Shown here in pieces: positions 1 through 64,000 of a stretch of 64,000 nt of DNA (position 1 is the stretch's first letter; each line of letters begins with the position of its first letter). Origin of the DNA: Aphanocapsa lilacina HA4352-LM1 (GTDB lineage Bacteria; Cyanobacteriota; Cyanobacteriia; Gloeobacterales; Gloeobacteraceae); the NCBI GenBank assembly GCA_019359725.1, contig JAHHGR010000002.1, positions 62,001 to 126,000 of the forward strand. Reading direction: 5' to 3'. The translations under genes and the position numbers were made by a program. The notes below the pieces were generated by a model that was given only the letters and a program-made list of their open reading frames with translations, did not search any database and was not told the DNA's origin.

Positions 1-726
1 AAAGAACGTGGAGTACTCGATAAGGTTTTCGATGTTTTCTTGGGGAAAGAACATGTCGATATCCTTGTACTTGGAGCAACGGGAGTAGGTAAATCAGCAT
101 TTATCAATGCTTTGCGCGGCCAAAGCTCACTTGCTATAGCAAGTACTAGAGAAAATCAAGACATACAAGGAATTCTTCGAGGAGTTGTGTTCAACATTGT
201 TGACACTCCTGGACAAGTAGCTGATAAAGAGATTCGCGCCAGAGCAATTAGAGAAGCAACGAGAAAAAAATACGTTGGAATCATTAATATTGTCTGCAAT
301 GGTTACCACGAATCGGAAGCTCCAGATTTAAAAAGTCGAAATGTTGCTGAAGCCCTCGTTGACGGAGAGCCGTCACCTGAGTATCTCCGCAGTTGTCGCA
401 AAAGAGAAATTGATGCTCTTGAGGAGTGGACAATCTTGCTTGGTGGTTATGAAGGTGCAAAGTGGTTGGTGACAGTTGTTACGAAAGCCGATCTCTGGCT
501 GGCACCTAGTACAAAGCAAGACGTACTCAATCACTACGCGCAAGGTCCTTACGAACAAGCGTTAGGAGAGGCAAAAGCATTGCGTCGTATTGTGTGCTCG
601 TACTCGTCTACTAATAGGCTTTTCTTTCAAAGAGCAGCTATGAGTGGCTTTTACACGGATGAGCAACGCTTCGCAGATCACAATGCATTGGTTGCTACAA
701 TTTTGGCTTACTGCGCTAATAGATGA
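1..726 (+). CDS. P-loop GTPase, probably 5'-partial
   Basis: This is a small GTP-binding protein of the TRAFAC/Era-like class. Counting from the TTG at base 40, the G1 loop GATGVGKS lies at residues 12-19, G3 DTPG at 55-58 and a G4-like TKAD near residue 150. The frame is open to base 1 and reads as a plausible helix before the first beta strand, so the true start probably lies off the window; TTG 40 is the only start codon inside it. It overlaps the next gene by ATGA, so the two are translationally coupled. Codon choice and base composition are much more AT-rich than everything after about 1.55 kb, which suggests transfer. No effector domain is visible, and the cellular role is unknown. Confidence 0.8.
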   Translation, partial: KERGVLDKVFDVFLGKEHVDILVLGATGVGKSAFINALRGQSSLAIASTRENQDIQGILRGVVFNIVDTPGQVADKEIRARAIREATRKKYVGIINIVCNGYHESEAPDLKSRNVAEALVDGEPSPEYLRSCRKREIDALEEWTILLGGYEGAKWLVTVVTKADLWLAPSTKQDVLNHYAQGPYEQALGEAKALRRIVCSYSSTNRLFFQRAAMSGFYTDEQRFADHNALVATILAYCANR

Positions 727-1514
727 GCACACACATGGACAATGAAGACACTGCCAAAAGATTACCTGACAATAACGAAATACCATTTCCCTGTAAAGAT
801 TTACCTTTCTTTTTGCGTCTTGAACTGCAAAACAGGCTTGAAGAAGCTATTACATGGAAAGCTTTGGGTGATTTAGAGAAGCAAAATCATAACCTCAAAG
901 AAGCACATGAGTATTATGTGAAAGCATTGGCGCACTACAAAGAAAATAGCTACCAGATTGAAGATTTCAAGAAACGGCAACTTTTGGAAAACTTCCACAG
1001 CGATGAAGTAGATATCATATCTAGGTACAAACTGGTTACAAACATAAGCGAATTAAAAGGTCGCTCAAGAAGCCTTAGAATATTGTCTTTAATGGTGCTA
1101 TTGCTAACAATTATTCATGCTTTTTTCCCTCTGCTTGCTGCGAGTTCATCGCTGAATATAGGTTGGTCTGCCTCTACAATGCTATTTTACGAGGTGTATG
1201 TTTTGACTCTTGTCCTTCTAACAATATTTTTACATCGAGGAGAATCAAGACGAGGAAAAAAGCAATATCAAAGCATTAGCGATGGCCTTGAATACTATGC
1301 TTCCCGGATGCATACGAAAGATAGCAACAGTTTGTTGTTGGAATCAGAGTCCAGTAAAGAAAAGTACTCCCTGGCAGATGTGCAGTCTATCCTTCGCGAA
1401 TACTTAGAGTCCACCTCTCTGCTACTTTTGCCCGAAGGCTACGGTGCAGCCGTTTACTTTTTTGCGAACTTACTCATGATTGTTCTCAATGTCTACTTCG
1501 TGTTTCGATGGTAG
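723..1514 (+). CDS. TPR-like membrane protein, partner of the GTPase
   Basis: Unknown function, 263 residues. Residues about 35-75 form an amphipathic helix pair resembling a TPR or MIT repeat (WKALGDLEKQ, then EAHEYYVKALAHYK). Two hydrophobic segments follow at about 118-141 and 153-171, separated by a short loop, then a charged RGESRRGKKQ stretch, a soluble region, and a last hydrophobic segment at about 244-261 ending close to the C-terminus. The ATG overlaps the GTPase stop as ATGA, so the two products are probably made together and may act as a membrane-bound pair. Composition is AT-rich like the GTPase gene. No known family was recognised. Confidence 0.75.
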   Translation: MSTHMDNEDTAKRLPDNNEIPFPCKDLPFFLRLELQNRLEEAITWKALGDLEKQNHNLKEAHEYYVKALAHYKENSYQIEDFKKRQLLENFHSDEVDIISRYKLVTNISELKGRSRSLRILSLMVLLLTIIHAFFPLLAASSSLNIGWSASTMLFYEVYVLTLVLLTIFLHRGESRRGKKQYQSISDGLEYYASRMHTKDSNSLLLESESSKEKYSLADVQSILREYLESTSLLLLPEGYGAAVYFFANLLMIVLNVYFVFRW

Positions 1515-1542
1515 TGTTCCATCCTCATAAAATTTTGGATGC

Positions 1543-1659
1543 TCAGGCTGTACTTCGATCCTCAAGAGATTGAAAACTCTGGCAGCTAACACCTGCCGGG
1601 TCCAGCCACAGCACCAGGTTGCGCACGTAGATTTTGGTGTCTTCTAAAGCGTGCGGATG
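1543..1659 (-). pseudogene. Severed 3' end of the gene at 1721-2617
   Basis: Read on the minus strand, this stretch continues the frame of the upstream gene exactly when the element at 1660-1791 and one copy of the 10-bp duplication are removed. The rejoined codons read HPHALEDTKIYVRNLVLWLD and run to a TGA at 1543-1545, adding 34 residues after the alanine. The hydrophobic YVRNLVLWL block is a sensible closing helix. With the element in place the fragment has no start codon of its own and is presumably not translated. Confidence 0.75.
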
Positions 1660-1791
1660 CAGGGCTGTTTCATTCTAGCTTTGCATTGGATGCAAATGAG
1701 AATCGAGAGCGGCAAAAGCCTTATTGCTTGTTGAGCAGGTCAAGCTTATTGACATGGCCGAATGGGGTTTTTGGAGAATGAAACAGCCCTG
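1660..1791. mobile_element. 132-bp MITE-like element with 10-bp target duplication
   Basis: The ends are perfect 17-bp inverted repeats: CAGGGCTGTTTCATTCT at 1660-1676 and its reverse complement at 1775-1791. The element is flanked by a direct repeat CGTGCGGATG at 1650-1659 and 1792-1801, as expected for a target-site duplication. It has no room for a transposase, so it would need one in trans. A 10-bp duplication fits IS4-like transposases (9-12 bp is typical), but that family assignment is inference. The insertion interrupts a minus-strand gene, replacing its last 34 codons with 22 codons read from the element. Confidence 0.8.
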
Positions 1792-2617
1792 CGTGCGGAT
1801 GGGTCTGCATCGTGTCGCCGGGCAGTTCGCACACGAAGCTTGGACAGGGATAGCGGCCGTCCCAGTTGACATCGCTGAAGTGGTGAAAAGTCGATTCGGC
1901 CACCGCCCGGCCGGAGTGGGCCGTGCGCTCAATGGCCACCGCCAGGTTGAACAGGCGACCCGAGACCAGGCTCGCGCCGCGGGCCACCACCCGCGCATCG
2001 AGGCCTTCGACCGCGGGTATGCCCACCGCTCCCTCGTGGGGATGGGCCGGGAGGTATTCGATCAGGCCGCCCAAAGCACCGGGACGGCGGAGCAATTCGT
2101 GGATTGGTTCGACCGGGACAATTTTTTGATAGTCGCCGTTGCGGCCGGAGTGGTAGTTGGGCCAGCTGATGTCGGTGGTGTAGATGTCGTCGATGCACTG
2201 TCGCTCAGGGTCGTGCTCGGGGTTGTGGGTGTGGAAATTGTGGGCCGCCCCTACCGCCCCCAGGCTGCAGACCGAACAACCGAGATCCATGTGATCGCGG
2301 GTGAACATCAGCCCGCCACCGCGCCGGTGAAAGGCATTGATCCCCGCACAGTCGGCGGCACTTAACCCGTCGCCCACATCGACGGCAAACAGCCACAACT
2401 CGTCAAAGTCTGATGCGCCCAGGCCGCTCAGCACCGGGTCGTCGCCGCCTGCTGCAGCCCGGTTGCGCGCTGTCACCTCGCACAGCAGTTGGCCGTTTTC
2501 GTCTTCGAGGGAACGCAAACATTCCGTCAACAGCGAAAAGCGCCGAATGTCCCAGTCGTCGTCGGTTTCGGGAATGGTCGTCTGCAGCAAAATCCGGATT
2601 GCTCCTGCCATCGCCAT
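1721..2617 (-). CDS. Conserved protein of amidotransferase-like fold, 3' end replaced by MITE
   Basis: Unknown function. The pattern DFDELWLFAVDVG followed by HRRGGGLMFTRDH suggests a ThuA/class I amidotransferase-like alpha/beta fold; this is inference. His and Asp residues are abundant in the middle (HNFHTHNPEHDPE), a possible metal-binding segment. The ATG at 2617 is preferred over a GTG at 2647 because a G-rich stretch precedes it. The natural C-terminus is lost: after HPHA, 22 residues (from GLFHS on) come from the inserted element, giving 298 residues against a reconstructed 310. The gene is divergent from crtO, sharing about 170 bp of upstream DNA. The product may still be made but lacks its native last helix. 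Confidence 0.7.
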   Translation of the reverse strand: MAMAGAIRILLQTTIPETDDDWDIRRFSLLTECLRSLEDENGQLLCEVTARNRAAAGGDDPVLSGLGASDFDELWLFAVDVGDGLSAADCAGINAFHRRGGGLMFTRDHMDLGCSVCSLGAVGAAHNFHTHNPEHDPERQCIDDIYTTDISWPNYHSGRNGDYQKIVPVEPIHELLRRPGALGGLIEYLPAHPHEGAVGIPAVEGLDARVVARGASLVSGRLFNLAVAIERTAHSGRAVAESTFHHFSDVNWDGRYPCPSFVCELPGDTMQTHPHAGLFHSPKTPFGHVNKLDLLNKQ

Positions 2618-2790
2618 CGCCCCCAACGCTTGGAAAAAAGCTACCACGGCAACACAGCGCGGGCTACTGGCCGATTGTTCAGGTCAAGCCTCACCAGTGC
2701 GGACCGAAATCTCTCCGGCGGTGGGCGACAGGCTCGATAACGTTTCGCAATCTGGTGAAGAAACGCAGAGCGATGCCAGGGAGTTCGGAC

Positions 2791-4494
2791 GTGGATACTT
2801 ACGATGTCGTGATCATTGGAGCCGGCCACAACGGGCTGGTATGTGCAGCATATCTACTCAAGGCGGGCTACAGCGTGCTGTTGCTCGAAAAACGCGAGAT
2901 CCCGGGTGGAGCGGCGACTACCGAGGAGATCATGCCCGACGAAGCGCCGGGTTTTCGCTTCAACCTCTGCGCTATCGATCACGAATTTATCCACCTGGGT
3001 CCGGTAGTCGAGGAACTGGAACTGGGAAAATTCGGCCTCGAATACCTGTACTGCGACCCGGTCGTCTTCTGCCCGCACCTGGACGGGCGCTACTTTCTGG
3101 CCCACCGCTCCGTGGACAAAACCTGCGGGGAGATTGCCCGCTACAGCGAGCGCGACGCGCGCAAGTATCGCGAATTTATCGATTTCTGGCAGCGGGCGAT
3201 GGGCGTGTTCATTCCGCTTTTTAATGCCCCACCCAAGTCGCTGTTGGACATCGCGGGCAACTTCGACGGCGCCAAACTCGCGGATCTCTTCTCGGTGATC
3301 GGCGGGCCGGATAAGACCCTTGATTTTGCCCAGAGCCTGCTCACCAGTCCCCGGGACATGCTCGAAGAATGGTTCGACCTGGAACTGGTTCGCGCCCCCC
3401 TCGCCCGTCTGGCCGCCGAACTGGGCGCCCCGCCCTCCCAAAAAGCCCTCGCCTTCGGGGCGGTGATGATGGCGATGCGCCACAATCCGGGCATGGCCCG
3501 CCCCAGAGGTGGTACCGGGGCGCTGGTGGCGGCCCTGGTGCGGCTGGTCGAAAGCCTGGGGGGTGAAATCCTCTGCAACCAGCCGGTGCGGCGCATCCTG
3601 GTCGAGGAGAACCGGGCAGTGGGGGTGGAGACCGCCGACGGCCGCGCCTACCGCGCCCGCCACGGCGTCGTCTCCAACATCGATGCCAAGCGCGTCTTTT
3701 TGCACCTGATCGATCCGGCCGATGTCGATCGGGCCGACGACAAACTGCGCGAGCGGGTCGAGCGCAAAATCGGCAACAGCAACGAGACGATTCTCAAAAT
3801 CGACCTCGCCCTTTCGGAGCCCTTGCGCTTCGAGCACCACCAGCACCGCGACGAGTACCTGATTGGTTCGGTCCTCATTGCCGATTCGGTCGATCAAGTC
3901 GAAATTGCCCACAGCGACCCGGCCGTGGGCAAAATTCCCCTCGAAGATCCTTCGATGTACGTCGTGGTTCCTTCCGTGCTCGATCCGAGCCTTGCTCCCG
4001 AGGGCAAGCACACCGCCTGGATCGAATTTTTTGCCCCTTATCAGATTGCTGGGGCGGAGGGCACCGGCCAGATGGACACCGGCTGGACGGACGAACTGAA
4101 AAACAAAGTCGCCGACCGGGTGATCGACAAACTTGCCCAATACACCCCCAACGTCCACAGAGCCACTATCGCCCGCAACGTCGAGAGCCCGGCGGAATTG
4201 GCCGACCGGCTCGGGGCGCTCAAGGGCAACTACTACCACCTGGATATGACCATCGACTACCTGATGTTCTTTCGGCCACTGCCCGAGATCGCCAATTACA
4301 AAACCCCCATCGATGGACTCTATCTAAGTGGAGCGGGTACCCACCCGGGCGGTTCGGTCTCGGGGATGCCCGGCCGCAACGCGGCGCGCGTCTTTTTGCA
4401 CGACCAGCGTCCGCTGGCTGAGACGGCCAAAGACGCCGTCAAATCGATCGGCGAGACGGCGAAGTCGGTGTACCGCAGCCTGACCGGCAGTTAA
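2791..4494 (+). CDS. crtO: Beta-carotene ketolase, CrtO type
   Basis: FAD-dependent enzyme of the phytoene-desaturase superfamily that adds a 4-keto group to beta-carotene, giving echinenone. It opens with the dinucleotide-binding motif VVIIGAGHNGLVCAAYLL, then EKREIPGGAATTE, and closes with the conserved flavin-domain block GAGTHPGGSVSGMPGRNAARV. Much of the length reads like the Synechocystis CrtO protein as I recall it. GTG 2791 is preferred because AGGGAG at 2778-2783 sits 7 bases upstream; ATG 2773 would add six residues. The longer in-frame extension upstream lies opposite the divergent neighbour and has no family resemblance. Likely located in the cytoplasmic membrane, where this organism keeps its photosystems. 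Confidence 0.9.
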   Translation: MDTYDVVIIGAGHNGLVCAAYLLKAGYSVLLLEKREIPGGAATTEEIMPDEAPGFRFNLCAIDHEFIHLGPVVEELELGKFGLEYLYCDPVVFCPHLDGRYFLAHRSVDKTCGEIARYSERDARKYREFIDFWQRAMGVFIPLFNAPPKSLLDIAGNFDGAKLADLFSVIGGPDKTLDFAQSLLTSPRDMLEEWFDLELVRAPLARLAAELGAPPSQKALAFGAVMMAMRHNPGMARPRGGTGALVAALVRLVESLGGEILCNQPVRRILVEENRAVGVETADGRAYRARHGVVSNIDAKRVFLHLIDPADVDRADDKLRERVERKIGNSNETILKIDLALSEPLRFEHHQHRDEYLIGSVLIADSVDQVEIAHSDPAVGKIPLEDPSMYVVVPSVLDPSLAPEGKHTAWIEFFAPYQIAGAEGTGQMDTGWTDELKNKVADRVIDKLAQYTPNVHRATIARNVESPAELADRLGALKGNYYHLDMTIDYLMFFRPLPEIANYKTPIDGLYLSGAGTHPGGSVSGMPGRNAARVFLHDQRPLAETAKDAVKSIGETAKSVYRSLTGS

Positions 4495-4518
4495 TCGCCT
4501 GTTTGCCGAACCGTACAT

Positions 4519-4543
4519 CAGCCCCGGTCAGAACCGGGGGCTG
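4519..4543. terminator. GC-rich hairpin between convergent genes
   Basis: A stem of about ten pairs (CAGCCCCGGT with ACCGGGGGCTG, one bulged G) and a four-base loop lies just after the crtO stop and before the convergent glycosyltransferase remnant. There is no clean T tract directly after either arm, so termination is likely but not certain. Confidence 0.45.
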
Positions 4544-4565
4544 GTGCGTTGCAAAAAAGCCAATT

Positions 4566-5359
4566 CTAGATGTCCTCCCCATCGGGGCTCCACTCCCCGT
4601 GCAGACGGCCGCGCAGGGCAGCGCTCCAGGCAGCCACGGTCTTCGGGCTCACGCCGCCCAGAAACGCCTGGTTGTCGGTGTAAAGTGCCAGGGCATCCTG
4701 CAGCCACTGGTAATGGTCCTGGGCCTGGGCAAACCGGCCGCACTGCTCCGCCGCCTGGGCCACTTCGAGCCGCAGAGAAGCCCGACTCGGGTACACCCGC
4801 AGCCAGTGCTCGCCCGCTTCAAGGTAGACGCCGGGATCGGCGCGCAGATCTTTGAGAAAAAGTTTGGCAATCTGCTCGAAATAAAAATCGGCCGCGCTGC
4901 GCGGCAAACCGGCGAGCCGCTCGGCGAGGTTGTTCCACAAACTGGCGCGCTTGTGAAGATTTTTTTGGATGGCGAGCGCAAATAAAGCAAAGCGCGCATC
5001 TTCTGCAAAGCGCTCCGCATACGCGCTCAGGCGGGCGGGAACGTCGGCGAGTCCGGCCAGGTGCATAAAGCGCAACTGGGCGAGTGCTAGATCCGGGTGA
5101 AAAGGATTGGCCTGGACGGCACCCGGCGCTTGTCGATCACCGGCAGCATGTCCGGGTCGGCGCACTGGATGAGCACGAGCAGGTCGGCCATCTCCGCCCA
5201 GACATAGCGCTCGCTGGCGGTCGCATCCAGATTGATGACCCGCCAGTGCGGCGCCTGGGCGGCCAGCTGCACCGCCGGCCAGCGCATCCGGTAGTACGAA
5301 TCGCCCGTCTCGTCGAGGGCTACCAGTTGCACGATCGTGCGCGGGGTGAGATCTGGCAT
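4566..5359 (-). pseudogene. Glycosyltransferase remnant with internal out-of-frame deletion
   Basis: Two reading frames each carry half of a recognisable protein. The 5' frame (5359 down to about 5130) starts MPDLTPRTIVQLVALDE and includes YYRMRWPAV and LLVLIQCADPDMLPVIDKRR, an N-terminal pattern of bacterial group 1-like glycosyltransferases. After DKRR it hits a stop at 5087. The other frame, from about 5125 down to 4566, gives NPFHPDLALAQLRFMHLAGL and a helical C-terminal region. The donor-binding middle of such enzymes, usually several hundred residues, is missing, so this is a deletion with frame change rather than a simple frameshift. The 5' part begins 3 bases after the stop of the ABM gene upstream. 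Confidence 0.7.
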
Positions 5360-5362
5360 CGC

Positions 5363-6007
5363 TCAGTTCGGCCAGGCGAGGGCGACATCGAACAGCGCCG
5401 GCTGGGCTTCGTACTCGGCCGCGGCGAACAGCTTGCGGATTGGGGCGGGCAGATTGCCTGTCACCGAGCGAAAGTCACTTTCTGAGCGCCACTGGCTGTA
5501 ACCGATCACCCGCGTGCCGTCGAAACTGCGGTGGATATGGGTCGAGACGAACCCCGGCCGCAGCCGCAATAGATCGATAGCTTCGCAGGCCAGGGCCACC
5601 GCCTGCTCCTGGGTGTCGGGGGTGGTCTTGAACACGGCCACGTCGGCCAGCGCGCCCGTATTCGGGGCCAGCACCGTGGCCGGACTCTCGGGCTCAGAAG
5701 CCGCCACTGCGTACAGGCGGCTATCGGGCGGGGCAAACAGCGAAAGCCAACCGGTGGCGGCCTGCACTTCGCTGTTGCGCAAAAAGGCGTCGTAGTCGGC
5801 TTCGGTGCGCCACTGGGCGTAATTGACCACGCGGGCGCCGTCCAGGCTTTTGTGGAGCGTCGCGGAGACGAAACCGGCCTGATACTGCACCGTGGCCCTC
5901 AAGAACCGTTCGATGTTGGTGAGCAAATCCGCCTGCCGCGATGGTTCCACGGCGAAGATAATGATGGCGGTGGTCAGGCCGTTGCTTCTGGCAATGGTGG
6001 GCGGCAT
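5363..6007 (-). CDS. Tandem antibiotic-biosynthesis-monooxygenase (ABM) domain protein
   Basis: The 214 residues contain two copies of the ferredoxin-like ABM fold, at about 10-95 and 120-205. Each has the pattern of a strand, a PGFVS or AGFVS turn, then ThHkSLDGxRVVNYAQWR or HRSFDGTRVIGYSQWR, and an SDF or YDAF helix. Such domains form cofactor-free monooxygenases or small-molecule-binding dimers; a fused tandem would make the dimer within one chain. The substrate cannot be read from sequence. The stop is followed 3 bases later by the start of the glycosyltransferase remnant, so the two once formed an operon. Confidence 0.8.
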   Translation of the reverse strand: MPPTIARSNGLTTAIIIFAVEPSRQADLLTNIERFLRATVQYQAGFVSATLHKSLDGARVVNYAQWRTEADYDAFLRNSEVQAATGWLSLFAPPDSRLYAVAASEPESPATVLAPNTGALADVAVFKTTPDTQEQAVALACEAIDLLRLRPGFVSTHIHRSFDGTRVIGYSQWRSESDFRSVTGNLPAPIRKLFAAAEYEAQPALFDVALAWPN

Positions 6008-6060
6008 CGCGCTCTTCCTGGCGGCCCCCCGACGCTACCTTGAGCTTTACCGCCGACGCA

Positions 6061-6771
6061 ATGCCTTTGTTGTGGATTTTGCTGCTGTTGTCGTGGACCG
6101 TTCCGGTCGCCGCCACTCCCCTGGCCGAGCGGGTGCGCGCTTTTCCGGCCGTGGGCGAGGCACTCAATCTGGCGGCGGCGCGGGGGGAGTTGGTCTATCC
6201 GGACTGGTTCGTGGGCACCTGGCGGGTGCGCACGTCGCTGGTGGATCTGGCGGCACCCCAGGGCGAACAAGTGATCAACCGCCAGGCCTTTGCCGCGAGC
6301 CAAAAACTCAAAGGCAAACCCGTGGATTTTCAAGCGCGCTTCGTGCGCAACCGGCGCCAGCAAGTGGTGGCAGACCTGGCTTTTAACAATCGTTCAATCG
6401 CCGAGGCGTACTTCGGCCGCGCCAACGTGCTGGGTGTGGAGGTGCGCCCCGACGAGCCGAACCGTCAGGTGATCGCGCTCAAAGGCGACCGGCGCGGCGA
6501 ACTGGTCACCCTCAAGCGGCGCAGCGAGACGCCAGCGGCGGACCGCTTCGAGGTGGCGGAATTTTACCAGCAGACGTTTACCGGCAGCCGCGTGCCCAAC
6601 CTGCGCGCCATCGAAACGGTGACGCTCTATACCCGGCGGGGGGCGGGGATCACTGCTGAGCAAATCACGTCGGTCTACCTCGACCCGCGCGATCCGGCCT
6701 ACTTCGACGCCAAAGGCCGCGCCGTCACCGTCTACCGCTACCGGCTCGAATTCAATCGTTCTATCCCCTAA
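6061..6771 (+). CDS. Secreted conserved cyanobacterial protein
   Basis: The protein has 236 residues from ATG 6061, opening with a signal peptide (MPLLWILLLLSWTVPVAA) that probably ends near residue 18. A TTG at 6040 would add seven residues but would weaken the signal. The mature part contains YPDWFVGTWRVRTSLVDLA, which resembles the cyanobacterial and plastid DUF6816 group as I remember it; that link is unchecked. Its function is unknown. It is the first gene of a tight run with the hydrolase (11-base gap) and the ABA4-like protein (4-base overlap). Confidence 0.7.
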   Translation: MPLLWILLLLSWTVPVAATPLAERVRAFPAVGEALNLAAARGELVYPDWFVGTWRVRTSLVDLAAPQGEQVINRQAFAASQKLKGKPVDFQARFVRNRRQQVVADLAFNNRSIAEAYFGRANVLGVEVRPDEPNRQVIALKGDRRGELVTLKRRSETPAADRFEVAEFYQQTFTGSRVPNLRAIETVTLYTRRGAGITAEQITSVYLDPRDPAYFDAKGRAVTVYRYRLEFNRSIP

Positions 6772-6782
6772 GGCTCCTTGCC

Positions 6783-7673
6783 ATGCAGACGCTGCCCGCT
6801 TTTTTGCCCCCTGCCGCCGCCCTGCTGCGCGATCCCGTCTCAATTGGGCTGTTGCAGACCCTTCAGCGCGACCCGGTGGCCGTACCTTTTTTGTCCCAGC
6901 CGGCCGAGACCGCCTGGACCTTCGCAGCCGGGTCGGACGACCCGCCCATCTTGCTGCTGCACGGCTTCGACAGCTCTGCGCTTGAATTTCGCTTCGTGCT
7001 GCCCCGGCTCGGGCTGCGGCATCCGACCTGGGCGGTGGATCTGTGGGGATTCGGTTTCACCGAGCGCCGGAGCGGGGCCGCTTACGGACGGGCCGAAATC
7101 CAGGCCCATCTGCACGCTTTTTGGCAGGCGCATATCCGGCGACCGGTGCTGGTGGTGGGCGCTTCGATGGGCGGGGCGGCGGCGGTCGATTTTGCCGTCA
7201 ACCACCCGCAGGCGGTGCAGAAACTGGTGCTCATCGCCAGCACCGGCTTCACCGGTCCCCCGGCCTGGCTTGCGGGTTTGGCGGAACCTCTGCGCGAAGC
7301 GGCGGTTGAGTATTTTCGCCAGCGTCGGCTCGCGGCCCTGGGTTGGAGTGAATTGGTGAGGGACCGCAATACTACTGAACTCATCGGCTGTGCCTCGCTG
7401 CCCATGGAGATGCCCCACTGGCGCGAAGCGATCCTCGATTTCAACGCCCGAGGCGGCTATCGCCTCGCCGAGGAGCAGATCCGTGCGGTCACCCAACCGA
7501 CCCTGATTCTCTGGGGCGAGCGCGACGAGTCGATCCCGCCTACCGACGCCCTCAAGTTCCTGGCAGCCATCGAAGATAGTGCCCTCATCTGGATCGGCGG
7601 CTGCGGACATGTTCCCCATATCGAGCGTCCTGGCGTTACCGCCGGGCACATTTTGCATTTCGCGCTTCAATGA
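6783..7673 (+). CDS. Alpha/beta-fold hydrolase
   Basis: A 296-residue protein with the full alpha/beta-hydrolase layout: the oxyanion loop LLLHGFDSS near residues 58-65, nucleophile elbow GASMGG at 126-131 (Ser128), acid in LILWGERDESIPP near 245 and catalytic His in GGCGHVPHIERP near 280. There is no signal peptide, so it is probably cytosolic. The substrate is unknown; cyanobacterial relatives are often annotated as esterases or haloperoxidase-like. Its stop overlaps the next start as ATGA, indicating coupling to the ABA4-like gene. Confidence 0.85.
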   Translation: MQTLPAFLPPAAALLRDPVSIGLLQTLQRDPVAVPFLSQPAETAWTFAAGSDDPPILLLHGFDSSALEFRFVLPRLGLRHPTWAVDLWGFGFTERRSGAAYGRAEIQAHLHAFWQAHIRRPVLVVGASMGGAAAVDFAVNHPQAVQKLVLIASTGFTGPPAWLAGLAEPLREAAVEYFRQRRLAALGWSELVRDRNTTELIGCASLPMEMPHWREAILDFNARGGYRLAEEQIRAVTQPTLILWGERDESIPPTDALKFLAAIEDSALIWIGGCGHVPHIERPGVTAGHILHFALQ

Positions 7674-8143
7674 AATGGGTGCTCGCAGATTTGCCCATGA
7701 ACGTCTCGCTGCTGTTTGACGCGACCAACCTGTTCGTGCTGCCTTTTTGGGCGCTGATGATCGTCGGCCCCAACTGGCAAGTGACTCGCCGGGTGATGGC
7801 TTCCTATCTGCCCTTCATCGCCTTGGCGCTGGTGTACCTTTACCTGGTGGCGGGCAGCCTCAACGCCGAATCGCTCCAGGCCATGTCCAACCCAAAACTT
7901 GCCGACATCGCGCGCTTTTTTGGCACCGAGCAGGGAGCCGCTGCGGGCTGGGTGCATTACTTGGTGTTCGATTTATTCGTCGGCCGCTGGATTTATTTCG
8001 AAGGTCAGCGCACGGGAGTCTGGACTCTCCACTCGCTGCTGTTGTGTCTTTTATTCGGACCGCTCGGGCTGCTCTCGCACATCCTCACCGTCTGGGTGAG
8101 CCAAAAAGGTTCGCTCTTCACTTCCGCCGATGTCCGCTCTTGA
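7670..8143 (+). CDS. ABA4-like (DUF4281) integral membrane protein
   Basis: This is a four-helix membrane protein of the ABA4 family, whose plant member is needed for neoxanthin synthesis. Diagnostic features are FDATNLFVLPFWALMIVGPNW near the start, WVHYLVFDLFVGRWIYFEGQ in the middle and LLLCLLFGPLGLLSHIL near the end. ATG 7670 overlaps the hydrolase stop; an internal ATG at 7697 matches the family N-terminus better. Cyanobacteria make no neoxanthin, so its reaction here is open, but a role near carotenoids or isoprenoids is reasonable with crtO 3 kb away. Confidence 0.85.
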   Translation: MKWVLADLPMNVSLLFDATNLFVLPFWALMIVGPNWQVTRRVMASYLPFIALALVYLYLVAGSLNAESLQAMSNPKLADIARFFGTEQGAAAGWVHYLVFDLFVGRWIYFEGQRTGVWTLHSLLLCLLFGPLGLLSHILTVWVSQKGSLFTSADVRS

Positions 8144-8201
8144 GAGCTTCCCGTCCGGGGCCGTAGGTGTCTATGTAAGTGGAATCACCCTCGCGGTCTA
8201 A

Positions 8202-8342
8202 ATTCAGCCTGGCGCCAGCCGCGAGGCGGTCCAGCAACGCGCCGAGCAAGCCGAGCAACGAGCGCAACAAGTAGAAAAGCAGCGGGCCGAGCGGCTGGCG
8301 CAACGGCTGAGGGAGCAGGGCCTCGATCCCAACGCACTCTGA
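8202..8342 (+). pseudogene. Uma2-family (DUF820) C-terminal tail relic
   Basis: Forty-six codons read as the Glu/Gln/Arg-rich coiled tail typical of cyanobacterial Uma2-like endonucleases: REAVQQRAEQAEQRAQQ, then RLAQRLREQGLDPNAL and stop. A TAA at 8199-8201 closes the frame directly upstream and the nuclease domain is absent. It appears to be the last piece of a deleted gene. A second Uma2 relic lies at 45159-45612. Confidence 0.6.
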
Positions 8343-8384
8343 CAACCAGCGGTGAACACTTAATACGCAAACCTTGCGCCGGCC

Positions 8385-8789
8385 TTACGGTCTGGCGGTG
8401 TGCCAGACGCCACCAATGCCGTCACCGGTTGCATCCCCCGGCTTTTGATCTTTGACCCACCGGTAGAGGGGTTTGCCGTCGTAGGCCCACTGCCTGGAAC
8501 CGTCGTCGCGCGTCACGACGGTGTATTTGCCGACCGATTTGGCATCGGCTTGCGCCGGCAGCGGCGGCCAGTTCTGGGCGCATTTGTCGTTGCAGTTCGA
8601 TTTGCCGGCGCCGTCGCGGTCGAAAACATAAAGTGTTTTCCCCTCGCTATCGGTCAAAACAGCTCCCCCGGCCGCCTGGACAGTCTTCACAGACACCGGT
8701 TGCGCCGGTTCCGCCATCTGGGCCGATGCGCCGCCGGCCCAGACACAGGCCAGCAACAATCCGCAAAGCATCCTACGCACTTTGAGCAT
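8385..8789 (-). CDS. Secreted YxFxxD-repeat protein (COG4315 type)
   Basis: The 134 residues begin with an N-terminal export signal (MLKVRRMLCGLLLACVWAGGASA); LLAC could also serve as a lipobox. The mature part has the two repeats of this family, GKTLYVFDRD and GKPLYRWVKDQ, plus the CNDKCAQNWPP cysteine pair. Such proteins sit in the periplasm and their function is unknown. ATG 8789 is chosen because AGGAG lies 7 bases upstream on the coding strand; the frame extends further upstream without a signal. It is divergent from the TonB receptor across a 480-bp gap. Confidence 0.85.
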   Translation of the reverse strand: MLKVRRMLCGLLLACVWAGGASAQMAEPAQPVSVKTVQAAGGAVLTDSEGKTLYVFDRDGAGKSNCNDKCAQNWPPLPAQADAKSVGKYTVVTRDDGSRQWAYDGKPLYRWVKDQKPGDATGDGIGGVWHTARP

Positions 8790-9121
8790 GTCAGTTCTCC
8801 TGCAAATACGTTTGAATAAAGTCCTTGCACGATCGGGATCAAGCTCGATGCAGCCGAGTGCGATAAGTAAAGACACACCATCCAGATCGAGCCCGCGGTT
8901 CAACCAAACCAATCATGCCTTGCCATTCGACCGACGGCCATCATCGCCGCCTCAGCCAGTCGATATTGTTGCTGAGGACGGGTGCGCAGGGAGGTGACGC
9001 TTGCCCAGACCAAGCCTGCACCTCCACCGGCGAGCAGCCCTGCCCCGGAGAAAGCCTCGGCCATTCCCTGGGCCGCACCCTAGGATAGCCCCTTGCAGAG
9101 CGTTTTCTACTCGCGCCGCAA

Positions 9122-9136
9122 TGCCCTGGGAGGGCA
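9122..9136. promoter_or_regulatory. Palindrome upstream of the receptor promoter
   Basis: TGCCCT-GGG-AGGGCA is a perfect 6-3-6 palindrome ending four bases before the -35 hexamer at 9141. It could be an activator or repressor site. It does not match a Fur box, the usual regulator of such receptors. Confidence 0.35.
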
Positions 9137-9140
9137 GCTA

Positions 9141-9169
9141 TTGACTAGAATTTGCAATAGCGGTAAGGT
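9141..9169 (+). promoter_or_regulatory. Sigma-70-type promoter for the TonB-dependent receptor
   Basis: TTGACT (9141-9146), a 17-base spacer, then TAAGGT (9164-9169). Transcription would begin near 9176, giving a leader of about 90 bases. The leader opens with a hairpin CAGGTA-GGGG-TACCTG at 9178-9193. No cobalamin or TPP riboswitch core was recognised in it. The rest of the 8790-9267 gap shows no gene. Confidence 0.55.
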
Positions 9170-9267
9170 GTCCCCACCAGGTAGGGGTACCTGCGGTTGG
9201 CGAAGGGGAGCGTGTCGCTGCCCTTTGTTCTCCTTGTGATGTTCTGCACCAAGTCTTGGAGCCCGCA

Positions 9268-11661
9268 ATGGATAAGTCCGGCGGCCCGCTTTGCGGCGGG
9301 CGTTTTGCTCTGGTGAGTTTGGCGTTATTTTCTGCTTGTGATTCTCAACTAATGGCCATGCCTGCTGGCACCAGCGCTGGCACTGGAGCGGCTATTGCCC
9401 ACAAAGCGGATCTGGTGGGGGTGCACACCGAAGTGCGCTGGCTGGCCCAGCAGGCTCCGAGCGTGGGGATGGCAGCCGATCCCGCTAGCCCAGACGACGC
9501 GCCGAACGCAGCCTCGACGGTCGGACAGAGCCCCGCGAATAATGGCGAAGCGGGCGATTTGCTCGACGAGACGGTGGTCACCGCCACCCGCACCCGCGAG
9601 CGCGTCCAGGACGTGCCGCGCACGGTGACGGTGGTCAGCCGCCAGCAAGTCGAGCAGCAATCACTGCTGACTACCAATCTCGGAGATATTCTGGGCTTCA
9701 CCGTACCGGGCTACAGTGCGCCCTCCGAGGGACCAACCCGGGGCACTTACCGGGGCCGTGACGTGCAGACGCTCATCGACGGCATTCCCCAGACGGGCAA
9801 CTACGCCTACAGCAATCAGCTACGCTTCATCGTGCCGGTATCGATCGAACAAATCGAGGCGGTAGGCGGTCCCTCAGCCTTGTACGGTGACGGGGCCACC
9901 GGCGGTACGATCAACATCCTGACGCGCAGGGGCACCGAGACTCCCCAGGCGAAGACCCGCATCGGTTTCAACCTGGGCCTCAGCAACCTGAGCGGCGGTC
10001 CCGGTTACTTGTTCGAGCAGTTTGCCTCAGGTAAAGCGGGGGCTTTTGATTACGCAATCACCGCCAGTTACACCGGGTTGGGCAGCGTCTACGACGCGCG
10101 CGGCGCTCAGATTCCCAACGAATGGTTCGGGACCCTGGGCAACACCAACACCTACAACCTCTACGGCAAATTTGGCCTCGATCTGGGGGCGGACCAGCGG
10201 CTGCAGTTGACCGCCGGGTACGCCAACGATCTGACCGACCCCAACAGCATCAGCGATCCGGTCGTCACCACCAGCGGCGGCCTCCAGTTCGCCCGCGCCA
10301 AGAATGGTCGCATCGTCGTTCAAAACAGCCCCTACGGTCCGCAACCCACCAAGCGCAATTTGCAACTGGCCCTGGAGTACAACCACAACAAGTTTCTAGG
10401 AGGAAGCAAGTTGCTCGCCCAGGCTTCCTACCGCAACTCCTTCGAATTGACGACCGTGAATGACGGCCGATTCACCACCGACGGCAGCGGCGGCCCGTTC
10501 GATTCGATCAACCGCGGTGTGTGGGGCGAGTACATCACCACCGCCCGGGTGCAGGTGGAAACGCCTTTTTCCGACAACTTCAAACTGCTGTGGGGGAGCG
10601 ATTTCAAGAACGACCCGGTCGAAGCCTGGCAGCTGGAGACGTTCGATCCCAAAATTTATGACGAAAGCGGCGGCTTCATCCAGCGCCGGTCGGGAAATTT
10701 CCTTTTCAATCCGGCCTACACCCTCACAAATATTGCAGGCTTTTTGCAGGCCAACTGGAATATCAGCGATCAATGGATCATCAATGGCGGCCTGCGCTAC
10801 GAAAACGTCAGCTTCAGCGTCGGTGACTTTCTCGCCTCCAATACGGGCCAACCGGTTACAGGAGGAAGCCTCAACTTCAACTCCACCGTCTTCAACCTTG
10901 GAGTCGTCTACAAACCGAGCAACGAGATCAGCTTGTTCGCCAACTTCGGCCAGGGCTTTTCGCTGCCCGTCTTCGCCAACCCCCTCACCAACGCCTCGTC
11001 GGGTTTTGCGGTTTCCAATTCGCTCACTGCGCTCCAGCCGAAGCTGGTCGACAGCTACGAGGTCGGAGTGCGCGGCCGCTGGCGATCGATCCAGTCGTCG
11101 CTTTCGGCCTATTACACGTTTTCTTCTCTCGATGTCGGCTTCGTCCAGATAAGCCCCACCGCGTTTCAAAGCGTGCGCTCTCCCCAGCGCACCTATGGGC
11201 TGGAGGCGACCCTCTACGCCCAGCCCGGTCCCGGTTGGACCCTCGGTACGACCGCCGCCTGGGTGCAGGGCGAGCAAGATCCGTTTAACACCGGCGACTA
11301 CTACCCTTTGAATTCCTACAGCGTCAACCCGCTCAAAGCGACCTTCTACCTCGAGAACCAGACGGCGCCGGGCTGGCGCAACCGTCTGCAGGTGCTCTTC
11401 TCCGGCTACCGCGACGTGGCTTACAACGCCATTCTGCCCACGGGCTTTCGTGTCGAGCAGGCGCCCGTGGGCAGCTACGCGACGGTCGACTACCTCAGCA
11501 GCATCCAGATGGGGGCCGGGACGCTCGAAGTCGGTGTACGCAACTTGCTCAACAACCAGTACTCGCCGGTCTACTCCCAGTACCTGTCCGGATTTAACGA
11601 CCGCAACAACTTTGCCGCCCGAGGCGCCACGCTCAATGTCGCCTATCGCTTTGGGTGGTAG
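9268..11661 (+). CDS. TonB-dependent outer-membrane receptor
   Basis: An outer-membrane active transporter of about 797 residues, likely for an iron chelate or other scarce ligand. A long N-terminal linker leads to DETVVTATRTRERVQDVPRT, the usual TonB-box/plug entry. The plug follows (GRDVQTLIDGIPQTG, IEAVGGPSALYGDGATGGTINI), then a beta-barrel rich in alternating aromatic strands that ends in the C-terminal sorting signal YRFGW. ATG 9268 is preferred over TTG 9256 because GGAG sits six bases upstream. No TonB, ExbB or ABC partner is adjacent, so the substrate cannot be inferred from context. Confidence 0.9.
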   Translation: MDKSGGPLCGGRFALVSLALFSACDSQLMAMPAGTSAGTGAAIAHKADLVGVHTEVRWLAQQAPSVGMAADPASPDDAPNAASTVGQSPANNGEAGDLLDETVVTATRTRERVQDVPRTVTVVSRQQVEQQSLLTTNLGDILGFTVPGYSAPSEGPTRGTYRGRDVQTLIDGIPQTGNYAYSNQLRFIVPVSIEQIEAVGGPSALYGDGATGGTINILTRRGTETPQAKTRIGFNLGLSNLSGGPGYLFEQFASGKAGAFDYAITASYTGLGSVYDARGAQIPNEWFGTLGNTNTYNLYGKFGLDLGADQRLQLTAGYANDLTDPNSISDPVVTTSGGLQFARAKNGRIVVQNSPYGPQPTKRNLQLALEYNHNKFLGGSKLLAQASYRNSFELTTVNDGRFTTDGSGGPFDSINRGVWGEYITTARVQVETPFSDNFKLLWGSDFKNDPVEAWQLETFDPKIYDESGGFIQRRSGNFLFNPAYTLTNIAGFLQANWNISDQWIINGGLRYENVSFSVGDFLASNTGQPVTGGSLNFNSTVFNLGVVYKPSNEISLFANFGQGFSLPVFANPLTNASSGFAVSNSLTALQPKLVDSYEVGVRGRWRSIQSSLSAYYTFSSLDVGFVQISPTAFQSVRSPQRTYGLEATLYAQPGPGWTLGTTAAWVQGEQDPFNTGDYYPLNSYSVNPLKATFYLENQTAPGWRNRLQVLFSGYRDVAYNAILPTGFRVEQAPVGSYATVDYLSSIQMGAGTLEVGVRNLLNNQYSPVYSQYLSGFNDRNNFAARGATLNVAYRFGW

Positions 11662-11665
11662 TGCC

Positions 11666-12220
11666 CTATCGGCGCGGCCAGAGGTAGATCCCGCCGGAGA
11701 GAAGCGTCAGGGCCACCGCCGCCCAGAAGAGCACCTCGCCCCCCGGCCACTGCAAAATCACAAAAATTACCGCCAGGATCTGCACGACGGTCTTGGCCTT
11801 GCCCCAGTTGTTGGCACCGCTGATTTTGCTCTGGCCCACCCGCCAGCCCGCCACCGCCAGCTCCCGCGCCAGGATCAAAAACACCCCCCAACCGGGCAGT
11901 TGGCCCAATTCCACCAGCATCAGCATCGGAGCCAGCACCAGCAGCTTGTCCACCAGCGGGTCGAGAAATTTGCCCAGCTCAGTCACCTGACCCAACCGGC
12001 GGGCCAGATAGCCGTCGAGCCAGTCGGTGGCAGCCGCCAAGGCAAAGATCACTGCCGCAGCGATGCGTTGCCCCGGCCCCGGCGCGGGTGCCAAAAGCAC
12101 CAACAGAGCCGGAACGGCCAAAAGGCGGCTGAAGGTGATCCAGTTGGGCAGATTCACAGGCGCATGGGATGGCGACGCGTTCTCGTTCAGGATAGTCTGG
12201 GCGCGACAGCGGCGGTACAT
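11666..12220 (-). CDS. pgsA: CDP-diacylglycerol-glycerol-3-phosphate phosphatidyltransferase
   Basis: Makes phosphatidylglycerolphosphate, the precursor of phosphatidylglycerol. The CDP-alcohol phosphotransferase signature is complete: DWLDGYLARR, then G and the two Asp of GKFLDPLVD. There are four to five membrane helices. The family N-terminus normally reads MNLPNWIT; here VNLPNWIT occurs at residues 22-29 with a GTG for the Val, so translation may begin near 12157 rather than at ATG 12220. The gene ends 4 bases from the convergent receptor stop, and its ATG is only 16 bases from the divergent gene at 12237. Confidence 0.92.
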   Translation of the reverse strand: MYRRCRAQTILNENASPSHAPVNLPNWITFSRLLAVPALLVLLAPAPGPGQRIAAAVIFALAAATDWLDGYLARRLGQVTELGKFLDPLVDKLLVLAPMLMLVELGQLPGWGVFLILARELAVAGWRVGQSKISGANNWGKAKTVVQILAVIFVILQWPGGEVLFWAAVALTLLSGGIYLWPRR

Positions 12221-12236
12221 CGGCGGGCCGGATCCT

Positions 12237-13166
12237 ATGAATCAGTCGTTCCTGCAAAGCGAAACCTTTAAGAAAATTCAAAGCCAGCTGACCAGCCCGA
12301 CCCTGAGCAAACTGCAACGCCAGTTTTCAGGCCCGCAGTACAAGGGCGTCGGGCGGGTGGTGCTCGTCTTCGCGGGCCTGACGCTGCTGACGCTGTGGGT
12401 AATCCAGCCCCCCGCTACCACTACGGCGAGCACTCCCCAAGCCGAACCGGCCCGCACCCCGCCCGCGAGCGTGCGCCCGAACGCGGGCCTGCGCCGGTCG
12501 CGGCCCGAGATTGCCGACGGCTCCGAAGAGGCGAGCACTCCCGCCGCTATCCAGCCGCGCACCAACGGCAGCGAGCGCGCCGAGCGCCCTGAGCCCTCCG
12601 CCCCGCTCGCACCCGCTTCCATCCCGCCGAGCGCTCCGGCGGCACAAGTGGCAGCAGCATCGCCGCCCATCGCCCCGCCCGCCGAAGTGCCGCCGCCTCC
12701 CCCGGCCCCGCCCCAACTGGTGAGCATCGCCACCGGCGGCGAGTCGCGCTTTGCGGTTATACGCTACGACAACCGCACCCAAACGGTGGCGACTAGCGAC
12801 CGCATCGGCCCCTGGCAGGTAAGCCAGATCCGGCCCGACCAGGTGATTCTCAAACAGGGCAGCAAGCAACTGATTTTGTCCTTCTCGCGCACGGGCAACC
12901 TCCCCCCGCCGCCGGCCAATGCCCCCGGCTCCGAACCGGGCTCCGGCGGACGCCGCCCGCTCACCCCCGGGACATTCCCCCCCGGCGCCAACACCCCAAC
13001 CCCTTCTCCTCCCGAAGAAGAAGTGCAGCAGCAGGTCATTCCGCCTCAGCCGGCTCCGGAACCCAGCAACCCCGAGCAGCCGCAGCAACAACCTGGCCAG
13101 CAACAACCTGGCCAGCAACCGCAGGAACAGGAAACCGACGCGGTGCGGCCCGACAGCAATCGCTAA
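12237..13166 (+). CDS. Proline-rich single-span protein with PilP/GspC-like domain
   Basis: The 309 residues comprise a short cytosolic N-terminus, one membrane helix at about 38-56 (VGRVVLVFAGLTLLTLWVI), and a long Pro/Ala-rich linker. A compact domain then reads RFAVIRYDNRTQTVATSDRIGPWQVSQI and continues VILKQGSKQLILSF, resembling the PilP/GspC homology region of pilus and secretion machines. A second Pro/Gln-rich tail follows. A plausible role is a periplasm-spanning linker in a type IV pilus or secretion complex; no other such gene is near. The ATG at 12237 is used because the open frame upstream runs antisense to pgsA. Confidence 0.65.
   Translation: MNQSFLQSETFKKIQSQLTSPTLSKLQRQFSGPQYKGVGRVVLVFAGLTLLTLWVIQPPATTTASTPQAEPARTPPASVRPNAGLRRSRPEIADGSEEASTPAAIQPRTNGSERAERPEPSAPLAPASIPPSAPAAQVAAASPPIAPPAEVPPPPPAPPQLVSIATGGESRFAVIRYDNRTQTVATSDRIGPWQVSQIRPDQVILKQGSKQLILSFSRTGNLPPPPANAPGSEPGSGGRRPLTPGTFPPGANTPTPSPPEEEVQQQVIPPQPAPEPSNPEQPQQQPGQQQPGQQPQEQETDAVRPDSNR
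13083..13112 (+). repeat. Two tandem 15-bp units in the Gln/Pro tail
   Basis: CAGCAACAACCTGGC occurs twice head to tail and is followed by a partial third copy. It encodes QQQPG repeats and keeps the frame, so it is a simple in-frame repeat of the tail. Confidence 0.8.
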
Positions 13167-13303
13167 GGCTCTCCATCTCCGATACACTTTGGGTGAGTGC
13201 GCCTGCACGATCCGCCCCAAGCATGGATTTTGTTTGAATAGGTGCACGCTTTGGGGCATGAACCGCTCTAAGATTATCCATAAGTGCGCCGCAGGGAACC
13301 TTT

Positions 13304-14074
13304 GTGACCACCGTTCTTTCTAAAGCCGTTCTGGTTGCCCGCCGCCAGGAATTTCGCCGCCGCCGCTGGCTATGGCGTTTGCTCGGGCTGTGGCGGGTGC
13401 TGCTTGCGGCGGGTCTGGCCGCCGGCCTGGTGTGGCTTGCCCGCGAACCCTTCTGGCAGATTCGTTCTGCCGAGGCGGTGCGCATCGCCGGTCACGAGCG
13501 GCTGCAGCTCGATCAAATCCAACGGGTTCTCAAACTCGATTATCCCCAACCGATTTTGTCGGTCCGCCCCGAACAACTTCAGCAACGATTGCTGGGAGCT
13601 TTACCCCTTCAGACGGTTCGCATCGAGCGCCAGCTGCTGCCCCCTTCACTGAGTATCGAAGTGCAGGAGCGCGAACCGGTGGCCTTCGCACCCCTGCCGA
13701 ATCGACCGGGACTCATCGACCGCAGCGGCGTGTGGATCGACTCGCGTCAGTACCGTGACTTTCGCCCTCCCCAATTGACTGTATGGGGCTATTCCGCCGA
13801 GAAGGCACCTCTTTGGAAAGAACTCTACCCACAAGTTGCTCGTTCGCCCCTGGCCATTCGGGTAATCGATCTGCGCAACCTGGCGGATGTGATCTTGCGA
13901 ACTGAGTTGGGCGAAGTACATCTTGGCGCCTTCGGCCCTCAATTTTCGACACAATTGCGCCGACTCGATCAGATGCGCGAGGCACTCAAGCGCTACCCGC
14001 CCGGCGAAGTTACCTTTATCGACCTGCGCAGTTCGCAGTTGCCGGTGCTGCGTTTGCGCAACCCAATACCTTAA
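13304..14074 (+). CDS. ftsQ: Cell-division protein FtsQ/DivIB
   Basis: Bitopic divisome protein of 256 residues. It has a basic cytosolic start (RRQEFRRRRWLWR), one membrane helix at about 26-46, then a POTRA-like domain (IRSAEAVRIAGHERLQLDQIQRVL) and a beta domain with EVQEREPVAFA. GTG 13304 is supported by AGGGA at 13293-13297. It lies 82 bases before ftsZ, the usual cyanobacterial order. It would link FtsZ-ring assembly to septal wall enzymes at the cytoplasmic membrane. Confidence 0.87.
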   Translation: MTTVLSKAVLVARRQEFRRRRWLWRLLGLWRVLLAAGLAAGLVWLAREPFWQIRSAEAVRIAGHERLQLDQIQRVLKLDYPQPILSVRPEQLQQRLLGALPLQTVRIERQLLPPSLSIEVQEREPVAFAPLPNRPGLIDRSGVWIDSRQYRDFRPPQLTVWGYSAEKAPLWKELYPQVARSPLAIRVIDLRNLADVILRTELGEVHLGAFGPQFSTQLRRLDQMREALKRYPPGEVTFIDLRSSQLPVLRLRNPIP

Positions 14075-14156
14075 GGAAAGCACTACCCTTTTTGCTACGG
14101 GCAGTCTAGTATAGGGCCAATTCATCCGTCCGCCACTACCTGCAGGACAGCAAAGC

Positions 14157-15416
14157 ATGGGTATATTCGACAGCAATCCCGACGAAAAAATTCAGGCCTC
14201 TGCCTACTTCCAATCAAAAAGTCATGTAAGATTAAACGAAACTTCCGCGGGTTCTTACCGGGCGATGGCTCCTCAACCAGGCATGGGCATGCGTATAGAT
14301 GAGATCGTTCCTAGCAGCGTCGCATTAATCAAAGTCGTCGGTGTCGGTGGTGGCGGCGGCAACGCGGTCAACCGCATGATCGCAAGCAACGTCGTCGGTG
14401 TCGAATTCTGGGCGATCAACACCGACGCCCAGTCGCTCACCCAGTCGAGCGCTCCCCAGCGGCTGCAAATCGGCCAGAAGCTCACCCGCGGCCTCGGGGC
14501 CGGGGGCAACCCGTCGATTGGTCAGAAGGCGGCCGAGGAGTCGCGCGAGGAGATCATGACGGCCCTCGAAGGGGCCGACCTGGTGTTTATCACGGCGGGC
14601 ATGGGCGGCGGCACCGGCACCGGGGCGGCGGCGATCGTGGCTGAGGCGGCCAAAGAAGTGGGTGCGCTCACCGTGGCGGTGGTCACCCGGCCCTTTACCT
14701 TTGAAGGGCGCCGCCGCATGCAGCAGGCCGATTCGGGCATCGAGGCGCTGCAGGGTCGGGTGGACACGCTGATTGTGATCCCCAACGACAAATTGCTCAC
14801 GGTGATCTCCGAGCAGACGCCTGTGCAGGAGGCGTTTCGGATCGCCGACGACATCCTGCGCCAGGGTGTGCAGGGTATCTCCGACATTATTACTATCCCG
14901 GGGCTCATCAACGTCGATTTTGCCGACGTGCGCGCGATCATGGCCGACGCCGGTTCCGCCTTGATGGGCATTGGCATGGGTTCGGGCAAGTCCCGCGCCC
15001 GTGAGGCGGCGATGACGGCAATTTCTTCGCCCTTGCTCGAATCGTCCATCGAAGGGGCGAACGGTGTGGTGCTCAACGTCACCGGCGGTCACGACCTGAC
15101 CTTGCACGAAGTCAACGAAGCGGCGGCGGTCATTTACGAAGTGGTCGACCCGAACGCCAACATCATCTTCGGTGCGGTGATCGACGAGAAGCTTCAGGGC
15201 GAACTGCGCATCACTGTGATTGCCACCGGCTTCAACGGCATCGCCCCGGCGGTCAAGGCGGGTAAAGCGCGCCTGTCTGAATCATCGGCTGAGGGTTTGA
15301 CCGGCAAGGCGCCGTCGAACAACGGCCCGAACCCCGCTTCACCCAATCGGGGCACGGCGGGCGAAGACGTGCTGGATATTCCCGAATTTTTGCGCCGCCG
15401 CCGGCCGCTGGTCTAG
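14157..15416 (+). CDS. ftsZ: Cell-division GTPase FtsZ
   Basis: Tubulin-like GTPase that forms the division ring. The 419 residues include a variable N-terminal arm of about 55 residues, the start of the GTPase core [15 protein letters not shown] near 60-74, the tubulin signature GGGTGTGA at 150-157, the T7-loop block [11 protein letters not shown], and the C-terminal peptide [10 protein letters not shown] that binds partner proteins. The long N-terminal arm is typical of cyanobacterial FtsZ. The gene follows ftsQ and is followed by ddl after 78 bases, so a division/wall cluster is likely. Confidence 0.97.
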
Positions 15417-15494
15417 TCCGCCCCTTCCAGTGCGACCCGATCGGCCCCGGGGCCGGAGAATTTTTGTGTGCAAGCAATGGGAGGAAGGGTGTAG

Positions 15495-16403
15495 ATGCGC
15501 ATCACGGTACTGTCGGGGAGTGATTCGCCCGAGCGGGAAGTGTCGTTGGCGAGCGGCCGGGCCGTGCAGGCTGCCCTCGAAAAGCTGGGCCACGCGGTAA
15601 TGGTGATCGATCCCGGCCCGGATCTGCCGGTGCGCCTGTTGGAAAATCCGCCCGATTTTGTCTGGATCGCTCTGCACGGCGACAAAGGTGAAAACGGCAA
15701 ATTGCAGGGGCTGCTCGACTGGCTGGGCTTACCCTACAACGGTTCGGGGGTAACGGCGAGTGCCATTGCCATGGACAAAGTCGTCTCCAAGCGGTTGTTC
15801 GTCGCCGAGGGCATCCCCACCCCCGCCTACCGGGTGACCGCGGCGGTACCGGAACTGACCGAGTCTCAAGCGTGGCTGGAGTCGTTGGGTTCGCCCCTGG
15901 TGATCAAACCGGCGGACGGCGGTTCGACGGTGGGTGTCACAATCGCCGCTAAAGCTGCGCAGATTCCTGAAGCGGTGCGTCTGGCATTGCAATATTCGCC
16001 CCAGGTACTCATCGAGCAGTACATTCCCGGCCAGGAAATCACGGTAGCTCTGCTCGAAGGGCTGGTGCTGCCCGCCGTTGAAATCGTCCCGCAGGGGCGC
16101 GAATTTTATGACTACGAAGCGAAGTATGCCCCGGGCGGCTCGCGCCATCTTATCCCGCCCAACTTGGCGGCCGATGTGCTCAAAGCGAGCGTCGATGCCG
16201 CCTACCGCGCCTGCCGGGCGGTGGGCAGTACCGGGCTGGTGCGCGCCGATGTGCGCGTCGACCCTGAAGGGCGGCCGTGGGTGCTCGAAGTCAATACCCT
16301 GCCGGGCATGACCGCCACCTCTTTGGCGCCTGAGGCCGCCCAGGCGGCGGGCATCGATTTTGAGCAGTTGATTCAGCGGATTATCGACCGCTCGCTAGAT
16401 TGA
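15495..16403 (+). CDS. ddl: D-alanine-D-alanine ligase
   Basis: ATP-grasp ligase making D-Ala-D-Ala for peptidoglycan. It is 302 residues, a normal length. Motifs are LSGSDSPEREVSLASG at the start, HGDKGENGKLQGLLDWLGLPYNGSG, VIKPADGGSTVGV for ATP binding, LIEQYIPGQEITVALL, and the metal/phosphate block LEVNTLPGMTATSL near the end. It overlaps no intact gene: the apparent overlap with the minus-strand GNAT frame disappears when that gene's frameshift is corrected. Confidence 0.95.
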   Translation: MRITVLSGSDSPEREVSLASGRAVQAALEKLGHAVMVIDPGPDLPVRLLENPPDFVWIALHGDKGENGKLQGLLDWLGLPYNGSGVTASAIAMDKVVSKRLFVAEGIPTPAYRVTAAVPELTESQAWLESLGSPLVIKPADGGSTVGVTIAAKAAQIPEAVRLALQYSPQVLIEQYIPGQEITVALLEGLVLPAVEIVPQGREFYDYEAKYAPGGSRHLIPPNLAADVLKASVDAAYRACRAVGSTGLVRADVRVDPEGRPWVLEVNTLPGMTATSLAPEAAQAAGIDFEQLIQRIIDRSLD

Positions 16404-16448
16404 GCGGATGGGACCTTGGCTTTCCATCACTTTGCTGCGTCTGGAAGC

Positions 16449-16935
16449 TCACGCCTGGGGTCTCTGTAGGCGCAACCGCAAGAACACCGTTCCCGCAACG
16501 GGGGTTGCATCGTAAGCTTCCATTAGGCTCGAAGCCCGCAGCGCGATATATCGCTTGCGCGGTGGCCATCGCGGGCAGCGTATCAAGACGCATCTCGCGA
16601 TAGCCCTTCTTGCTCGCCTCGCCGATCACGGCGAGCATCAGTGCCTTGCCGATGCCGCGTCCCCGGCCTTCTGGAGCGACGTAAAGCCGCTTCATCTCGC
16701 AAACTCCCTCGATTGACAGCGATCGCAATGCAACGCATCCCAGGGGACGGTTGCTCTCGTCGCGTGCAAGAAGCAGTGCGCCCGCCGGCGGGGCATACTT
16801 GCCTGGCAGGCCGGCGAGTTCAGACTCGAAATCCTGATAGCTCAGATCGATCCCGAGCGATGTGGAGTAGGCTTGAAATAAGCCGGTGATGATCGCGAGA
16901 TCGTCCGTGCTGCTGGCGGGCCTGATCGATATCAT
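16449..16935 (-). pseudogene. GNAT acetyltransferase with one frameshift near the 3' end
   Basis: A GCN5-type N-acetyltransferase starting MISIRPASSTDDLAII at 16935, with the acetyl-CoA loop EGRGRGIGKALM and MATAQAIYRAAGFEP. Directly after GFEP the original frame degenerates and would run into ddl. Shifting by one base at 16523-16524 restores a normal GNAT ending: MEAYDATPVAGTVFLRL, then a stop at 16449-16451. A one-base insertion, or a sequencing error, is therefore the simplest explanation. ATG 17001 upstream is less likely as the start. Confidence 0.7.
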
Positions 16936-17001
16936 TGTCGAACTTCTATCGAGTTGCGTCGGGATCTTTGAAATTCCTGCAATGTCAGCACGCCCTGACA
17001 C

Positions 17002-17874
17002 CTAGTGCGCCCTGTAGGCCGAGGGGGTTGTCCCAGTCAACTGCCGAAACTGTTGACCGAGATGACTGTGGCTATTGAAACCGCAGAGAAAAGCGATTTC
17101 TATAATGGATCGATCGGTTTGTTTCAATAAATGCTTCGCCCGTTCTACTCTTTGCTGGAGTAGATATTGGTAGGGAGCCTTTCCGACGGATTGCTTGAAC
17201 AAACGGCTGAAATGAAATTGGCTGATACCCAGCAGCGCGGCTAAATCAGCAAGCTTGATGTCTTGATCAAGATGTTCGTTGATGTATTCTAATACTTGAA
17301 GAAGTTGACGCTCGGGTAACCCGCCTTCGTAAACCGAAAGGCGAAGCCTGGGCGCAGTATATTGTCTGAGCAAATGTACCGCCAATACATTGGATAGCGA
17401 TTCGATGTAGAGCCTTCTGCCCAAATTTTGCTGGTTTAGCTCGGCAAGAAGCAACGTACCGATCGACTCGATGTGTGGATCGCGCGTCCGAAATTCGCAG
17501 AGCAATTCGAGTCGCTCGAGATCGACACCAAGGGTTTCTCTGGCAACATTTTGGAGGAAATGAGACGCAATGCGAATCTGCAAATAGTGGTCTTCTGTAT
17601 CCCAACGTGCAAAAAACGGAACCTCCGCGGGCGTTATGGAAATATGTCCTTTCGCGTACAGACCTGTGTATGTTTTTCCTCCCCGAATTTGTACCAGGCG
17701 GACCGGACGAGGTGAAAGAGACAGACAGATCGTGTGTTCATCACTGTAATGACAGTTTCCCTCTCCCGGAGGCCGTTGGAATTGCTCGACCAGAATATGG
17801 TCCCAGCCCTGGTTTTGACTGGACAAAACGGGCAAACAGGTGGTTTCAGGCTGAGGGGTCGCCGTTGTCTTCAT
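17002..17874 (-). CDS. AraC-family transcriptional regulator
   Basis: The 290 residues consist of an unassigned N-terminal sensor region and a C-terminal AraC domain of about 100 residues with two helix-turn-helix units: IKLADLAALLGISQFHFSRLFK and IIEIAFLCGFNSHSHLGQQFR. ATG 17874 (MKTTATPQPE) is preferred to an upstream start at 17922. It is divergent from azoR across 220 bp, so azoR is its most likely target, perhaps in response to a quinone or other electrophile; the inducer is inference. Confidence 0.88.
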   Translation of the reverse strand: MKTTATPQPETTCLPVLSSQNQGWDHILVEQFQRPPGEGNCHYSDEHTICLSLSPRPVRLVQIRGGKTYTGLYAKGHISITPAEVPFFARWDTEDHYLQIRIASHFLQNVARETLGVDLERLELLCEFRTRDPHIESIGTLLLAELNQQNLGRRLYIESLSNVLAVHLLRQYTAPRLRLSVYEGGLPERQLLQVLEYINEHLDQDIKLADLAALLGISQFHFSRLFKQSVGKAPYQYLLQQRVERAKHLLKQTDRSIIEIAFLCGFNSHSHLGQQFRQLTGTTPSAYRAH

Positions 17875-18096
17875 GATCCAAGCAAGCCCACTGCGTCTAG
17901 CTCCGATTGTATTCATGCGCACCTTTGTCGCGTCAAGGTCGCAGCTGAATCTTTACCTGAACGCATTTGGGCCATTGTCGCCGAGCAACCCAACAACTCG
18001 CAGCAAGATTTTGTTCATCGCGCAGGGATCAGACAGCCGAGCTGCAGCGGGTTACCTAAGCTGAGCAGGAGATGATTTCGAAGAGGAGAAGAGGAT

Positions 18097-18729
18097 ATGA
18101 CACACTTGCTGCACGTTGATTCCAGTCCACGCGGTGAAAGGTCACACTCGCGCAGACTGACCAGAGAATATGTCGAAGCCTGGAAGCAGGCCCATCCAGG
18201 AGCCGTCGTCACCTATCGGGATGTCGGGCGCAATCCCGTTCCCCATGTGGACGAACCGTGGATCGCCGCAGCCTATGCACCGATGGAGCAACGTACTGCT
18301 CACCAGCAAGAAGCAATGCGCATCAGCGATCAGCTGACCGACGAATTTCTGGCTGCCGATCTCTATGTTTTCGGCATTCCTATGTACAATTTCAGTGTTC
18401 CCAGCACTTTCAAGGCATACATCGACCAGATTGTCCGTGTGGGACGAACTTTTGCCTTCGAGCCGGAGGATGACGCAAGTCCTTACAAACCCCTCATATT
18501 GGGTAAGAAAATGGTGATCATTACCGCCCGGGGCGGCTCCGGTTTTGGGCCTGGGGAGCCCAACGCACAGATGAACCATCAAGATCCATATTTGCGGGTG
18601 GTTTTTGGGTTTATCGGCATCACCGACATTACTTTCGTCCATGTCGAGAAGGACGAGTTTGGCGGCACCGGCCTGGCACAATCAATTGCGCACGCCCGCA
18701 CCCAGGTTGCTCGACTGGTGGGAGGGTAA
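18097..18729 (+). CDS. azoR: FMN-dependent NADH:quinone/azo oxidoreductase
   Basis: AzoR-family flavoprotein of 210 residues that reduces azo dyes and quinones by two electrons. It has the FMN phosphate loop DSSPRGERSHSRRLT at the start, the flavin-contacting PMYNFSVPSTFKAYID block, and ITARGGSGFGPGE. A strong ribosome site (AGGAGAAGAGG) precedes the ATG. Probably controlled by the divergent AraC regulator. Confidence 0.92.
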   Translation: MTHLLHVDSSPRGERSHSRRLTREYVEAWKQAHPGAVVTYRDVGRNPVPHVDEPWIAAAYAPMEQRTAHQQEAMRISDQLTDEFLAADLYVFGIPMYNFSVPSTFKAYIDQIVRVGRTFAFEPEDDASPYKPLILGKKMVIITARGGSGFGPGEPNAQMNHQDPYLRVVFGFIGITDITFVHVEKDEFGGTGLAQSIAHARTQVARLVGG

Positions 18730-18791
18730 TTCGATGCGGCGACATCGAATTGCTCGACAAGACGATCGAGCAGTAATCTGCAGAAGGGGTT

Positions 18792-19103
18792 ATGGCAATT
18801 TCAGACCACTGGCTTTTCGCATTGAAGCTTAGCTCAGCACTGCGCTGTGGGCTGATGTCCGGAGTCTTTTTCGCCTTCTCGGCCTTTGTGATGAAGGCCC
18901 TTGCCCGACTCCAGCCGCAAGGAATTGCCGCCATGCAATCGATCAACATCGCGGTGATCAACCCATGGTTTGGTGCAGAGTTCTTTAGGACGGCTGCGGC
19001 TTGCACCTTTCTGGCTATCTTTTTGCTGGTGAGCCAGCCTCAAGCCCAGTACCGCCTGCTTGCTCACCGGCAGCCTTGCGCACGCTGCTCAATTGCTTTC
19101 TAG
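18792..19103 (+). pseudogene. Truncated anthrone-oxygenase-like (DUF1772) membrane protein
   Basis: The first 80 or so residues match the N-terminal half of this membrane family as I recall it: GVFFAFSAFVMKALARL, then GIAAMQSINIAVINPWF and a hydrophobic helix AACTFLAIFLLV. After AQYRLL the frame gives unrelated residues and stops at 103, whereas the family is about 160. No alternative frame downstream restores the missing helices, so the gene is truncated rather than merely shifted. Confidence 0.55.
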
Positions 19104-19186
19104 AGCAGGAAATTCGGCAAGCCGAAGGGTGGACCGCGGCGAAGGAGCAGAGGGCGTCCTGTGCGAATAAACGAGTGAGTTGCACA

Positions 19187-19600
19187 TCACTTACCCAGCC
19201 AGGCGAGCGCCAAAATCCCGCAGAAGGCCGTCACGCCAATCATTGACAGCGAGACGGCCACGGCAAACCCCAAAGATGCGCGGGGCGCATAAGAATATAC
19301 TTTACTCTCTAAATGCCGGAGTTCCCGGTAATGCCCGACAGCCGCCGCCACCATCGCAAATGTCCCCAGGCCCACAAAAGCGAGGCCGATGAGTTTGGAC
19401 AGGCCCGTCGGGTCGAGCCGACCGCCGACCGCCGTATAGATGGCGTTGACAATCCGGTCGATCCCGACTCCAAAGCCGATCATCGACAGGCAGGTGCGGA
19501 TCCAGGCAAGCACAGTCCGTTCTGCCGCCGCTCGGTTGCGCTCCTTGGCAAGTTCGTTGGTGATATTTTGCGGTTGAGGTGTAGTAGGCGACTTATCCAT
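19187..19600 (-). CDS. DUF202/YidH-like membrane protein
   Basis: The 137 residues carry the family opening ELAKERNRAAAERTVLAWIRT followed by three membrane helices (about 35-55, 70-95, 112-135) and the motif GHYRELRHLES between helices two and three. Function is unknown; the family is common in bacterial cytoplasmic membranes. ATG 19600 has AAAGG six bases upstream; the frame extends further without a better start. Confidence 0.85.
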   Translation of the reverse strand: MDKSPTTPQPQNITNELAKERNRAAAERTVLAWIRTCLSMIGFGVGIDRIVNAIYTAVGGRLDPTGLSKLIGLAFVGLGTFAMVAAAVGHYRELRHLESKVYSYAPRASLGFAVAVSLSMIGVTAFCGILALAWLGK

Positions 19601-19811
19601 CCACAGCCTTTGAGGGTAGCATCGGTCCTGTTGGGCGGAATATCGGGTTTTGGTGTCCACATCGTAGCGTTCTGGGCAGGATCGAGAAGCGATATCATCG
19701 CCGCGCCCATTTCTGAATTATCACCTCGCGCTCGCCCATACAGTTGTATCGCCCCTGACTCCCCGCCCGCGGAACCAGGCAGCGCTTCACAAAGGCTAGG
19801 GAGGCTGGATC

Positions 19812-20360
19812 ATGCGGCTCTGCCCATCTGCTCACTATTCACTGCGCTCCGCAGTCACGGCTTTGGGCCTGGCTGCAACCTGGATGCTCGCGGCGACGGC
19901 AGCCAGGGCACAGTTCACCTTTGCGCCCCCTCAAAACTACGCCGTCGCCGCGAGCCCCAAGGCGGTCCAGGCTGCCGACCTGGACCTGGACGGCGATACC
20001 GATCTGGTCACCTCCAACGGCAGCAGTTTTTCGCTGCTGATCAACGCGGGCAACGGCACTTTCGCCCCGGCGCGCACCGCTGCGGTGCGCGCCAGCATCA
20101 AAACCTTTGTCTTGGGAGATTTAGACGGGGACAGTGACCCGGATGCCATCAGCGGCAACCTCAACCTGGACTTCGGCGTATCGGTGTTTCTCAACGACAA
20201 CGACGGCGAAGCGACCTTCGGCCGGGTGCGCAACTTCACGACCGCCAACAACTTAGGACTCAAGGGACAACTAGATACTGCCCCTGATAGCGCAAAGGCG
20301 GGCCGCCGTCCTTGCGCGGCACCTCCACCAGTATCTGGTGCGGACCCAGAGGCGCATTAA
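19812..20360 (+). pseudogene. Secreted FG-GAP repeat protein, truncated
   Basis: A signal peptide (cut near TAARAQ, about residue 34) is followed by three FG-GAP/VCBS-type repeats with calcium-binding cores DLDLDGDTDL, DLDGDSDPDA and NDNDGEATF. Members usually carry many repeats, forming a beta-propeller. Here homology stops at about 20260 and the last 30 codons run antisense through the coding region of the convergent gene. The 3' part has therefore been lost. Confidence 0.6.
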
Positions 20361-20685
20361 AACCGTAGAGGCGAAATGCGGCCCGCTCGTCTTCGATTTT
20401 CTGGTCCATGAAAACGAACTGGTCGCCCTGGGTGGGAACCGCCGCCGCCCCTTCCAGGAGCGCCTGGGCCTTAGCTGAGACATCGGTGCCGTCGATCAGC
20501 ACCTTCGGTTTGCGCCAGTCGAGCACCTTCGCCTCGCCCTCGGCCAGCGACAGGACGATCTTCAGCTCAATCGGGTTGCGCAGGGTGCGGTTGAGGGGCG
20601 GCTCGGCGGTGAGGATGGGGGCGGCGGCGGCTGAGCCTGCCGCCAGCACCAGTACAATCGAGAGCAAACAACAAAGCGTGCGCAT
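20260..20685 (-). CDS. Small secreted protein of unknown function
   Basis: The 141 residues begin with a clear signal peptide (MRTLCCLLSIVLVLAAGSAAA). The mature part looks all-beta, with NPIELKIVLSLAEGEAKV and HQILVEVPRKDG suggesting an Ig-like or surface-layer-like sandwich. It ends in QGQYLVVP. No family recognised. It is divergent from cinA and convergent with the truncated FG-GAP gene. Confidence 0.65.
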   Translation of the reverse strand: MRTLCCLLSIVLVLAAGSAAAAPILTAEPPLNRTLRNPIELKIVLSLAEGEAKVLDWRKPKVLIDGTDVSAKAQALLEGAAAVPTQGDQFVFMDQKIEDERAAFRLYGFNAPLGPHQILVEVPRKDGGPPLRYQGQYLVVP

Positions 20686-20753
20686 CGTGGTCTAGAACAA
20701 AGTCGAGAATTGTGGCTTTCCCCCGGTGCCCCTATTCTAGTGGACCGCCCCCA

Positions 20754-22034
20754 ATGGCCCCCAGCGCAGAGATCCTCTGTATCGGCACCGAACTGCTCCT
20801 TGGCCAGATCGTCAACACCAACGCCCAGTTTCTGGCGGGCGAACTGGCCAAACTGGGCATCCCCCATCACTTTCAGACCGTGGTGGGCGACAACCCCGGG
20901 CGCATCCGCCGCGCCCTCGCCATCGCCGTCGAGCGAGCCGGGATCATCCTCACCACCGGCGGCCTCGGGCCGACCGACGACGATCTCACCCACCAGACGC
21001 TAGCAGAGCACTTCGAGGTGCCCCTGGTGCGCCACCCGGCGGTGCTGGCCCTCATCGAGGAGCGCTTTCGCGAACGCAACCGGTCGATGAGCCCCACCAA
21101 CGCTAAACAGGCGGACCTGCCCGAAGGAGCCCAGATCCTGCCCAACCCCATGGGTACAGCTCCCGGGATCATCTGGGAACCGAAGGCCGAAGTGGCAATT
21201 CTCACTTTTCCGGGGGTGTCCGCCGAAATGCGTGCCATGTGGGCCGAGACAGCCGTACCGTTTTTGTGCTCGCGCGGCTGGGGCCAGGAAATCTTCTACA
21301 GCCGCACACTACGCCATTGGGGTATTTCAGAGTCCACCCTCGCTGAGCAGGTGGGAGCCTTTTTCCAGGGCGTCAACCCCACCGTCGCCCCCTACGCGGG
21401 CAATGGCGAGGTGAAACTGCGCATCACCGCCCGGGCCGCGGACATCGCCGCGGCCGAGTCGCTCATCGCCCCGGTCGAAGCGAGCCTGCGCGCCATCGCC
21501 GGTCTTGACTGCTACGGGGCTGACGAAGAAACCCTCGCCTCGGTGAGTGCAGCGCTTTTGGTCCGCACCGGCACCACCCTGGCGGTAGCCGAATCGTGCA
21601 CCGGCGGCATGCTGGCCGAAGCCCTCACCGCCCTGCCGGGAGCCTCGCGCTACTTGCGCGGAGCGGTGGTCGCCTACGCGAATGACCTCAAAGCGTCGCT
21701 GCTCGGTGTGGACGAGCAACGGATGATCGACCACGGCGCGGTGAGCGAGCCGGTGGCCCGGGCCATGGCTGAGGGGGTACGCAAGCGGCTTGCCACTGAC
21801 TGGGGGTTGGCGCTGACCGGCGTGTCCGGTCCGGGAGGCGGGACCGCCCAAAAACCCGTGGGGCTGGTGCACATCGCCCTTGCCGGACCGGCAGAGACTC
21901 GTGCGGTCGAAATCCGCCTCGGGGCACAGCGCGGGCGCGACTGGATACGTCGGGTGAGCACCCAGAGCGCCCTCGATCTTCTCCGCCGAGAGATCATCAA
22001 CCGGGAAGCCTTTGGTATTATGAAAGAGCGATAA
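20754..22034 (+). CDS. cinA: CinA, nicotinamide-nucleotide amidase-type protein
   Basis: Two-domain CinA of 426 residues. The N-terminal molybdopterin-binding-like domain starts AEILCIGTELLLGQIVNTN and has TTGGLGPTDDD. The C-terminal amidase domain has VAESCTGGMLAEALTALPG and ALTGVSGPGGGTAQKPVG. The family deamidates nicotinamide mononucleotide or hydrolyses ADP-ribose, salvaging pyridine nucleotides. ATG 20754 fits the family start; the 14 codons before it do not. Confidence 0.93.
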   Translation: MAPSAEILCIGTELLLGQIVNTNAQFLAGELAKLGIPHHFQTVVGDNPGRIRRALAIAVERAGIILTTGGLGPTDDDLTHQTLAEHFEVPLVRHPAVLALIEERFRERNRSMSPTNAKQADLPEGAQILPNPMGTAPGIIWEPKAEVAILTFPGVSAEMRAMWAETAVPFLCSRGWGQEIFYSRTLRHWGISESTLAEQVGAFFQGVNPTVAPYAGNGEVKLRITARAADIAAAESLIAPVEASLRAIAGLDCYGADEETLASVSAALLVRTGTTLAVAESCTGGMLAEALTALPGASRYLRGAVVAYANDLKASLLGVDEQRMIDHGAVSEPVARAMAEGVRKRLATDWGLALTGVSGPGGGTAQKPVGLVHIALAGPAETRAVEIRLGAQRGRDWIRRVSTQSALDLLRREIINREAFGIMKER

Positions 22035-22062
22035 GGCAGCGTTCACCTTGAGAGATCACGGC

Positions 22063-22185
22063 ATGGATAGTGTTGCAGATAAGATTCAACGTGCGCTTGA
22101 GCGTTTGGCGGAATTATTAGGGCTCCCGCAACGCGCTCCCCAGCTGCAGCGTGTTCCCGTCAGGGTTCGTGCCGATCGCCGCTAG
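22063..22185 (+). CDS. Forty-codon basic ORF overlapping the aroQ start
   Basis: ATG 22063 to TAG 22185 encodes 40 residues: an amphipathic helix ([20 protein letters not shown]) and a basic tail containing [11 protein letters not shown]. It begins 28 bases after cinA stops and overlaps the first codons of aroQ in another frame. The helix-plus-basic-tail pattern and position suggest a real small protein, possibly coupling translation into aroQ, but I cannot name a family. Confidence 0.45.
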
Positions 22186-22648
22186 TCTTCGGGTTTTGCT
22201 GCTGAACGGTCCCAACCTCGACCTGCTGGGTAGGCGCGAGGTCGATGTCTACGGGTCCGTTGCTCTAGCCGATATCGAACGCACCCTTCAACTCGACGCC
22301 CAAGACCTGGGTGTCGAGTTAACTTGTTTGCAGTCCAACCACGAAGGGGTGCTCATCGACGCCGTCCACGACGCTTTCGGGCGCTGCGACGGGCTGGTGA
22401 TAAACCCGGGGGGATTGACCCACACCAGTGTCGCCCTGCGCGATGCGATTGCCGGAGCCGGTCTACCCACAGTGGAAGTGCACATGAGCAACATCTATCG
22501 GCGCGAAAGCTTTCGCCACCATTCGTTTATTGCCCCGGTGGCGGTCGGACAAATCAGCGGCTTTGGCGTCGACAGCTACCGGCTCGGCCTGCGGGCTATC
22601 GCTCTGTTCTTGCGCCAGGCTGAGCAGGACGGGCGCCCCCGTCGATAG
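22151..22648 (+). CDS. aroQ: Type II 3-dehydroquinate dehydratase
   Basis: Shikimate-pathway dehydratase of the small dodecameric type. Family blocks are [15 protein letters not shown], the active-site Tyr in [23 protein letters not shown], and [19 protein letters not shown] with the catalytic His. The start is uncertain: GTG 22151, GTG 22169 or a later TTG are all in frame, and the first 11 residues lie outside the fold. The 40-codon ORF overlaps this region. Confidence 0.93.
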
Positions 22649-22682
22649 ACTGGAGAGACAACCCTTTTGGCGAAATCGACCC

Positions 22683-23786
22683 ATGCGCGCATTGACACTG
22701 GCCGCACTGTTGCTCGTTTTTTCCCCCTGGTACCCAGCCCAGGCGTCGCCGAATCTCGATCGCATCGACCTGCCACCCGGATTTTCAATCGGTACTTTTG
22801 CCCAGGGGCTGGATAGGCCCCGCGCCGTCGCCTTTGCTCCCAACGGCGATTTGTTTGTTACCGAAATCGGGGCGGGGCGCGTGAGTGTGCTGCCCGATCG
22901 CGACGGCAACGGCAAAGCTGACCGCCGAGTGACCTTCGCAGGCAAATTGAATGATCCCCACGGCCTCGCTTTCTACAGGGGCTATCTCTATGTCGGTGAG
23001 ACCGGTAAAGTCGCCCGCTACCCCTACAAAAGCGGGCAGCTCGAAGGCCGCAACCGGCAGGTGGTGGTGAACAATCTGCCTTCCGGCGGAGGCCACTTTA
23101 CCCGCACGGTCGCCTTCGGTCCGGACAATAAAATGTACGTGTCGATCGGCTCGACCTGCAACGTCTGTGTCGAGCGCGACAAGCGGCGCGCCACGGTCAT
23201 GCAGTTCAATCCCGACGGCACGGGCGGTCGCATCTACGCAAGCGGCCTGCGCAACGCGGTCGGTTTGCGCTTCGACTCGGCAGGAAGGCTGTGGGCCACC
23301 AGCAACGGCCGCGACTGGCTGGGGGACGATACGCCACCGGACGAGCTGCACATTCTCGAAGACGGCATGAGCGCCGGCTGGCCATTTTGCCACGCGGGCA
23401 AGTACAAAGATCCCGAGCCCAAATATGCAGCACTGGGTTCCTGCGAGCAGGTAAAGCGGCCGGTCTGGGGGTTTCAGGCCCACTCGGCGCCCCTGGGGGT
23501 CAGTGAATATACCGGCAATCAGTTTCCGCCCGAATACCGGGGCGATCTGTTCGTAGCCTTCCACGGCAGCTGGAACCGCTCGCGGCCGACCGGCTATAAA
23601 GTGGTGCGCGCCGAGGTCGAGGACGGCAAGGTCACCCGGTTGAGCGATTTTGCCACCGGCTGGCTGCGCCCCGATCGCGAGGTGGTCGGTCGCCCCGTCG
23701 ATGTGCTCGCCGGGCCGGACGGCAGCTTGTTTGTTACCGACGACGGCGAAGGGGTGGTCTACCGCATACGCTACACGGGGCAGTAG
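22683..23786 (+). CDS. Secreted PQQ-type glucose/sorbosone dehydrogenase-like protein
   Basis: The 367 residues start with a signal peptide (MRALTLAALLLVFSPWYPAQA). The mature protein is a six-bladed propeller of the sugar/sorbosone dehydrogenase family: LDRPRAVAFAPNGDLFVTE, GGGHFTRTVAFGPDNKMYVSIG, the catalytic-type His in NDPHGLAF, and GDLFVAFHGSWNR near the end. A Cys pair (CNVCVERD) may form a disulfide. It is periplasmic and would oxidise an aldose if it is loaded with PQQ; no PQQ synthesis genes are in the window. Confidence 0.82.
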   Translation: MRALTLAALLLVFSPWYPAQASPNLDRIDLPPGFSIGTFAQGLDRPRAVAFAPNGDLFVTEIGAGRVSVLPDRDGNGKADRRVTFAGKLNDPHGLAFYRGYLYVGETGKVARYPYKSGQLEGRNRQVVVNNLPSGGGHFTRTVAFGPDNKMYVSIGSTCNVCVERDKRRATVMQFNPDGTGGRIYASGLRNAVGLRFDSAGRLWATSNGRDWLGDDTPPDELHILEDGMSAGWPFCHAGKYKDPEPKYAALGSCEQVKRPVWGFQAHSAPLGVSEYTGNQFPPEYRGDLFVAFHGSWNRSRPTGYKVVRAEVEDGKVTRLSDFATGWLRPDREVVGRPVDVLAGPDGSLFVTDDGEGVVYRIRYTGQ

Positions 23787-23856
23787 GTGAGCCGCGCTCG
23801 GGGCAAGCGTGGTTGGTTAAATCCCTGTCGTCAATACGGGAACCGTTGGCGCTGCC

Positions 23857-25452
23857 CTAGCCGAGGTCGGGCATCAGGTTGAGCACACCCAGGCCCAATT
23901 CGTCGGGCGAGAGCATCTGCACCTCGAACAGGGCGAGCAAATCCTTCATATCCGGGTTGCCCCGGGCGGCCCCGGTCACCCCCTGGGCGATCACCAGGCC
24001 GCAGCGTCCGCCGGTTTTACGGCAGCGCTCGTTCCACTGGCGGCGGGCGCGCACGTGCTGGGGATCGTCCTGCTCGAATTCGCCAAACAGGTGCAGCTGC
24101 CCATCACCGGTGCGCAGCACGGCCAGTTCGTAGCGGGTGCGGGTGAGCAGGTCCATCCCCGGATTGAACCCGAAGCCGGTCGGCCCCCCTCCCCGGTGCA
24201 GCGCTTCGATGAGCAGGCGGGCCTTTGGACGGCTGGTCTGCACCAGGATCGTCGGCAGCCCGTCGGCGCGGGTACGGCGGGCCGCAGGTGGATTGGCCGG
24301 GGCGTTGACAAGAAACTCGACCACCTTCCAGGGAAGCATCCCCAGACTATAGATAGCCCCCTCCGGCAGCAGGTCGTCGCTGAGGACCGGTCCATCGGCT
24401 TTGACCTCTTCGACCTCGGCGGAGCCCGCCATCTGGTGGAGTTCCTCCGCCAGCTGCGGCTGGGTGGAGACTTTGACGGTTACCTCGCCCCCCGGCACCG
24501 TGGGGATGCGGTAGCGACCGGATAGCGCCGGAAAATCGCGGCGGGCCAGATCGCGGCGGCGCAACCGAAAGAAGCGTTGTAGCGCTTCGAGGGTAAGCAA
24601 TACCGTCTGGGCTTCTTCCTCGCCGAGAAAGGCGCGCGCTCCCTCCAGAGGGTGCAGTTGTCCAAAGCTGGGAGTAATTTCTGCCGACGGCAGCGACGTC
24701 AATTCGACTGGTTCGTCCTCCTCGTCTCCTTCTGCCGCCTGCTCGTAGGTCATAAACAAACAATCCTGCTGCAGGTAGGCCTCCTGCCGCGCCTGGGCGC
24801 TCAGCCGACCGCCCAGGCGCGAGCGAAAGCGTCGCAACGATTCGAGCGATCGGTACATCAGCACGCCGTACTCCTGACCGAGTAGCCCCAGCAGCGATAC
24901 GTGCAGCGCCGGGGTCTCCCAGCCTTCGAGATCGACGCGCAAAATCTGGTGATCGGCCAGCAATTCCCAGGGGGCTTCCTGCCACAGAGCGCGGGCAGCG
25001 CGCAACAGGGGTTTCTCGAAATCGCCCGGCAGTTGCGGTTGGCGAGCGGTGACATATTTTTGCAGGCTCTCGTAGACATCGTCGAGCAGAGGCAGCTGTG
25101 GCGCATAGTCGACGACAATTTCGAGATCCTGCAGTGCGCCGCGCAGGAACAACTGTGCCTGCCGGTCGCGCACCACCACCTTCTGGGGCCGTCCGGGGGG
25201 AAACTGCGAATGGGGCTGCTCCATCGCTTGCAGCAAACAGCGCACGAGCGCTTCACTGCCGACTTCGGCGCTCACCAGTTCGGTCGCCCGCACCGTTCCT
25301 TCGGAAGCGTCGGCCCAGACGATCAGTTCCGGGGGCCGATCCAGTTCGGCAATCGAGACCGAGGCAAGCACCCGCCGGTCCCCTTCCCAGGCGGTGGCGA
25401 TTTGCGGCAGCTTCTGGAGTCTGCGAAGGGTTGAGGGATTAAGGACACTCAT
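23857..25452 (-). CDS. Large conserved cyanobacterial protein of unknown function
   Basis: A 531-residue soluble protein without signal or membrane segments. The N-terminal half has QKVVVRDRQAQLFLRGAL and WQEAPWELLADHQILRVDL, a pattern resembling the DUF6930 type of cyanobacterial proteins; the assignment is from memory. The middle holds an acidic stretch (EGDEEDEPVELT). The C-terminal half contains GLVIAQGVTGAARGNPDM. No catalytic motif was recognised. It stands alone between convergent and same-strand genes. Confidence 0.6.
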   Translation of the reverse strand: MSVLNPSTLRRLQKLPQIATAWEGDRRVLASVSIAELDRPPELIVWADASEGTVRATELVSAEVGSEALVRCLLQAMEQPHSQFPPGRPQKVVVRDRQAQLFLRGALQDLEIVVDYAPQLPLLDDVYESLQKYVTARQPQLPGDFEKPLLRAARALWQEAPWELLADHQILRVDLEGWETPALHVSLLGLLGQEYGVLMYRSLESLRRFRSRLGGRLSAQARQEAYLQQDCLFMTYEQAAEGDEEDEPVELTSLPSAEITPSFGQLHPLEGARAFLGEEEAQTVLLTLEALQRFFRLRRRDLARRDFPALSGRYRIPTVPGGEVTVKVSTQPQLAEELHQMAGSAEVEEVKADGPVLSDDLLPEGAIYSLGMLPWKVVEFLVNAPANPPAARRTRADGLPTILVQTSRPKARLLIEALHRGGGPTGFGFNPGMDLLTRTRYELAVLRTGDGQLHLFGEFEQDDPQHVRARRQWNERCRKTGGRCGLVIAQGVTGAARGNPDMKDLLALFEVQMLSPDELGLGVLNLMPDLG

Positions 25453-25584
25453 TCGGTTACAAGCTTAAGCAGCCGGGTGCTCGATTGTGGGGCCACCCTA
25501 CTATCTTCGGGCATTCCAGCGCAGAATAAACCCCCACCGCCCATGGGAACCTGCCGGAGGTTCGAGCCGCTTGGGCTGCACCGG

Positions 25585-25965
25585 CTACGGCGATGGGCGA
25601 TGGAGATCGGCTGTGATGTGCGGCGCGCTTGGGGTGGGTAGGAAAGCTTCGAGGTTGAGTTCGAGTTTCTCACCCAGCCAGAGGGCATGGTGTCGGTGAT
25701 CGGCAAGGTCGTCGCCCGTCTCCGGGTGCACGAGAATCGTCAGCCCCTCGCGATGGAGCATCAGCCAGGGAACCACCCCGGCAAACTGATCCAGCCCGAA
25801 AACCACCTGGTACATTGCTTTGGGGTGGGGACCGATTGGCTGATCGTGCCAGCGGCCAAGTTGCACTATGAAGCGCTCCGCCAAAGCTTCGCGCACCCGC
25901 GCTGCCGCTTCCCGGCTGCTCGGGTCGTAGTAGACGTGGGCGTGAAAACTGGATATCTGCGACAT
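25585..25965 (-). CDS. DOPA 4,5-dioxygenase-like protein
   Basis: A 126-residue protein of the DOPA-dioxygenase family. It starts SSFHAHVYYDP with the conserved His pair and continues HPKAMYQVVFG, VPWLMLHREGLTILVHPETGDD and HHALWLG, which carry the other conserved histidines. Fungal members cleave DOPA; bacterial members are small and mostly uncharacterised, so the substrate here is unknown. Confidence 0.85.
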   Translation of the reverse strand: MSQISSFHAHVYYDPSSREAAARVREALAERFIVQLGRWHDQPIGPHPKAMYQVVFGLDQFAGVVPWLMLHREGLTILVHPETGDDLADHRHHALWLGEKLELNLEAFLPTPSAPHITADLHRPSP

Positions 25966-26497
25966 GCTTTCAGGCTACTGAAAGGTGACCGGGCTTTGCA
26001 AGCCATCGGGCAGAATAAGGCCCCGTTTGCAGTTAAAATTCTACCGGCCCGCTTCTGTATCTGGAAACTGTGGGAGTGCGAATCTCCCCGTCCGCATCTA
26101 GAAACCTCTTCGGCGATTGGCGGCTGCGGAAGCAGGGGGACACCCTATCGCTTGCCAGACCTGCCTGAGGGGTAAGCCGGGGTGATCGACAGCGGCGACG
26201 ATGGCGGTGATCGCGCTTATGCACAAGCCTGCCTTCGGCGTTTCCATCGAATCATCCGGTCGTTCACGGCCGACGATTCTCCGTACAGCCGAGCCTCTTT
26301 CAAGCCAATCGCACCCTGGATGCGCAAGGCTCTTCCCAGTGGGTGACCGGGAGGTCTGGCGAGGGCTTTGCATCAACGGATACACTGTGCATAGTCCAGC
26401 GCAGGTCTTTGCTCGGCGAGTGCCGCATTGCGGTTTCTATTTCCTCCTGACAAGTCTGTCCGTTTGCCGTCGCCTACCTACAGACAGAGCCCGAGCC
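25966..26497. other. Gene-free stretch with a tRNA-like 3' half
   Basis: No convincing gene was found. At 26072-26096 on the plus strand there is a T-arm-like unit: GGGAG, a seven-base loop TGCGAAT, CTCCC, then CGTCCGC and A as an acceptor-like end. No matching GCGGACG-like 5' acceptor arm, D arm or anticodon stem was found within about 100 bases upstream, so it is a relic or chance. The rest has no recognised repeat or hairpin. Confidence 0.4.
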
Positions 26498-26893
26498 ATG
26501 ACGCCCGAGCAGTGGCAACAGCTGAGCGAAATTCTCGGGGACGCCCTGGACTACCAGGGAGCCGAACGGCTTGCCTTTCTCGATAGCTGTAAGCTCGAAG
26601 TGGAACAGCGCCAATTTATTGACCAGTTGCTCGCCATCCACGAGCAGCAGCCGGATTTTTTGAGTGCGCCAATGTTGAGTTTGCTCGCCGGGATCGCAGG
26701 CGAAGCAGCGCCGGTAAGCGCTCCGCTGCGCGCCGGTCAACGCCTGGGAGCCTATCGGGTGGTGTGCGAGTTGGGGCGAGGCGGCATGGGGGTGGTATTT
26801 CTGGCCGAGCGCGCCGACGGTCAGTTCCAAAAACAAGTCTGCATCAAGGTGTTGCAGACCGGTTGGGCAGCAGCGCTGCCGCTTTTAACCTGA
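26498..26893 (+). pseudogene. Ser/Thr protein kinase, N-terminal fragment
   Basis: MTPEQWQQLSEILGDALDY begins a helical leader common in front of bacterial Hanks-type kinases. The kinase domain opens with YRVVCELGRGGMGVVFLAER (glycine loop) and QVCIKVLQ (the ATP-binding Lys). Homology ends about 15 residues later and the frame stops; the catalytic loop, DFG and all downstream domains are absent. The AsmA-like gene starts 77 bases beyond, so a deletion or rearrangement joined the two. Confidence 0.75.
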
Positions 26894-26970
26894 AGCCGGT
26901 ACGATGGCACCCATCGGCAGAGAACCTCGACGGGAAGCGGGGTTATCCAGGGAGAACAAAAAGAGCAACC

Positions 26971-29502
26971 ATGGCCAACGGGGTCGAGCCGGAGGCGGCA
27001 GATAATCAATACCCGGAGGGCACAAACCAAGCCGCCGGGCGCCGGAAGAAGATGTTCTTCGCGTGGTTGCGGCGTCTAGGCGCCGTTTTTGTCGTCCTCG
27101 GACTGCTCGCCGCAGGCACCCTGGCGGTGCTGCCTTTTTTTGTCGAGGACAAAAGCTTCGACGCGCTGGCGCAAAAGGAACTGTCCATTTGGATGCGGCG
27201 GGAGGCGATCCTCGGCCGGGTGCGGCTACGCACCTTCGGTGGCTTCGGCGTCGTGGTAGACGATTTGCAACTGATGGGCAGCGACGGCAATGTCGATCTC
27301 AAGGCCCGCCAGGTGTTTATCGAACTGGATATCTTCGCGCTGATGCTACAGAATCTCAAAGTCCGGCTTGTCGAACTCGACGAAGCGCGCATCGAGCTCA
27401 AACGCAATCGGGACGGCCGCTGGAACTGGGCGGATCTGCAGCCGCTCAACAGGCCTAGCGGCGCCTTAAAGGCGGATCTGACCCGCACGGGACTGCGGCT
27501 CATCGGGGCGAGCGTGGCTGTGACCGACGCCCAACCACAACCGGCTCAGCAATTTTTGATTGCGCCCTTGAGCCTCAAGCTCGACGACCTCGACGAGCGG
27601 ACCTTGCAGGTAAGCGTGCAGGGGGCGGCAGCCGACTACCGGAGTAAACGCATCGCGGATCTAAGCGCCGAGGGCCGACTTCTGCGTCCCTCGGACGGAG
27701 ACTGGCTTTCCATACAAGGAAAATTAAACATACTTTGCCGCAAATTCCGTCCGCGTCTGCTGCGCGGCTACACCCGGCAGATGGCGGGACTGTCGGGGTT
27801 GGCAGGCGTGTACGACTTCGACGGCACCTGGCGCCGGGGTGCCGACAGTCGGGTATCCCTGGAGGGCAAACTCTTCTCGCGGTTGCTCCACTGGCGGTGG
27901 CCCGAGGTGCTGGGCAAAAACATCTGGCAGGTGCGCAACCTGGGCTTCGAAGGGGCCGTTTCGCTGGCGGGTTCCACCGTGGCCATCGAGCGGCTGCGCG
28001 TCAGCACCGAGGGTATCGATGTGCAGTTGGCGGGCACAGTCGTTTCACCGGCCGATCCGAAGGGCAAAGCCTCGGTCGCTGTGAATCTCAAGAGCACCTA
28101 TTTCGACCCGTTCGCCGTGCGCGATAAACTGCCCCTAACTTTGCTGCCCTACGAAGTGCGCGACTGGCTGCCCGGTGGCAGGGGGTCCGGCAAACTGCGG
28201 GCGGAAGTACAGCTGAACGGCCCCTTTGATCGCTACCTGACCACCGGCACGATCGAGGCGGCCAACTTTACCGTTTCCCATCCGAAGTTGCGCAGTGCCG
28301 TCGAGCTGCTCGACGGCAAATTGCTGCTGGCAAAGACGGCCATTTCGATGGGGGGCCTGCGGGTGGGGACACCCGGTCTGGAGGCAACGCTCAGCGGCAC
28401 GGTCAGCCGGCGGCCGGACGGGCCGCTCAAGCTCAAGATCGTCTCCGAGCGCACCGAACTGGCGCCCTTTTCGGCCTTACTCAGCGAACGGCTGGGGCTG
28501 GTGCGGGGCCGCGCCGGGCTGGATCTCGAAATCGCCGGTACGCTCAAAGCGCCCGAGTTGCGGGGATGGGCCGCCCTGGCGGGGGTTTCGCTCAAGCAGT
28601 GGGGTTGGCCGCGGGCGATTGAGGGGCTACGCGGCCGGTTGCTCTTTGAACCGGCCCGCCTCACCCTGGCCGGGTTGAGCGCCCGGGTGGGCGATTCGAC
28701 CGTCGGCATCGACGGTGTGCTCATTGGCTACAGTTTCACCGATACTTTTTCCCGGTTCACCGCGCGCAGCCGCGACCTCGATCTCCAGGCAGCCGGGCCA
28801 ATCCTCTCCTCTAATCTGTTTGGGGAGGCCTTTGGCCGCAATTTTGCTGTGCGCTTTGGAGATCTGGGGGGCCGCGCCGGTATCGACCTGGAGGTCAGCG
28901 GCGGGGCGGCAAAGGGGCGGATTGCTCTTAAAGGGGCGCGCTTTGTGCTTGCGGAGCTAGGTGCGCAGGTAGCGGACACGGGGGGGATGCTGATTTTGGG
29001 CAAGGGGGATCTCACGACGGAGGCGGGACTCGCCGCCCTGGTCAACGGCTCGCCGGTCAGCTTTTTTGGAGAGCCTTCGATGCCGCTCAGCCGGGGGGGC
29101 GGCCCGAACTGCACCGAGCGCACCGGCAGTTTCGAACGCGCCCAGAACCGCGAGCGCCGCCATTGTCGAGCGTTCGAGGAGCAAAGGACCGAAGCTTCCG
29201 GTGAAGAGGCGATGGCTCCCCGGCGCAGCGACTGCCCCTGCAGCCGCGCGAGCGGTTTGTCGTCCCGTTGCCGCACGCGCATCGAAAACAACCTGCGCGA
29301 CAGTTTGCACCTGGTATTCGTCGGCCCCCTGCCCGACAACGTTTGCTCCCGGCGCCTTCCTTTGCGGGAACGGCGGCCCATACCCATCCAGCGACCGCCC
29401 CGCCCGGAGGTGCTTCTGCCCGCCGAGGCACCCATCTCCCCTGAACCTACCGACAACCGTTCAGGCGAAAGCCCGGATTCGGTACCGCCGCAATCCCCTT
29501 AG
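26971..29502 (+). CDS. AsmA-like protein with aberrant C-terminal tail
   Basis: A large envelope protein of the AsmA/bridge-like group, probably involved in lipid or outer-membrane homeostasis. It has one N-terminal membrane helix at about 32-53 (LGAVFVVLGLLAAGTLAVL), followed by the typical repeating beta units (IELDIFALMLQNLKVRLVEL, RNRDGRWNWADLQPL). ATG 26971 is chosen because the frame upstream covers the kinase fragment and linker. After about residue 705 (VSFFGEPSMPL) the sequence changes to Arg/Cys-rich and then Pro-rich low-complexity residues unlike the family, suggesting a lost reading frame or a fused tail. Confidence 0.7.
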   Translation: MANGVEPEAADNQYPEGTNQAAGRRKKMFFAWLRRLGAVFVVLGLLAAGTLAVLPFFVEDKSFDALAQKELSIWMRREAILGRVRLRTFGGFGVVVDDLQLMGSDGNVDLKARQVFIELDIFALMLQNLKVRLVELDEARIELKRNRDGRWNWADLQPLNRPSGALKADLTRTGLRLIGASVAVTDAQPQPAQQFLIAPLSLKLDDLDERTLQVSVQGAAADYRSKRIADLSAEGRLLRPSDGDWLSIQGKLNILCRKFRPRLLRGYTRQMAGLSGLAGVYDFDGTWRRGADSRVSLEGKLFSRLLHWRWPEVLGKNIWQVRNLGFEGAVSLAGSTVAIERLRVSTEGIDVQLAGTVVSPADPKGKASVAVNLKSTYFDPFAVRDKLPLTLLPYEVRDWLPGGRGSGKLRAEVQLNGPFDRYLTTGTIEAANFTVSHPKLRSAVELLDGKLLLAKTAISMGGLRVGTPGLEATLSGTVSRRPDGPLKLKIVSERTELAPFSALLSERLGLVRGRAGLDLEIAGTLKAPELRGWAALAGVSLKQWGWPRAIEGLRGRLLFEPARLTLAGLSARVGDSTVGIDGVLIGYSFTDTFSRFTARSRDLDLQAAGPILSSNLFGEAFGRNFAVRFGDLGGRAGIDLEVSGGAAKGRIALKGARFVLAELGAQVADTGGMLILGKGDLTTEAGLAALVNGSPVSFFGEPSMPLSRGGGPNCTERTGSFERAQNRERRHCRAFEEQRTEASGEEAMAPRRSDCPCSRASGLSSRCRTRIENNLRDSLHLVFVGPLPDNVCSRRLPLRERRPIPIQRPPRPEVLLPAEAPISPEPTDNRSGESPDSVPPQSP

Positions 29503-29566
29503 CAGGGTTGTTTCTTGGCAAGCTCAGCTTTCAATCAAAAAAGAATTCGTTTTACATTTCTTTTTT

Positions 29567-30610
29567 CTACTTCTTGTTGAGATTGCGAGCACTCGAAAAT
29601 AGCGCTCGCATGGTCAACAGGGCGAACACCCCAAGCGCCGCACTTCCCAATGCTGCCGCCGTCGGATAGCGATCGGTCCAATCGAGCAGGCTGGGGATGG
29701 CCAGGTGACTGAAATCACCTTTGGTGCGGTCGTACCCCTCTTCGCTATCCACGGGGTCGAAAACATTGTGGGGAGCGTCTGCAGACTTCAGCTCGTTGGT
29801 GCGTTGTAGATCGAAGGCAACCCACTCTACCAAAGTGTCGACCAACGGCGGCGATAGACGCTGTAACCAATCGAGCACCCGTCCGCTGTCGCCGACAATT
29901 AACTCGCGCACCGGATGCTCCGCTGCGAATAGAACGGCATCCGCCACCAGTTCCGGCTGGTAGTAAGGCGGTACACCGGAAGGTTTGACGCCCAATTTGC
30001 TACGTGCCTTGTTGTAGAAGGGGGTGTTGATCACCGATGGGAGGATGCTGGTGACGCTGATCGGCGCCCTTTCCTGATGCAGTTCGACGCGCAGCGATTC
30101 AAGGAACCCTTCAATCCCGTGTTTGGAAGCCGCATAGGCGCTCATCAGAGGCATTGACCGGCGACCTTCCACTGAAGAGATATGGATAAGAGCGCCACGG
30201 CCTGCACGCCTGAGGTGGGGCAGGGCCACCTTGGCTCCATAGATCTGGCCAAGCAGATTGACTTCAGTGATGCGGCGAAATTCTTCAACAGTAGTATCTT
30301 CGAATAAAGCAATCACAGCCGTTGCCGCCACATGTACCCAGGTATCGAGGCGGCCAAAACGTTCTATCGCCAGAGCGGCCACCCGCGACACCTGTTCAAA
30401 GTCTGCCGCGTCCGCACCGATCGAAACCGCTGGCACGTTCAGATTTTGCAGTTCGGTCAACAAGGAAGAAAGACCTCCTTTGCTGCGGGCCGTTACCACA
30501 AGGCCTGCTACGCCTCTGCGCGCCATAGACAGGGCGGTTGCCCGGCCAATACCGCTTGAAGCGCCAAAGACAACGACAACCTGCTCTTCGAGTGCTTTGA
30601 GATATATCAC
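29567..30610 (-). CDS. Short-chain dehydrogenase/reductase with C-terminal membrane helix
   Basis: Classical SDR core: VVVVFGASSGIGRATA nucleotide loop, the active-site Ser in ISSVEGRRS, SAYAASKHG (Tyr and Lys), and an added C-terminal region of about 100 residues that ends in a hydrophobic helix (ALGSAALGVFALLTM) and a basic tail, so it may be membrane anchored. GTG 30610 is preferred because GAGGA lies four bases upstream; a start at 30655 would add 15 residues ahead of the fold. The substrate is unknown. Confidence 0.85.
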   Translation of the reverse strand: MIYLKALEEQVVVVFGASSGIGRATALSMARRGVAGLVVTARSKGGLSSLLTELQNLNVPAVSIGADAADFEQVSRVAALAIERFGRLDTWVHVAATAVIALFEDTTVEEFRRITEVNLLGQIYGAKVALPHLRRAGRGALIHISSVEGRRSMPLMSAYAASKHGIEGFLESLRVELHQERAPISVTSILPSVINTPFYNKARSKLGVKPSGVPPYYQPELVADAVLFAAEHPVRELIVGDSGRVLDWLQRLSPPLVDTLVEWVAFDLQRTNELKSADAPHNVFDPVDSEEGYDRTKGDFSHLAIPSLLDWTDRYPTAAALGSAALGVFALLTMRALFSSARNLNKK

Positions 30611-30791
30611 ACTTTCCTCAAAAAAATAAAAACTAGGCTTTGGTGAATGGTTCAAAGCCTGGTGGCGGGCCTTAATTCAACACTTCTGATTACCCAGACA
30701 AGCAACGACTTACCTTTCATTTCATTTTCCTCACACTCTCAGCCTGGCAAACCGGCTGTGGAGATAGTTCTTCAGGCGGCGGCGGTTGCCT

Positions 30792-32483
30792 TTAAGTGTC
30801 ACCTCTGGTGGAGGACGTTTGTGCCTCGGAGGGATCTTCGGGGCCTGCCCCTTTGCCGACGATGCCGTACTCGTAGGGTCCGGCTGTAATCACCGGCAAC
30901 TGACCAAAATTTTCGAGTGGCGGCGGCGAAGAAACTGTCCATTCCAGTCCATGGGAGCGCCAGGGGTCGCTCTCAGCCTGAGTGCCGGCAAGCCAACTGA
31001 TAAGCACATTGAGCAGAAACGGCAACGTTGAGATGCCCAGCACCGCCGCCCCGAGCGAAACGATTTGATTGAGGAAAGTGAACTGCGGCAGATACTCCGC
31101 CACCCGGCGCGGCATGCCCAACAGTCCCACCTGGTGCATCGGCAAGAAGGCAAGGTTCAGGCCGATAATGGTCGTCCAGAAGTGGACTTTGCCCAACGTT
31201 TCGTTGAGAAATCGGCCGGTCATCTTCGGAAACCAGTAGTACACCGCGGCGTACAGGCCGAGGACGCTGCCTCCGAACAGCACATAGTGCAGATGGGCGA
31301 CTACAAAGTAGGTGTTGCTCACGTGAATATCCACCGGCACCGAGGCGAGCATCACCCCGGTAACACCCCCCGCCACGAACATACCCACGAAGCCCATCGC
31401 AAAAAGCATCGGCGTGGTGAGCCAAAGCTTACCCCCCCAGATTGTGGCCACCCAGTTGAAGACTTTGATCCCGGTCGGTACGGCGATCGCCATCGAGGTG
31501 ATCATAAAAAACAGTCGCAGCCAGTCCGGGGTGCCGGAGGTGAACATGTGGTGCGCCCAGACCGTAAAACCGATTACCCCGATGGCCACCGTTGAGATGG
31601 CCACCACCCGGTAGCCGAACAGCGGTTTGCGGGCGAAGGTGGGCAGGATCTCCGAGACCGCCCCCATGGCGGGCAGGATCATGATGTAGACAGCCGGGTG
31701 CGAGTAGAACCAGAACATGTGCTGGTAGACCACCGGGTCGCCGCCTCTAGCTGGGTCAAAAAAGCCGGTGCCCAAAGCCAAATCCGACCACAGCAGCACC
31801 ACGGCGGCGGTGAGGATCGGTACCCCCAACAGCGTGATCACCGAAGTGACCAGGGTGTTCCAGATGAAGATCGGCATGCGGAAGAGGGTCATCCCCTCGG
31901 TGCGCATCGCCAGGATCGTGGCGATAAAGTTGACCGCCGCCAAAATCGAGGAGATCCCGAGGATGCCGACACCGATACACCACAGCGACTGGCCGTAGTT
32001 GAAGACCGTCTGCTCGCCCACCTGAATCGCCTGCAGGCTCAACGGCGGATAGGACCACCAGCCTGCCTGGGGCGGGCCGCTCGGGACCAGATAGCACGAC
32101 AGCAGCACCAGTCCCGCCGGCGGAATGAGCCAGAAGCTCGCGGCGTTCAGCCTCGGAAAGGCCATGTCCCGTGCGCCGATCATCAGCGGCACCAGGTAGT
32201 TGCCCAGCCCGGCCGACATCGGGATGATCCACAGGAAAATCATGATCGTGGCGTGCAGGGTGAACAGGCCGTTGTAGGCGTCCTGGCTGACGACGTTCGC
32301 CTCCGGTGTCGCCAGTTCCGCCCGGATGATCATCGCCTGCAGACCGCCTATCAGGTAGAAGGTAAAGGCAGTAACCAGGTACTGGATGCCGATCACCTTG
32401 TGATCGGTGTTGAAGGTGAAGTAGCGCCGCCAATCGCCGGTCGCCCGGTTGGAGCCGGTCTGGGAAGCAGAAACATCGACCAT
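30792..32483 (-). CDS. ctaD: Cytochrome c oxidase subunit I, A2 type
   Basis: Twelve-helix heme-copper oxidase core, 563 residues. Seen are LHATIMIFLWIIPM (low-spin heme His), FWFYSHPAVYIM (CuB His and the cross-linked Tyr), WAHHMFTSG (two CuB His) and AHLHYVLFGG (heme ligands). In the HPEVY position of mitochondrial-type enzymes this one has YSHPAV: the D-channel Glu is replaced, and Tyr-Ser precedes the His. That is the established hallmark of the A2 subgroup. It follows ctaC by 2 bases. No subunit III gene is seen in the window. Confidence 0.95.
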   Translation of the reverse strand: MVDVSASQTGSNRATGDWRRYFTFNTDHKVIGIQYLVTAFTFYLIGGLQAMIIRAELATPEANVVSQDAYNGLFTLHATIMIFLWIIPMSAGLGNYLVPLMIGARDMAFPRLNAASFWLIPPAGLVLLSCYLVPSGPPQAGWWSYPPLSLQAIQVGEQTVFNYGQSLWCIGVGILGISSILAAVNFIATILAMRTEGMTLFRMPIFIWNTLVTSVITLLGVPILTAAVVLLWSDLALGTGFFDPARGGDPVVYQHMFWFYSHPAVYIMILPAMGAVSEILPTFARKPLFGYRVVAISTVAIGVIGFTVWAHHMFTSGTPDWLRLFFMITSMAIAVPTGIKVFNWVATIWGGKLWLTTPMLFAMGFVGMFVAGGVTGVMLASVPVDIHVSNTYFVVAHLHYVLFGGSVLGLYAAVYYWFPKMTGRFLNETLGKVHFWTTIIGLNLAFLPMHQVGLLGMPRRVAEYLPQFTFLNQIVSLGAAVLGISTLPFLLNVLISWLAGTQAESDPWRSHGLEWTVSSPPPLENFGQLPVITAGPYEYGIVGKGAGPEDPSEAQTSSTRGDT

Positions 32484-32485
32484 GG

Positions 32486-33451
32486 TTATTCGGAGCCTCT
32501 GTTGGGCTGTGGTTGGAAGTGTTTGACGAGCTGGGCCGTTTGGGCCGAGCGCAAAGGCGTCAGCAAAGGCGCAGGGTCAACGACGGTCGCCACAGCAGCG
32601 TCGCGCCCCCCGACGGCCACCTGGGTAGTGCGCCACTTCTCAAATTCGGCGGCCGTCTGTACAAACACCGTGGCCCGCATCGCCCCGTGGTACGTGCCGC
32701 ACAGTTGTGTACAATGCAGCACGTACTCGCCCACCCGATCGGGCAAAAGCCGGATCTCCGTAGTCCGGCCGGGGATAATGTCCTGCTTGAGGCGAAATTC
32801 GGGCACCCAGAAGCCGTGAATGACGTCCTTGGCGGTCATCTTCAGCACCACGGGCCGGTTGACCGGCAGGTGCAACTCGGCGGTGGTGAGCCCGCCGCTC
32901 TGGGGGTAGGTAAAAACCCAGGCCCACTGCACCGATTCAACCGCGACGGTGAGTTCCGCCTGCCCTTCCCGTTTGGGACCCAACTCGGGGGAGTCGGTCA
33001 CCTGAGCCACTTCGCGCAACTGCGACTGCGGCCCCAGATGGTGGCTTGCACCGGTCTGGGGATTGCTGCGTATCAGTTTTAGGTACACGTCGTAACTGTA
33101 GACCCCCAGAAACGTCACCAGCACGATGGGCAGGATCGTCCAGAGAATCTCCAATTGCAGGCTGCCCTCGATGGGCGGACCGTCGGAGTAGTCGTCCGGG
33201 GCGCGCTTAAAGGCAAAACCCGAATAAACCAGCAGTGCCACGATGGCCAGGGTGATCATCGTGCCGACGATCGCCAAGAACCGAAATAGCTGGTCTACCG
33301 ACTTGGCCTCCGCCGAACCGGCCAGGGGCAGCAGCCAGTCGATGTTGCCGCCGATCAAAAAAGAGGCCAGGGTGATCACGACAACAGCGACGACGAGCAG
33401 CACCACTTTGAAAATCGTGGAGGCCCGTGGGAGCCGATCGAACCGGTTCAT
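32486..33451 (-). CDS. ctaC: Cytochrome c oxidase subunit II with CuA site
   Basis: A 321-residue subunit with two N-terminal membrane helices (about 14-36 and 62-84) and an extracytoplasmic cupredoxin domain. The CuA motif is intact: CTQLCGTYHGAM gives Cys-x3-Cys-x3-His and the Met ligand, with a conserved aromatic segment WAWVFTYPQSGG. This marks a cytochrome c or cupredoxin oxidase rather than a quinol oxidase. ATG 33451 overlaps the previous stop as ATGA. A start six bases upstream is also possible. Confidence 0.93.
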   Translation of the reverse strand: MNRFDRLPRASTIFKVVLLVVAVVVITLASFLIGGNIDWLLPLAGSAEAKSVDQLFRFLAIVGTMITLAIVALLVYSGFAFKRAPDDYSDGPPIEGSLQLEILWTILPIVLVTFLGVYSYDVYLKLIRSNPQTGASHHLGPQSQLREVAQVTDSPELGPKREGQAELTVAVESVQWAWVFTYPQSGGLTTAELHLPVNRPVVLKMTAKDVIHGFWVPEFRLKQDIIPGRTTEIRLLPDRVGEYVLHCTQLCGTYHGAMRATVFVQTAAEFEKWRTTQVAVGGRDAAVATVVDPAPLLTPLRSAQTAQLVKHFQPQPNRGSE

Positions 33452-34041
33452 CCGCATACCCCTGTAACACGACAACGCTCCGAGAGATCGGCGGCCGGGT
33501 TGCGCAGCAGCTGCACCGCCGTGTTGTGTACACCAAAGTCATTGGCCATCTGGGCACCCAGCTCGCCCTGCACGTACAAAAGGCCGACGGCAATCACCCC
33601 GGTAAGCACGTATCCCCACTGCACTTGGCGCTCCTCGTGCTTGCGCCAAAAGTAGCGCTGAAATCCACGCCAGACGCTCATCAGCACAATCACCGCCAGC
33701 ATAGTCACCCCGCCGACTGCGTGCAGCAATCGGGTCTGTTCAAGGGACAAACCCCAGCGGCTCAGGATATTCGCTTCTGCCGGCGGAATTTCAATCAGCA
33801 AAGTCTCGAATATTCCAAAAGCTACGGTCACAAACGAAATCAGCGCCGCCGCCGCCAGATTCCACCAGCCGATGTCGAACAAACTCGATCGGCCAATGGG
33901 TAAGGTCAGACCGAGGCGCTTGCGAAAATCGTAGAATGCCCCGGCCACATCGAAGAAAACAGCAATGATAAACAGTCCAACCGTGAAGTGCACAAAGGTT
34001 GGATGAAGAGGAACCAGATAAGGCAAATTGTTGAAATCCAT
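33448..34041 (-). CDS. DUF2231-like membrane protein
   Basis: The 197 residues have four membrane helices and the family opening LPYLVPLHPTFVHFTVGLFI, with a conserved His pair in the first helix (HPTFVHF). RLLHAVGG in the third helix adds another His. Paired genes of this type sit beside alternative oxidase genes in several cyanobacteria as I recall; a heme-handling or assembly role is inference. It overlaps ctaC by 4 bases. Unlike its sister it carries a C-terminal extension of about 30 residues ending CRVTGVCG. Confidence 0.8.
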   Translation of the reverse strand: MDFNNLPYLVPLHPTFVHFTVGLFIIAVFFDVAGAFYDFRKRLGLTLPIGRSSLFDIGWWNLAAAALISFVTVAFGIFETLLIEIPPAEANILSRWGLSLEQTRLLHAVGGVTMLAVIVLMSVWRGFQRYFWRKHEERQVQWGYVLTGVIAVGLLYVQGELGAQMANDFGVHNTAVQLLRNPAADLSERCRVTGVCG

Positions 34042-34071
34042 TCCGGCATTCCGCAGATTGTAGTTGTGGAA

Positions 34072-34578
34072 TTACGGCTGGGTGCGGGCCGTCGTAGCTT
34101 CGACCACCGGTTTGACGTGGATACCGTAAGTCCACACCAGTTGTGTCCCAAGGAAAACTTGATAGAACACGGTGCCGACCACCAGCAGCGAGAGACCGAG
34201 GTAAGCAGGGTTGAGCCGATTGGGATCACGATAACGCGCCACACCCCTCCAGGCAGCCATGATCAAGATCAAGGCTCCCAGGGACCATCCGATAATTGTG
34301 TGCCAGGTTAGCACCGGTTGCATGGCATTGGATTGGTGCGCGAGTCCGGCTTCAATCTGACCAAAAATAATGGCACCGATGACGGCGGCACAGGCGACTA
34401 CCAGGTTGTACCACCCAACGTTGTGAAAGCTGGGTTTGCGTCCAAAGTAACCGACAAAGTCAAACAGCACCGAAGCGATCACCGTGGCTATCACAAAGTG
34501 CACAATGATAGGATGTACTGCACTTCCGATGATCTCCGGGTAGGGTAGACCGTATTCGTTAAGCTTGATGTCAAACAT
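34072..34578 (-). CDS. DUF2231-like membrane protein, first gene of the oxidase operon
   Basis: The 168 residues have four membrane helices and the same core as the next gene: GSAVHPIIVHFVIATVIASV, GWYNLVVACAAV, LTWHTIIGWSLGAL. The His residues in helices one and three align with those of the sister, so the pair probably arose by duplication and may form a heterodimer. It is 30 bases ahead of the sister and about 100 bases behind the promoter at 34685-34713. Confidence 0.8.
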   Translation of the reverse strand: MFDIKLNEYGLPYPEIIGSAVHPIIVHFVIATVIASVLFDFVGYFGRKPSFHNVGWYNLVVACAAVIGAIIFGQIEAGLAHQSNAMQPVLTWHTIIGWSLGALILIMAAWRGVARYRDPNRLNPAYLGLSLLVVGTVFYQVFLGTQLVWTYGIHVKPVVEATTARTQP

Positions 34579-34684
34579 AGGATTCTCCGACGATAAGTGC
34601 GCAGAGCACTTGGAACAGTTGTTTCAACAAAACGAGGCTTAAAGCTTTGCTCCATCCAACGAGCCAATCTAATCTATTGAAAGC

Positions 34685-34713
34685 TTTATATTGACATTGT
34701 TTGTATTTGCCAA
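34685..34713 (-). promoter_or_regulatory. Near-consensus promoter of the oxidase operon
   Basis: On the minus strand: TTGGCA (34713-34708), a 17-base AT-rich spacer, then TATAAA (34690-34685). Transcription would start near 34678, leaving a leader of about 100 bases before ATG 34578. Confidence 0.65.
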
Positions 34714-35108
34714 CAATTGCTTTTGAAGCAGGAACCCAATAATGCGACTTGACCCTAGCAGGGTCTGAGAAACTTTGAAATCTATCTTTCGGTAGATCGC
34801 TCGGCAAAATTAAAGCCAGTAGATACTTCACGTCGTTACAGAGCCGGTTGGCAAACCCCCAATTGTGTGGTGGAAAAGCCACACAGGATTTGATGATTTA
34901 TTTTGGTATCACTTATTCCTTTGGCAGCGTTCAATCTTCGGGTATAGCGCTAAACGCCCAAAGTTACACCTTGCGAACTATGGAAGCCTTCACAGACAGG
35001 ATCTACCGTTAGACAGCGAGCCGAGCTATTTCGGAATCGTTCGCGTCCAATGTAATAAATCGACACCTACCGGGAACGGTGCGTACGCAGATCGATGGAG
35101 GCAAGCCG
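34714..35108. other. Remainder of the 530-bp gap before the SRPBCC gene
   Basis: No gene is supported here. The stretch is more AT-rich than its surroundings. It contains a perfect 7-bp hairpin, TGTGTGG with CCACACA and an 8-base loop, at 34864-34885, without a following T run. A ribosome site GGAGG lies at 35097-35101 before the next ATG. Confidence 0.5.
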
Positions 35109-35861
35109 ATGGCAACAAGTGATTCAGTGGGTTCTCGGGCAGGTTTGAGCGGTCCTGGCACCGAAGCGATGAACGTAGGCGGTACAGAAAGGCTGCTTTC
35201 GGTGATCAGCGGCAGTTTGGTGGCCTTTTACGGTCTGTCGCGCAACAATCTGGGCGGCTTTGCCCTGGCGCTGCTGGGGGGAGGCCTGGTTTTGCGGGGC
35301 GTCACGGGCAAATCCATCGTCTACAAAGCGCTCGATATCGACACCGCGCACTCCGGGCGGGGCGACGGGCGCAACCTGCCGGACGAGCGCAACGTCCGGA
35401 TCGCAAAGGCCGTGACTATCAACCGCTCGCCGGAGGATCTTTACCGCTTTTGGCGGGACTTTGAGAATCTGCCTCGCTTTATGGGCCATTTGCAGTCGGT
35501 ACAGATAGTCGACGAGCGGCGTTCGCGGTGGGCTGTAAAGTCTCCGGGCGGCGGCACTGCCGAGTGGCTGGCAGAGATCGTCGAAGAAAAAGAAAACGAG
35601 CGGATAGCCTGGCGATCGCTCGAAGGATCGGATGTTGCAAACGCTGGTTTGGTGCGGTTCAGCCCGGCTCCGGATGGTGGCACGCAGGTGCAGGTGACGA
35701 TCACCTATGAGCCGCCCGCCGGAAAATTGGGCGTGGCCCTGGCCTGGTTCACCGGCGAGGAACCTTCGCAGCAGCTTTACGACGACCTGCGCCGCTTTAA
35801 ACAACTCATGGAAGCGGGCGAAATCGTCTCCACCGACGGCCAACCCACCGGGCAGCGCTAA
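35109..35861 (+). CDS. DUF2892-like plus SRPBCC (coenzyme Q-binding-like) protein
   Basis: A 250-residue fusion. Residues about 20-85 form the small two-helix membrane unit ([37 protein letters not shown]). From about 95 on there is an SRPBCC ligand-binding domain: [52 protein letters not shown] and [10 protein letters not shown]. Such proteins probably bind a hydrophobic ligand at the membrane. It is followed after 19 bases by the zinc dehydrogenase, a pairing that suggests a common operon. Confidence 0.82.
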
Positions 35862-35880
35862 TTTACCCATAGGAGCGACT

Positions 35881-37053
35881 ATGAAAGCGGTTTGCTGGCA
35901 CGGTGCGGGCGATGTTCGGGTCGAGACCGTCCCGGATCCGGCCATTCTTTATCCCCGCGACGCCATTGTCAAAGTAACCTCCACGGCCATCTGCGGCTCG
36001 GATTTGCACCTGTATGACGGGGTGATCCCGACGATGCAAAAAGGCGACATTCTTGGCCACGAATTTATGGGCGAAGTGGTCGAAGTCGGGGCGGCCATCA
36101 AAAACCTGCGCAAGGGCGACCGTGTGGTGGTGCCCTTCACCATCGCCTGCGGCCACTGCCACTTCTGTGAGCGGACGCTGTGGTCGCTGTGTGACAACTC
36201 CAATCCCAATGCCTGGATGGCTGAGAAAGTCTACGGCTCTACCTCCGGTTCCGGGCTTTTTGGGTATTCGCACCTGTTCGGAGGTTACGCGGGCGGCCAG
36301 GCGGAGTACGTGCGGGTACCCTTCGCGGATACCGGACCGATGAAGGTGCCCGAGAACCTGACGGACGAGCAAGTGTTGTTCTTGACCGACATCTTTCCGA
36401 CCGGTTATATGGCGGCGGAAAACTGCAACATCCAGCCGGGGGACACGGTGGCGGTCTGGGGTTGCGGGCCGGTCGGGCAGTTTGCGATCAAAAGCGCCTA
36501 TATGCTCGGGGCGGACCGGGTGATCGGTATCGACCGCCATCCCAAGCGCCTCAAAATGGCCAAGGAGCAGGGGGGGGCCGAGGTGCTCAACTTCGATGCG
36601 GTGGAAGTGGGCGAGGCCCTCAAAGAAATGACCGGCGGTTGGGGACCAAGCCACTGCATCGACGCCGTCGGCCTCGAAGCGCACGGCAGCGGCCTCGAAG
36701 GGATCTACGACAACGTCATGAACGTCTTGAAGCTGGAGACCGACAAACCCGCCGCCCTGCGCCAGGCGATCGTCGCCTGCCGTAAAGGCGGTACCGTCTC
36801 GATTCCTGGGGTCTACGGCGGCCTGCTCGACAAGATGCCCATGGGGGCGGCGTTTGCCAAGGGGCTTACCTTCAAGATGGGCCAGACCCACGTCCATCGC
36901 TACTTGCAGCCGCTGCTGGAACGCATCGAGCAGGGCAAACTCGATCCGAGTTTTGTGATCACCCACCGCCTGAAACTCGAGGAAGCGCCGGAAGGCTACC
37001 GGACCTTCCGAGACCAAAAAGACGACTGTATCAAAGTTGTGCTGAAGCCTTAA
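35881..37053 (+). CDS. Zinc-dependent alcohol/formaldehyde dehydrogenase-like protein
   Basis: Medium-chain dehydrogenase, 390 residues. The catalytic zinc site is visible in [12 protein letters not shown] and [12 protein letters not shown]; the structural zinc site has [15 protein letters not shown]. The nucleotide fold shows [18 protein letters not shown] and [11 protein letters not shown]. Length and the [14 protein letters not shown] insertion fit the formaldehyde-dehydrogenase-like branch that does not need glutathione; the true substrate is unknown. The start is [11 protein letters not shown] at 35881; the open frame further upstream overlaps the SRPBCC gene. Confidence 0.9.
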
Positions 37054-37062
37054 TTTGCAGCA

Positions 37063-38208
37063 TCAAACCGGCAGCTTGCTGCGGACAGCCAGTCTGCACC
37101 TTCTGGCACCGGCAGCTTCGTGCAGGCGGGCGAGCAGTCGCTCGGTCTGTTCCCAGCCGATGCACGCATCGGTGATGCTCTGACCGTGGCGCAAGTTGCA
37201 ACCGTCGCCTAGCTCCTGTCGCCCTTCGACTAGATGGCTTTCGATCATCAGGCCCATCATCCGCATATCCCCCTGGGCAATCCGTACCGCCAACTGTTCG
37301 CAAACTTCCCCCTGGCGGCGGTGATCTTTGGAACTGTTGGCGTGGCTGCAGTCGACCATCAACCGCTCCGGCAAGCCCGCTTCGCGCAGCAATCGCCCAG
37401 CCTCCACAAGGTGGTCAGCCGAGTGGTTGGGGCCGTTTTTGCCGCCGCGCAACACGATGTGGCAATCGGGATTGCCGCTGGTCAGCACGATAGCCGTGCG
37501 ACCCTCGCGGGTGTGCGAAAGGAACTGATGGGCGTTGCGCGCCGAGAGCACCGCTTCGACGGCAACGGCGATGTCGCCGGAGGAGCCGTTTTTAAAACCC
37601 ACCGGACAGGAAAGCGCCGAAGCCACTTGCCTGTGCACCTGACTTTCGACCGTGCGCGCCCCAACCGCCCCCCAACTGATCAGATCGACAATGTACTCGG
37701 GGGTGATCGGATCGAGAAATTCGGTGGCCGCCGGCAGTCCGAGCCGGGCAACGTCGAGCAGCAGCGCGCGGGCGGTGGCCAGTCCCTCACCGATACGGCA
37801 GCTGCCGTCGAGATCAGGATCGTTGATCAGTCCTTTCCAGCCGACCGTGGTGCGCGGTTTCTCGAAGTAAACGCGCATAGCGATGAGCAATTCGTCCGCG
37901 TAGCGGCGGGCACACTCGGCCAGCCTCTGGGCGTACTCGCGCGCCGCATCGGCGTCGTGCACCGAACAGGGACCAACCACCACCAACAGGCGTGGATCAA
38001 AGCCGCCCAACACAGCGCGAATCTGCGAGCGGCCCCGGCGCACCGCATTCTGGGCAGCCGCATCCAGCGGCAATTGCTCGCGCAGTTGCACTGGAGGAGG
38101 AATCTCACTCACCGAGACGATCCGCAAATCGTCGAGCGGCTCAAAGGCGAACTCGCCGACATCGCGAGAGCCGCCGGGCACTATCGTCCGCTGGTCCAAA
38201 TCGGGCAT
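37063..38208 (-). CDS. aroF: 3-deoxy-7-phosphoheptulonate (DAHP) synthase, class I
   Basis: First enzyme of the shikimate pathway, 381 residues, AroF/G/H type. Key blocks are VVVGPCSVHD (metal Cys), MRVYFEKPRTTVGWKGLINDP, GLPAATEFLDPITPEY, WGAVGARTVESQVHR, PVGFKNGSSGD, HIVLRGG and VDCSHANSSKDHRRQ. A leader of about 20 residues precedes the core. Which paralogue (and thus which feedback amino acid) cannot be told from the sequence. Confidence 0.93.
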   Translation of the reverse strand: MPDLDQRTIVPGGSRDVGEFAFEPLDDLRIVSVSEIPPPVQLREQLPLDAAAQNAVRRGRSQIRAVLGGFDPRLLVVVGPCSVHDADAAREYAQRLAECARRYADELLIAMRVYFEKPRTTVGWKGLINDPDLDGSCRIGEGLATARALLLDVARLGLPAATEFLDPITPEYIVDLISWGAVGARTVESQVHRQVASALSCPVGFKNGSSGDIAVAVEAVLSARNAHQFLSHTREGRTAIVLTSGNPDCHIVLRGGKNGPNHSADHLVEAGRLLREAGLPERLMVDCSHANSSKDHRRQGEVCEQLAVRIAQGDMRMMGLMIESHLVEGRQELGDGCNLRHGQSITDACIGWEQTERLLARLHEAAGARRCRLAVRSKLPV

Positions 38209-38291
38209 GGCCGTGTGCTGCCTGCTCTGGTTGACAACCTCCCAGATTGTGGCACCTCGAGCGGTAAATCGCGACGCTTTCTCGCCCGGAT

Positions 38292-38468
38292 CTAGTTGTC
38301 GAACGGAGGAAACAACCCGTTGTAATCCACCTCAGCGACAAACCCATCCGATCGAAAGTGCATAGTCACATCCATACCGGCATCCGCCAGCCGCAACAGC
38401 GTTGCCCGCAGTTGCTGGACTAGCTCCTCTACAGTTGTCTGCTGCTGAATCAGTTCTTCTAAGGTCAT
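38292..38468 (-). CDS. 58-residue acidic protein, unknown
   Basis: ATG 38468 to TAG 38292. The first 27 residues form a Gln/Leu-rich amphipathic helix (MTLEELIQQQTTVEELVQQ), and the rest looks like a small beta hairpin (DVTMHFRSDGFVAEVDYNG) ending FPPFDN. Codon use fits a real gene. It lies 83 bases upstream of DAHP synthase on the same strand. No family recognised. Confidence 0.5.
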   Translation of the reverse strand: MTLEELIQQQTTVEELVQQLRATLLRLADAGMDVTMHFRSDGFVAEVDYNGLFPPFDN

Positions 38469-38885
38469 AGATAGTACTCACATTTCACTAGAGCGTAGCT
38501 TAGCGTTGGTGGCCGGGGGTTCCGCGCTGCACCTCCGTCAAGCATTGACATGGTGGAAGGGAATGGGAGATCCTCAGTCAAAGTTGGGCCAAAGGCCGCG
38601 CAATGCAACCCAATTATGGAGAGGCTTTCAGCGATTGCTGCCCAGTTTGGAGTAATTTTGGGCAGCCGATCCCGAGGTGGGCCGGGATAATTATACAGCA
38701 GCCCGAAATCCTGGCTAGCCCCCCAACCATTCCGCCGGTGTCCATCGCCTGGTGCCTACTGATCTCAGATGTGGGCAACTTCCAGACATAGCGTTCGCCA
38801 CTTTTAAGGTGGGGAATCAGGCACAATCTATAGAGAGGCCGCTGCGGTTCAAGGGCGTCGCAATTTTCTAACGGCCGGGCACTGC
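38469..38885. other. Gene-free stretch with one strong hairpin
   Basis: No supported gene. GCTGCCCA and TGGGCAGC around 38637-38666 form a perfect 8-bp stem with a 14-base loop, without a T tract. The remainder shows no clear promoter or repeat. Confidence 0.45.
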
Positions 38886-39140
38886 TCAGTCGACTTCGCC
38901 GACAAAGTCAGTACAGCCAATCGCCTGTTCGGTGAGGGCAGCTTTGGGATTGACCGGGCATTTGAGTACCGTTTCCCCGGTAAAGTAGCGGCAGCGGGTA
39001 CAGGGGATCGCATGGAAGCGTCGAACGCGCCGCAGGCCGCGGTTGGTGCCGCGCACCAGCTGCAACAGTCCACAAACGAGCGCCAGCCACAGCAGCACAG
39101 CTATTACGCCGCTGGGCGGCGGTCCGAACACAATGGGCAT
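38886..39140 (-). CDS. Small Cys-rich membrane protein
   Basis: The 84 residues comprise one N-terminal membrane helix (GVIAVLLWLALVCGLLQLV), a basic linker (RGTNRGLRRVRRF) and a soluble tail with four cysteines: CTRCRYF, LKCPVNP and IGCTDF. The spacing looks like a small metal site or redox knot. I recall similar short cyanobacterial proteins but no name. It is divergent from the GIY-YIG gene with about 100 bp between starts. Confidence 0.65.
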   Translation of the reverse strand: MPIVFGPPPSGVIAVLLWLALVCGLLQLVRGTNRGLRRVRRFHAIPCTRCRYFTGETVLKCPVNPKAALTEQAIGCTDFVGEVD

Positions 39141-39238
39141 CGGCCACCGCAGGATAGAGTGTACCGCCGGCGGGATCGCCGACCGAGGTTCGTCCAGTCT
39201 AGGCCCTCGGCGCGTCGGTCGATTGTACCGGAGGTTGG

Positions 39239-39595
39239 ATGAGCTGTTGGGTCTACCTGGTGCGCTGCCGCAACGGTGCGCTCTACTGCGGCCAGACGGC
39301 CGATCTCGAAGCGCGCCTGCGCCTGCACGCGAGCGGCAAAGGGGCGCGCTTTGTACGCATGGCAGGTTTCGACCGCCTCGCCGCCAGCTGGCCGGTGGCC
39401 GACCGCAGCGCCGCTTTGCGCCTGGAGGCGGCCGTCAAACGCCTCGACAAGGCGACCAAAGAAGCCCTCGTCCGCCAGCCCGAAAGGCTGGTCACCCTCG
39501 CCCCGCCCACCGGTCTAGGGCTCCAGCAATCAAACGAAATATTTCATCTGAATGGGGTAGTCGATGTAGCTGATTCTGGCTGTGCTAGTCTTTAG
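39239..39595 (+). CDS. GIY-YIG nuclease superfamily protein (UPF0213 type)
   Basis: A single GIY-YIG domain: CWVYLVRCRNGALYCGQTADLEARLRLH, ARFVRMAGF, and ALRLEAAVKRLDKATKEALV with the conserved Glu. The first motif is W-V-Y with Y-C-G, as in the small stand-alone group also found in E. coli (YhbQ). The C-terminal 25 residues after LAPPTG lie outside the domain. A good GGAGG ribosome site precedes the ATG. Confidence 0.85.
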   Translation: MSCWVYLVRCRNGALYCGQTADLEARLRLHASGKGARFVRMAGFDRLAASWPVADRSAALRLEAAVKRLDKATKEALVRQPERLVTLAPPTGLGLQQSNEIFHLNGVVDVADSGCASL

Positions 39596-39669
39596 CACAA
39601 AGCTGCGAGCGCTTCGATTGTCTGGAAGTTTACCGGATATCGCCCCATCCATCCGATGTAAAAACGCAA

Positions 39670-42339
39670 ATGCAATCTCACCTGTGTCTTCTGGCTGTTC
39701 TTGGCCATTTCCTGCTGCTTGCCGTACCTGCCGCCGCCCAGACGCCCGCTTTGAGCGCTTCCGGGGGTGGGTTGCTTGCCGCGGCCGTCCGCGAGGACGA
39801 AAAATCCTTCGACGAGGTGGTGCGCGGCTACCGCGCCAGCCAGGGACTGTTCACGGTCTACACCAACCTCGAAGAGAACCGGGTGCTCATTGAAATCGCC
39901 CCGGAGCAGTTTGAGCGGTTGTTCCTGTGCAATGTCACTTTGGAGGCAGGGGACGGGTTGTATTTCGACTCAGGGGCAATGCTCGACAACTTTCCATTTA
40001 TTTTCAAGCGCGTCGGCAAACGGATTCAACTGATTCACAAAAACGTCTACTACCGCGCTGAAACCGGCACCCCGATTGGCCGCGCCGTCGAGCGGGCGGT
40101 CTCCAGTTCGATTGTCGGTTCAGCCAAGATCGAGAGTCGACCGCACCCCGAGCGCAAGAGTGTCCTGGTGGATCTGTCGAGCTTTTTTGTGCAGGACTAT
40201 GCGGGGGTGGCCAACGCCCTGGGCCGCCACAAGATCGACTTTGCATTCGATCGGAGCGAGAGCTATCTGGGGCCGGTGAGTGCCTTCCCGCTCAACGTCG
40301 AGATCGAGGCGGTGCTGCACTTCAAGAACAATCGCCCGCGCGGGACCGACGGGCGGATCGCCGATGGGCGCAGTATGCAGCACCGCTACCGCTACAGCCT
40401 CTCGACTGTGAGTGAAAGCGGCGGGCGCTACCGGCCAAGGCCGGCCGACGACCGGGTGGGTCACTTTTTGACGCTGCACCAGGACTACACCGACCCGACC
40501 GCCGAGACCCCTTACGTTCGTTATATCAACCGCTGGCACCTTGAAAAGGCCGACCCGAGCGCGGCCCTCTCGCCCCCCAAGCAGCCCATCGTCTTCTGGC
40601 TGGAGCGCACCGTGCCGCTGGAGTACCGCGAGGCGGTGCGCGAGGGGGTGCTCCTCTGGAACCGCGCCTTCGAGGGCATCGGCATCGAGGGCGCCCTCGA
40701 AGTGCGTCAGCAACCCGACGATGCCGAGTGGGATCCAGCCGACGTGCGCTACAACACCGTGCGCTGGATTGTCAATCCGGGGGGCGCCTACGCCGTCGGT
40801 CCCGCCCGCGCCAACCCTTTCACCGGCCAGATCTACGACGCCGATATCCGCATCAGCGCCGATCTGGTGCGCTACCTGGTGCGCGAGCGGGAGGATTATG
40901 TCGCCCCGCTGGGCGGTCCCGCCGTCCTCACGCCCCTGCTCACCCGCTTACCCGTTTCGCAGCTGTGCCAGTTTCAGGCGGGGCTTGCCTCGGAGGCGGC
41001 CTTCGGCTGGAGTGTGCTTGCGGCGCGCTTAGGGGGGCTCGATCCCACCGCACGGGAAGCCAAAGCGTACATCCACGATGCCATTCGCGCCCTGGTCGCC
41101 CACGAAGTCGGTCACACCCTGGGTCTCAGGCACAATTTCCGCGCCAGCGCCGCCCACGCCCACGCCCACCTGCACGATCGCTCCCGCACCCAAAAAACCG
41201 GGGTATCCGCCTCAGTCATGGACTACAACCCCGTCAACCTTGCGCCGCGGGGCAAACCCCAGGGCGAATTCTGGAACAGCGGCCTGGGCGAGTACGACTA
41301 CTGGGCGATCGCCTACGCCTACAAGCCCTTTACAGCGGCCGAAGAATCGGCGGGGCTCGCGCGCATCGCCGAGCGCAACCTGCCCTACGGCACCGACGAG
41401 GACGCCTTCGGCTTCGACGCGCGGGGCATCGACCCGGTGACCAGTCCCTTCGATCTCGGTTCCGACCCGATTCGCTTTTATCGCGAGCGCATCGAGATGG
41501 CGGGCGAGTTGCTCGCCACCGCCGAGCGCGGCTACCTGCGCAAGGGCGAGCGCTACCAGAAGATGCGCCGACTCTTTTCCCAGGCGCTGCGCGCCCACGC
41601 CACCGCCGCCGCCTCGGTGCCCAAGTTCGTGGGCGGCCTCTACCACCGCCGCCACCACCGGGGCGACGCGGGCGACCAGTTGCCCTTCGAGCCGGTGAGC
41701 GCCGCCCGTCAGCGCGAGGCGCTCGCCTTTTTGGGCCGCTATATCTTTGGCGCCCGGGCTTTCGCCTTTTCGCCCAGCCTGCTCAATCAGCTGCCGCCGG
41801 AGCGCTTCGAGGACTTCAGCAATACGCCTTTTTACACCGCCCGCATCGACTATCCGGTGCACGACCAGGTGCTCGACATCCAAAAGCGCGCCCTGGGGCG
41901 GCTCTACCATCCGATCGCCCTGCAGCGGCTGGCGGATCTGCCGCTGCACTACCCAAAAGGCCAGCCGCGCTTCACCCTGGCCGATATGTTCAGCGGCGTG
42001 CGCTCAGTCATCTGGGAGGAAGTCACCCGCCACCAAAGCATCAGCAGCTTCCGGCGCAATCTTCAGCGTGCCCACCTCGCCCAACTGCTCGCCCTGGTCG
42101 GGCCAAATCCCCAAGCAGCGCTCTGGTCCGCCCTCGGGATTGCCACAGCGAGCGGAGCGTCAGCCCCTCCCGAGGATGCCGCGAGCCTGGCGCGCGCCGA
42201 TCTGAGGGCCCTGCACACCCAGATCCGCGGAGCGCTCGCCACAGGCAAGCTCGATGCGCTCACCCGCGCCCATCTCGACGAATCCCTGGCCCGCATCACA
42301 GCTCTGATTGAGCCCGCTTCAGGACGTTCGGGCGATTGA
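39670..42339 (+). CDS. Secreted zinc metalloprotease (DUF5117/DUF4953 type)
   Basis: An 889-residue protein with a signal peptide (cut near AAAQT, residue 24). The metzincin-like zinc site HEVGHTLGLRHNF lies near residue 477, and VSASVMDYNPVN follows 35 residues later, matching the Met-turn of this family. Flanking regions with DEKSFDEVVRGYRASQGLFTV and TPFYTARIDYPVHDQVL are typical of the large secreted DUF5117/4953 proteases. It is periplasmic or exported. The next gene, another zinc peptidase, begins 100 bases on, so protein turnover outside the cytoplasm may be coordinated. Confidence 0.85.
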   Translation: MQSHLCLLAVLGHFLLLAVPAAAQTPALSASGGGLLAAAVREDEKSFDEVVRGYRASQGLFTVYTNLEENRVLIEIAPEQFERLFLCNVTLEAGDGLYFDSGAMLDNFPFIFKRVGKRIQLIHKNVYYRAETGTPIGRAVERAVSSSIVGSAKIESRPHPERKSVLVDLSSFFVQDYAGVANALGRHKIDFAFDRSESYLGPVSAFPLNVEIEAVLHFKNNRPRGTDGRIADGRSMQHRYRYSLSTVSESGGRYRPRPADDRVGHFLTLHQDYTDPTAETPYVRYINRWHLEKADPSAALSPPKQPIVFWLERTVPLEYREAVREGVLLWNRAFEGIGIEGALEVRQQPDDAEWDPADVRYNTVRWIVNPGGAYAVGPARANPFTGQIYDADIRISADLVRYLVREREDYVAPLGGPAVLTPLLTRLPVSQLCQFQAGLASEAAFGWSVLAARLGGLDPTAREAKAYIHDAIRALVAHEVGHTLGLRHNFRASAAHAHAHLHDRSRTQKTGVSASVMDYNPVNLAPRGKPQGEFWNSGLGEYDYWAIAYAYKPFTAAEESAGLARIAERNLPYGTDEDAFGFDARGIDPVTSPFDLGSDPIRFYRERIEMAGELLATAERGYLRKGERYQKMRRLFSQALRAHATAAASVPKFVGGLYHRRHHRGDAGDQLPFEPVSAARQREALAFLGRYIFGARAFAFSPSLLNQLPPERFEDFSNTPFYTARIDYPVHDQVLDIQKRALGRLYHPIALQRLADLPLHYPKGQPRFTLADMFSGVRSVIWEEVTRHQSISSFRRNLQRAHLAQLLALVGPNPQAALWSALGIATASGASAPPEDAASLARADLRALHTQIRGALATGKLDALTRAHLDESLARITALIEPASGRSGD

Positions 42340-42442
42340 TTCGGGTCATAGGGAACCAAATTGCCCTGCCGCTCGACTGCATACTGACTTTGGGCGCGGT
42401 CGGTCGGCCGTGCGTGTATTCCGTGAAAAGGTGCAGGTATCC

Positions 42443-45115
42443 ATGTTTTGCCAACTGACGGGTCTGATGGGGCTGGCCATCGTCGCTTTGCTGGCGGTGC
42501 CGGCACAGGCCGAGCCAAAATTTTCGCTTGCGACCACCCCCGGGCAGCTGCCGCGCGATGTGATCCCGACGCGCTACGCCGTCGAGATCACCCCGGACCC
42601 CAGGAGTTTGACCACCACCGGCACCGCAGTGATCGACATCGCGGTGCGCAAGCCCACCCGCACCGTGGTGCTCAACGCCCTCAACCTCAAAGTCGACAAA
42701 GCCCGCCTCGACGGCCAACTCCCAGGCTCCGTCACAATCGACCCGGCGAAGCAGACTGCCACCATCACCTTTGCCCGGCCCATTGCAAGCGGTCCCCACA
42801 AACTTTCTCTGGCCTTTGCCGGCCAGGTGAACGCCCAGGCCGAGGGGCTCTACTACGTGCGCTACAAAACCGACAAAGGCGAGAAGCTGATGTTCGGCAC
42901 CCAGATGGAGCCCACCGACGCGCGGCGGATGTTTCCGCTGTGGGACGAGCCGGTCTTCCGCACACCCTTTGCCCTCACGGTCAATCTGCCCGAGAACTTC
43001 AAGGCGGTCTCCAACATGCCCGTGACGGGCGAGAAGCGCCTGAAGGGCGGCCTCAAATCGATTGCCTTCGCCCCTACCCCGAAGATGCCCAGTTATCTGC
43101 TGGTGCTGTGCGCGGGCGAATTGGAGTCCCTCGATGACGAAGCGTCGGGGGTCAAAATCAGCGTGGTCACCACCGAAGGCAAAAGCCAGAACGGCCGCTA
43201 CGCCCAGGAGGCGCTCAAAAAGCTTCTGCCCTACTACAACGACTACTTCGGGGTGGGTTACGCCCTGCCCAAGCTCGACCAGATAGCCGTCCCCGGCGGC
43301 TTCAGCGGCGCCATGGAAAACTGGGGCGGCATTACTTATAACGAAGCGATTTTGCTCTACGACCCGGCCCGCTCCTCCCAGAGCACCAAAGAAGCGATCT
43401 TCAACGTCGTCGCCCACGAAGTGGCGCACCAGTGGTTCGGCAACCTGGTGACGATGGCCTGGTGGGACAATCTCTGGCTCAACGAAGGCTTTGCCTCCTG
43501 GATGGACACCAAGGCCACCGACCACTTTAACCCCGAGTGGGAGGTCTGGCTGCGGGCGAGCGCCGCCAAAAACTACGCCATGCAGTCCGACGCCCGCTCC
43601 ACCACCCATCCCATCCAGCAGCCGGTCACCGATCCGGCCCAGGCGGCGAGCGCCTTCGACGAGATCACCTATCAAAAGGGCGAAGCGTTCATTCGCATGC
43701 TCGAAGCCTACCTGGGCGAAGCCAAATTTCGTGACGGCATCCGCCGTTACATGAAGGCCCACACCCTCTCGAACACCACCACCGCCGATCTGTGGGCGGC
43801 GCTCGAAGAGGCTTCCGGCCAGCCGGTGCAGGCGATCGCCGCCGGTTGGACCGAGCAGCCGGGCTTTCCGGTGGTGACAGTGTCCTCGCGCTGCGAGGGG
43901 GACCAGCAACGGCTCGCCCTCAGGCAGGACCGCTTCACCGTCAACGACCCGAACGCCAAGGCGCTGTTGTGGAAGGTGCCCATCACCTACGGCGCCGTGG
44001 GCAGCGACAAAGTGGAATCCTTTTTGCTCGCCGAGAAGACGGCCACCACCAACGCCGAGGGTTGCGGGGCGCCGGTCAAGCTCAACCGGGGCGACACGGG
44101 CTACTACCGGGTGAAGTATGAGGGCGACCTGTTCAATCAGCTCAAGCAAAATTTTCCGCGCCTGCAGACGGCGGACCGGGTCAATCTTCTAAGCGACACC
44201 TGGGCATTGGTGCAGGCGAAGCAGGCAGGGGCGCGCGACTACCTGAGCCTGGCGGAAGCGGCCAAAGACGATACCAACCTGGCGGTCTGGCAGCAAATCC
44301 TCGCCACCCTGGGTGAAATCGACCGGCTGCAAATCGGCCAGCCGGGGCGCGAGCCGTTTCAGGCTTACGCCCGGTCGCTGTTGCAACCGGTCTACCAACG
44401 CGTCGGTTGGGACGCCCAACCCGGCGAGCCCGAGACGACCGGCCTGCTCAGAAGCAGCGTGCTCGCTTCCCTGGGCAAGTTCAAAGACGAAGCCGTCGCC
44501 GCCGAGGCGCGCCGCCGCTTCGAAGCTTTTGTGCGCGCCCCCGAGTCGCTTGCCCCCAACCTGCGTCCGCCGGTGCTGAGCGTCGTGGGCCGCTACGCCG
44601 ACCAGGCTACCTACGACCAGTTGCTTTCGCTGGCTCGCAAAACCCAGAGCACCGAAGAGAAGCGCAACTACTACGCGGCACTGGCCGGGGCGCTCGACCC
44701 GAAACTCGCTCAGCAGACGTTGGCCCTTTCGCTCAAGAACGACGAGGAGCCCAACCTGGCTACCAATCTGGTGCTGCAGGTGGCCGGCAGCGGCGAGCAC
44801 CGGGAGATGGCCTGGGAGTTCGCCAAGCAAAACTATCAAGCTCTGCTCGACAAGCGCGCCTTTTTCAACCGCTACAAGTACCTGCCCGGATTGGTGGCCA
44901 ACTTCACCGAAGCGGAGCGCGCCCAGGAATTCGAGGCGTTTGCCAAGGCCAATCTCCCGGCGGAGGCGCTGCCGGAGGTGAGCAAGGGCGCCGAGTTCGT
45001 CCGCGCTTCCGCCGGGATCAAAGAGCAACAGATAGGCGAAGTCGACAGCTGGGCCTGCAGCAAGACCAAAGTCGAAGGCGGCAAAGGCGCTCAGTTCTGC
45101 CTCGGGGTGAACTGA
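42443..45115 (+). CDS. pepN: Secreted M1-family aminopeptidase
   Basis: A gluzincin aminopeptidase of 890 residues with a signal peptide (ALLAVPAQA). It shows the exopeptidase motif GAMENWG near residue 290, the zinc motif HEVAHQWFGN near 325, and NEGFASW with the third zinc ligand about 18 residues later. An ERAP1-like C-terminal helical domain follows. ATG 42443 gives a clean signal; the frame extends upstream to 42308 without one. Similar to APN-type enzymes that trim peptides in the periplasm. Confidence 0.9.
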   Translation: MFCQLTGLMGLAIVALLAVPAQAEPKFSLATTPGQLPRDVIPTRYAVEITPDPRSLTTTGTAVIDIAVRKPTRTVVLNALNLKVDKARLDGQLPGSVTIDPAKQTATITFARPIASGPHKLSLAFAGQVNAQAEGLYYVRYKTDKGEKLMFGTQMEPTDARRMFPLWDEPVFRTPFALTVNLPENFKAVSNMPVTGEKRLKGGLKSIAFAPTPKMPSYLLVLCAGELESLDDEASGVKISVVTTEGKSQNGRYAQEALKKLLPYYNDYFGVGYALPKLDQIAVPGGFSGAMENWGGITYNEAILLYDPARSSQSTKEAIFNVVAHEVAHQWFGNLVTMAWWDNLWLNEGFASWMDTKATDHFNPEWEVWLRASAAKNYAMQSDARSTTHPIQQPVTDPAQAASAFDEITYQKGEAFIRMLEAYLGEAKFRDGIRRYMKAHTLSNTTTADLWAALEEASGQPVQAIAAGWTEQPGFPVVTVSSRCEGDQQRLALRQDRFTVNDPNAKALLWKVPITYGAVGSDKVESFLLAEKTATTNAEGCGAPVKLNRGDTGYYRVKYEGDLFNQLKQNFPRLQTADRVNLLSDTWALVQAKQAGARDYLSLAEAAKDDTNLAVWQQILATLGEIDRLQIGQPGREPFQAYARSLLQPVYQRVGWDAQPGEPETTGLLRSSVLASLGKFKDEAVAAEARRRFEAFVRAPESLAPNLRPPVLSVVGRYADQATYDQLLSLARKTQSTEEKRNYYAALAGALDPKLAQQTLALSLKNDEEPNLATNLVLQVAGSGEHREMAWEFAKQNYQALLDKRAFFNRYKYLPGLVANFTEAERAQEFEAFAKANLPAEALPEVSKGAEFVRASAGIKEQQIGEVDSWACSKTKVEGGKGAQFCLGVN

Positions 45116-45158
45116 GGTCCAATGTTTCCGGCTTTTTGTCTGGACTATTTTGAAGCGC

Positions 45159-45612
45159 TCAGGCAAGTTCTGGATTGCACGATTCTGATTGGGTTTCCGC
45201 CAGGGGAGGCCAAAATTCTGAGATCGGTACTTCCCAGCCGGGAAAAAGTTCGTGTAACCTGAGCGTGTCCTGGCCTTGCAGAATTTGCCTATCGTCCTCC
45301 CCGTAGTAAACAGCAACCGTCTGCAATTGGGGATCAAGCGACAGGCCAACCTTTACCCCATACTCCATCAAAATTTCCAGCCGCGTTTGCTTTGCGGAAG
45401 GCTCAGGGCCGCAGAGAACCACAGCTGCCAGCTCGGGGATGACATCTTCAAAAGGGTGTTGATCAAGCTGACCGTGGCCAACAAAAGCGACGTTGGGAGT
45501 CAAAGTCAAGTAATCGTCCTCGTTGAGCACCAGTTGCAGGCTGGGCGAGTTAAGGACATGTCCCAGTCGGCGCGGTTCCACCCACCGGTAGAGAGGTTCT
45601 CCCGCATCAGGA
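45159..45612 (-). pseudogene. Uma2-family (DUF820) endonuclease relic, 5' truncated
   Basis: On the minus strand, after the ATP-grasp stop and in a different frame, the sequence reads like the second half of an Uma2 nuclease: LVLNEDDYLTLTPNVAFVG, then FEDVIPELAAVVLCGPEP, ILMEYGVKVGLSLDPQLQTVAVY and HELFPGWEVPISEF. The PNVAFV/PELAAVVL/YGVKVGLSLDP series matches PDVAFV/PDLVVEVL/AGVRLVWVVDP in the family, with the catalytic Glu-x-Leu eroded. No start codon precedes the homologous part. Confidence 0.6.
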
Positions 45613-47061
45613 TTCGCCCAGTACCCAGGTGTCTTTCGAGCCGCCACCCTGGCTGGAATTGACCACCAGCGAGCCCGGGCGCAGGGCGACGCGGGTGAGG
45701 CCGCCGGGCAATACCCAGATGTCCTCGCCGTTGCTGAGGATATAGGGGCGCAGATCGATGTGGCAGCCGTAAAGGTTGTGGTTGTCCTCAGAGTAAGTAG
45801 GGTGCCGGGAAAAATTGACGACCGGCTGGGCCAGGTAGTTGCGTGGGTGGGCGCGTACCCGGCCGCGAAACTCTTCGACCTCAGCTTGGGTGGCCTTGGG
45901 GCCGATGAGCATGCCGTAGCCGCCGGAGTTGTCGGCCTCCTTGACCACCAGTTCCTCCATGTGCTCCAGGATGTAGCTGCACTCGGAAGCATCTTCGGCC
46001 AAATAAGTATCGACGTTCTTGAGGACGGCCTCCTCGCCCAGGTAATAGCGGATGATCTCAGGGACGAACTTGTAAATCACCTTGTCGTCGGCGACACCGG
46101 TACCGACCGTATTGGCAAGCACGACGTTGCCGGCGCGGTAGGCGCGCATCAAGCCCGGCACGCCGAGCACCGAGTCTTTGCGAAAGACTTCCGGATCAAG
46201 ATAATCGTCGTCGATGCGCCGGTAAATCACATCCACCGGCTGCAGGCCGTTCACGGTCTTGGCGAAGACACGGTCGTTTTCGACTACCAGGTCGCGGCCT
46301 TCGACCAGTTCGGCGCCCATCTGCAATGCCAAAAAGGCGTGCTCGAAGTAGGCGGAGTTGTAGACACCGGGGGTGAGGACCACCACTGCCGGGTCCGGCC
46401 GCGGCGAGACCCCCCGCAACGTCTGCAGCAGGCGCAGCGGATAATCGAGCACCGGACGCACCGGGTAATTGGCGAAGATGAGCGGGAAGACCTGCTTCAT
46501 AATCCGCCGGTTTTCGAGCACGTAGGAAACCCCCGAGGGCACCCGCAGGTTGTCCTCAAGCACCCGGTACTCGCCATCCCGGTCGCGAATCAGATCGGTA
46601 CCGCAGATCTGTACGTAGGCATCTTTGGGCACCTTCATGCCCATAAACTGGGGCCGAAACTGGTTGGCACTTTCGACCAGATGCCGGGGAACGACCTTAT
46701 CCAGCAGAATCTTCTGGCCGTTGTAGAGGTCCTTAAGAAACAAATTGAGCGCCAACAGCCGCTGTTTGAGACCGCGTTCAAGCACCTGCCACTCGTCGTG
46801 GGGAATGATGCGCGGAATCAGATCAAAAGGAAAGATTTTCTCGGTGCCCTCATCGGAGCCGTAGACCGCAAAGGTGATGCCGCGGGTCAAAAAGGCGATG
46901 CGCGCCTGGCGGGCGCGGTTGGCCAATTCCACCGGCCCGAAGCGATCGAGAAATTCGGCGACGACTTTGTAGTGCTCGCGCGGCACGCCCGGCTCGCGGA
47001 ACATCTCGTCGTAGAAGTCTCCGGGGACGTACTGCTGGAGCATGGTTGCCGATTCAGGCAT
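45607..47061 (-). CDS. Circularly permuted ATP-grasp protein (DUF404/DUF407)
   Basis: The 484 residues begin [15 protein letters not shown] and include [64 protein letters not shown] and the closing [20 protein letters not shown]. This is the family often found beside alpha-E (DUF403) and transglutaminase-like genes and thought to make a peptide or peptide-like compound. None of those partners is adjacent here: downstream lies an Uma2 relic. [10 protein letters not shown] would be a shorter start at 47043. Confidence 0.88.
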
Positions 47062-47136
47062 GGATTACCTTGGATGGAGTGAGGCTTGCGAATCTATTTA
47101 AAACCTTCGGCCCCCACGGGGCAAACGTATCTAGCC

Positions 47137-47313
47137 ATGTCCTTCCCCAACGAGCCCAAAGTTCAGAAGCCCGAAGAACCCGCCCCCAGTTATGTCAAAT
47201 TGGCGATGCGCAACATGGTGCGCAAGCGGGGCACCTCACTCAAGCACTTCGCGCTCACGTTGGTGGCCGTTCTCGCTTTTTTTGTGCTGCTGAGCGTCGT
47301 CTTCCGGGGCTAA
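47137..47313 (+). CDS. DUF3285-like single-helix protein
   Basis: A 58-residue cyanobacterial protein: acidic/proline start (MSFPNEPKVQKPEEPAPS), the family core YVKLAMRNMVRKRGTSL and one C-terminal membrane helix (LTLVAVLAFFVLLSVVF). Function is unknown; conservation across cyanobacteria, as I recall, points to the photosynthetic membrane. ATG 47137 fits the family; upstream codons do not. Confidence 0.82.
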   Translation: MSFPNEPKVQKPEEPAPSYVKLAMRNMVRKRGTSLKHFALTLVAVLAFFVLLSVVFRG

Positions 47314-47438
47314 AAACGCCCCCAATTTGCAAAATGTGATCGCGAAGGCATCCCTGTGCGCCACATCGGGCAGCTGTGAACACAGAAGCACCTAAGCAAA
47401 TGGGCAGAGGACGAAGCTGAACTGTATCATAAATAAAA

Positions 47439-47468
47439 TTGTTTGATGGCATAGCATCAATCTATAAT
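47439..47468 (+). promoter_or_regulatory. Promoter and overlapping palindrome ahead of the sulfate operon
   Basis: TTGTTT (47439-47444), an 18-base spacer and a perfect TATAAT (47463-47468) on the plus strand. A palindrome TTGATG-GCATAG-CATCAA (47443-47460) fills the spacer, the position expected for an operator. The start would fall near 47475, giving a leader of about 155 bases to cysA. The 47314-47631 gap is otherwise AT-rich and gene-free. Confidence 0.6.
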
Positions 47469-47631
47469 TTTGATAAGTTAGATCTATTGCTCCGACAAAA
47501 ATGCCCTATGATACAAACAATTACGCAGCCTGTTTTAAAAGCACTGATCTTCTTTTTTTCGCAAGCTTTTTGGTCTTGATCACCTTTCAGCCTGCACAGC
47601 AACACCTACTTGGTTCTATCGGAGGCTCCTT

Positions 47632-48666
47632 GTGTCGATACTTATCGATAATGTTTCCAAGAACTTCGGCGATTTTCAGGCGGTAGCCGACATTCGCCTG
47701 GAGATCCAGCCCGGCAACCTGGTGGCTCTACTCGGGCCTTCCGGATGCGGCAAATCGACCCTGTTGCGCCTGATCGCCGGGCTCGAACTGCCCGACAGCG
47801 GCCAAATCTGGTTGGAGGGGCAGGACGCCACCCGCCAGCGGCTGCAGGAGCGCAATATCGGCTTTGTCTTTCAGCACTATGCGCTTTTTAAGCACCTGAC
47901 CGTTGCCCAGAACATCGCCTTTGGCCTGGAGGTGCGCAAGACGCCCAAGGCCCCGATCAAAGCCCGCGTCGAAGAGTTGCTTGAGCTGGTGCAACTGGCG
48001 GGCTACGGCGGTCGCTACCCAGCCCAACTCTCCGGCGGCCAGCGCCAGCGAGTGGCCCTGGCACGCGCCCTGGCCGTCGAACCGCGGGTGCTGCTGCTCG
48101 ATGAGCCCTTCGGCGCCCTCGACGCCAGGGTCCGCAAGGATTTGCGAGCCTGGCTGCGCCGCCTGCACGACGAAGTGCACGTCACGACCATCTTTGTCAC
48201 CCACGACCCCGAAGAAGCGCTCGAAGTCTCCGACACGATCGTGGTCATGAACAAGGGCCGTGTCGAGCAGGTGGGTTCGCCGGTCGAGATTTACGACCAT
48301 CCGGAGAGTGCTTTTGTGATGAGCTTTTTGGGTCAGGTCAATACCTTGCCCAACACCCCGGAACTGTTCCCGCAACTGAGCGAGGCGGCCCGCGAGGTGC
48401 TGGTGCGCCCCCACGATCTGAGCTTGAGCGTCCAGGCGGGCGGACCCTCCCTAACCGCCCGCGTCGAGCGGCTGATGTACCTCGGCTGGCAGGTCCAGGC
48501 CGAGTTGGTGCTGGAGGCGGGCCAGCCGCTGATCGTCCAGCTCAGCCGCGAGCAGGCGGACCGCCTGCAGTTGCGTCCCGACCAGCCTGTCTACGTGCAG
48601 GTCCGCAATCCTAAGATCTTCCCGGCGGTTGCGGCCGACAAACAGCTGATCGAAGCCGCCGCCTGA
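47632..48666 (+). CDS. cysA: Sulfate/thiosulfate ABC transporter ATP-binding protein
   Basis: The 344-residue ATPase of the sulfate importer: Walker [10 protein letters not shown] near 35-43, Q-loop [16 protein letters not shown], signature [14 protein letters not shown], Walker [12 protein letters not shown] and the switch His in VTHDP. The C-terminal TOBE-like region starts near 235 ([10 protein letters not shown]). The start is GTG 47632, nine bases after GGAGG. It heads the cysA-sbp-cysT-cysW operon, an order with the ATPase first. Confidence 0.94.
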
Positions 48667-48694
48667 TTCCCCCGTGCAATTGAGGAGTGTTTCG

Positions 48695-49744
48695 ATGGTC
48701 CTTGCGTTCAATCGGGCCTGTGTCTCGCGCGCCCTGGTTTCCCTCGTCGGTCCCTTCTTTGCAGCGGCGGCGCTGGTCGGTGTTCCGGCCGCCGCTCAGA
48801 CCCCTAAGGAAGTGGCCCTGCTCAATGTGTCCTACGACCCGACCCGCGAGCTGTACAAAGATTTCAACGAAGCGTTCGCGGCCTACTGGAAGAAGAAGGC
48901 CGGCCAGAGTGTCACCGTCAAGCAGTCCCACGGCGGCTCCGGCAAGCAGGCCCGCTCGGTGATCGACGGACTGGAGGCGGACGTGGTCACCCTCGCCCTC
49001 GCCTACGACATCGACGCCCTCGCGGACAAAGCCCAGCTCATTCCCGATGACTGGCAAAAGCGCCTGCCCAACAACAGCACGCCCTACACCTCGACCATCG
49101 TGTTTTTGGTGCGCAAGGGCAACCCCAAGAAGATCATCGACTGGAACGACCTGGTGCGGCCGGACGTGGCTGTGATCACCCCCAACCCCAAGACCTCCGG
49201 CGGGGCGCGCTGGAACTACCTGGCGGCCTGGGCCTACGCCGCCAGGCAGAACAAAGGCGACGAGGCCAAGACTCGCGATTTTGTGGCCCGCCTGTTCAAG
49301 AACGTGCCGGTGCTCGACTCGGGCGCCAGGGGTTCGACCACGACTTTCGTGCAGCGCGGCATCGGCGATGTGCTGCTCTCCTGGGAAAACGAAGCCTACC
49401 TGGCGGTCAACGAACTGGGTGCCGACAAAGTCGAGATTGTCACCCCTTCGCTGAGCATCCTGGCCGAGCCGCCGGTCACCTGGGTCGATAAAGTCACCGA
49501 CAAGCGCAAGACCTCCGAAGTCGCCAAAGCCTATCTGGAGTATCTCTACAGTCCCGTCGGCCAGGATCTGGCCGGCAAGCACTATTACCGTCCCCGCGAG
49601 GCCGCCGCGGCCAAGAAGTACGCCAAGACCTTCGGCAAGGTCAACCTGGTCACCATCGACAAGGAATTCGGCGGCTGGGAGAAAACCCAGAAAAAGCACT
49701 TCGACGACGGCGGCATCTTCGATCAGATCTACAAGCCCAAGTAA
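48695..49744 (+). CDS. sbp: Periplasmic sulfate-binding protein
   Basis: Sulfate receptor, 349 residues, with a signal peptide (cut after VPAAAQ). Family blocks are [67 protein letters not shown] and [17 protein letters not shown] precedes ATG 48695, which is preferred to an upstream in-frame start. It delivers sulfate to CysT-CysW. Confidence 0.94.
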
Positions 49745-49785
49745 GTTCTCTATCCCTGCCTGCCTTCGTGGCAAGGAAACGCACC

Positions 49786-50622
49786 ATGACCCTACTGGCA
49801 TTCAAAAAGCACAGCGTTCTGCCCGGTTTCGGGCTCAGTCTGGGGTATACCGTCTTCTACCTCAGCATGATTGTCTTAATTCCCCTGTCGGCTCTGTTTT
49901 TCAAGTCGGCGACGATGGGTTGGACACAGTTCTGGACGACAGTCACCGACCCACGGGTGGTCGCTGCCTACCAGCTCACCTTCGGCGCTTCGCTGGTGGC
50001 CGCCCTCATCAACGCCGTCTTCGGGCTGTTGGTGGCCTGGGTGCTGGTGCGCTACACCTTTCCGGGCAAGCGCATCCTCGATGCGCTGGTGGATTTGCCC
50101 TTTGCACTGCCCACCGCCGTGGCCGGTATCGCCCTGACCAGCCTCTATGCCCCGAACGGCTGGATCGGGCAGTACCTCGACCCGCTCGGGATCAAAGTCG
50201 CCTTTACCCCGATCGGTATTGTTATTGCACTGATGTTTATCGGGTTTCCGTTTGTCGTGCGCACGGTACAGCCGGTGCTGCAGGATCTGGAGCTTGAGAG
50301 CGAGGAAGCCGCTGCCTGCCTGGGGGCAAGCCGCCTGCAGACGTTTCTCACCGTCATCCTGCCCACGCTGATCCCGTCGTTGCTGACGGGCTTTACGCTG
50401 GCCTTTGCCCGCGCCCTGGGCGAGTACGGTTCGGTGGTCTTCATCTCGGGCAACATGCCCGGCAGGACCGAAATTGCCTCGCTGCTCATCATCACCAAGC
50501 TCGAACAGTACGACTACGCCGGGGCCACGGCCATCGCCGTGGTGATGCTGGTGGCGGCCTTCGTGCTGCTGTTTGCCATCAATTTGCTCCAGCGCTGGAG
50601 CAGCCGCTTCGCCACCCGCTAA
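49786..50622 (+). CDS. cysT: Sulfate ABC transporter permease CysT
   Basis: A 278-residue permease with six membrane helices and the EAA loop [21 protein letters not shown] that docks on CysA. The family start motif [16 protein letters not shown] is present. AAGGAAA lies six bases before ATG 49786; an upstream GTG at 49768 is less likely. Confidence 0.93.
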
Positions 50623-50643
50623 CCCGCAGGAGGAGGTTATTCT

Positions 50644-51513
50644 ATGGTTACTGTCATCGAAAAACGCCCGCAAAGGCGGGAATTCTGGGAGCAGGCCACC
50701 ACCGAACCCGCCTGGCTGCGCTGGGTGCTGGTCGCAGTGGCGCTTGCCTTCTGCGGATTGTTTCTGGTGGTGCCGCTGGTGGCGGTCTTTGCCCAGGCCC
50801 TCGAAAAAGGCTGGGAGCTGTATCTGGCCTCCTTCACCGATGCCGACGCCCTGACGGCCATTCAACTGACGCTCCTGGTCAGTGCCATCGCCGTGCCCGT
50901 CAACCTGGTCTTCGGTGTCGCCGCCGCCTGGGCGATTGCCAAGTTCGATTTCAAGGGCAAGAACTTTTTGACCACGCTGGTGGATTTGCCCTTCTCGGTA
51001 TCGCCCGTGGTCTCGGGATTGATTTTCGTGCTGCTCTTCGGGGCGCAGGGCTGGCTTGGCCCCTGGCTTTCGGCCAACGACTTCAAGATCATCTTTGCGG
51101 TGCCGGGGATCGTGCTGGCGACCGTGTTCGTCACCTTTCCGTTTATCGCCCGCGAACTGATTCCGCTGATGCAGGAGCAAGGAACAGAGCAGGAGGAGAC
51201 GGCCCTGGTACTCGGTGCAAGCGGCTGGCAGGCCTTCTGGCGGGTCACCCTGCCCAACATCAAGTGGGCTTTGCTCTACGGGGTGATCCTCTGCAACGCC
51301 CGGGCGATGGGCGAATTCGGCGCCGTCTCGGTGGTCTCGGGCCACATCCGCGGACAAACCAACACAATGCCCCTGCACGTCGAAATTCTCTACAACGAGT
51401 ACAACTTCGTGGGTGCCTTCGCGGTCGCCTCACTGCTGGCACTGCTGGCGCTGGTCACCCTGGTACTCAAGAGCCTCGTCGAGTGGAAATCGGCCCACCC
51501 AACCGAGCGCTGA
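50644..51513 (+). CDS. cysW: Sulfate ABC transporter permease CysW
   Basis: Partner permease, 289 residues with six membrane helices. The EAA loop reads EETALVLGASGWQAFWRVTLP, and the family tail HVEILYNEYNFVGAFAVASLL is intact. AGGAGG lies about ten bases before the ATG. Its stop overlaps the next start as TGATG, so the DUF2490-like gene was once coupled to the sulfate operon. Confidence 0.93.
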   Translation: MVTVIEKRPQRREFWEQATTEPAWLRWVLVAVALAFCGLFLVVPLVAVFAQALEKGWELYLASFTDADALTAIQLTLLVSAIAVPVNLVFGVAAAWAIAKFDFKGKNFLTTLVDLPFSVSPVVSGLIFVLLFGAQGWLGPWLSANDFKIIFAVPGIVLATVFVTFPFIARELIPLMQEQGTEQEETALVLGASGWQAFWRVTLPNIKWALLYGVILCNARAMGEFGAVSVVSGHIRGQTNTMPLHVEILYNEYNFVGAFAVASLLALLALVTLVLKSLVEWKSAHPTER

Positions 51514-52248
51514 TGGCTGGGTCCATAGCCCGGCTGAAGGCCGCTTTGGCAACGCTCGCCGTCCTACTTGGACTCGGCTCGCTTCATCCTCCATCTCTCC
51601 TCGACCAGTCCGCCGCCGGGTTGGTCGAGGACTGTCAAGTCTGGACCCGACTTACCCTGCGGGGCCGCTTCGAAGGCAGTCCGACCCGTTGGGGTTTTGA
51701 GATCGAAAACCGGCTGTGCAACGGCGCGCGAAGAGCGCCAGCTGCTCGTCCGTCCCTACGTCGGGCTGACGGTGAGCGACAAATTCACGGCCAACCTGGG
51801 CTTTGTGAACTTTTTTACCTGGCCCACCCAGGGCACCAACATCAGCGTCGAGACCCGGCTGTTTCAGGATTTTATCTACGCTTTGCGGGTGGATAACCTG
51901 AATATTGCCCAGCGCATCCGGCTGGAGGAGCGCTGGATCGAAGGGGCTTCGGCCGTCTCGCTGCGCGCCCGCTACCGGCTGCAGCTGCAACATCCGCTTG
52001 ACGTCGAGAAGCGCTGGCTGGTCAACGTCAGCGACGAATTGTTCTACAACCTCAACGCGCCGACCAACGGCCCCGTAGGAGGCTTCGAGCAAAACCGGGC
52101 CATCTTCTCGATCATCCACAAGCTCAATCCGCAGTTGAGTCTGGAAGTAGGCTACCAGGGCAACTTCAACAACCGCCCCGCCCCCCGCGCCGACCAGTTC
52201 GACCACGATTTGCTGGTCTACTTCACCCCTCTTTTGCCATGTCGATGA
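51513..52248 (+). pseudogene. DUF2490-like outer-membrane beta-barrel gene with frameshift and eroded 3' end
   Basis: From ATG 51513 the first frame gives a signal peptide (AALATLAVLLGLGSL) and DCQVWTRLTLRGRFEGS, the usual opening of this barrel family. Near 51720, after EIENRLCNG, the family continues one frame over: REERQLLVRPYVGLTVSDKF, LGFVNFFTWPTQGTN, then NIAQRIRLEERW and IFSIIHKLNPQLSLEVGYQ. A single base change restores the join. The C-terminal strand ends abruptly in FTPLLPCR at the border of a transposase fragment. Confidence 0.7.
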
Positions 52249-52419
52249 CTTCTGCATCTCCCACTGAAGGCCGGTATGCCGCACGGATAGGATGGCATTG
52301 ACTACTTCGCGCATATCGACAAAACGCGGTCTGCCACCGGGTTTAGCCTTTGGTAGTAGGGGTTCGAGGATGACCCACTGAGCATCTGTCAGCTCGGTCT
52401 TGTAGGACTTGCGATCCAT
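52232..52419 (-). mobile_element. IS5-type transposase N-terminal stub
   Basis: MDRKSYKTELTDAQWVILEP at 52419, then PGGRPRFVDMREVVNAIL and HTGLQWEM form the start of an IS5-family transposase (IS1031/IS427-like). The conserved continuation after QWEM (normally LPHDFPPWQTV) is not recognisable and the DDE residues are absent. Upstream on the minus strand, the segment GAGACTATGCGCTGTCAG near 52469-52486 is a candidate terminal repeat. Confidence 0.7.
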
Positions 52420-52540
52420 CGGCTACTACGCACGCTTGCTGCCTCAACCCGAGCGCAAACGTACTGACAGCGCATAGTCTCTTAATACTCTTTACGAATC
52501 AGCTCTGAGGTGCCAGGTGTCAGCTGACATCTAACGCCTA

Positions 52541-52570
52541 TAAAAAAGCCCCCCTGCGCAGGGAGGGCTT
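52541..52570 (-). terminator. Intrinsic terminator of the M50 protease gene
   Basis: On the minus strand AAGCCCTCCC and the complementary GGGGGGCTT flank a short TGCGCA turn, and TTTTTT follows at once. It lies about 30 bases past the protease stop, in the right orientation. Confidence 0.85.
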
Positions 52571-52601
52571 CAGCAGAGACTTGATCAAACCGGAAGACTA
52601 A

Positions 52602-53735
52602 CTAACTGGCCAGGCGCAGCGGTTCTTTGTGCGCAAAGAACCGCTGGATATCTTCTATACGCACCTGGCCCACCAACAGACCGCTCGGCTGCAGGACCGG
52701 GATGCGCGGCAGGCGCTTCTCCTGCAATCGGGTCAACACTTCGTCGAGGGGCTGGCTGGAAACGACTGTCTCGCTGGCATCCACCGGCTGCATCACCGCA
52801 CTGACCGGCGTAATCGCCCACAACTCGGTCGGTTGCTGCAACAGGGCGCCGCGGTCGATGCGGCCCACCAGGTGGCCGTCGTAGTCGGTGACCAGAAAGC
52901 TCACCTGGGAGCTGCCCAGCGCGTACAGGTCCGCGAAGGAGCGCAGGCTCGCGTAGGCCGGTACCGCCGGCTCGGTGCGCACGGCCGCCTGCTCGGCGGT
53001 CAGGCCGCTCAGCCGTCCCTGGATGCGGGCGTACTCGCTGTAGCGGCGGGCATTACTGAAGACAAACCAGCCGATGATCGCAAACCACAGGCCGTTGAAG
53101 TTGCCGATCACGAACAACCCCCCCAGCATCATCAGCGCGCCGACCCCCTGACCGGCGATGCCGGCAAAGCGGATGCCCTTGTACTGGTTGCCGGTTACAC
53201 CCCAGACCAGCGCCTTGAGCACGTTGCCGCCGTCGAGCGGCAGACCGGGCAGCATGTTGAAGATGGCAAGCGCCAGGTTGACCATAGCGAGCAGGCTCAC
53301 CACAGCCCCCACAGGACCCGCCAGGAACAGCGCCTGCTCAAGTCCGTAGAACAGCCCGAACAGGGCGATGCTCACCAATGGACCGGCCAGGGCAACGACG
53401 AGCGCTCCCCAGGGCGAGCGCGACTCGCGCTCGATCTGAGCGACACCGCCGAACAGAAATAAACTAATCGACTGCACCCGGATGCCCTGGACGATAGCGG
53501 CAAAGCTGTGGCCCAACTCGTGCAGCAGCACCGAGGCAAACAGCAGCAGCGCCGAGACGAAACCGGTCAGCCACGGCGCCAGAGGACCCCACTCGGGGTG
53601 CTGGGCACCCAGGGCCGAGCCGTAGGACCAGGTCACAAACGCCAAAATCAAAAACCAGGACACATCGATGAAAAATGGAATGCCAAACAGGCTGCCCGCC
53701 CGAATGGCACCTTTTTTCTGCGTGACCACTTGCAT
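52602..53735 (-). CDS. Site-2-type (M50) membrane metalloprotease with CBS pair
   Basis: Intramembrane zinc protease, 377 residues. The zinc site HELGH lies near residue 70 (VLLHELGHSFAAIV), and the second motif NMLPGLPLDGG supplies the Asp ligand. Six or so membrane helices fill residues 15-225. Residues about 245-370 form two CBS units (YALGSSQVSFLVTDYDG, KRLPRIPVLQPSGLLVG), which usually bind adenyl nucleotides and gate the protease. It probably cleaves a membrane-bound regulator such as an anti-sigma factor; the substrate is unknown. Confidence 0.92.
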   Translation of the reverse strand: MQVVTQKKGAIRAGSLFGIPFFIDVSWFLILAFVTWSYGSALGAQHPEWGPLAPWLTGFVSALLLFASVLLHELGHSFAAIVQGIRVQSISLFLFGGVAQIERESRSPWGALVVALAGPLVSIALFGLFYGLEQALFLAGPVGAVVSLLAMVNLALAIFNMLPGLPLDGGNVLKALVWGVTGNQYKGIRFAGIAGQGVGALMMLGGLFVIGNFNGLWFAIIGWFVFSNARRYSEYARIQGRLSGLTAEQAAVRTEPAVPAYASLRSFADLYALGSSQVSFLVTDYDGHLVGRIDRGALLQQPTELWAITPVSAVMQPVDASETVVSSQPLDEVLTRLQEKRLPRIPVLQPSGLLVGQVRIEDIQRFFAHKEPLRLAS

Positions 53736-53925
53736 GGATAGACTCCTTGCTTGGGAAAAACATCCCTCTCATCCGTTCTATTTTAGACTGATTCTAAGCA
53801 GGGAGTCAATCGACTTGAGCCGGCCTCTATCAATGGACAGGGATGATTGGGAGGGTCTATGCAGTCTTGAATACTGCTATTGGCCGGGGCGGGTGCCATG
53901 ATTATGAAAAACTGGGTGTGCTCCG

Positions 53926-56016
53926 ATGAGCGAGGCTTCCATCACAGACAGCGTTGAGACCAAGATTGGGCTGGACGACCCGGCGCTTCTCATCAACCGG
54001 GAACTCAGTTGGCTCGAATTTAATACTCGAGTGCTCGACGAGGCGCTCGACGAGCGCAACCCGCTGTTGGAGCGGCTGAAGTTTCTGGCCATCTTCAGCA
54101 GCAACCTGGATGAATTTTTCATGGTGCGCGTCTCGGGCCTCAAGCAGCAGGTCGAATTGGGTTTGAAGAACAAGACCCCCGACGGCCTGGGACCGCAGGC
54201 GCAGCTCGACGCCATTGTCCACCGGCTGCGGCCGCTCTTGGAGACCCAGACGATGGCGCTGCGCAGCCAGATTTTGCCGAAGCTCGCCGAAGAGGGCATC
54301 CGCATCTGCGACTACAGCGAGATCAAGGTTCTGCCCCGGCAGCAGGAGCAGCTGCAGCGTTACTTTGAGGAGCAGGTCTTCCCGGTGCTCACCCCGCTTG
54401 CGGTCGATCCGGGCCATCCGTTTCCGTACATCTCCAATTTGAGCCTGTCGCTCGCGGTGTTGGTGCGCGATCCAGTGAGCCAGAAGGAACTGTTCGCCCG
54501 CGTCAAGGTGCCCCAGGGGTTGCCGCGGCTGGTGCCGCTGGGGATTCCCAACCAGTTTGTGGCGCTTGAAGAGGTGATCGGTGCCCACCTCGACCAGCTG
54601 TTTCCGGGCATGGAAGTGATGAGCTGGCATCCGTTTCGGCTCACGCGCAACAGCGATCTGGAGATGGCTGAGGAAGAAGCCGAAGATCTGCTGCTCACCA
54701 TCGAGCAGTCGGTGCGCAACCGCCGCTTCGGCGAAGCGGTGCGTCTGGAGATTACCCCCCAGATGCCGGTTCACGTGCGCGCCCGTCTGCTCGAAGAACT
54801 CGAACTGCACGAGCAGGACGTCTATGCAATCGACGGCTTGCTCGATTTGCGCTGTCTTTGGCAACTGGCCGGGCTGGAGCGGCCCGATCTCAAGCACCGG
54901 CCCTTCAGCGCCCAAGTGCCGCCCGATTTTCGCAACCCCCAACTCGACATCTTCCGGCTCATCCGCCAGGGCGACCGCCTGGTGCACCACCCCTACGATT
55001 CGTTTGCCGCCACCGTCGAGCGCTTCGTCTCGGCAGCGGCGGACGATCCGGACGTGCTCACCATCAAACAGACCTTGTACCGCACCTCCGGCGACTCGCC
55101 CATCGTGCGCGCCTTGATTCGCGCCGCTGAAAACGGCAAGCAGGTGGCGGTGCTGGTGGAACTCAAAGCCCGCTTCGACGAAGAGAACAACATCAACTGG
55201 GCGCGAGCCCTGGAGCGCGCCGGGGTGCACGTCGTCTACGGCCTGGTGGGCCTCAAGACCCACGCCAAGGCGCTGTTGGTGGTCCGCCGCGAAAAAGGCC
55301 ACATCCGCCGCTACGTGCACCTGGCCACTGGCAACTACAACTCCAAAACCGCCAACCTCTACACCGACTACGGTCTATTTAGCTGCAGGCCGGATCTGGG
55401 GGGCGACGTCACCGATTTATTCAACTATCTGACCGGCTACTCCCACCAGACCCATTACCGCAAGCTGTTGGTGGCTCCTGCCCGCCTGCGCGACCAATTT
55501 GTCGAACTGATCGACCGCGAGATTGCCGCGCGTTCCCCCGAGGTCCCCAGGCGGATCATCGCCAAGATGAATTCCCTGGTCGACCCGATTTTGATCCGGG
55601 CGCTGTACCGGGCTTCCCAGGCCGGGGTGCACATCGATTTGATTGTGCGCGGCATCTGTTGTCTGCGGCCGGGCTATGCCGAGGTCAGCGAAAATATTCG
55701 CGTCATCAGCATCGTGGGGCGCCTGCTCGAACATTCGCGGGTGTTTTACTTCGGCAATGGCGGCAACAGCGAAGTCTACATCGGTTCGGCCGACTGGATG
55801 CCCCGCAACCTCGACCGGCGCGTCGAGGTGATGACACCCGTCGAAGAGCCGCGCCTGCGCGACGAACTGGTCGCTTTTTTGCATTTGCTGCTCAGCGACA
55901 ACCGCCAGAGCTGGGAGTTGCAGACCAACGGCGCCTACGCCCGCCGTCACACGTTGCCCGGTGCAATCGAAATCAGCTCCCAGCAGGTGCTCATCGACCG
56001 GGCGCTCAGCCGCTGA
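53926..56016 (+). CDS. ppk: Polyphosphate kinase 1
   Basis: Makes polyphosphate from ATP. The 696-residue, four-domain PPK1 starts INRELSWLEFNTRVLDEA and SSNLDEFFMVRVSGLKQQ, has HPYDSFAATVERFVSAAADDP, LIRAAENGKQVAVLVELKARFDE (PLD-like fold), GLKTHAKALLVVRRE with the phosphorylated-type His, and the second PLD unit ending in SADWMPRNLDRRVEV. It ends 3 bases from the convergent cyclophilin gene. Confidence 0.96.
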   Translation: MSEASITDSVETKIGLDDPALLINRELSWLEFNTRVLDEALDERNPLLERLKFLAIFSSNLDEFFMVRVSGLKQQVELGLKNKTPDGLGPQAQLDAIVHRLRPLLETQTMALRSQILPKLAEEGIRICDYSEIKVLPRQQEQLQRYFEEQVFPVLTPLAVDPGHPFPYISNLSLSLAVLVRDPVSQKELFARVKVPQGLPRLVPLGIPNQFVALEEVIGAHLDQLFPGMEVMSWHPFRLTRNSDLEMAEEEAEDLLLTIEQSVRNRRFGEAVRLEITPQMPVHVRARLLEELELHEQDVYAIDGLLDLRCLWQLAGLERPDLKHRPFSAQVPPDFRNPQLDIFRLIRQGDRLVHHPYDSFAATVERFVSAAADDPDVLTIKQTLYRTSGDSPIVRALIRAAENGKQVAVLVELKARFDEENNINWARALERAGVHVVYGLVGLKTHAKALLVVRREKGHIRRYVHLATGNYNSKTANLYTDYGLFSCRPDLGGDVTDLFNYLTGYSHQTHYRKLLVAPARLRDQFVELIDREIAARSPEVPRRIIAKMNSLVDPILIRALYRASQAGVHIDLIVRGICCLRPGYAEVSENIRVISIVGRLLEHSRVFYFGNGGNSEVYIGSADWMPRNLDRRVEVMTPVEEPRLRDELVAFLHLLLSDNRQSWELQTNGAYARRHTLPGAIEISSQQVLIDRALSR

Positions 56017-56019
56017 GGA

Positions 56020-56742
56020 TTATTTGCCGGCAGCGGAGGGCTGGAACTTTTCGGTCCCCAGAACCACCTTTGCAGAGAGGATCTTGTCGCCGATGCGCAG
56101 TTTCTCGGCGTTGGTCAGACCATCCACCACATAACCGAAGACCGTGTAGCGCCCATCCAGAAAGTTGCCGCGCGGGTTGACCATTTCGTTGTTGGCGTAG
56201 GTGATATAAAACTGGGTCGAACCGGAGTTGGGGTCTTTTTCGGTGTGGGCCAGACCGACCGCTCCGGGTAAGTGGCGCATCACCGGAAAAATTTTCTCGG
56301 GGATCCCCGCCTGGCGGAGGGTCTTGCCGTAAATTGGCTGGGAGGCACCCTCAGGGATGATCTCGATGGGCACTCGCCGGATTTTGCCGGTGGCCGGATC
56401 CAGGTAGCCGCCGTCGTTTTTGCCCTGGGGATCGCTCACCTGCACCAGGTAGCCCTTCTCGAAGCGATTGAAGGCCGTGCCCGCGTAGACGCCCTTTTGC
56501 ACCAGATCGATAAAGTTGCCGGCGTTGATCGGGGCGCGGTCGCCGTCGAGGACGATGGCGATCGGCCCCTGGGTGGTGGTCAATTCGACCAGGGCTTTAC
56601 CCGTCAACCGGGGCAAGTTGGCGTATTCGGCAGGAACGGCAACCGGCTCGGCTCTGGCCCGATCGGATTTTTCGGGGACGCCGGTGCAGCCGCCCAGGGT
56701 GGCAAGCAGGGCAAAGCCCAACAACAGCTTTAACGATCTCAC
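56020..56742 (-). CDS. Lipoprotein cyclophilin-type peptidyl-prolyl isomerase
   Basis: The 240 residues begin with a lipobox (LATLGGC, Cys at 19), so the protein is anchored in a membrane facing the periplasm or lumen-equivalent space. The cyclophilin domain shows NAGNFIDLVQKGVYAGTAFNR, GAVGLAHTEKDPNSGSTQFYI and LDGRYTVFGYVVDGL. The catalytic Arg of strong isomerases is not obvious in the FNRFEKGYLVQ segment, as in several plant and cyanobacterial relatives, so it may act more as a chaperone. Confidence 0.9.
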   Translation of the reverse strand: MRSLKLLLGFALLATLGGCTGVPEKSDRARAEPVAVPAEYANLPRLTGKALVELTTTQGPIAIVLDGDRAPINAGNFIDLVQKGVYAGTAFNRFEKGYLVQVSDPQGKNDGGYLDPATGKIRRVPIEIIPEGASQPIYGKTLRQAGIPEKIFPVMRHLPGAVGLAHTEKDPNSGSTQFYITYANNEMVNPRGNFLDGRYTVFGYVVDGLTNAEKLRIGDKILSAKVVLGTEKFQPSAAGK

Positions 56743-56812
56743 TTCGGTTCTCGCCAGGGACTGAATCAGAACGCACGGTGCCCAATTATACTTTCAATCG
56801 TGGACTTTCCGG

Positions 56813-58159
56813 GTGGAGCGTATGGACAGTCGAGTGCACGGTGCGATGACCCTGGTGGCGGTGCTGACCACCCTGGCGTGGACGGGGACCGTTTTGGGTG
56901 CGGTGGCTGCACCCTTGCCGTCGGCATCGGCAGAAATAACCATCGCCCAGAGCGCCCCCGGCATCGACAGCTTTACCGCCGGGGAGGTCGACGATCTTAG
57001 CCCCGGCACCGAACTGATCTTCACCGTCGAAGGCTCCCCCAAAGCAAAAGCGACCGTCTCGATCGCCGGGGTGGCTGCCCGATTGCCGCTGCGCGAAGTC
57101 GAGCCCGGCGTCTACGAGGGCCGCTACACCATCAAGCGCAACGACCGGATCACCGGGAAGACCGTTGTGCGCGCCACCCTCACCCAGGGTAAGCGCTCCA
57201 CTTCGCTGCAGCTGGCCCAACCGCTGGCTGCGGGCGGCGGTGCCGACAGTGCGGTGCGCATCGAGCGCTTTGCGGTCGACCCGATCGAGCGGCTCGAACC
57301 GGGAGCCGAACTGGTTTTCAGGCTCACCGGCACCCCCGACTCGCGCGCTTCTTTTACCATCGGCGATGTCGTGCGCGACCGACCGATGGAGCAGACCACC
57401 CCCGGCAGCTACGAGGGACGCTATACTATTCGCCGCGATGACAACTTCCCGCCCGGCGTGGCAATCACTGCCCTGCTCGAAAACCAGGGCCGCACGGCGC
57501 GCTCCCGGCTGGAGCAGGGTCTTATCAACGACAAAGAAGCGCCCACAGTCCAGAATGCGGCACCAGCCGACCGCACCGCCGCCGAATCGCCCCGGCCGCT
57601 GGTTTCGGCGGTCTTCGACGACGGACGCGGCTCGGGGGTTGATCCCAAGTCGGTGCGGGTGCGCTTCGACGGCCGGGATGTGACCAAGGACTCGACTATC
57701 ACCGCCAATTTCTTTAACTTTCAACCCAAACGCGACCTGCCGCCGGGCGAATATCGCGTGGAGGTGGACCTCAAAGACCTTTCGGGCAACGTCGGGCGCG
57801 GCACCTGGTCGTTCGATGTCGGCAGGGCAAGTGCGGCCACCCGTCCAGAACCCTTCGTCCTCACCGTCACCAGCCCTGCCAACAACAGCCAGGTGCCGGG
57901 AGGACCGATCACCGTGAGCGGCAAGACCGCTGCCGGGGCGAGCGTCAGTGCCGATGTGCAGGCGACCACATCGGTGATCGGTCTATTCGGCGTCAACCAA
58001 AACGTCTACAAGGGCACCGTCCAGGCCGACGCCCAGGGCAACTTCTCCTTTCAGTTCAGCTCGCCTGTGACCACCGCCGGTACCCGCTACGAGGTCAACT
58101 TGAGCGCCGTCCAAGACGGCAAGACCCGCCAGCAAAAATTGATCTTGATCCAGCAATAA
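56813..58159 (+). CDS. Secreted multi-domain Ig-like protein
   Basis: The 448 residues start with a signal sequence (LVAVLTTLAWTGTVLGAVA). The body holds two related beta domains at about 45-135 and 145-235 (each DLSPGTELIFTVEGSP or RLEPGAELVFRLTGTP ... PGVYEGRYTIKRND or PGSYEGRYTIRRDD). A bacterial Ig-like domain follows (DDGRGSGVDPKSVRVRFDGRD), and then a last one from about 350 (VTSPANNSQVPGGPITVSG). It is an extracellular or periplasmic scaffold of unknown role. GTG 56813 and ATG 56822 are both possible starts. Confidence 0.7.
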   Translation: MERMDSRVHGAMTLVAVLTTLAWTGTVLGAVAAPLPSASAEITIAQSAPGIDSFTAGEVDDLSPGTELIFTVEGSPKAKATVSIAGVAARLPLREVEPGVYEGRYTIKRNDRITGKTVVRATLTQGKRSTSLQLAQPLAAGGGADSAVRIERFAVDPIERLEPGAELVFRLTGTPDSRASFTIGDVVRDRPMEQTTPGSYEGRYTIRRDDNFPPGVAITALLENQGRTARSRLEQGLINDKEAPTVQNAAPADRTAAESPRPLVSAVFDDGRGSGVDPKSVRVRFDGRDVTKDSTITANFFNFQPKRDLPPGEYRVEVDLKDLSGNVGRGTWSFDVGRASAATRPEPFVLTVTSPANNSQVPGGPITVSGKTAAGASVSADVQATTSVIGLFGVNQNVYKGTVQADAQGNFSFQFSSPVTTAGTRYEVNLSAVQDGKTRQQKLILIQQ

Positions 58160-58212
58160 CCGGCGCACTCCAGGGGGTTTTATTCTAAAGGTGGCCTTGA
58201 GGATAAACTTTT

Positions 58213-58653
58213 GTGACCTGGACCGCCTATTTGCACCCGGTGCTGATGTTGCTCATCGTCTTTCCGGTCGGTTTTGCCGCCGCCGCCTTCGGTATCGAAT
58301 TGCAGCAGGTCCGCGCCGAGCGCGCTCGGCGCAAGGTATCGCCAAAACTTGCGCGCGACCGCCACATCGCCAACGGCATCGCTTTTTTGATCTCGCTGGT
58401 GCTGGTGGCGACGGTGGGAGGCTTCGCAAGCGAGGGCCTGCCCGCAGCGATCGATACCGACTGGCACGGTCTGGGTGCGCTGGTGGTCGTGCTGTTGCTG
58501 GTCGTCTCGACGGCGCTGGTGACGGTGCGCTCCTTCAAGCGCCGGAAGTGGGCGCGGCTGGCCCACTCGATTCTCAACGGCACGGTGATGGCGTTGCTGG
58601 TCATCCAGTTTCTCAGCGGCGGCTGGATGCTTCGTCAACTGCTGCGCGGCTGA
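58213..58653 (+). CDS. DUF4079-like membrane protein
   Basis: The 146 residues have four membrane helices and the family opening TAYLHPVLMLLIVFPVGFAA, a charged loop (QQVRAERARRKVSPKLARDRHI), a second helix pair, and HSILNGTVMALLVIQFLSGG at the end. Conserved His residues (LHP, RHI, AHS) suggest heme or metal contacts, as in cytochrome b561-like folds; that is inference. Start codon is GTG 58213. Confidence 0.82.
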   Translation: MTWTAYLHPVLMLLIVFPVGFAAAAFGIELQQVRAERARRKVSPKLARDRHIANGIAFLISLVLVATVGGFASEGLPAAIDTDWHGLGALVVVLLLVVSTALVTVRSFKRRKWARLAHSILNGTVMALLVIQFLSGGWMLRQLLRG

Positions 58654-58764
58654 ACCTCCCCGGCCTGGGATCAGCCGCAAATGGTAGGATAATCGAGACG
58701 TCTCGGCCCAGTATCTCTCTCAGCGGCTGCCCCGGCGGTCGGAGCAGGTCTGGGGGGCTTCTGC

Positions 58765-59229
58765 ATGTCATACCAAAGCAAGTTATGGTTTCAACGGATC
58801 GCCCGCGAGCTCAAGATCGTCGATAAGGAGTTCTTGAGAACGATCACCGTCGCCACCCTCAGGCCGGCCATCCGCTCGCGATTGTCCGACCGCGTCGAGG
58901 AAGCTTCCCGGCGCGGAGAGGACCTGCAAGATCCCGCCACCTGGCTCGATCTGGTACTTATCGATGCGGTGGTGAGCCTGGAGAATATCGACGGCGAGGC
59001 TATCCGGGTGGCGGTCCTGGTGACCACCCGCGACCGCCATGCCCTCAACGAACTGGGGCTGGTCAAATCCCAGAATTTTCGGGCGGTGCGCTCGGCCCTG
59101 GGCATCCAGCGCCACTGGGTAATCTTGCTCGATTCGGTGGCACCCCCTTCGCAGGAACAACTCGTCGATTCGCTCTACGAGCAGATCGATCAACCCGGGG
59201 AATGCACCCTCATCGATCTGCGCTCTTGA
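58765..59229 (+). CDS. Conserved soluble protein, unknown
   Basis: The 154 residues lack a signal or membrane helix and are Arg- and Asp-rich. Recognisable segments are KLWFQRIARELKIVDKEFL and HALNELGLVKSQNFRAVRSAL, with an alternating alpha/beta pattern. It ends in ECTLIDLRS. I know no family name. It lies between the DUF4079-like gene (112-base gap) and murI (65-base gap), all on the plus strand, so co-transcription is possible. Confidence 0.6.
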   Translation: MSYQSKLWFQRIARELKIVDKEFLRTITVATLRPAIRSRLSDRVEEASRRGEDLQDPATWLDLVLIDAVVSLENIDGEAIRVAVLVTTRDRHALNELGLVKSQNFRAVRSALGIQRHWVILLDSVAPPSQEQLVDSLYEQIDQPGECTLIDLRS

Positions 59230-59293
59230 GGACCGTTCCAGTCCGGTGCCCTTCCATGCGACACTCGAAACCGGTGTGAGGGGTGCGTAGGGT

Positions 59294-60103
59294 ATGGTTC
59301 TGGGCCTATTTGACAGCGGGCTGGGCGGTCTGACGGTGCTGCGGGCAATTGCCCGCAGGCTGCCCGCCCAGCCGGTGATCTACTTTGCCGACACGGCCCG
59401 CCTGCCCTACGGCTCTTGCACCCCGGTCGAAATCTGCCGGTACGTGCGCGAGATCTTGCACTGGTTCGAAGGGCAGGGAGTCCGGCGCGTGCTGATGGCC
59501 TGCAACACCAGTTCGGCCCTCGCGCTGCCGGTGGTCGCGTCGGAATATGTCCTGGAAGTCGGTGGACTGATCGCCCCGGCCGCCCGCGCCGCCGCCCGCT
59601 GGGGCCGGTGCATCGGTGTGATCGCTACCGCCGCCACGGTCCAAAGCCGCGCCTACACCCGCGCCATCCAGGCACTTACCCCCCGGGCGCAGGTGTGGGA
59701 AGTCGCCTGCCCAGAATTTGTGCCGCTCGTCGAAAGCGGCCGGCTGATGGGCGAGGAGGTGCGCTCGATGGCCCGCCGCTACCTGGCGCCGCTGGTAGAA
59801 CAGCGCATCGACACCCTCGTCTACGGCTGCACCCACTATCCATATCTCGACTCGGTGATTGGCGATCTGCTGCCGGCCAGTGTCCACCGTATCGACCCGG
59901 CGGTGGCGGCGGTGGCTGAACTGGCGGCAGCCCTGCCGCCTTCGCGGCGGTTGGAGAGCCGGGCTGCCTGTCACTTTTTTGTCTCTGGCGATCCGGTGCG
60001 CTTTGCGCATGCGGCCTACCCCTGGCTCAACTACTATCCGCAGGTGCAGGCGGTTGCCCTGCCGCCGCTGCCGGCCGCCCAGACAAACGAGCGCGCTTTT
60101 TAG
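59294..60103 (+). CDS. murI: Glutamate racemase
   Basis: Supplies D-glutamate for peptidoglycan. The 269 residues include the opening LGLFDSGLGGLTVLRAI, the first catalytic Cys in LMACNTSSALALP and the second in LVYGCTHYPYL, plus YFADTARLPYG. The length is normal. It complements ddl and ftsQZ elsewhere in the window for wall synthesis. Confidence 0.95.
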   Translation: MVLGLFDSGLGGLTVLRAIARRLPAQPVIYFADTARLPYGSCTPVEICRYVREILHWFEGQGVRRVLMACNTSSALALPVVASEYVLEVGGLIAPAARAAARWGRCIGVIATAATVQSRAYTRAIQALTPRAQVWEVACPEFVPLVESGRLMGEEVRSMARRYLAPLVEQRIDTLVYGCTHYPYLDSVIGDLLPASVHRIDPAVAAVAELAAALPPSRRLESRAACHFFVSGDPVRFAHAAYPWLNYYPQVQAVALPPLPAAQTNERAF

Positions 60104-60307
60104 GTGCCAGGATTGAAACCGTTGTCCACCGGGGTTCACAGGTGGCCTGCCGGTGTCTGGGCAACCAAAAAACCGCTCCAGCCTCGCCGAATCCTTGCCT
60201 AAGGGGCTTCTCATCAAAACTTCACAAAGCGCTCATTGCCGTCCCTGAGTATGAAGACATGAGCCCAGAGCGCTCAAAAACACACTTTCAGCCCAGGAGA
60301 CACCGCC

Positions 60308-60626
60308 ATGCACCGCCGCTTTGGCCCTCGTCGCCTTCTGCGTTCCCGCTTTGGCCGTCGACAAAGGTCTGCGCTCGCAGTACCCCGGCCTGAGCGTCCA
60401 ACAGGTCAAAGACATCCAGGCCGGCAAGGCCGCCGCTCCTACCCTGAGCGCCGAGGGCGGCCGCCTCGGCGGGGTGGTCTTCAGCCCCGGCGCCGAGCAA
60501 TGCATCGACAACCCGCGTTTCAATCCGGACAACGACGAGAGTGGTCCGCGCGCCTCGGAGCTGTACACCGATTCGACGCCCTACGCGGGCACCGCGACCG
60601 CCCTGGCGAGCGCCAACTGCCGCTAA
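60308..60626 (+). CDS. Small secreted protein with an out-of-frame start
   Basis: The coherent frame, from TTG 60321 to the TAA at 60624, gives ALVAFCVPALAVDKGLRSQYPG and a mature part with DIQAGKAAAPTLSAEG, EQCIDNPRFNPDNDESG and a Cys near the end. Just upstream, AGGAG at 60294-60298 points to ATG 60308, which lies one base out of frame. Removing the C after ATG would give MTAALALVAFCVPALA, a normal signal peptide. Either the gene has a one-base insertion or the start is the weak TTG 60321. Confidence 0.5.
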
Positions 60627-60750
60627 GGGATGAAGCCGGGGGCCCCGCGAAGGCCGCCTCCGGGTGTCGGTTGCCCCGTCGGCCGATCAGCGCGGCCGAG
60701 CGATAGAGTTTTCCTGCCGGACGCGGCGGGTCCAGCGCTGAAAGGTGATG

Positions 60751-60780
60751 GGTGAGGCCCCGGTGGGCCTCACCTTTCTT
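60751..60780 (+). terminator. Perfect 10-bp intrinsic terminator
   Basis: GGTGAGGCCC, a four-base loop CGGT, GGGCCTCACC and then TTTCTT. It ends transcription some 125 bases past the small secreted gene and insulates smpB. The distance from any stop codon leaves room for a non-coding RNA at about 60627-60780. Confidence 0.85.
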
Positions 60781-60835
60781 GTCGATGACCGCCACAACTG
60801 GGATAGGCTGGGAGGATCCACCCATCCCCACGTCC

Positions 60836-61294
60836 ATGGCCGGCGAGAAGACCCGCAAGATACTAGTTGACAACCGCAAGGCCCGCTTCGAGTACGAGAT
60901 TCTGGAGACCTACTCGGCGGGGCTCGCCCTGTTGGGTACCGAGGTCAAGGCGATCCGCGCCGGCCGGGCGAACCTAAGCGACGCCTTTGCCCGGATCCAG
61001 CATGGCGAGGTGCTTTTGTACAACATGCATATCTCGCCGTTGCAGACCGCCGGGGCCTTCGCCCACGATCCGCTGCGCACCCGCAAACTGCTGCTCAAGC
61101 GCCGCGAAATCCACAAACTGACCGGCCGCGTCGAGGAAAAAGGCCTGACCCTTATTCCCCTCAAGCTCTATCTCGAAGGCAGTTGGGTAAAACTCGACCT
61201 CGGCCTCGCCCGGGGCAAAAAGCTCTACGACAAGCGCGAAGACATCAAAAAGCGGGAGGCCAAGCGCGACATCGAGCGGGCTGTGCGGCGCTGA
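60836..61294 (+). CDS. smpB: SsrA-binding protein SmpB
   Basis: Partner of tmRNA in rescuing stalled ribosomes. The 153 residues start [20 protein letters not shown], with [24 protein letters not shown], the loop [10 protein letters not shown], and the basic C-terminal helix [19 protein letters not shown] that enters the mRNA channel. ATG 60836 fits the family; the frame upstream crosses the terminator. The ssrA gene was not found in the window. Confidence 0.95.
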
Positions 61295-61429
61295 GGACCC
61301 CTATCTGCGGTCGGTGGCCAATCGTGCTTTGGGCTTTTGCCGGTAAGATGGAATGCAGCCGATTGTGGTTTTGGTATTGCCTGCGCAGACCCCGGCGTTG
61401 CCCTGGATCCCCCGTTTTCGGAACCGCCA

Positions 61430-63238
61430 ATGACAGAGATCAGCAACTCCCTGCGGGCAGAAAAGGACATGCAAGCGGCCCGCAAGCGCATTGCCCAACT
61501 CGAAGAAACCTGCAGACGGCTCCGATCGGACCTGGACAGGACCAACGGCAAAGCGCCCACCCAGGTGAGCGGCGTCCTCGAAGAAAGCTGGCGTTCGCTG
61601 GTTCAGCATGTGCCGGATACGATCGCCGCCGTCGATCGACGGGGGTGTATCTTGTTCGCCAATCGTGCCTTGTCCGGTCTTTGTTTTGAGCAGATGATCG
61701 GACAGAATCCGGGTGATTACTTGCTGCCGGAGCATGCCGAGCGGATGGGCGAGGTTTTTGCCCAGGTCTTGGCCACCGGCGAGGCAGAAAGCTGTGAGGT
61801 GGCCGCACCCGATGCCCACGGCGGGGTGTTCTGGTATCGGGCCAGCGTCGGACCGGTGGTCCATCAGGGGCAGCTCACCTCGTTGATTGCCGTCTTCAGC
61901 GATATCACCGAGCGCAAGCGCTCCGAGGCAGCGTTCGCCGCCTTGTTGCAGCGCGAGCAAGGGCTGCACCAGGCCATCGAGCACAGCGAGCGCCGCCACC
62001 GCTTTCTGGCGCGGGCCAGTGTGGTGCTGTCCAGTTCCCTCGATGCGGAGACCACCTTTGCCAACCTCGCACGGCTCGTGGTTCCCCAGATCGCCGATGG
62101 GTTCGCCGTCGATCTAGTCGAGGCGGACGGGGCACTGCGCTGTCTGGTCCTCGCCCACGCCGATGCTGAGAAGGTGGGTTGGGCGCGGCGGCGGCGCGAA
62201 CGCGATCCGGGCGCTCCGGTCGCGTCCTGGGGCATCGCCCAGGTGATCCGCACCGGTTGCCCGCAACTGTACTCTGAATTCTCCGAGGTGCTGCTGTCTG
62301 CCTGTACCGACAGCCCGGAACACCTGGAGCTGCTGCGCCGGGGAAGCTTTCGCTCGGCGATGGTGGTGCCGCTGGTGGCACGCGGGCAGACCCTGGGAAC
62401 GCTCACCTTTGTGCTCGCGGAGTCCGACCGCCGCTACGGTCCGTCGGACCTGTCGCTGGCGGAGGATCTGGCCGGGCGCGCCGCCCTCGCCTTCGACAAC
62501 GCCCGGCTTTACGCGGCTGAGCAGCACGAGCGCAACCGGGCGGAGGTGGCCAATCGCGCCAAGGACGAATTTCTGGCGACTGTCTCCCACGAATTGCGCA
62601 CCCCGCTCAATTCGATATTGGGCTTCACCCAGTTGCTCAGGCGCCATGCGGGCGACCCTGAGCGGTTGGCTGTTGCACTTGACGCCATCGAGCGCAACGC
62701 CAAGGCCCAGGCCCGCCTCACCGAAGATTTGCTCGATGTGTCGCGGATTATCACTGGCAAATTAACGCTCACCGTCCAGCCGGTACGGGTGACCGCCCTC
62801 GTCGATGCGGCCATCGAGACGATGCGCACCGCCGCCGAGGCCAAAAAAATTGCCCTGAGCGCAATCTATCCGGAGGCTCCCTGCACCCTGCAGGCCGATC
62901 CCAACCGGTTGCAGCAGGTGATCTGGAATTTGCTTTCCAACGCCATCAAATTCACCCCCGTCGGCGGCCGGATTCGGGTGAGTGTCGAGCGCCGCGCCGG
63001 GCAGGTGCACATCGCGGTTGCCGACTCCGGCATGGGTATTGCGGCGGAGTTTTTGCCCTTCGTATTCGACCGCTTTCGCCAGGCCGACAGCTCCAGCACC
63101 CGCACCTTCGGCGGTCTGGGGCTGGGGCTTGCCATCGTCCGCCATCTGGTCGAATTGCACGGCGGCAGTGTGGAAGCCCACAGCGCCGGACCCGACCAGG
63201 GGGCAACTTTTGTGGTATCGCTGCCGCTGGCTCCTTAA
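61430..63238 (+). CDS. Sensor histidine kinase (coiled coil-PAS-GAF-HisKA-HATPase)
   Basis: The 602 residues comprise a short coiled coil (AARKRIAQLEETCRRL), a PAS domain at about 50-165 (VPDTIAAVDRRGCILFANRAL, ending VFSDITERKRSE), a GAF domain at about 185-350, HisKA with FLATVSHELRTPLNSILGF near 382-400, and HATPase boxes (WNLLSNAIKFTPVG, DSGMGI, GGLGLGLAIV). It has no membrane helix, so it is a cytosolic sensor. No response regulator is adjacent. ATG 61430 precedes the coiled coil; upstream codons lack similarity. Confidence 0.92.
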   Translation: MTEISNSLRAEKDMQAARKRIAQLEETCRRLRSDLDRTNGKAPTQVSGVLEESWRSLVQHVPDTIAAVDRRGCILFANRALSGLCFEQMIGQNPGDYLLPEHAERMGEVFAQVLATGEAESCEVAAPDAHGGVFWYRASVGPVVHQGQLTSLIAVFSDITERKRSEAAFAALLQREQGLHQAIEHSERRHRFLARASVVLSSSLDAETTFANLARLVVPQIADGFAVDLVEADGALRCLVLAHADAEKVGWARRRRERDPGAPVASWGIAQVIRTGCPQLYSEFSEVLLSACTDSPEHLELLRRGSFRSAMVVPLVARGQTLGTLTFVLAESDRRYGPSDLSLAEDLAGRAALAFDNARLYAAEQHERNRAEVANRAKDEFLATVSHELRTPLNSILGFTQLLRRHAGDPERLAVALDAIERNAKAQARLTEDLLDVSRIITGKLTLTVQPVRVTALVDAAIETMRTAAEAKKIALSAIYPEAPCTLQADPNRLQQVIWNLLSNAIKFTPVGGRIRVSVERRAGQVHIAVADSGMGIAAEFLPFVFDRFRQADSSSTRTFGGLGLGLAIVRHLVELHGGSVEAHSAGPDQGATFVVSLPLAP

Positions 63239-63247
63239 AAGGCGCAG

Positions 63248-63988
63248 TTAGCCGGATTTGGACTGGACCAGTTTGATCGCTTCTTCGAATTCTTCGATGG
63301 GCAAAGCGCCCTTGAGCACGAGGCCGTTGAGCACAAAGCTCGGCGTGGCGTCAAGTTCGAGTCGACGGGCCTGGGCGAGGTCCGATTCGAGGCGGGCCAG
63401 AGCCTGGGGGCTCTCGCGGTCGCGGTTGAAGCGGATGACATCGAGGTTCAACTCCCGGGCGATCTGCTCGAAACTCTCAGGGACCAGTTGCTCGCCCAGG
63501 GCGAACAGCCGATCGTGGTACGCGAAGAATTTGCCCTGCTCGCCCGCGGCGAAGGCCGCGAGGGCGGCGGCTTTGGCCTGGGGATGGACAGGCAGCGGCA
63601 GGTGCAGGTAGACAAGTCGAATGCGGCCTTTGTACTTTTCGAGCAGGGTCTTGACGGTCGATTGCGCCCGGCTGCAGTAGGGACATTGAAAATCCGAAAA
63701 TTCGACGAGCGTCAACGCAGCGTCCGCCGGACCGAGGGTGGGGGCACCCTGGAAGTCGACTTTGACGGGGTTTTCAAGCTGTCGCTGCCACTCGGCGCGG
63801 CGCTGGGCGCGGACGGCCTGGCTCTGATAGGCCCGCAGTGCGTTGTATACCACTTCGGGGTAGCGCTGGATGATTTCGAGCACCTGTTTTTCAAGGTCGG
63901 CCGGGGGTACGGCGGCAGGCTCGGCGGCAATCGCGCCTGGGGCGACGAGCAAGCCGGCCAGCAGAACCGCAATCGATGGGCGATGCAT
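63248..63988 (-). CDS. DsbA-like thioredoxin-fold protein, exported
   Basis: The 246 residues have a signal peptide (LLAGLLVAPGAIA). A helical N-terminal arm (PADLEKQVLEIIQRYPE) precedes a thioredoxin fold with VEFSDFQCPYCSRAQ (CPYC active site) and the cis-Pro loop DATPSFVLNG. The closest groups are the Com1/DsbA-like and BdbD-like oxidases; it probably forms disulfides in exported proteins. It ends 9 bases from the convergent kinase stop. Confidence 0.9.
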   Translation of the reverse strand: MHRPSIAVLLAGLLVAPGAIAAEPAAVPPADLEKQVLEIIQRYPEVVYNALRAYQSQAVRAQRRAEWQRQLENPVKVDFQGAPTLGPADAALTLVEFSDFQCPYCSRAQSTVKTLLEKYKGRIRLVYLHLPLPVHPQAKAAALAAFAAGEQGKFFAYHDRLFALGEQLVPESFEQIARELNLDVIRFNRDRESPQALARLESDLAQARRLELDATPSFVLNGLVLKGALPIEEFEEAIKLVQSKSG

Positions 63989-64000
63989 AGACTGCCGGAT

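Follow-up and report, generated by a model that had tools for sequence, protein, structure and literature searches.

The window analysed here, a 64-kb stretch (64,000 nucleotides) of the Aphanocapsa lilacina HA4352-LM1 genome, contains a minus-strand gene that is interrupted near its 3′ end by a MITE. The features of this locus are collected in Table 1. Next to the 3′ end of this gene, two overlapping frames lie on the plus strand, opposite to it (40-726 and 723-1514); the first is GTPase-like (Pfam MMR_HSR1) and the second is without a Pfam match.

Table 1. Features of the interrupted gene and of the inserted element, in window coordinates.
Feature	Position	Strand	Remarks
Downstream, stranded end of the interrupted gene	1543..1659	-	Stop codon 1543-1545
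Target duplication, left copy	1650..1659	.	CGTGCGGATG
MITE, without a transposase gene	1660..1791	+	132 bp; one of 18 full-length genomic copies, of which 16 are identical
Left 17-bp terminal inverted repeat	1660..1676	+	CAGGGCTGTTTCATTCT
Present reading frame	1721..2647	-	286 residues of the gene itself, followed by 22 and a stop supplied by the MITE
Right 17-bp terminal inverted repeat	1775..1791	-	Perfect complement of the left one
Target duplication, right copy	1792..1801	.	CGTGCGGATG
Upstream part of the interrupted gene	1802..2647	-	Protein conserved in some cyanobacteria; Pfam/NCBIfam match absent

The inserted element shows the features of a MITE: it is short with terminal inverted repeats, is flanked by a target duplication, occurs in dispersed copies and has no transposase gene of its own, which 132 bp would be too short to encode. 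Within the 64-kb window the 10-base duplicate is present only at the two flanking positions, and the end motif, allowing up to three mismatches, is found just at the two element ends, as compared to a mean of 0.16 in shuffled sequences. Roughly estimated, perfect 17-bp ends and an exact duplication of 10 bp would coincide by chance about 1e-9 times per window. The element also coincides with a strong predicted fold (z of -5.1 and -5.4). We considered and rejected a structured RNA, as the main stem of this fold consists of the 17-bp inverted ends and an Rfam match was absent from positions 1400-2000.

Joining the two flanks through a single duplicate yields an open minus-strand frame whose stop codon has its last base at 1543. 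The rejoined protein is 320 residues long from a GTG at 2647, or 310 from an ATG at 2617. The present protein is 308 or 298 residues long from the same starts and its frame ends within the element, such that the last 34 residues are swapped for 22 element-coded ones. This arrangement was then compared with related genomes. In two genomes of the same genus, G001 and G003, the site is empty, with one copy of the duplicate and, by BLAST coordinates, exactly 142 bp fewer than in the window; G001 stays collinear for a further 360 bases in the downstream direction, whereas G003 does so for only 72 before it differs. These empty sites show that the element inserted with duplication of a 10-bp target. 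The upstream part of the interrupted protein has matches in 13 of 59 genomes, the own genome included. When the rejoined protein was used as reference, setting aside two weak partial hits (L093 and another in G006), all ten homologous loci outside the own genome aligned past the junction, which follows residue 286, and reached residues 301-318 of 320; one of them, L087, contains an internal stop and yielded no tail sequence. Searches of Pfam and NCBIfam gave no match for this protein, and the PDB held no clear solved relative (best matches at E of about 0.5). We infer that the function of the gene was lost through the insertion.

Much of what had been proposed for this locus from the window alone is borne out. 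The original prediction placed the ends and duplications correctly, and its description of a MITE with a 10-bp target duplication is supported by further copies as well as by the two empty sites, which also support at the DNA level the rejoining of the minus-strand frame upon excision. It had suggested aligning the rebuilt protein to homologues, and these end like the rejoined form. The rebuilt ending needs amendment: the stop at 1543 stands, and the proposed terminus ...LVLWLD falls 18 residues short, the chain continuing with PAGVSCQSFQSLEDRSTA. Similarly, the gene is interrupted as described, without being split in its middle, since only the last 34 residues are replaced.

Searching the genome with the element returned 26 matches, of which 18 are full length (16 identical, two with one mismatch), so that 17 more full copies exist, as a search for other 132-bp copies, proposed earlier, was meant to reveal. 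The remaining eight matches are partial, belong to a divergent 131-bp family or overlap, and loci L021 and L026 were kept out of the counts because they hold copies already counted. Given that 16 of the 18 copies are identical, the family has probably spread recently in this genome. Among 194 genomes, the own one included and with up to four candidate places scored in each, the only trace of the element outside its own genome was a 33-base stretch in G143, and the 132-bp family looks young and local. Target duplications of 10 bp flank ten of the 18 full copies, with one further duplication of 9 bp and one of 8 bp; six copies have none. These six are L003, L004, L007, L015 and L016 and a copy on contig C12, the last of which is compatible with an adjacent deletion: its right flank resembles that of a 131-bp copy on C60 (90% over 100 bases), and its left flank, judged by eye, resembles the middle of a transposase gene. 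Exchange between copies was rejected as the cause of the missing duplications, because no left duplicate matched the right side of another place, the only such pairs being repeat retrievals of one and the same place.

The second family is 131 bp long and 75% identical to the 132-bp element, with at least four copies, as counted among those surfacing in the search with the 132-bp element, and each of the four is flanked by a 10-bp duplication. One member of each family (L074 128-258 for the 131-bp and L002 1502-1633 for the 132-bp element) occupies an identical 10-bp target, CACCCGCATG, within a repeat of which each family has hit a separate copy, suggesting either a target hot spot or the replacement of one element by the other.

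With either A or G permitted at base 8 and no more than one mismatch, the end motif is present in 39 of 116 genomes, including the own one. There, a fragment on C39 that ends in a two-mismatch motif and encodes the end of a transposase led to full-length relatives. For example, a full-length IS in the same-genus genome G003 measures 1154 bp; each of its ends carries one mismatch, and it is flanked by a 10-bp duplication, CAACTAGGAT. Both halves of its transposase match NCBIfam NF033564 (ISAs1 family), scoring 95.8 and 131.7 bits where the cut-off is 70 and covering profile positions 2-146 and 152-313 of 314. NF033564 is the sole NCBIfam match of either half at E 0.001, and the transposase additionally matches Pfam PF13808 and PF01609. 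We compared five full-length ISs in all, of which two have duplications (10 bp in G003 and 11 bp for an IS in G040) and three, including that in G002, have none. The MITE shares just 17-19 bp or so with any IS compared, and an origin as an IS deletion derivative found no support, similarity to these ISs being confined to the ends.

The own assembly gave seven matches to the G003 IS on six contigs, all of them fragments, the most extensive spanning 427 bp (at 79%) and 221 bp (at 95%). Among the 40 places scored out of 53 candidates, none held a full-length IS with these ends. Because the assembly contains only such fragments, the helper may have been lost, may lie in an assembly gap or otherwise unassembled, or may act from elsewhere; in fact, C39 begins inside the IS at a contig end, which makes an unassembled full copy possible. 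Among 17 own-genome loci retrieved for their matches to DDE_Tnp_1 or PF13808, an end with at most four mismatches was found only at two overlapping loci on C32, an ISAs1-like fragment. The IS with exactly the same 17-bp ends that had been anticipated did not appear in the own genome in these searches, and full-length ISs with one mismatch per end are present in a genome of the same genus.

A perfect match between the ends of an IS and a MITE was found only for a pair in G040, a genome of the same class, as compared to the single mismatch per end that separates the window element from the G003 IS. In this genome an IS of 1164 bp and a MITE of 133 bp lie 136 bp apart on one contig with identical, perfect 17-bp ends, and two further MITEs have the same perfect ends. 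The transposase of this IS resembles both halves of the G003 protein at 31-32% identity, and the IS itself has no duplication. A stretch of 11 bases in its left flank, GCTCGGCGCAC, recurs in the duplication of the nearby MITE (L282 265-278 and 1567-1578). Of five short elements read in G040, three have perfect ends on both sides and direct repeats of 12, 12 and 7 bp; the other two lack a duplication, and one of their ends is altered. The G040 elements match the window element in their ends only and not in their interiors.

We also scanned 84,980 species, one genome each, for such ends (A or G at base 8) spaced 118-148 bp apart; the scan may omit the own genome or very near ones. This revealed 88 contig stretches with element sizes of 119-148 bp, many from the same few genomes, Microcoleus foremost. 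By record titles, 86 of these are cyanobacterial, one is from Spirochaetia and one from Lentisphaerae. Duplications of 9-12 bp flank 50 of the 88 elements (exactly 10 bp in 40), whereas for 38 no duplication reaches 5 bp. The interior of the window element matched none of these 88 siblings at E 0.01, and viral contigs gave no MITE of this end pattern. The ends at MITE spacing in the Spirochaetia and Lentisphaerae MAG (L159 and L218) may reflect horizontal spread or, alternatively, a binning error.

Taken together, we consider it very likely that the window element is a non-autonomous MITE moved in trans by a DDE transposase of the ISAs1 family that recognises its 17-bp ends. The original prediction favoured an IS4-like mobiliser on the basis of duplication length. 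Target duplications of IS4 elements are 10-13 bp long, with which the 10-bp duplication is also compatible; those of ISAs1 elements are 8-10 bp long, and so the length alone cannot tell the families apart. However, the transposase of the G003 IS, whose ends are near-identical, matches the ISAs1 profile, and among the 17 own-genome loci an end with up to four mismatches is confined to the ISAs1-like fragment on C32, making mobilisation by an IS4-family element very improbable. It is somewhat less improbable, yet still unlikely, that a dedicated helper is absent and that the MITE uses any ISAs1-like transposase present, even a divergent one with differing ends. PF13808 matches do exist in the own genome on C23, C70, C32 and C34, and a full-length IS with matching ends did not appear there among the places scored. 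But C23, C70 and C34 have no 17-bp end with fewer than five mismatches, and of the frames themselves, those on C23 and C32 look truncated, that on C70 has an internal TAG and that on C34 is 173 residues long.

Two further explanations concern the insertion itself and not its mobiliser. A repeat misjoined into the gene during assembly could be imagined, given that the assembly is a draft of 99 contigs, that many copies lie near contig ends and that six of 18 copies lack a duplication. The site, however, lies inside a contig of 194,573 bases, both of its flanks are collinear with a same-genus genome and its 10-bp duplication is exact, leaving an artefact with a negligible chance of being right. 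The new tail might instead be a useful domestication and not damage, as the frame stays open and its stop lies within the element. But the lost tail is recognisable in homologues and the present one is merely read from one frame of a mobile element that exists in 17 further full copies, and we regard domestication as hardly more credible than an artefact.

The preferred reading, mobilisation by an ISAs1-family transposase, would run as follows. The DDE transposase would act in trans on the 17-bp ends of the MITE, and insertion duplicated a 10-bp target, as the empty sites show. At this locus the element landed near the 3′ end of a conserved gene and put 22 element-coded residues and a stop in place of its last 34 residues, and the family has probably multiplied in this genome in recent times. 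The helper is probably a G003-type IS, about 1.15 kb long, judging from the near-identical ends and the length of the duplication.

The two-part transposase of the G003 IS has many counterparts. We checked 44 loci for transposase frames, which are best matches and not a random sample (30 of them taken from matches in 62 of 291 genomes). Eight held the second half only and 36 held both halves, or 34 after removal of two double-counted places. In 24 of these 34 the halves lie in different frames, with 20 needing a +1 and four a -1 shift. The longest A run at the joint of these split loci is seven or eight in 22 and five or six in two, as compared to the ten single-frame transposases, of which two have six A and eight have four or fewer. 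Split loci such as L128 (1370-2523), L130, L132, L137, L143, L144, L154, L104 and L252-L281 have one conserved joint. Some split copies are damaged further, with stops interrupting the second half of L274 and L253 and non-overlapping frames in L135. General decay is nonetheless disfavoured by nine matches in G210 that have a common score and a common second frame, which is open over 221 residues. The two copies that have six A and an open frame suggest programmed slippage at the A run in cyanobacterial ISAs1-like transposases. We can further speculate, although the odds are against it, that in a cyanobacterial ISAs1 subgroup the full transposase is made only through slippage at a conserved run of seven to eight A, and that the resulting low supply in trans feeds very short elements which keep nothing but the 17-bp ends and outlive the IS. 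If true, bursts such as this one would continue or stop only once the IS has decayed to fragments.

The recoding principle at A runs is already known (PMC3711429): the available part of that report describes clusters of DDE_Tnp_1 transposases with both frame directions, for which transcriptional realignment was inferred. Similarly, the transposases of the ISAs1 group here are split at an A run and require a +1 or -1 shift depending on the copy; unlike our analysis, which ties the split group to ISAs1-type ends in cyanobacteria, that part of the report names Pfam clusters and does not contain the word ISAs1. The frameshift-using families named in the accessible text of PMC5009743 are IS1, IS3, IS5 and IS630, ISAs1 being absent there, and the part available of PMC1088944 describes A runs of 8-10 bases for IS elements from Nostoc sp. 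PCC 7120 with the family unnamed. Among the titles listed for ISAs1 with frameshifting or slippage, none makes this link.

The window element represents a new MITE family of a well-known type of element. Cyanobacteria are reported, going by a paper title, to harbour one MITE called Nezha, and a literature search for MITEs in Gloeobacter returned titles on other organisms only. The host genus lies at the base of the cyanobacteria, and it provides a clean and recent MITE burst, for which relatives supply empty sites and ISAs1 is the candidate helper family. The burst has hit a conserved gene whose function is unassigned by Pfam and NCBIfam. Moreover, many cyanobacteria contain short, mutually unrelated elements that are delimited by ends of a single ISAs1 type, and cyanobacterial MITEs described without a helper can therefore be tested against ISAs1. 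As regards the ISAs1 family itself, the G003 IS combines near-identical ends with a 10-bp duplication and the NF033564 profile; the window element has only the ends in common with it and no transposase gene. The MITEs of Anabaena sp. 90 are likewise short, non-coding and present in many copies with inverted ends, and 15 of 147 lie within disrupted genes (PMC3542288, from the part of the text available). In the same part they are classed as type II MITEs, for want of evident similarity to the ends of the organism's own ISs, whereas the window element has near-identical IS ends in its relatives.
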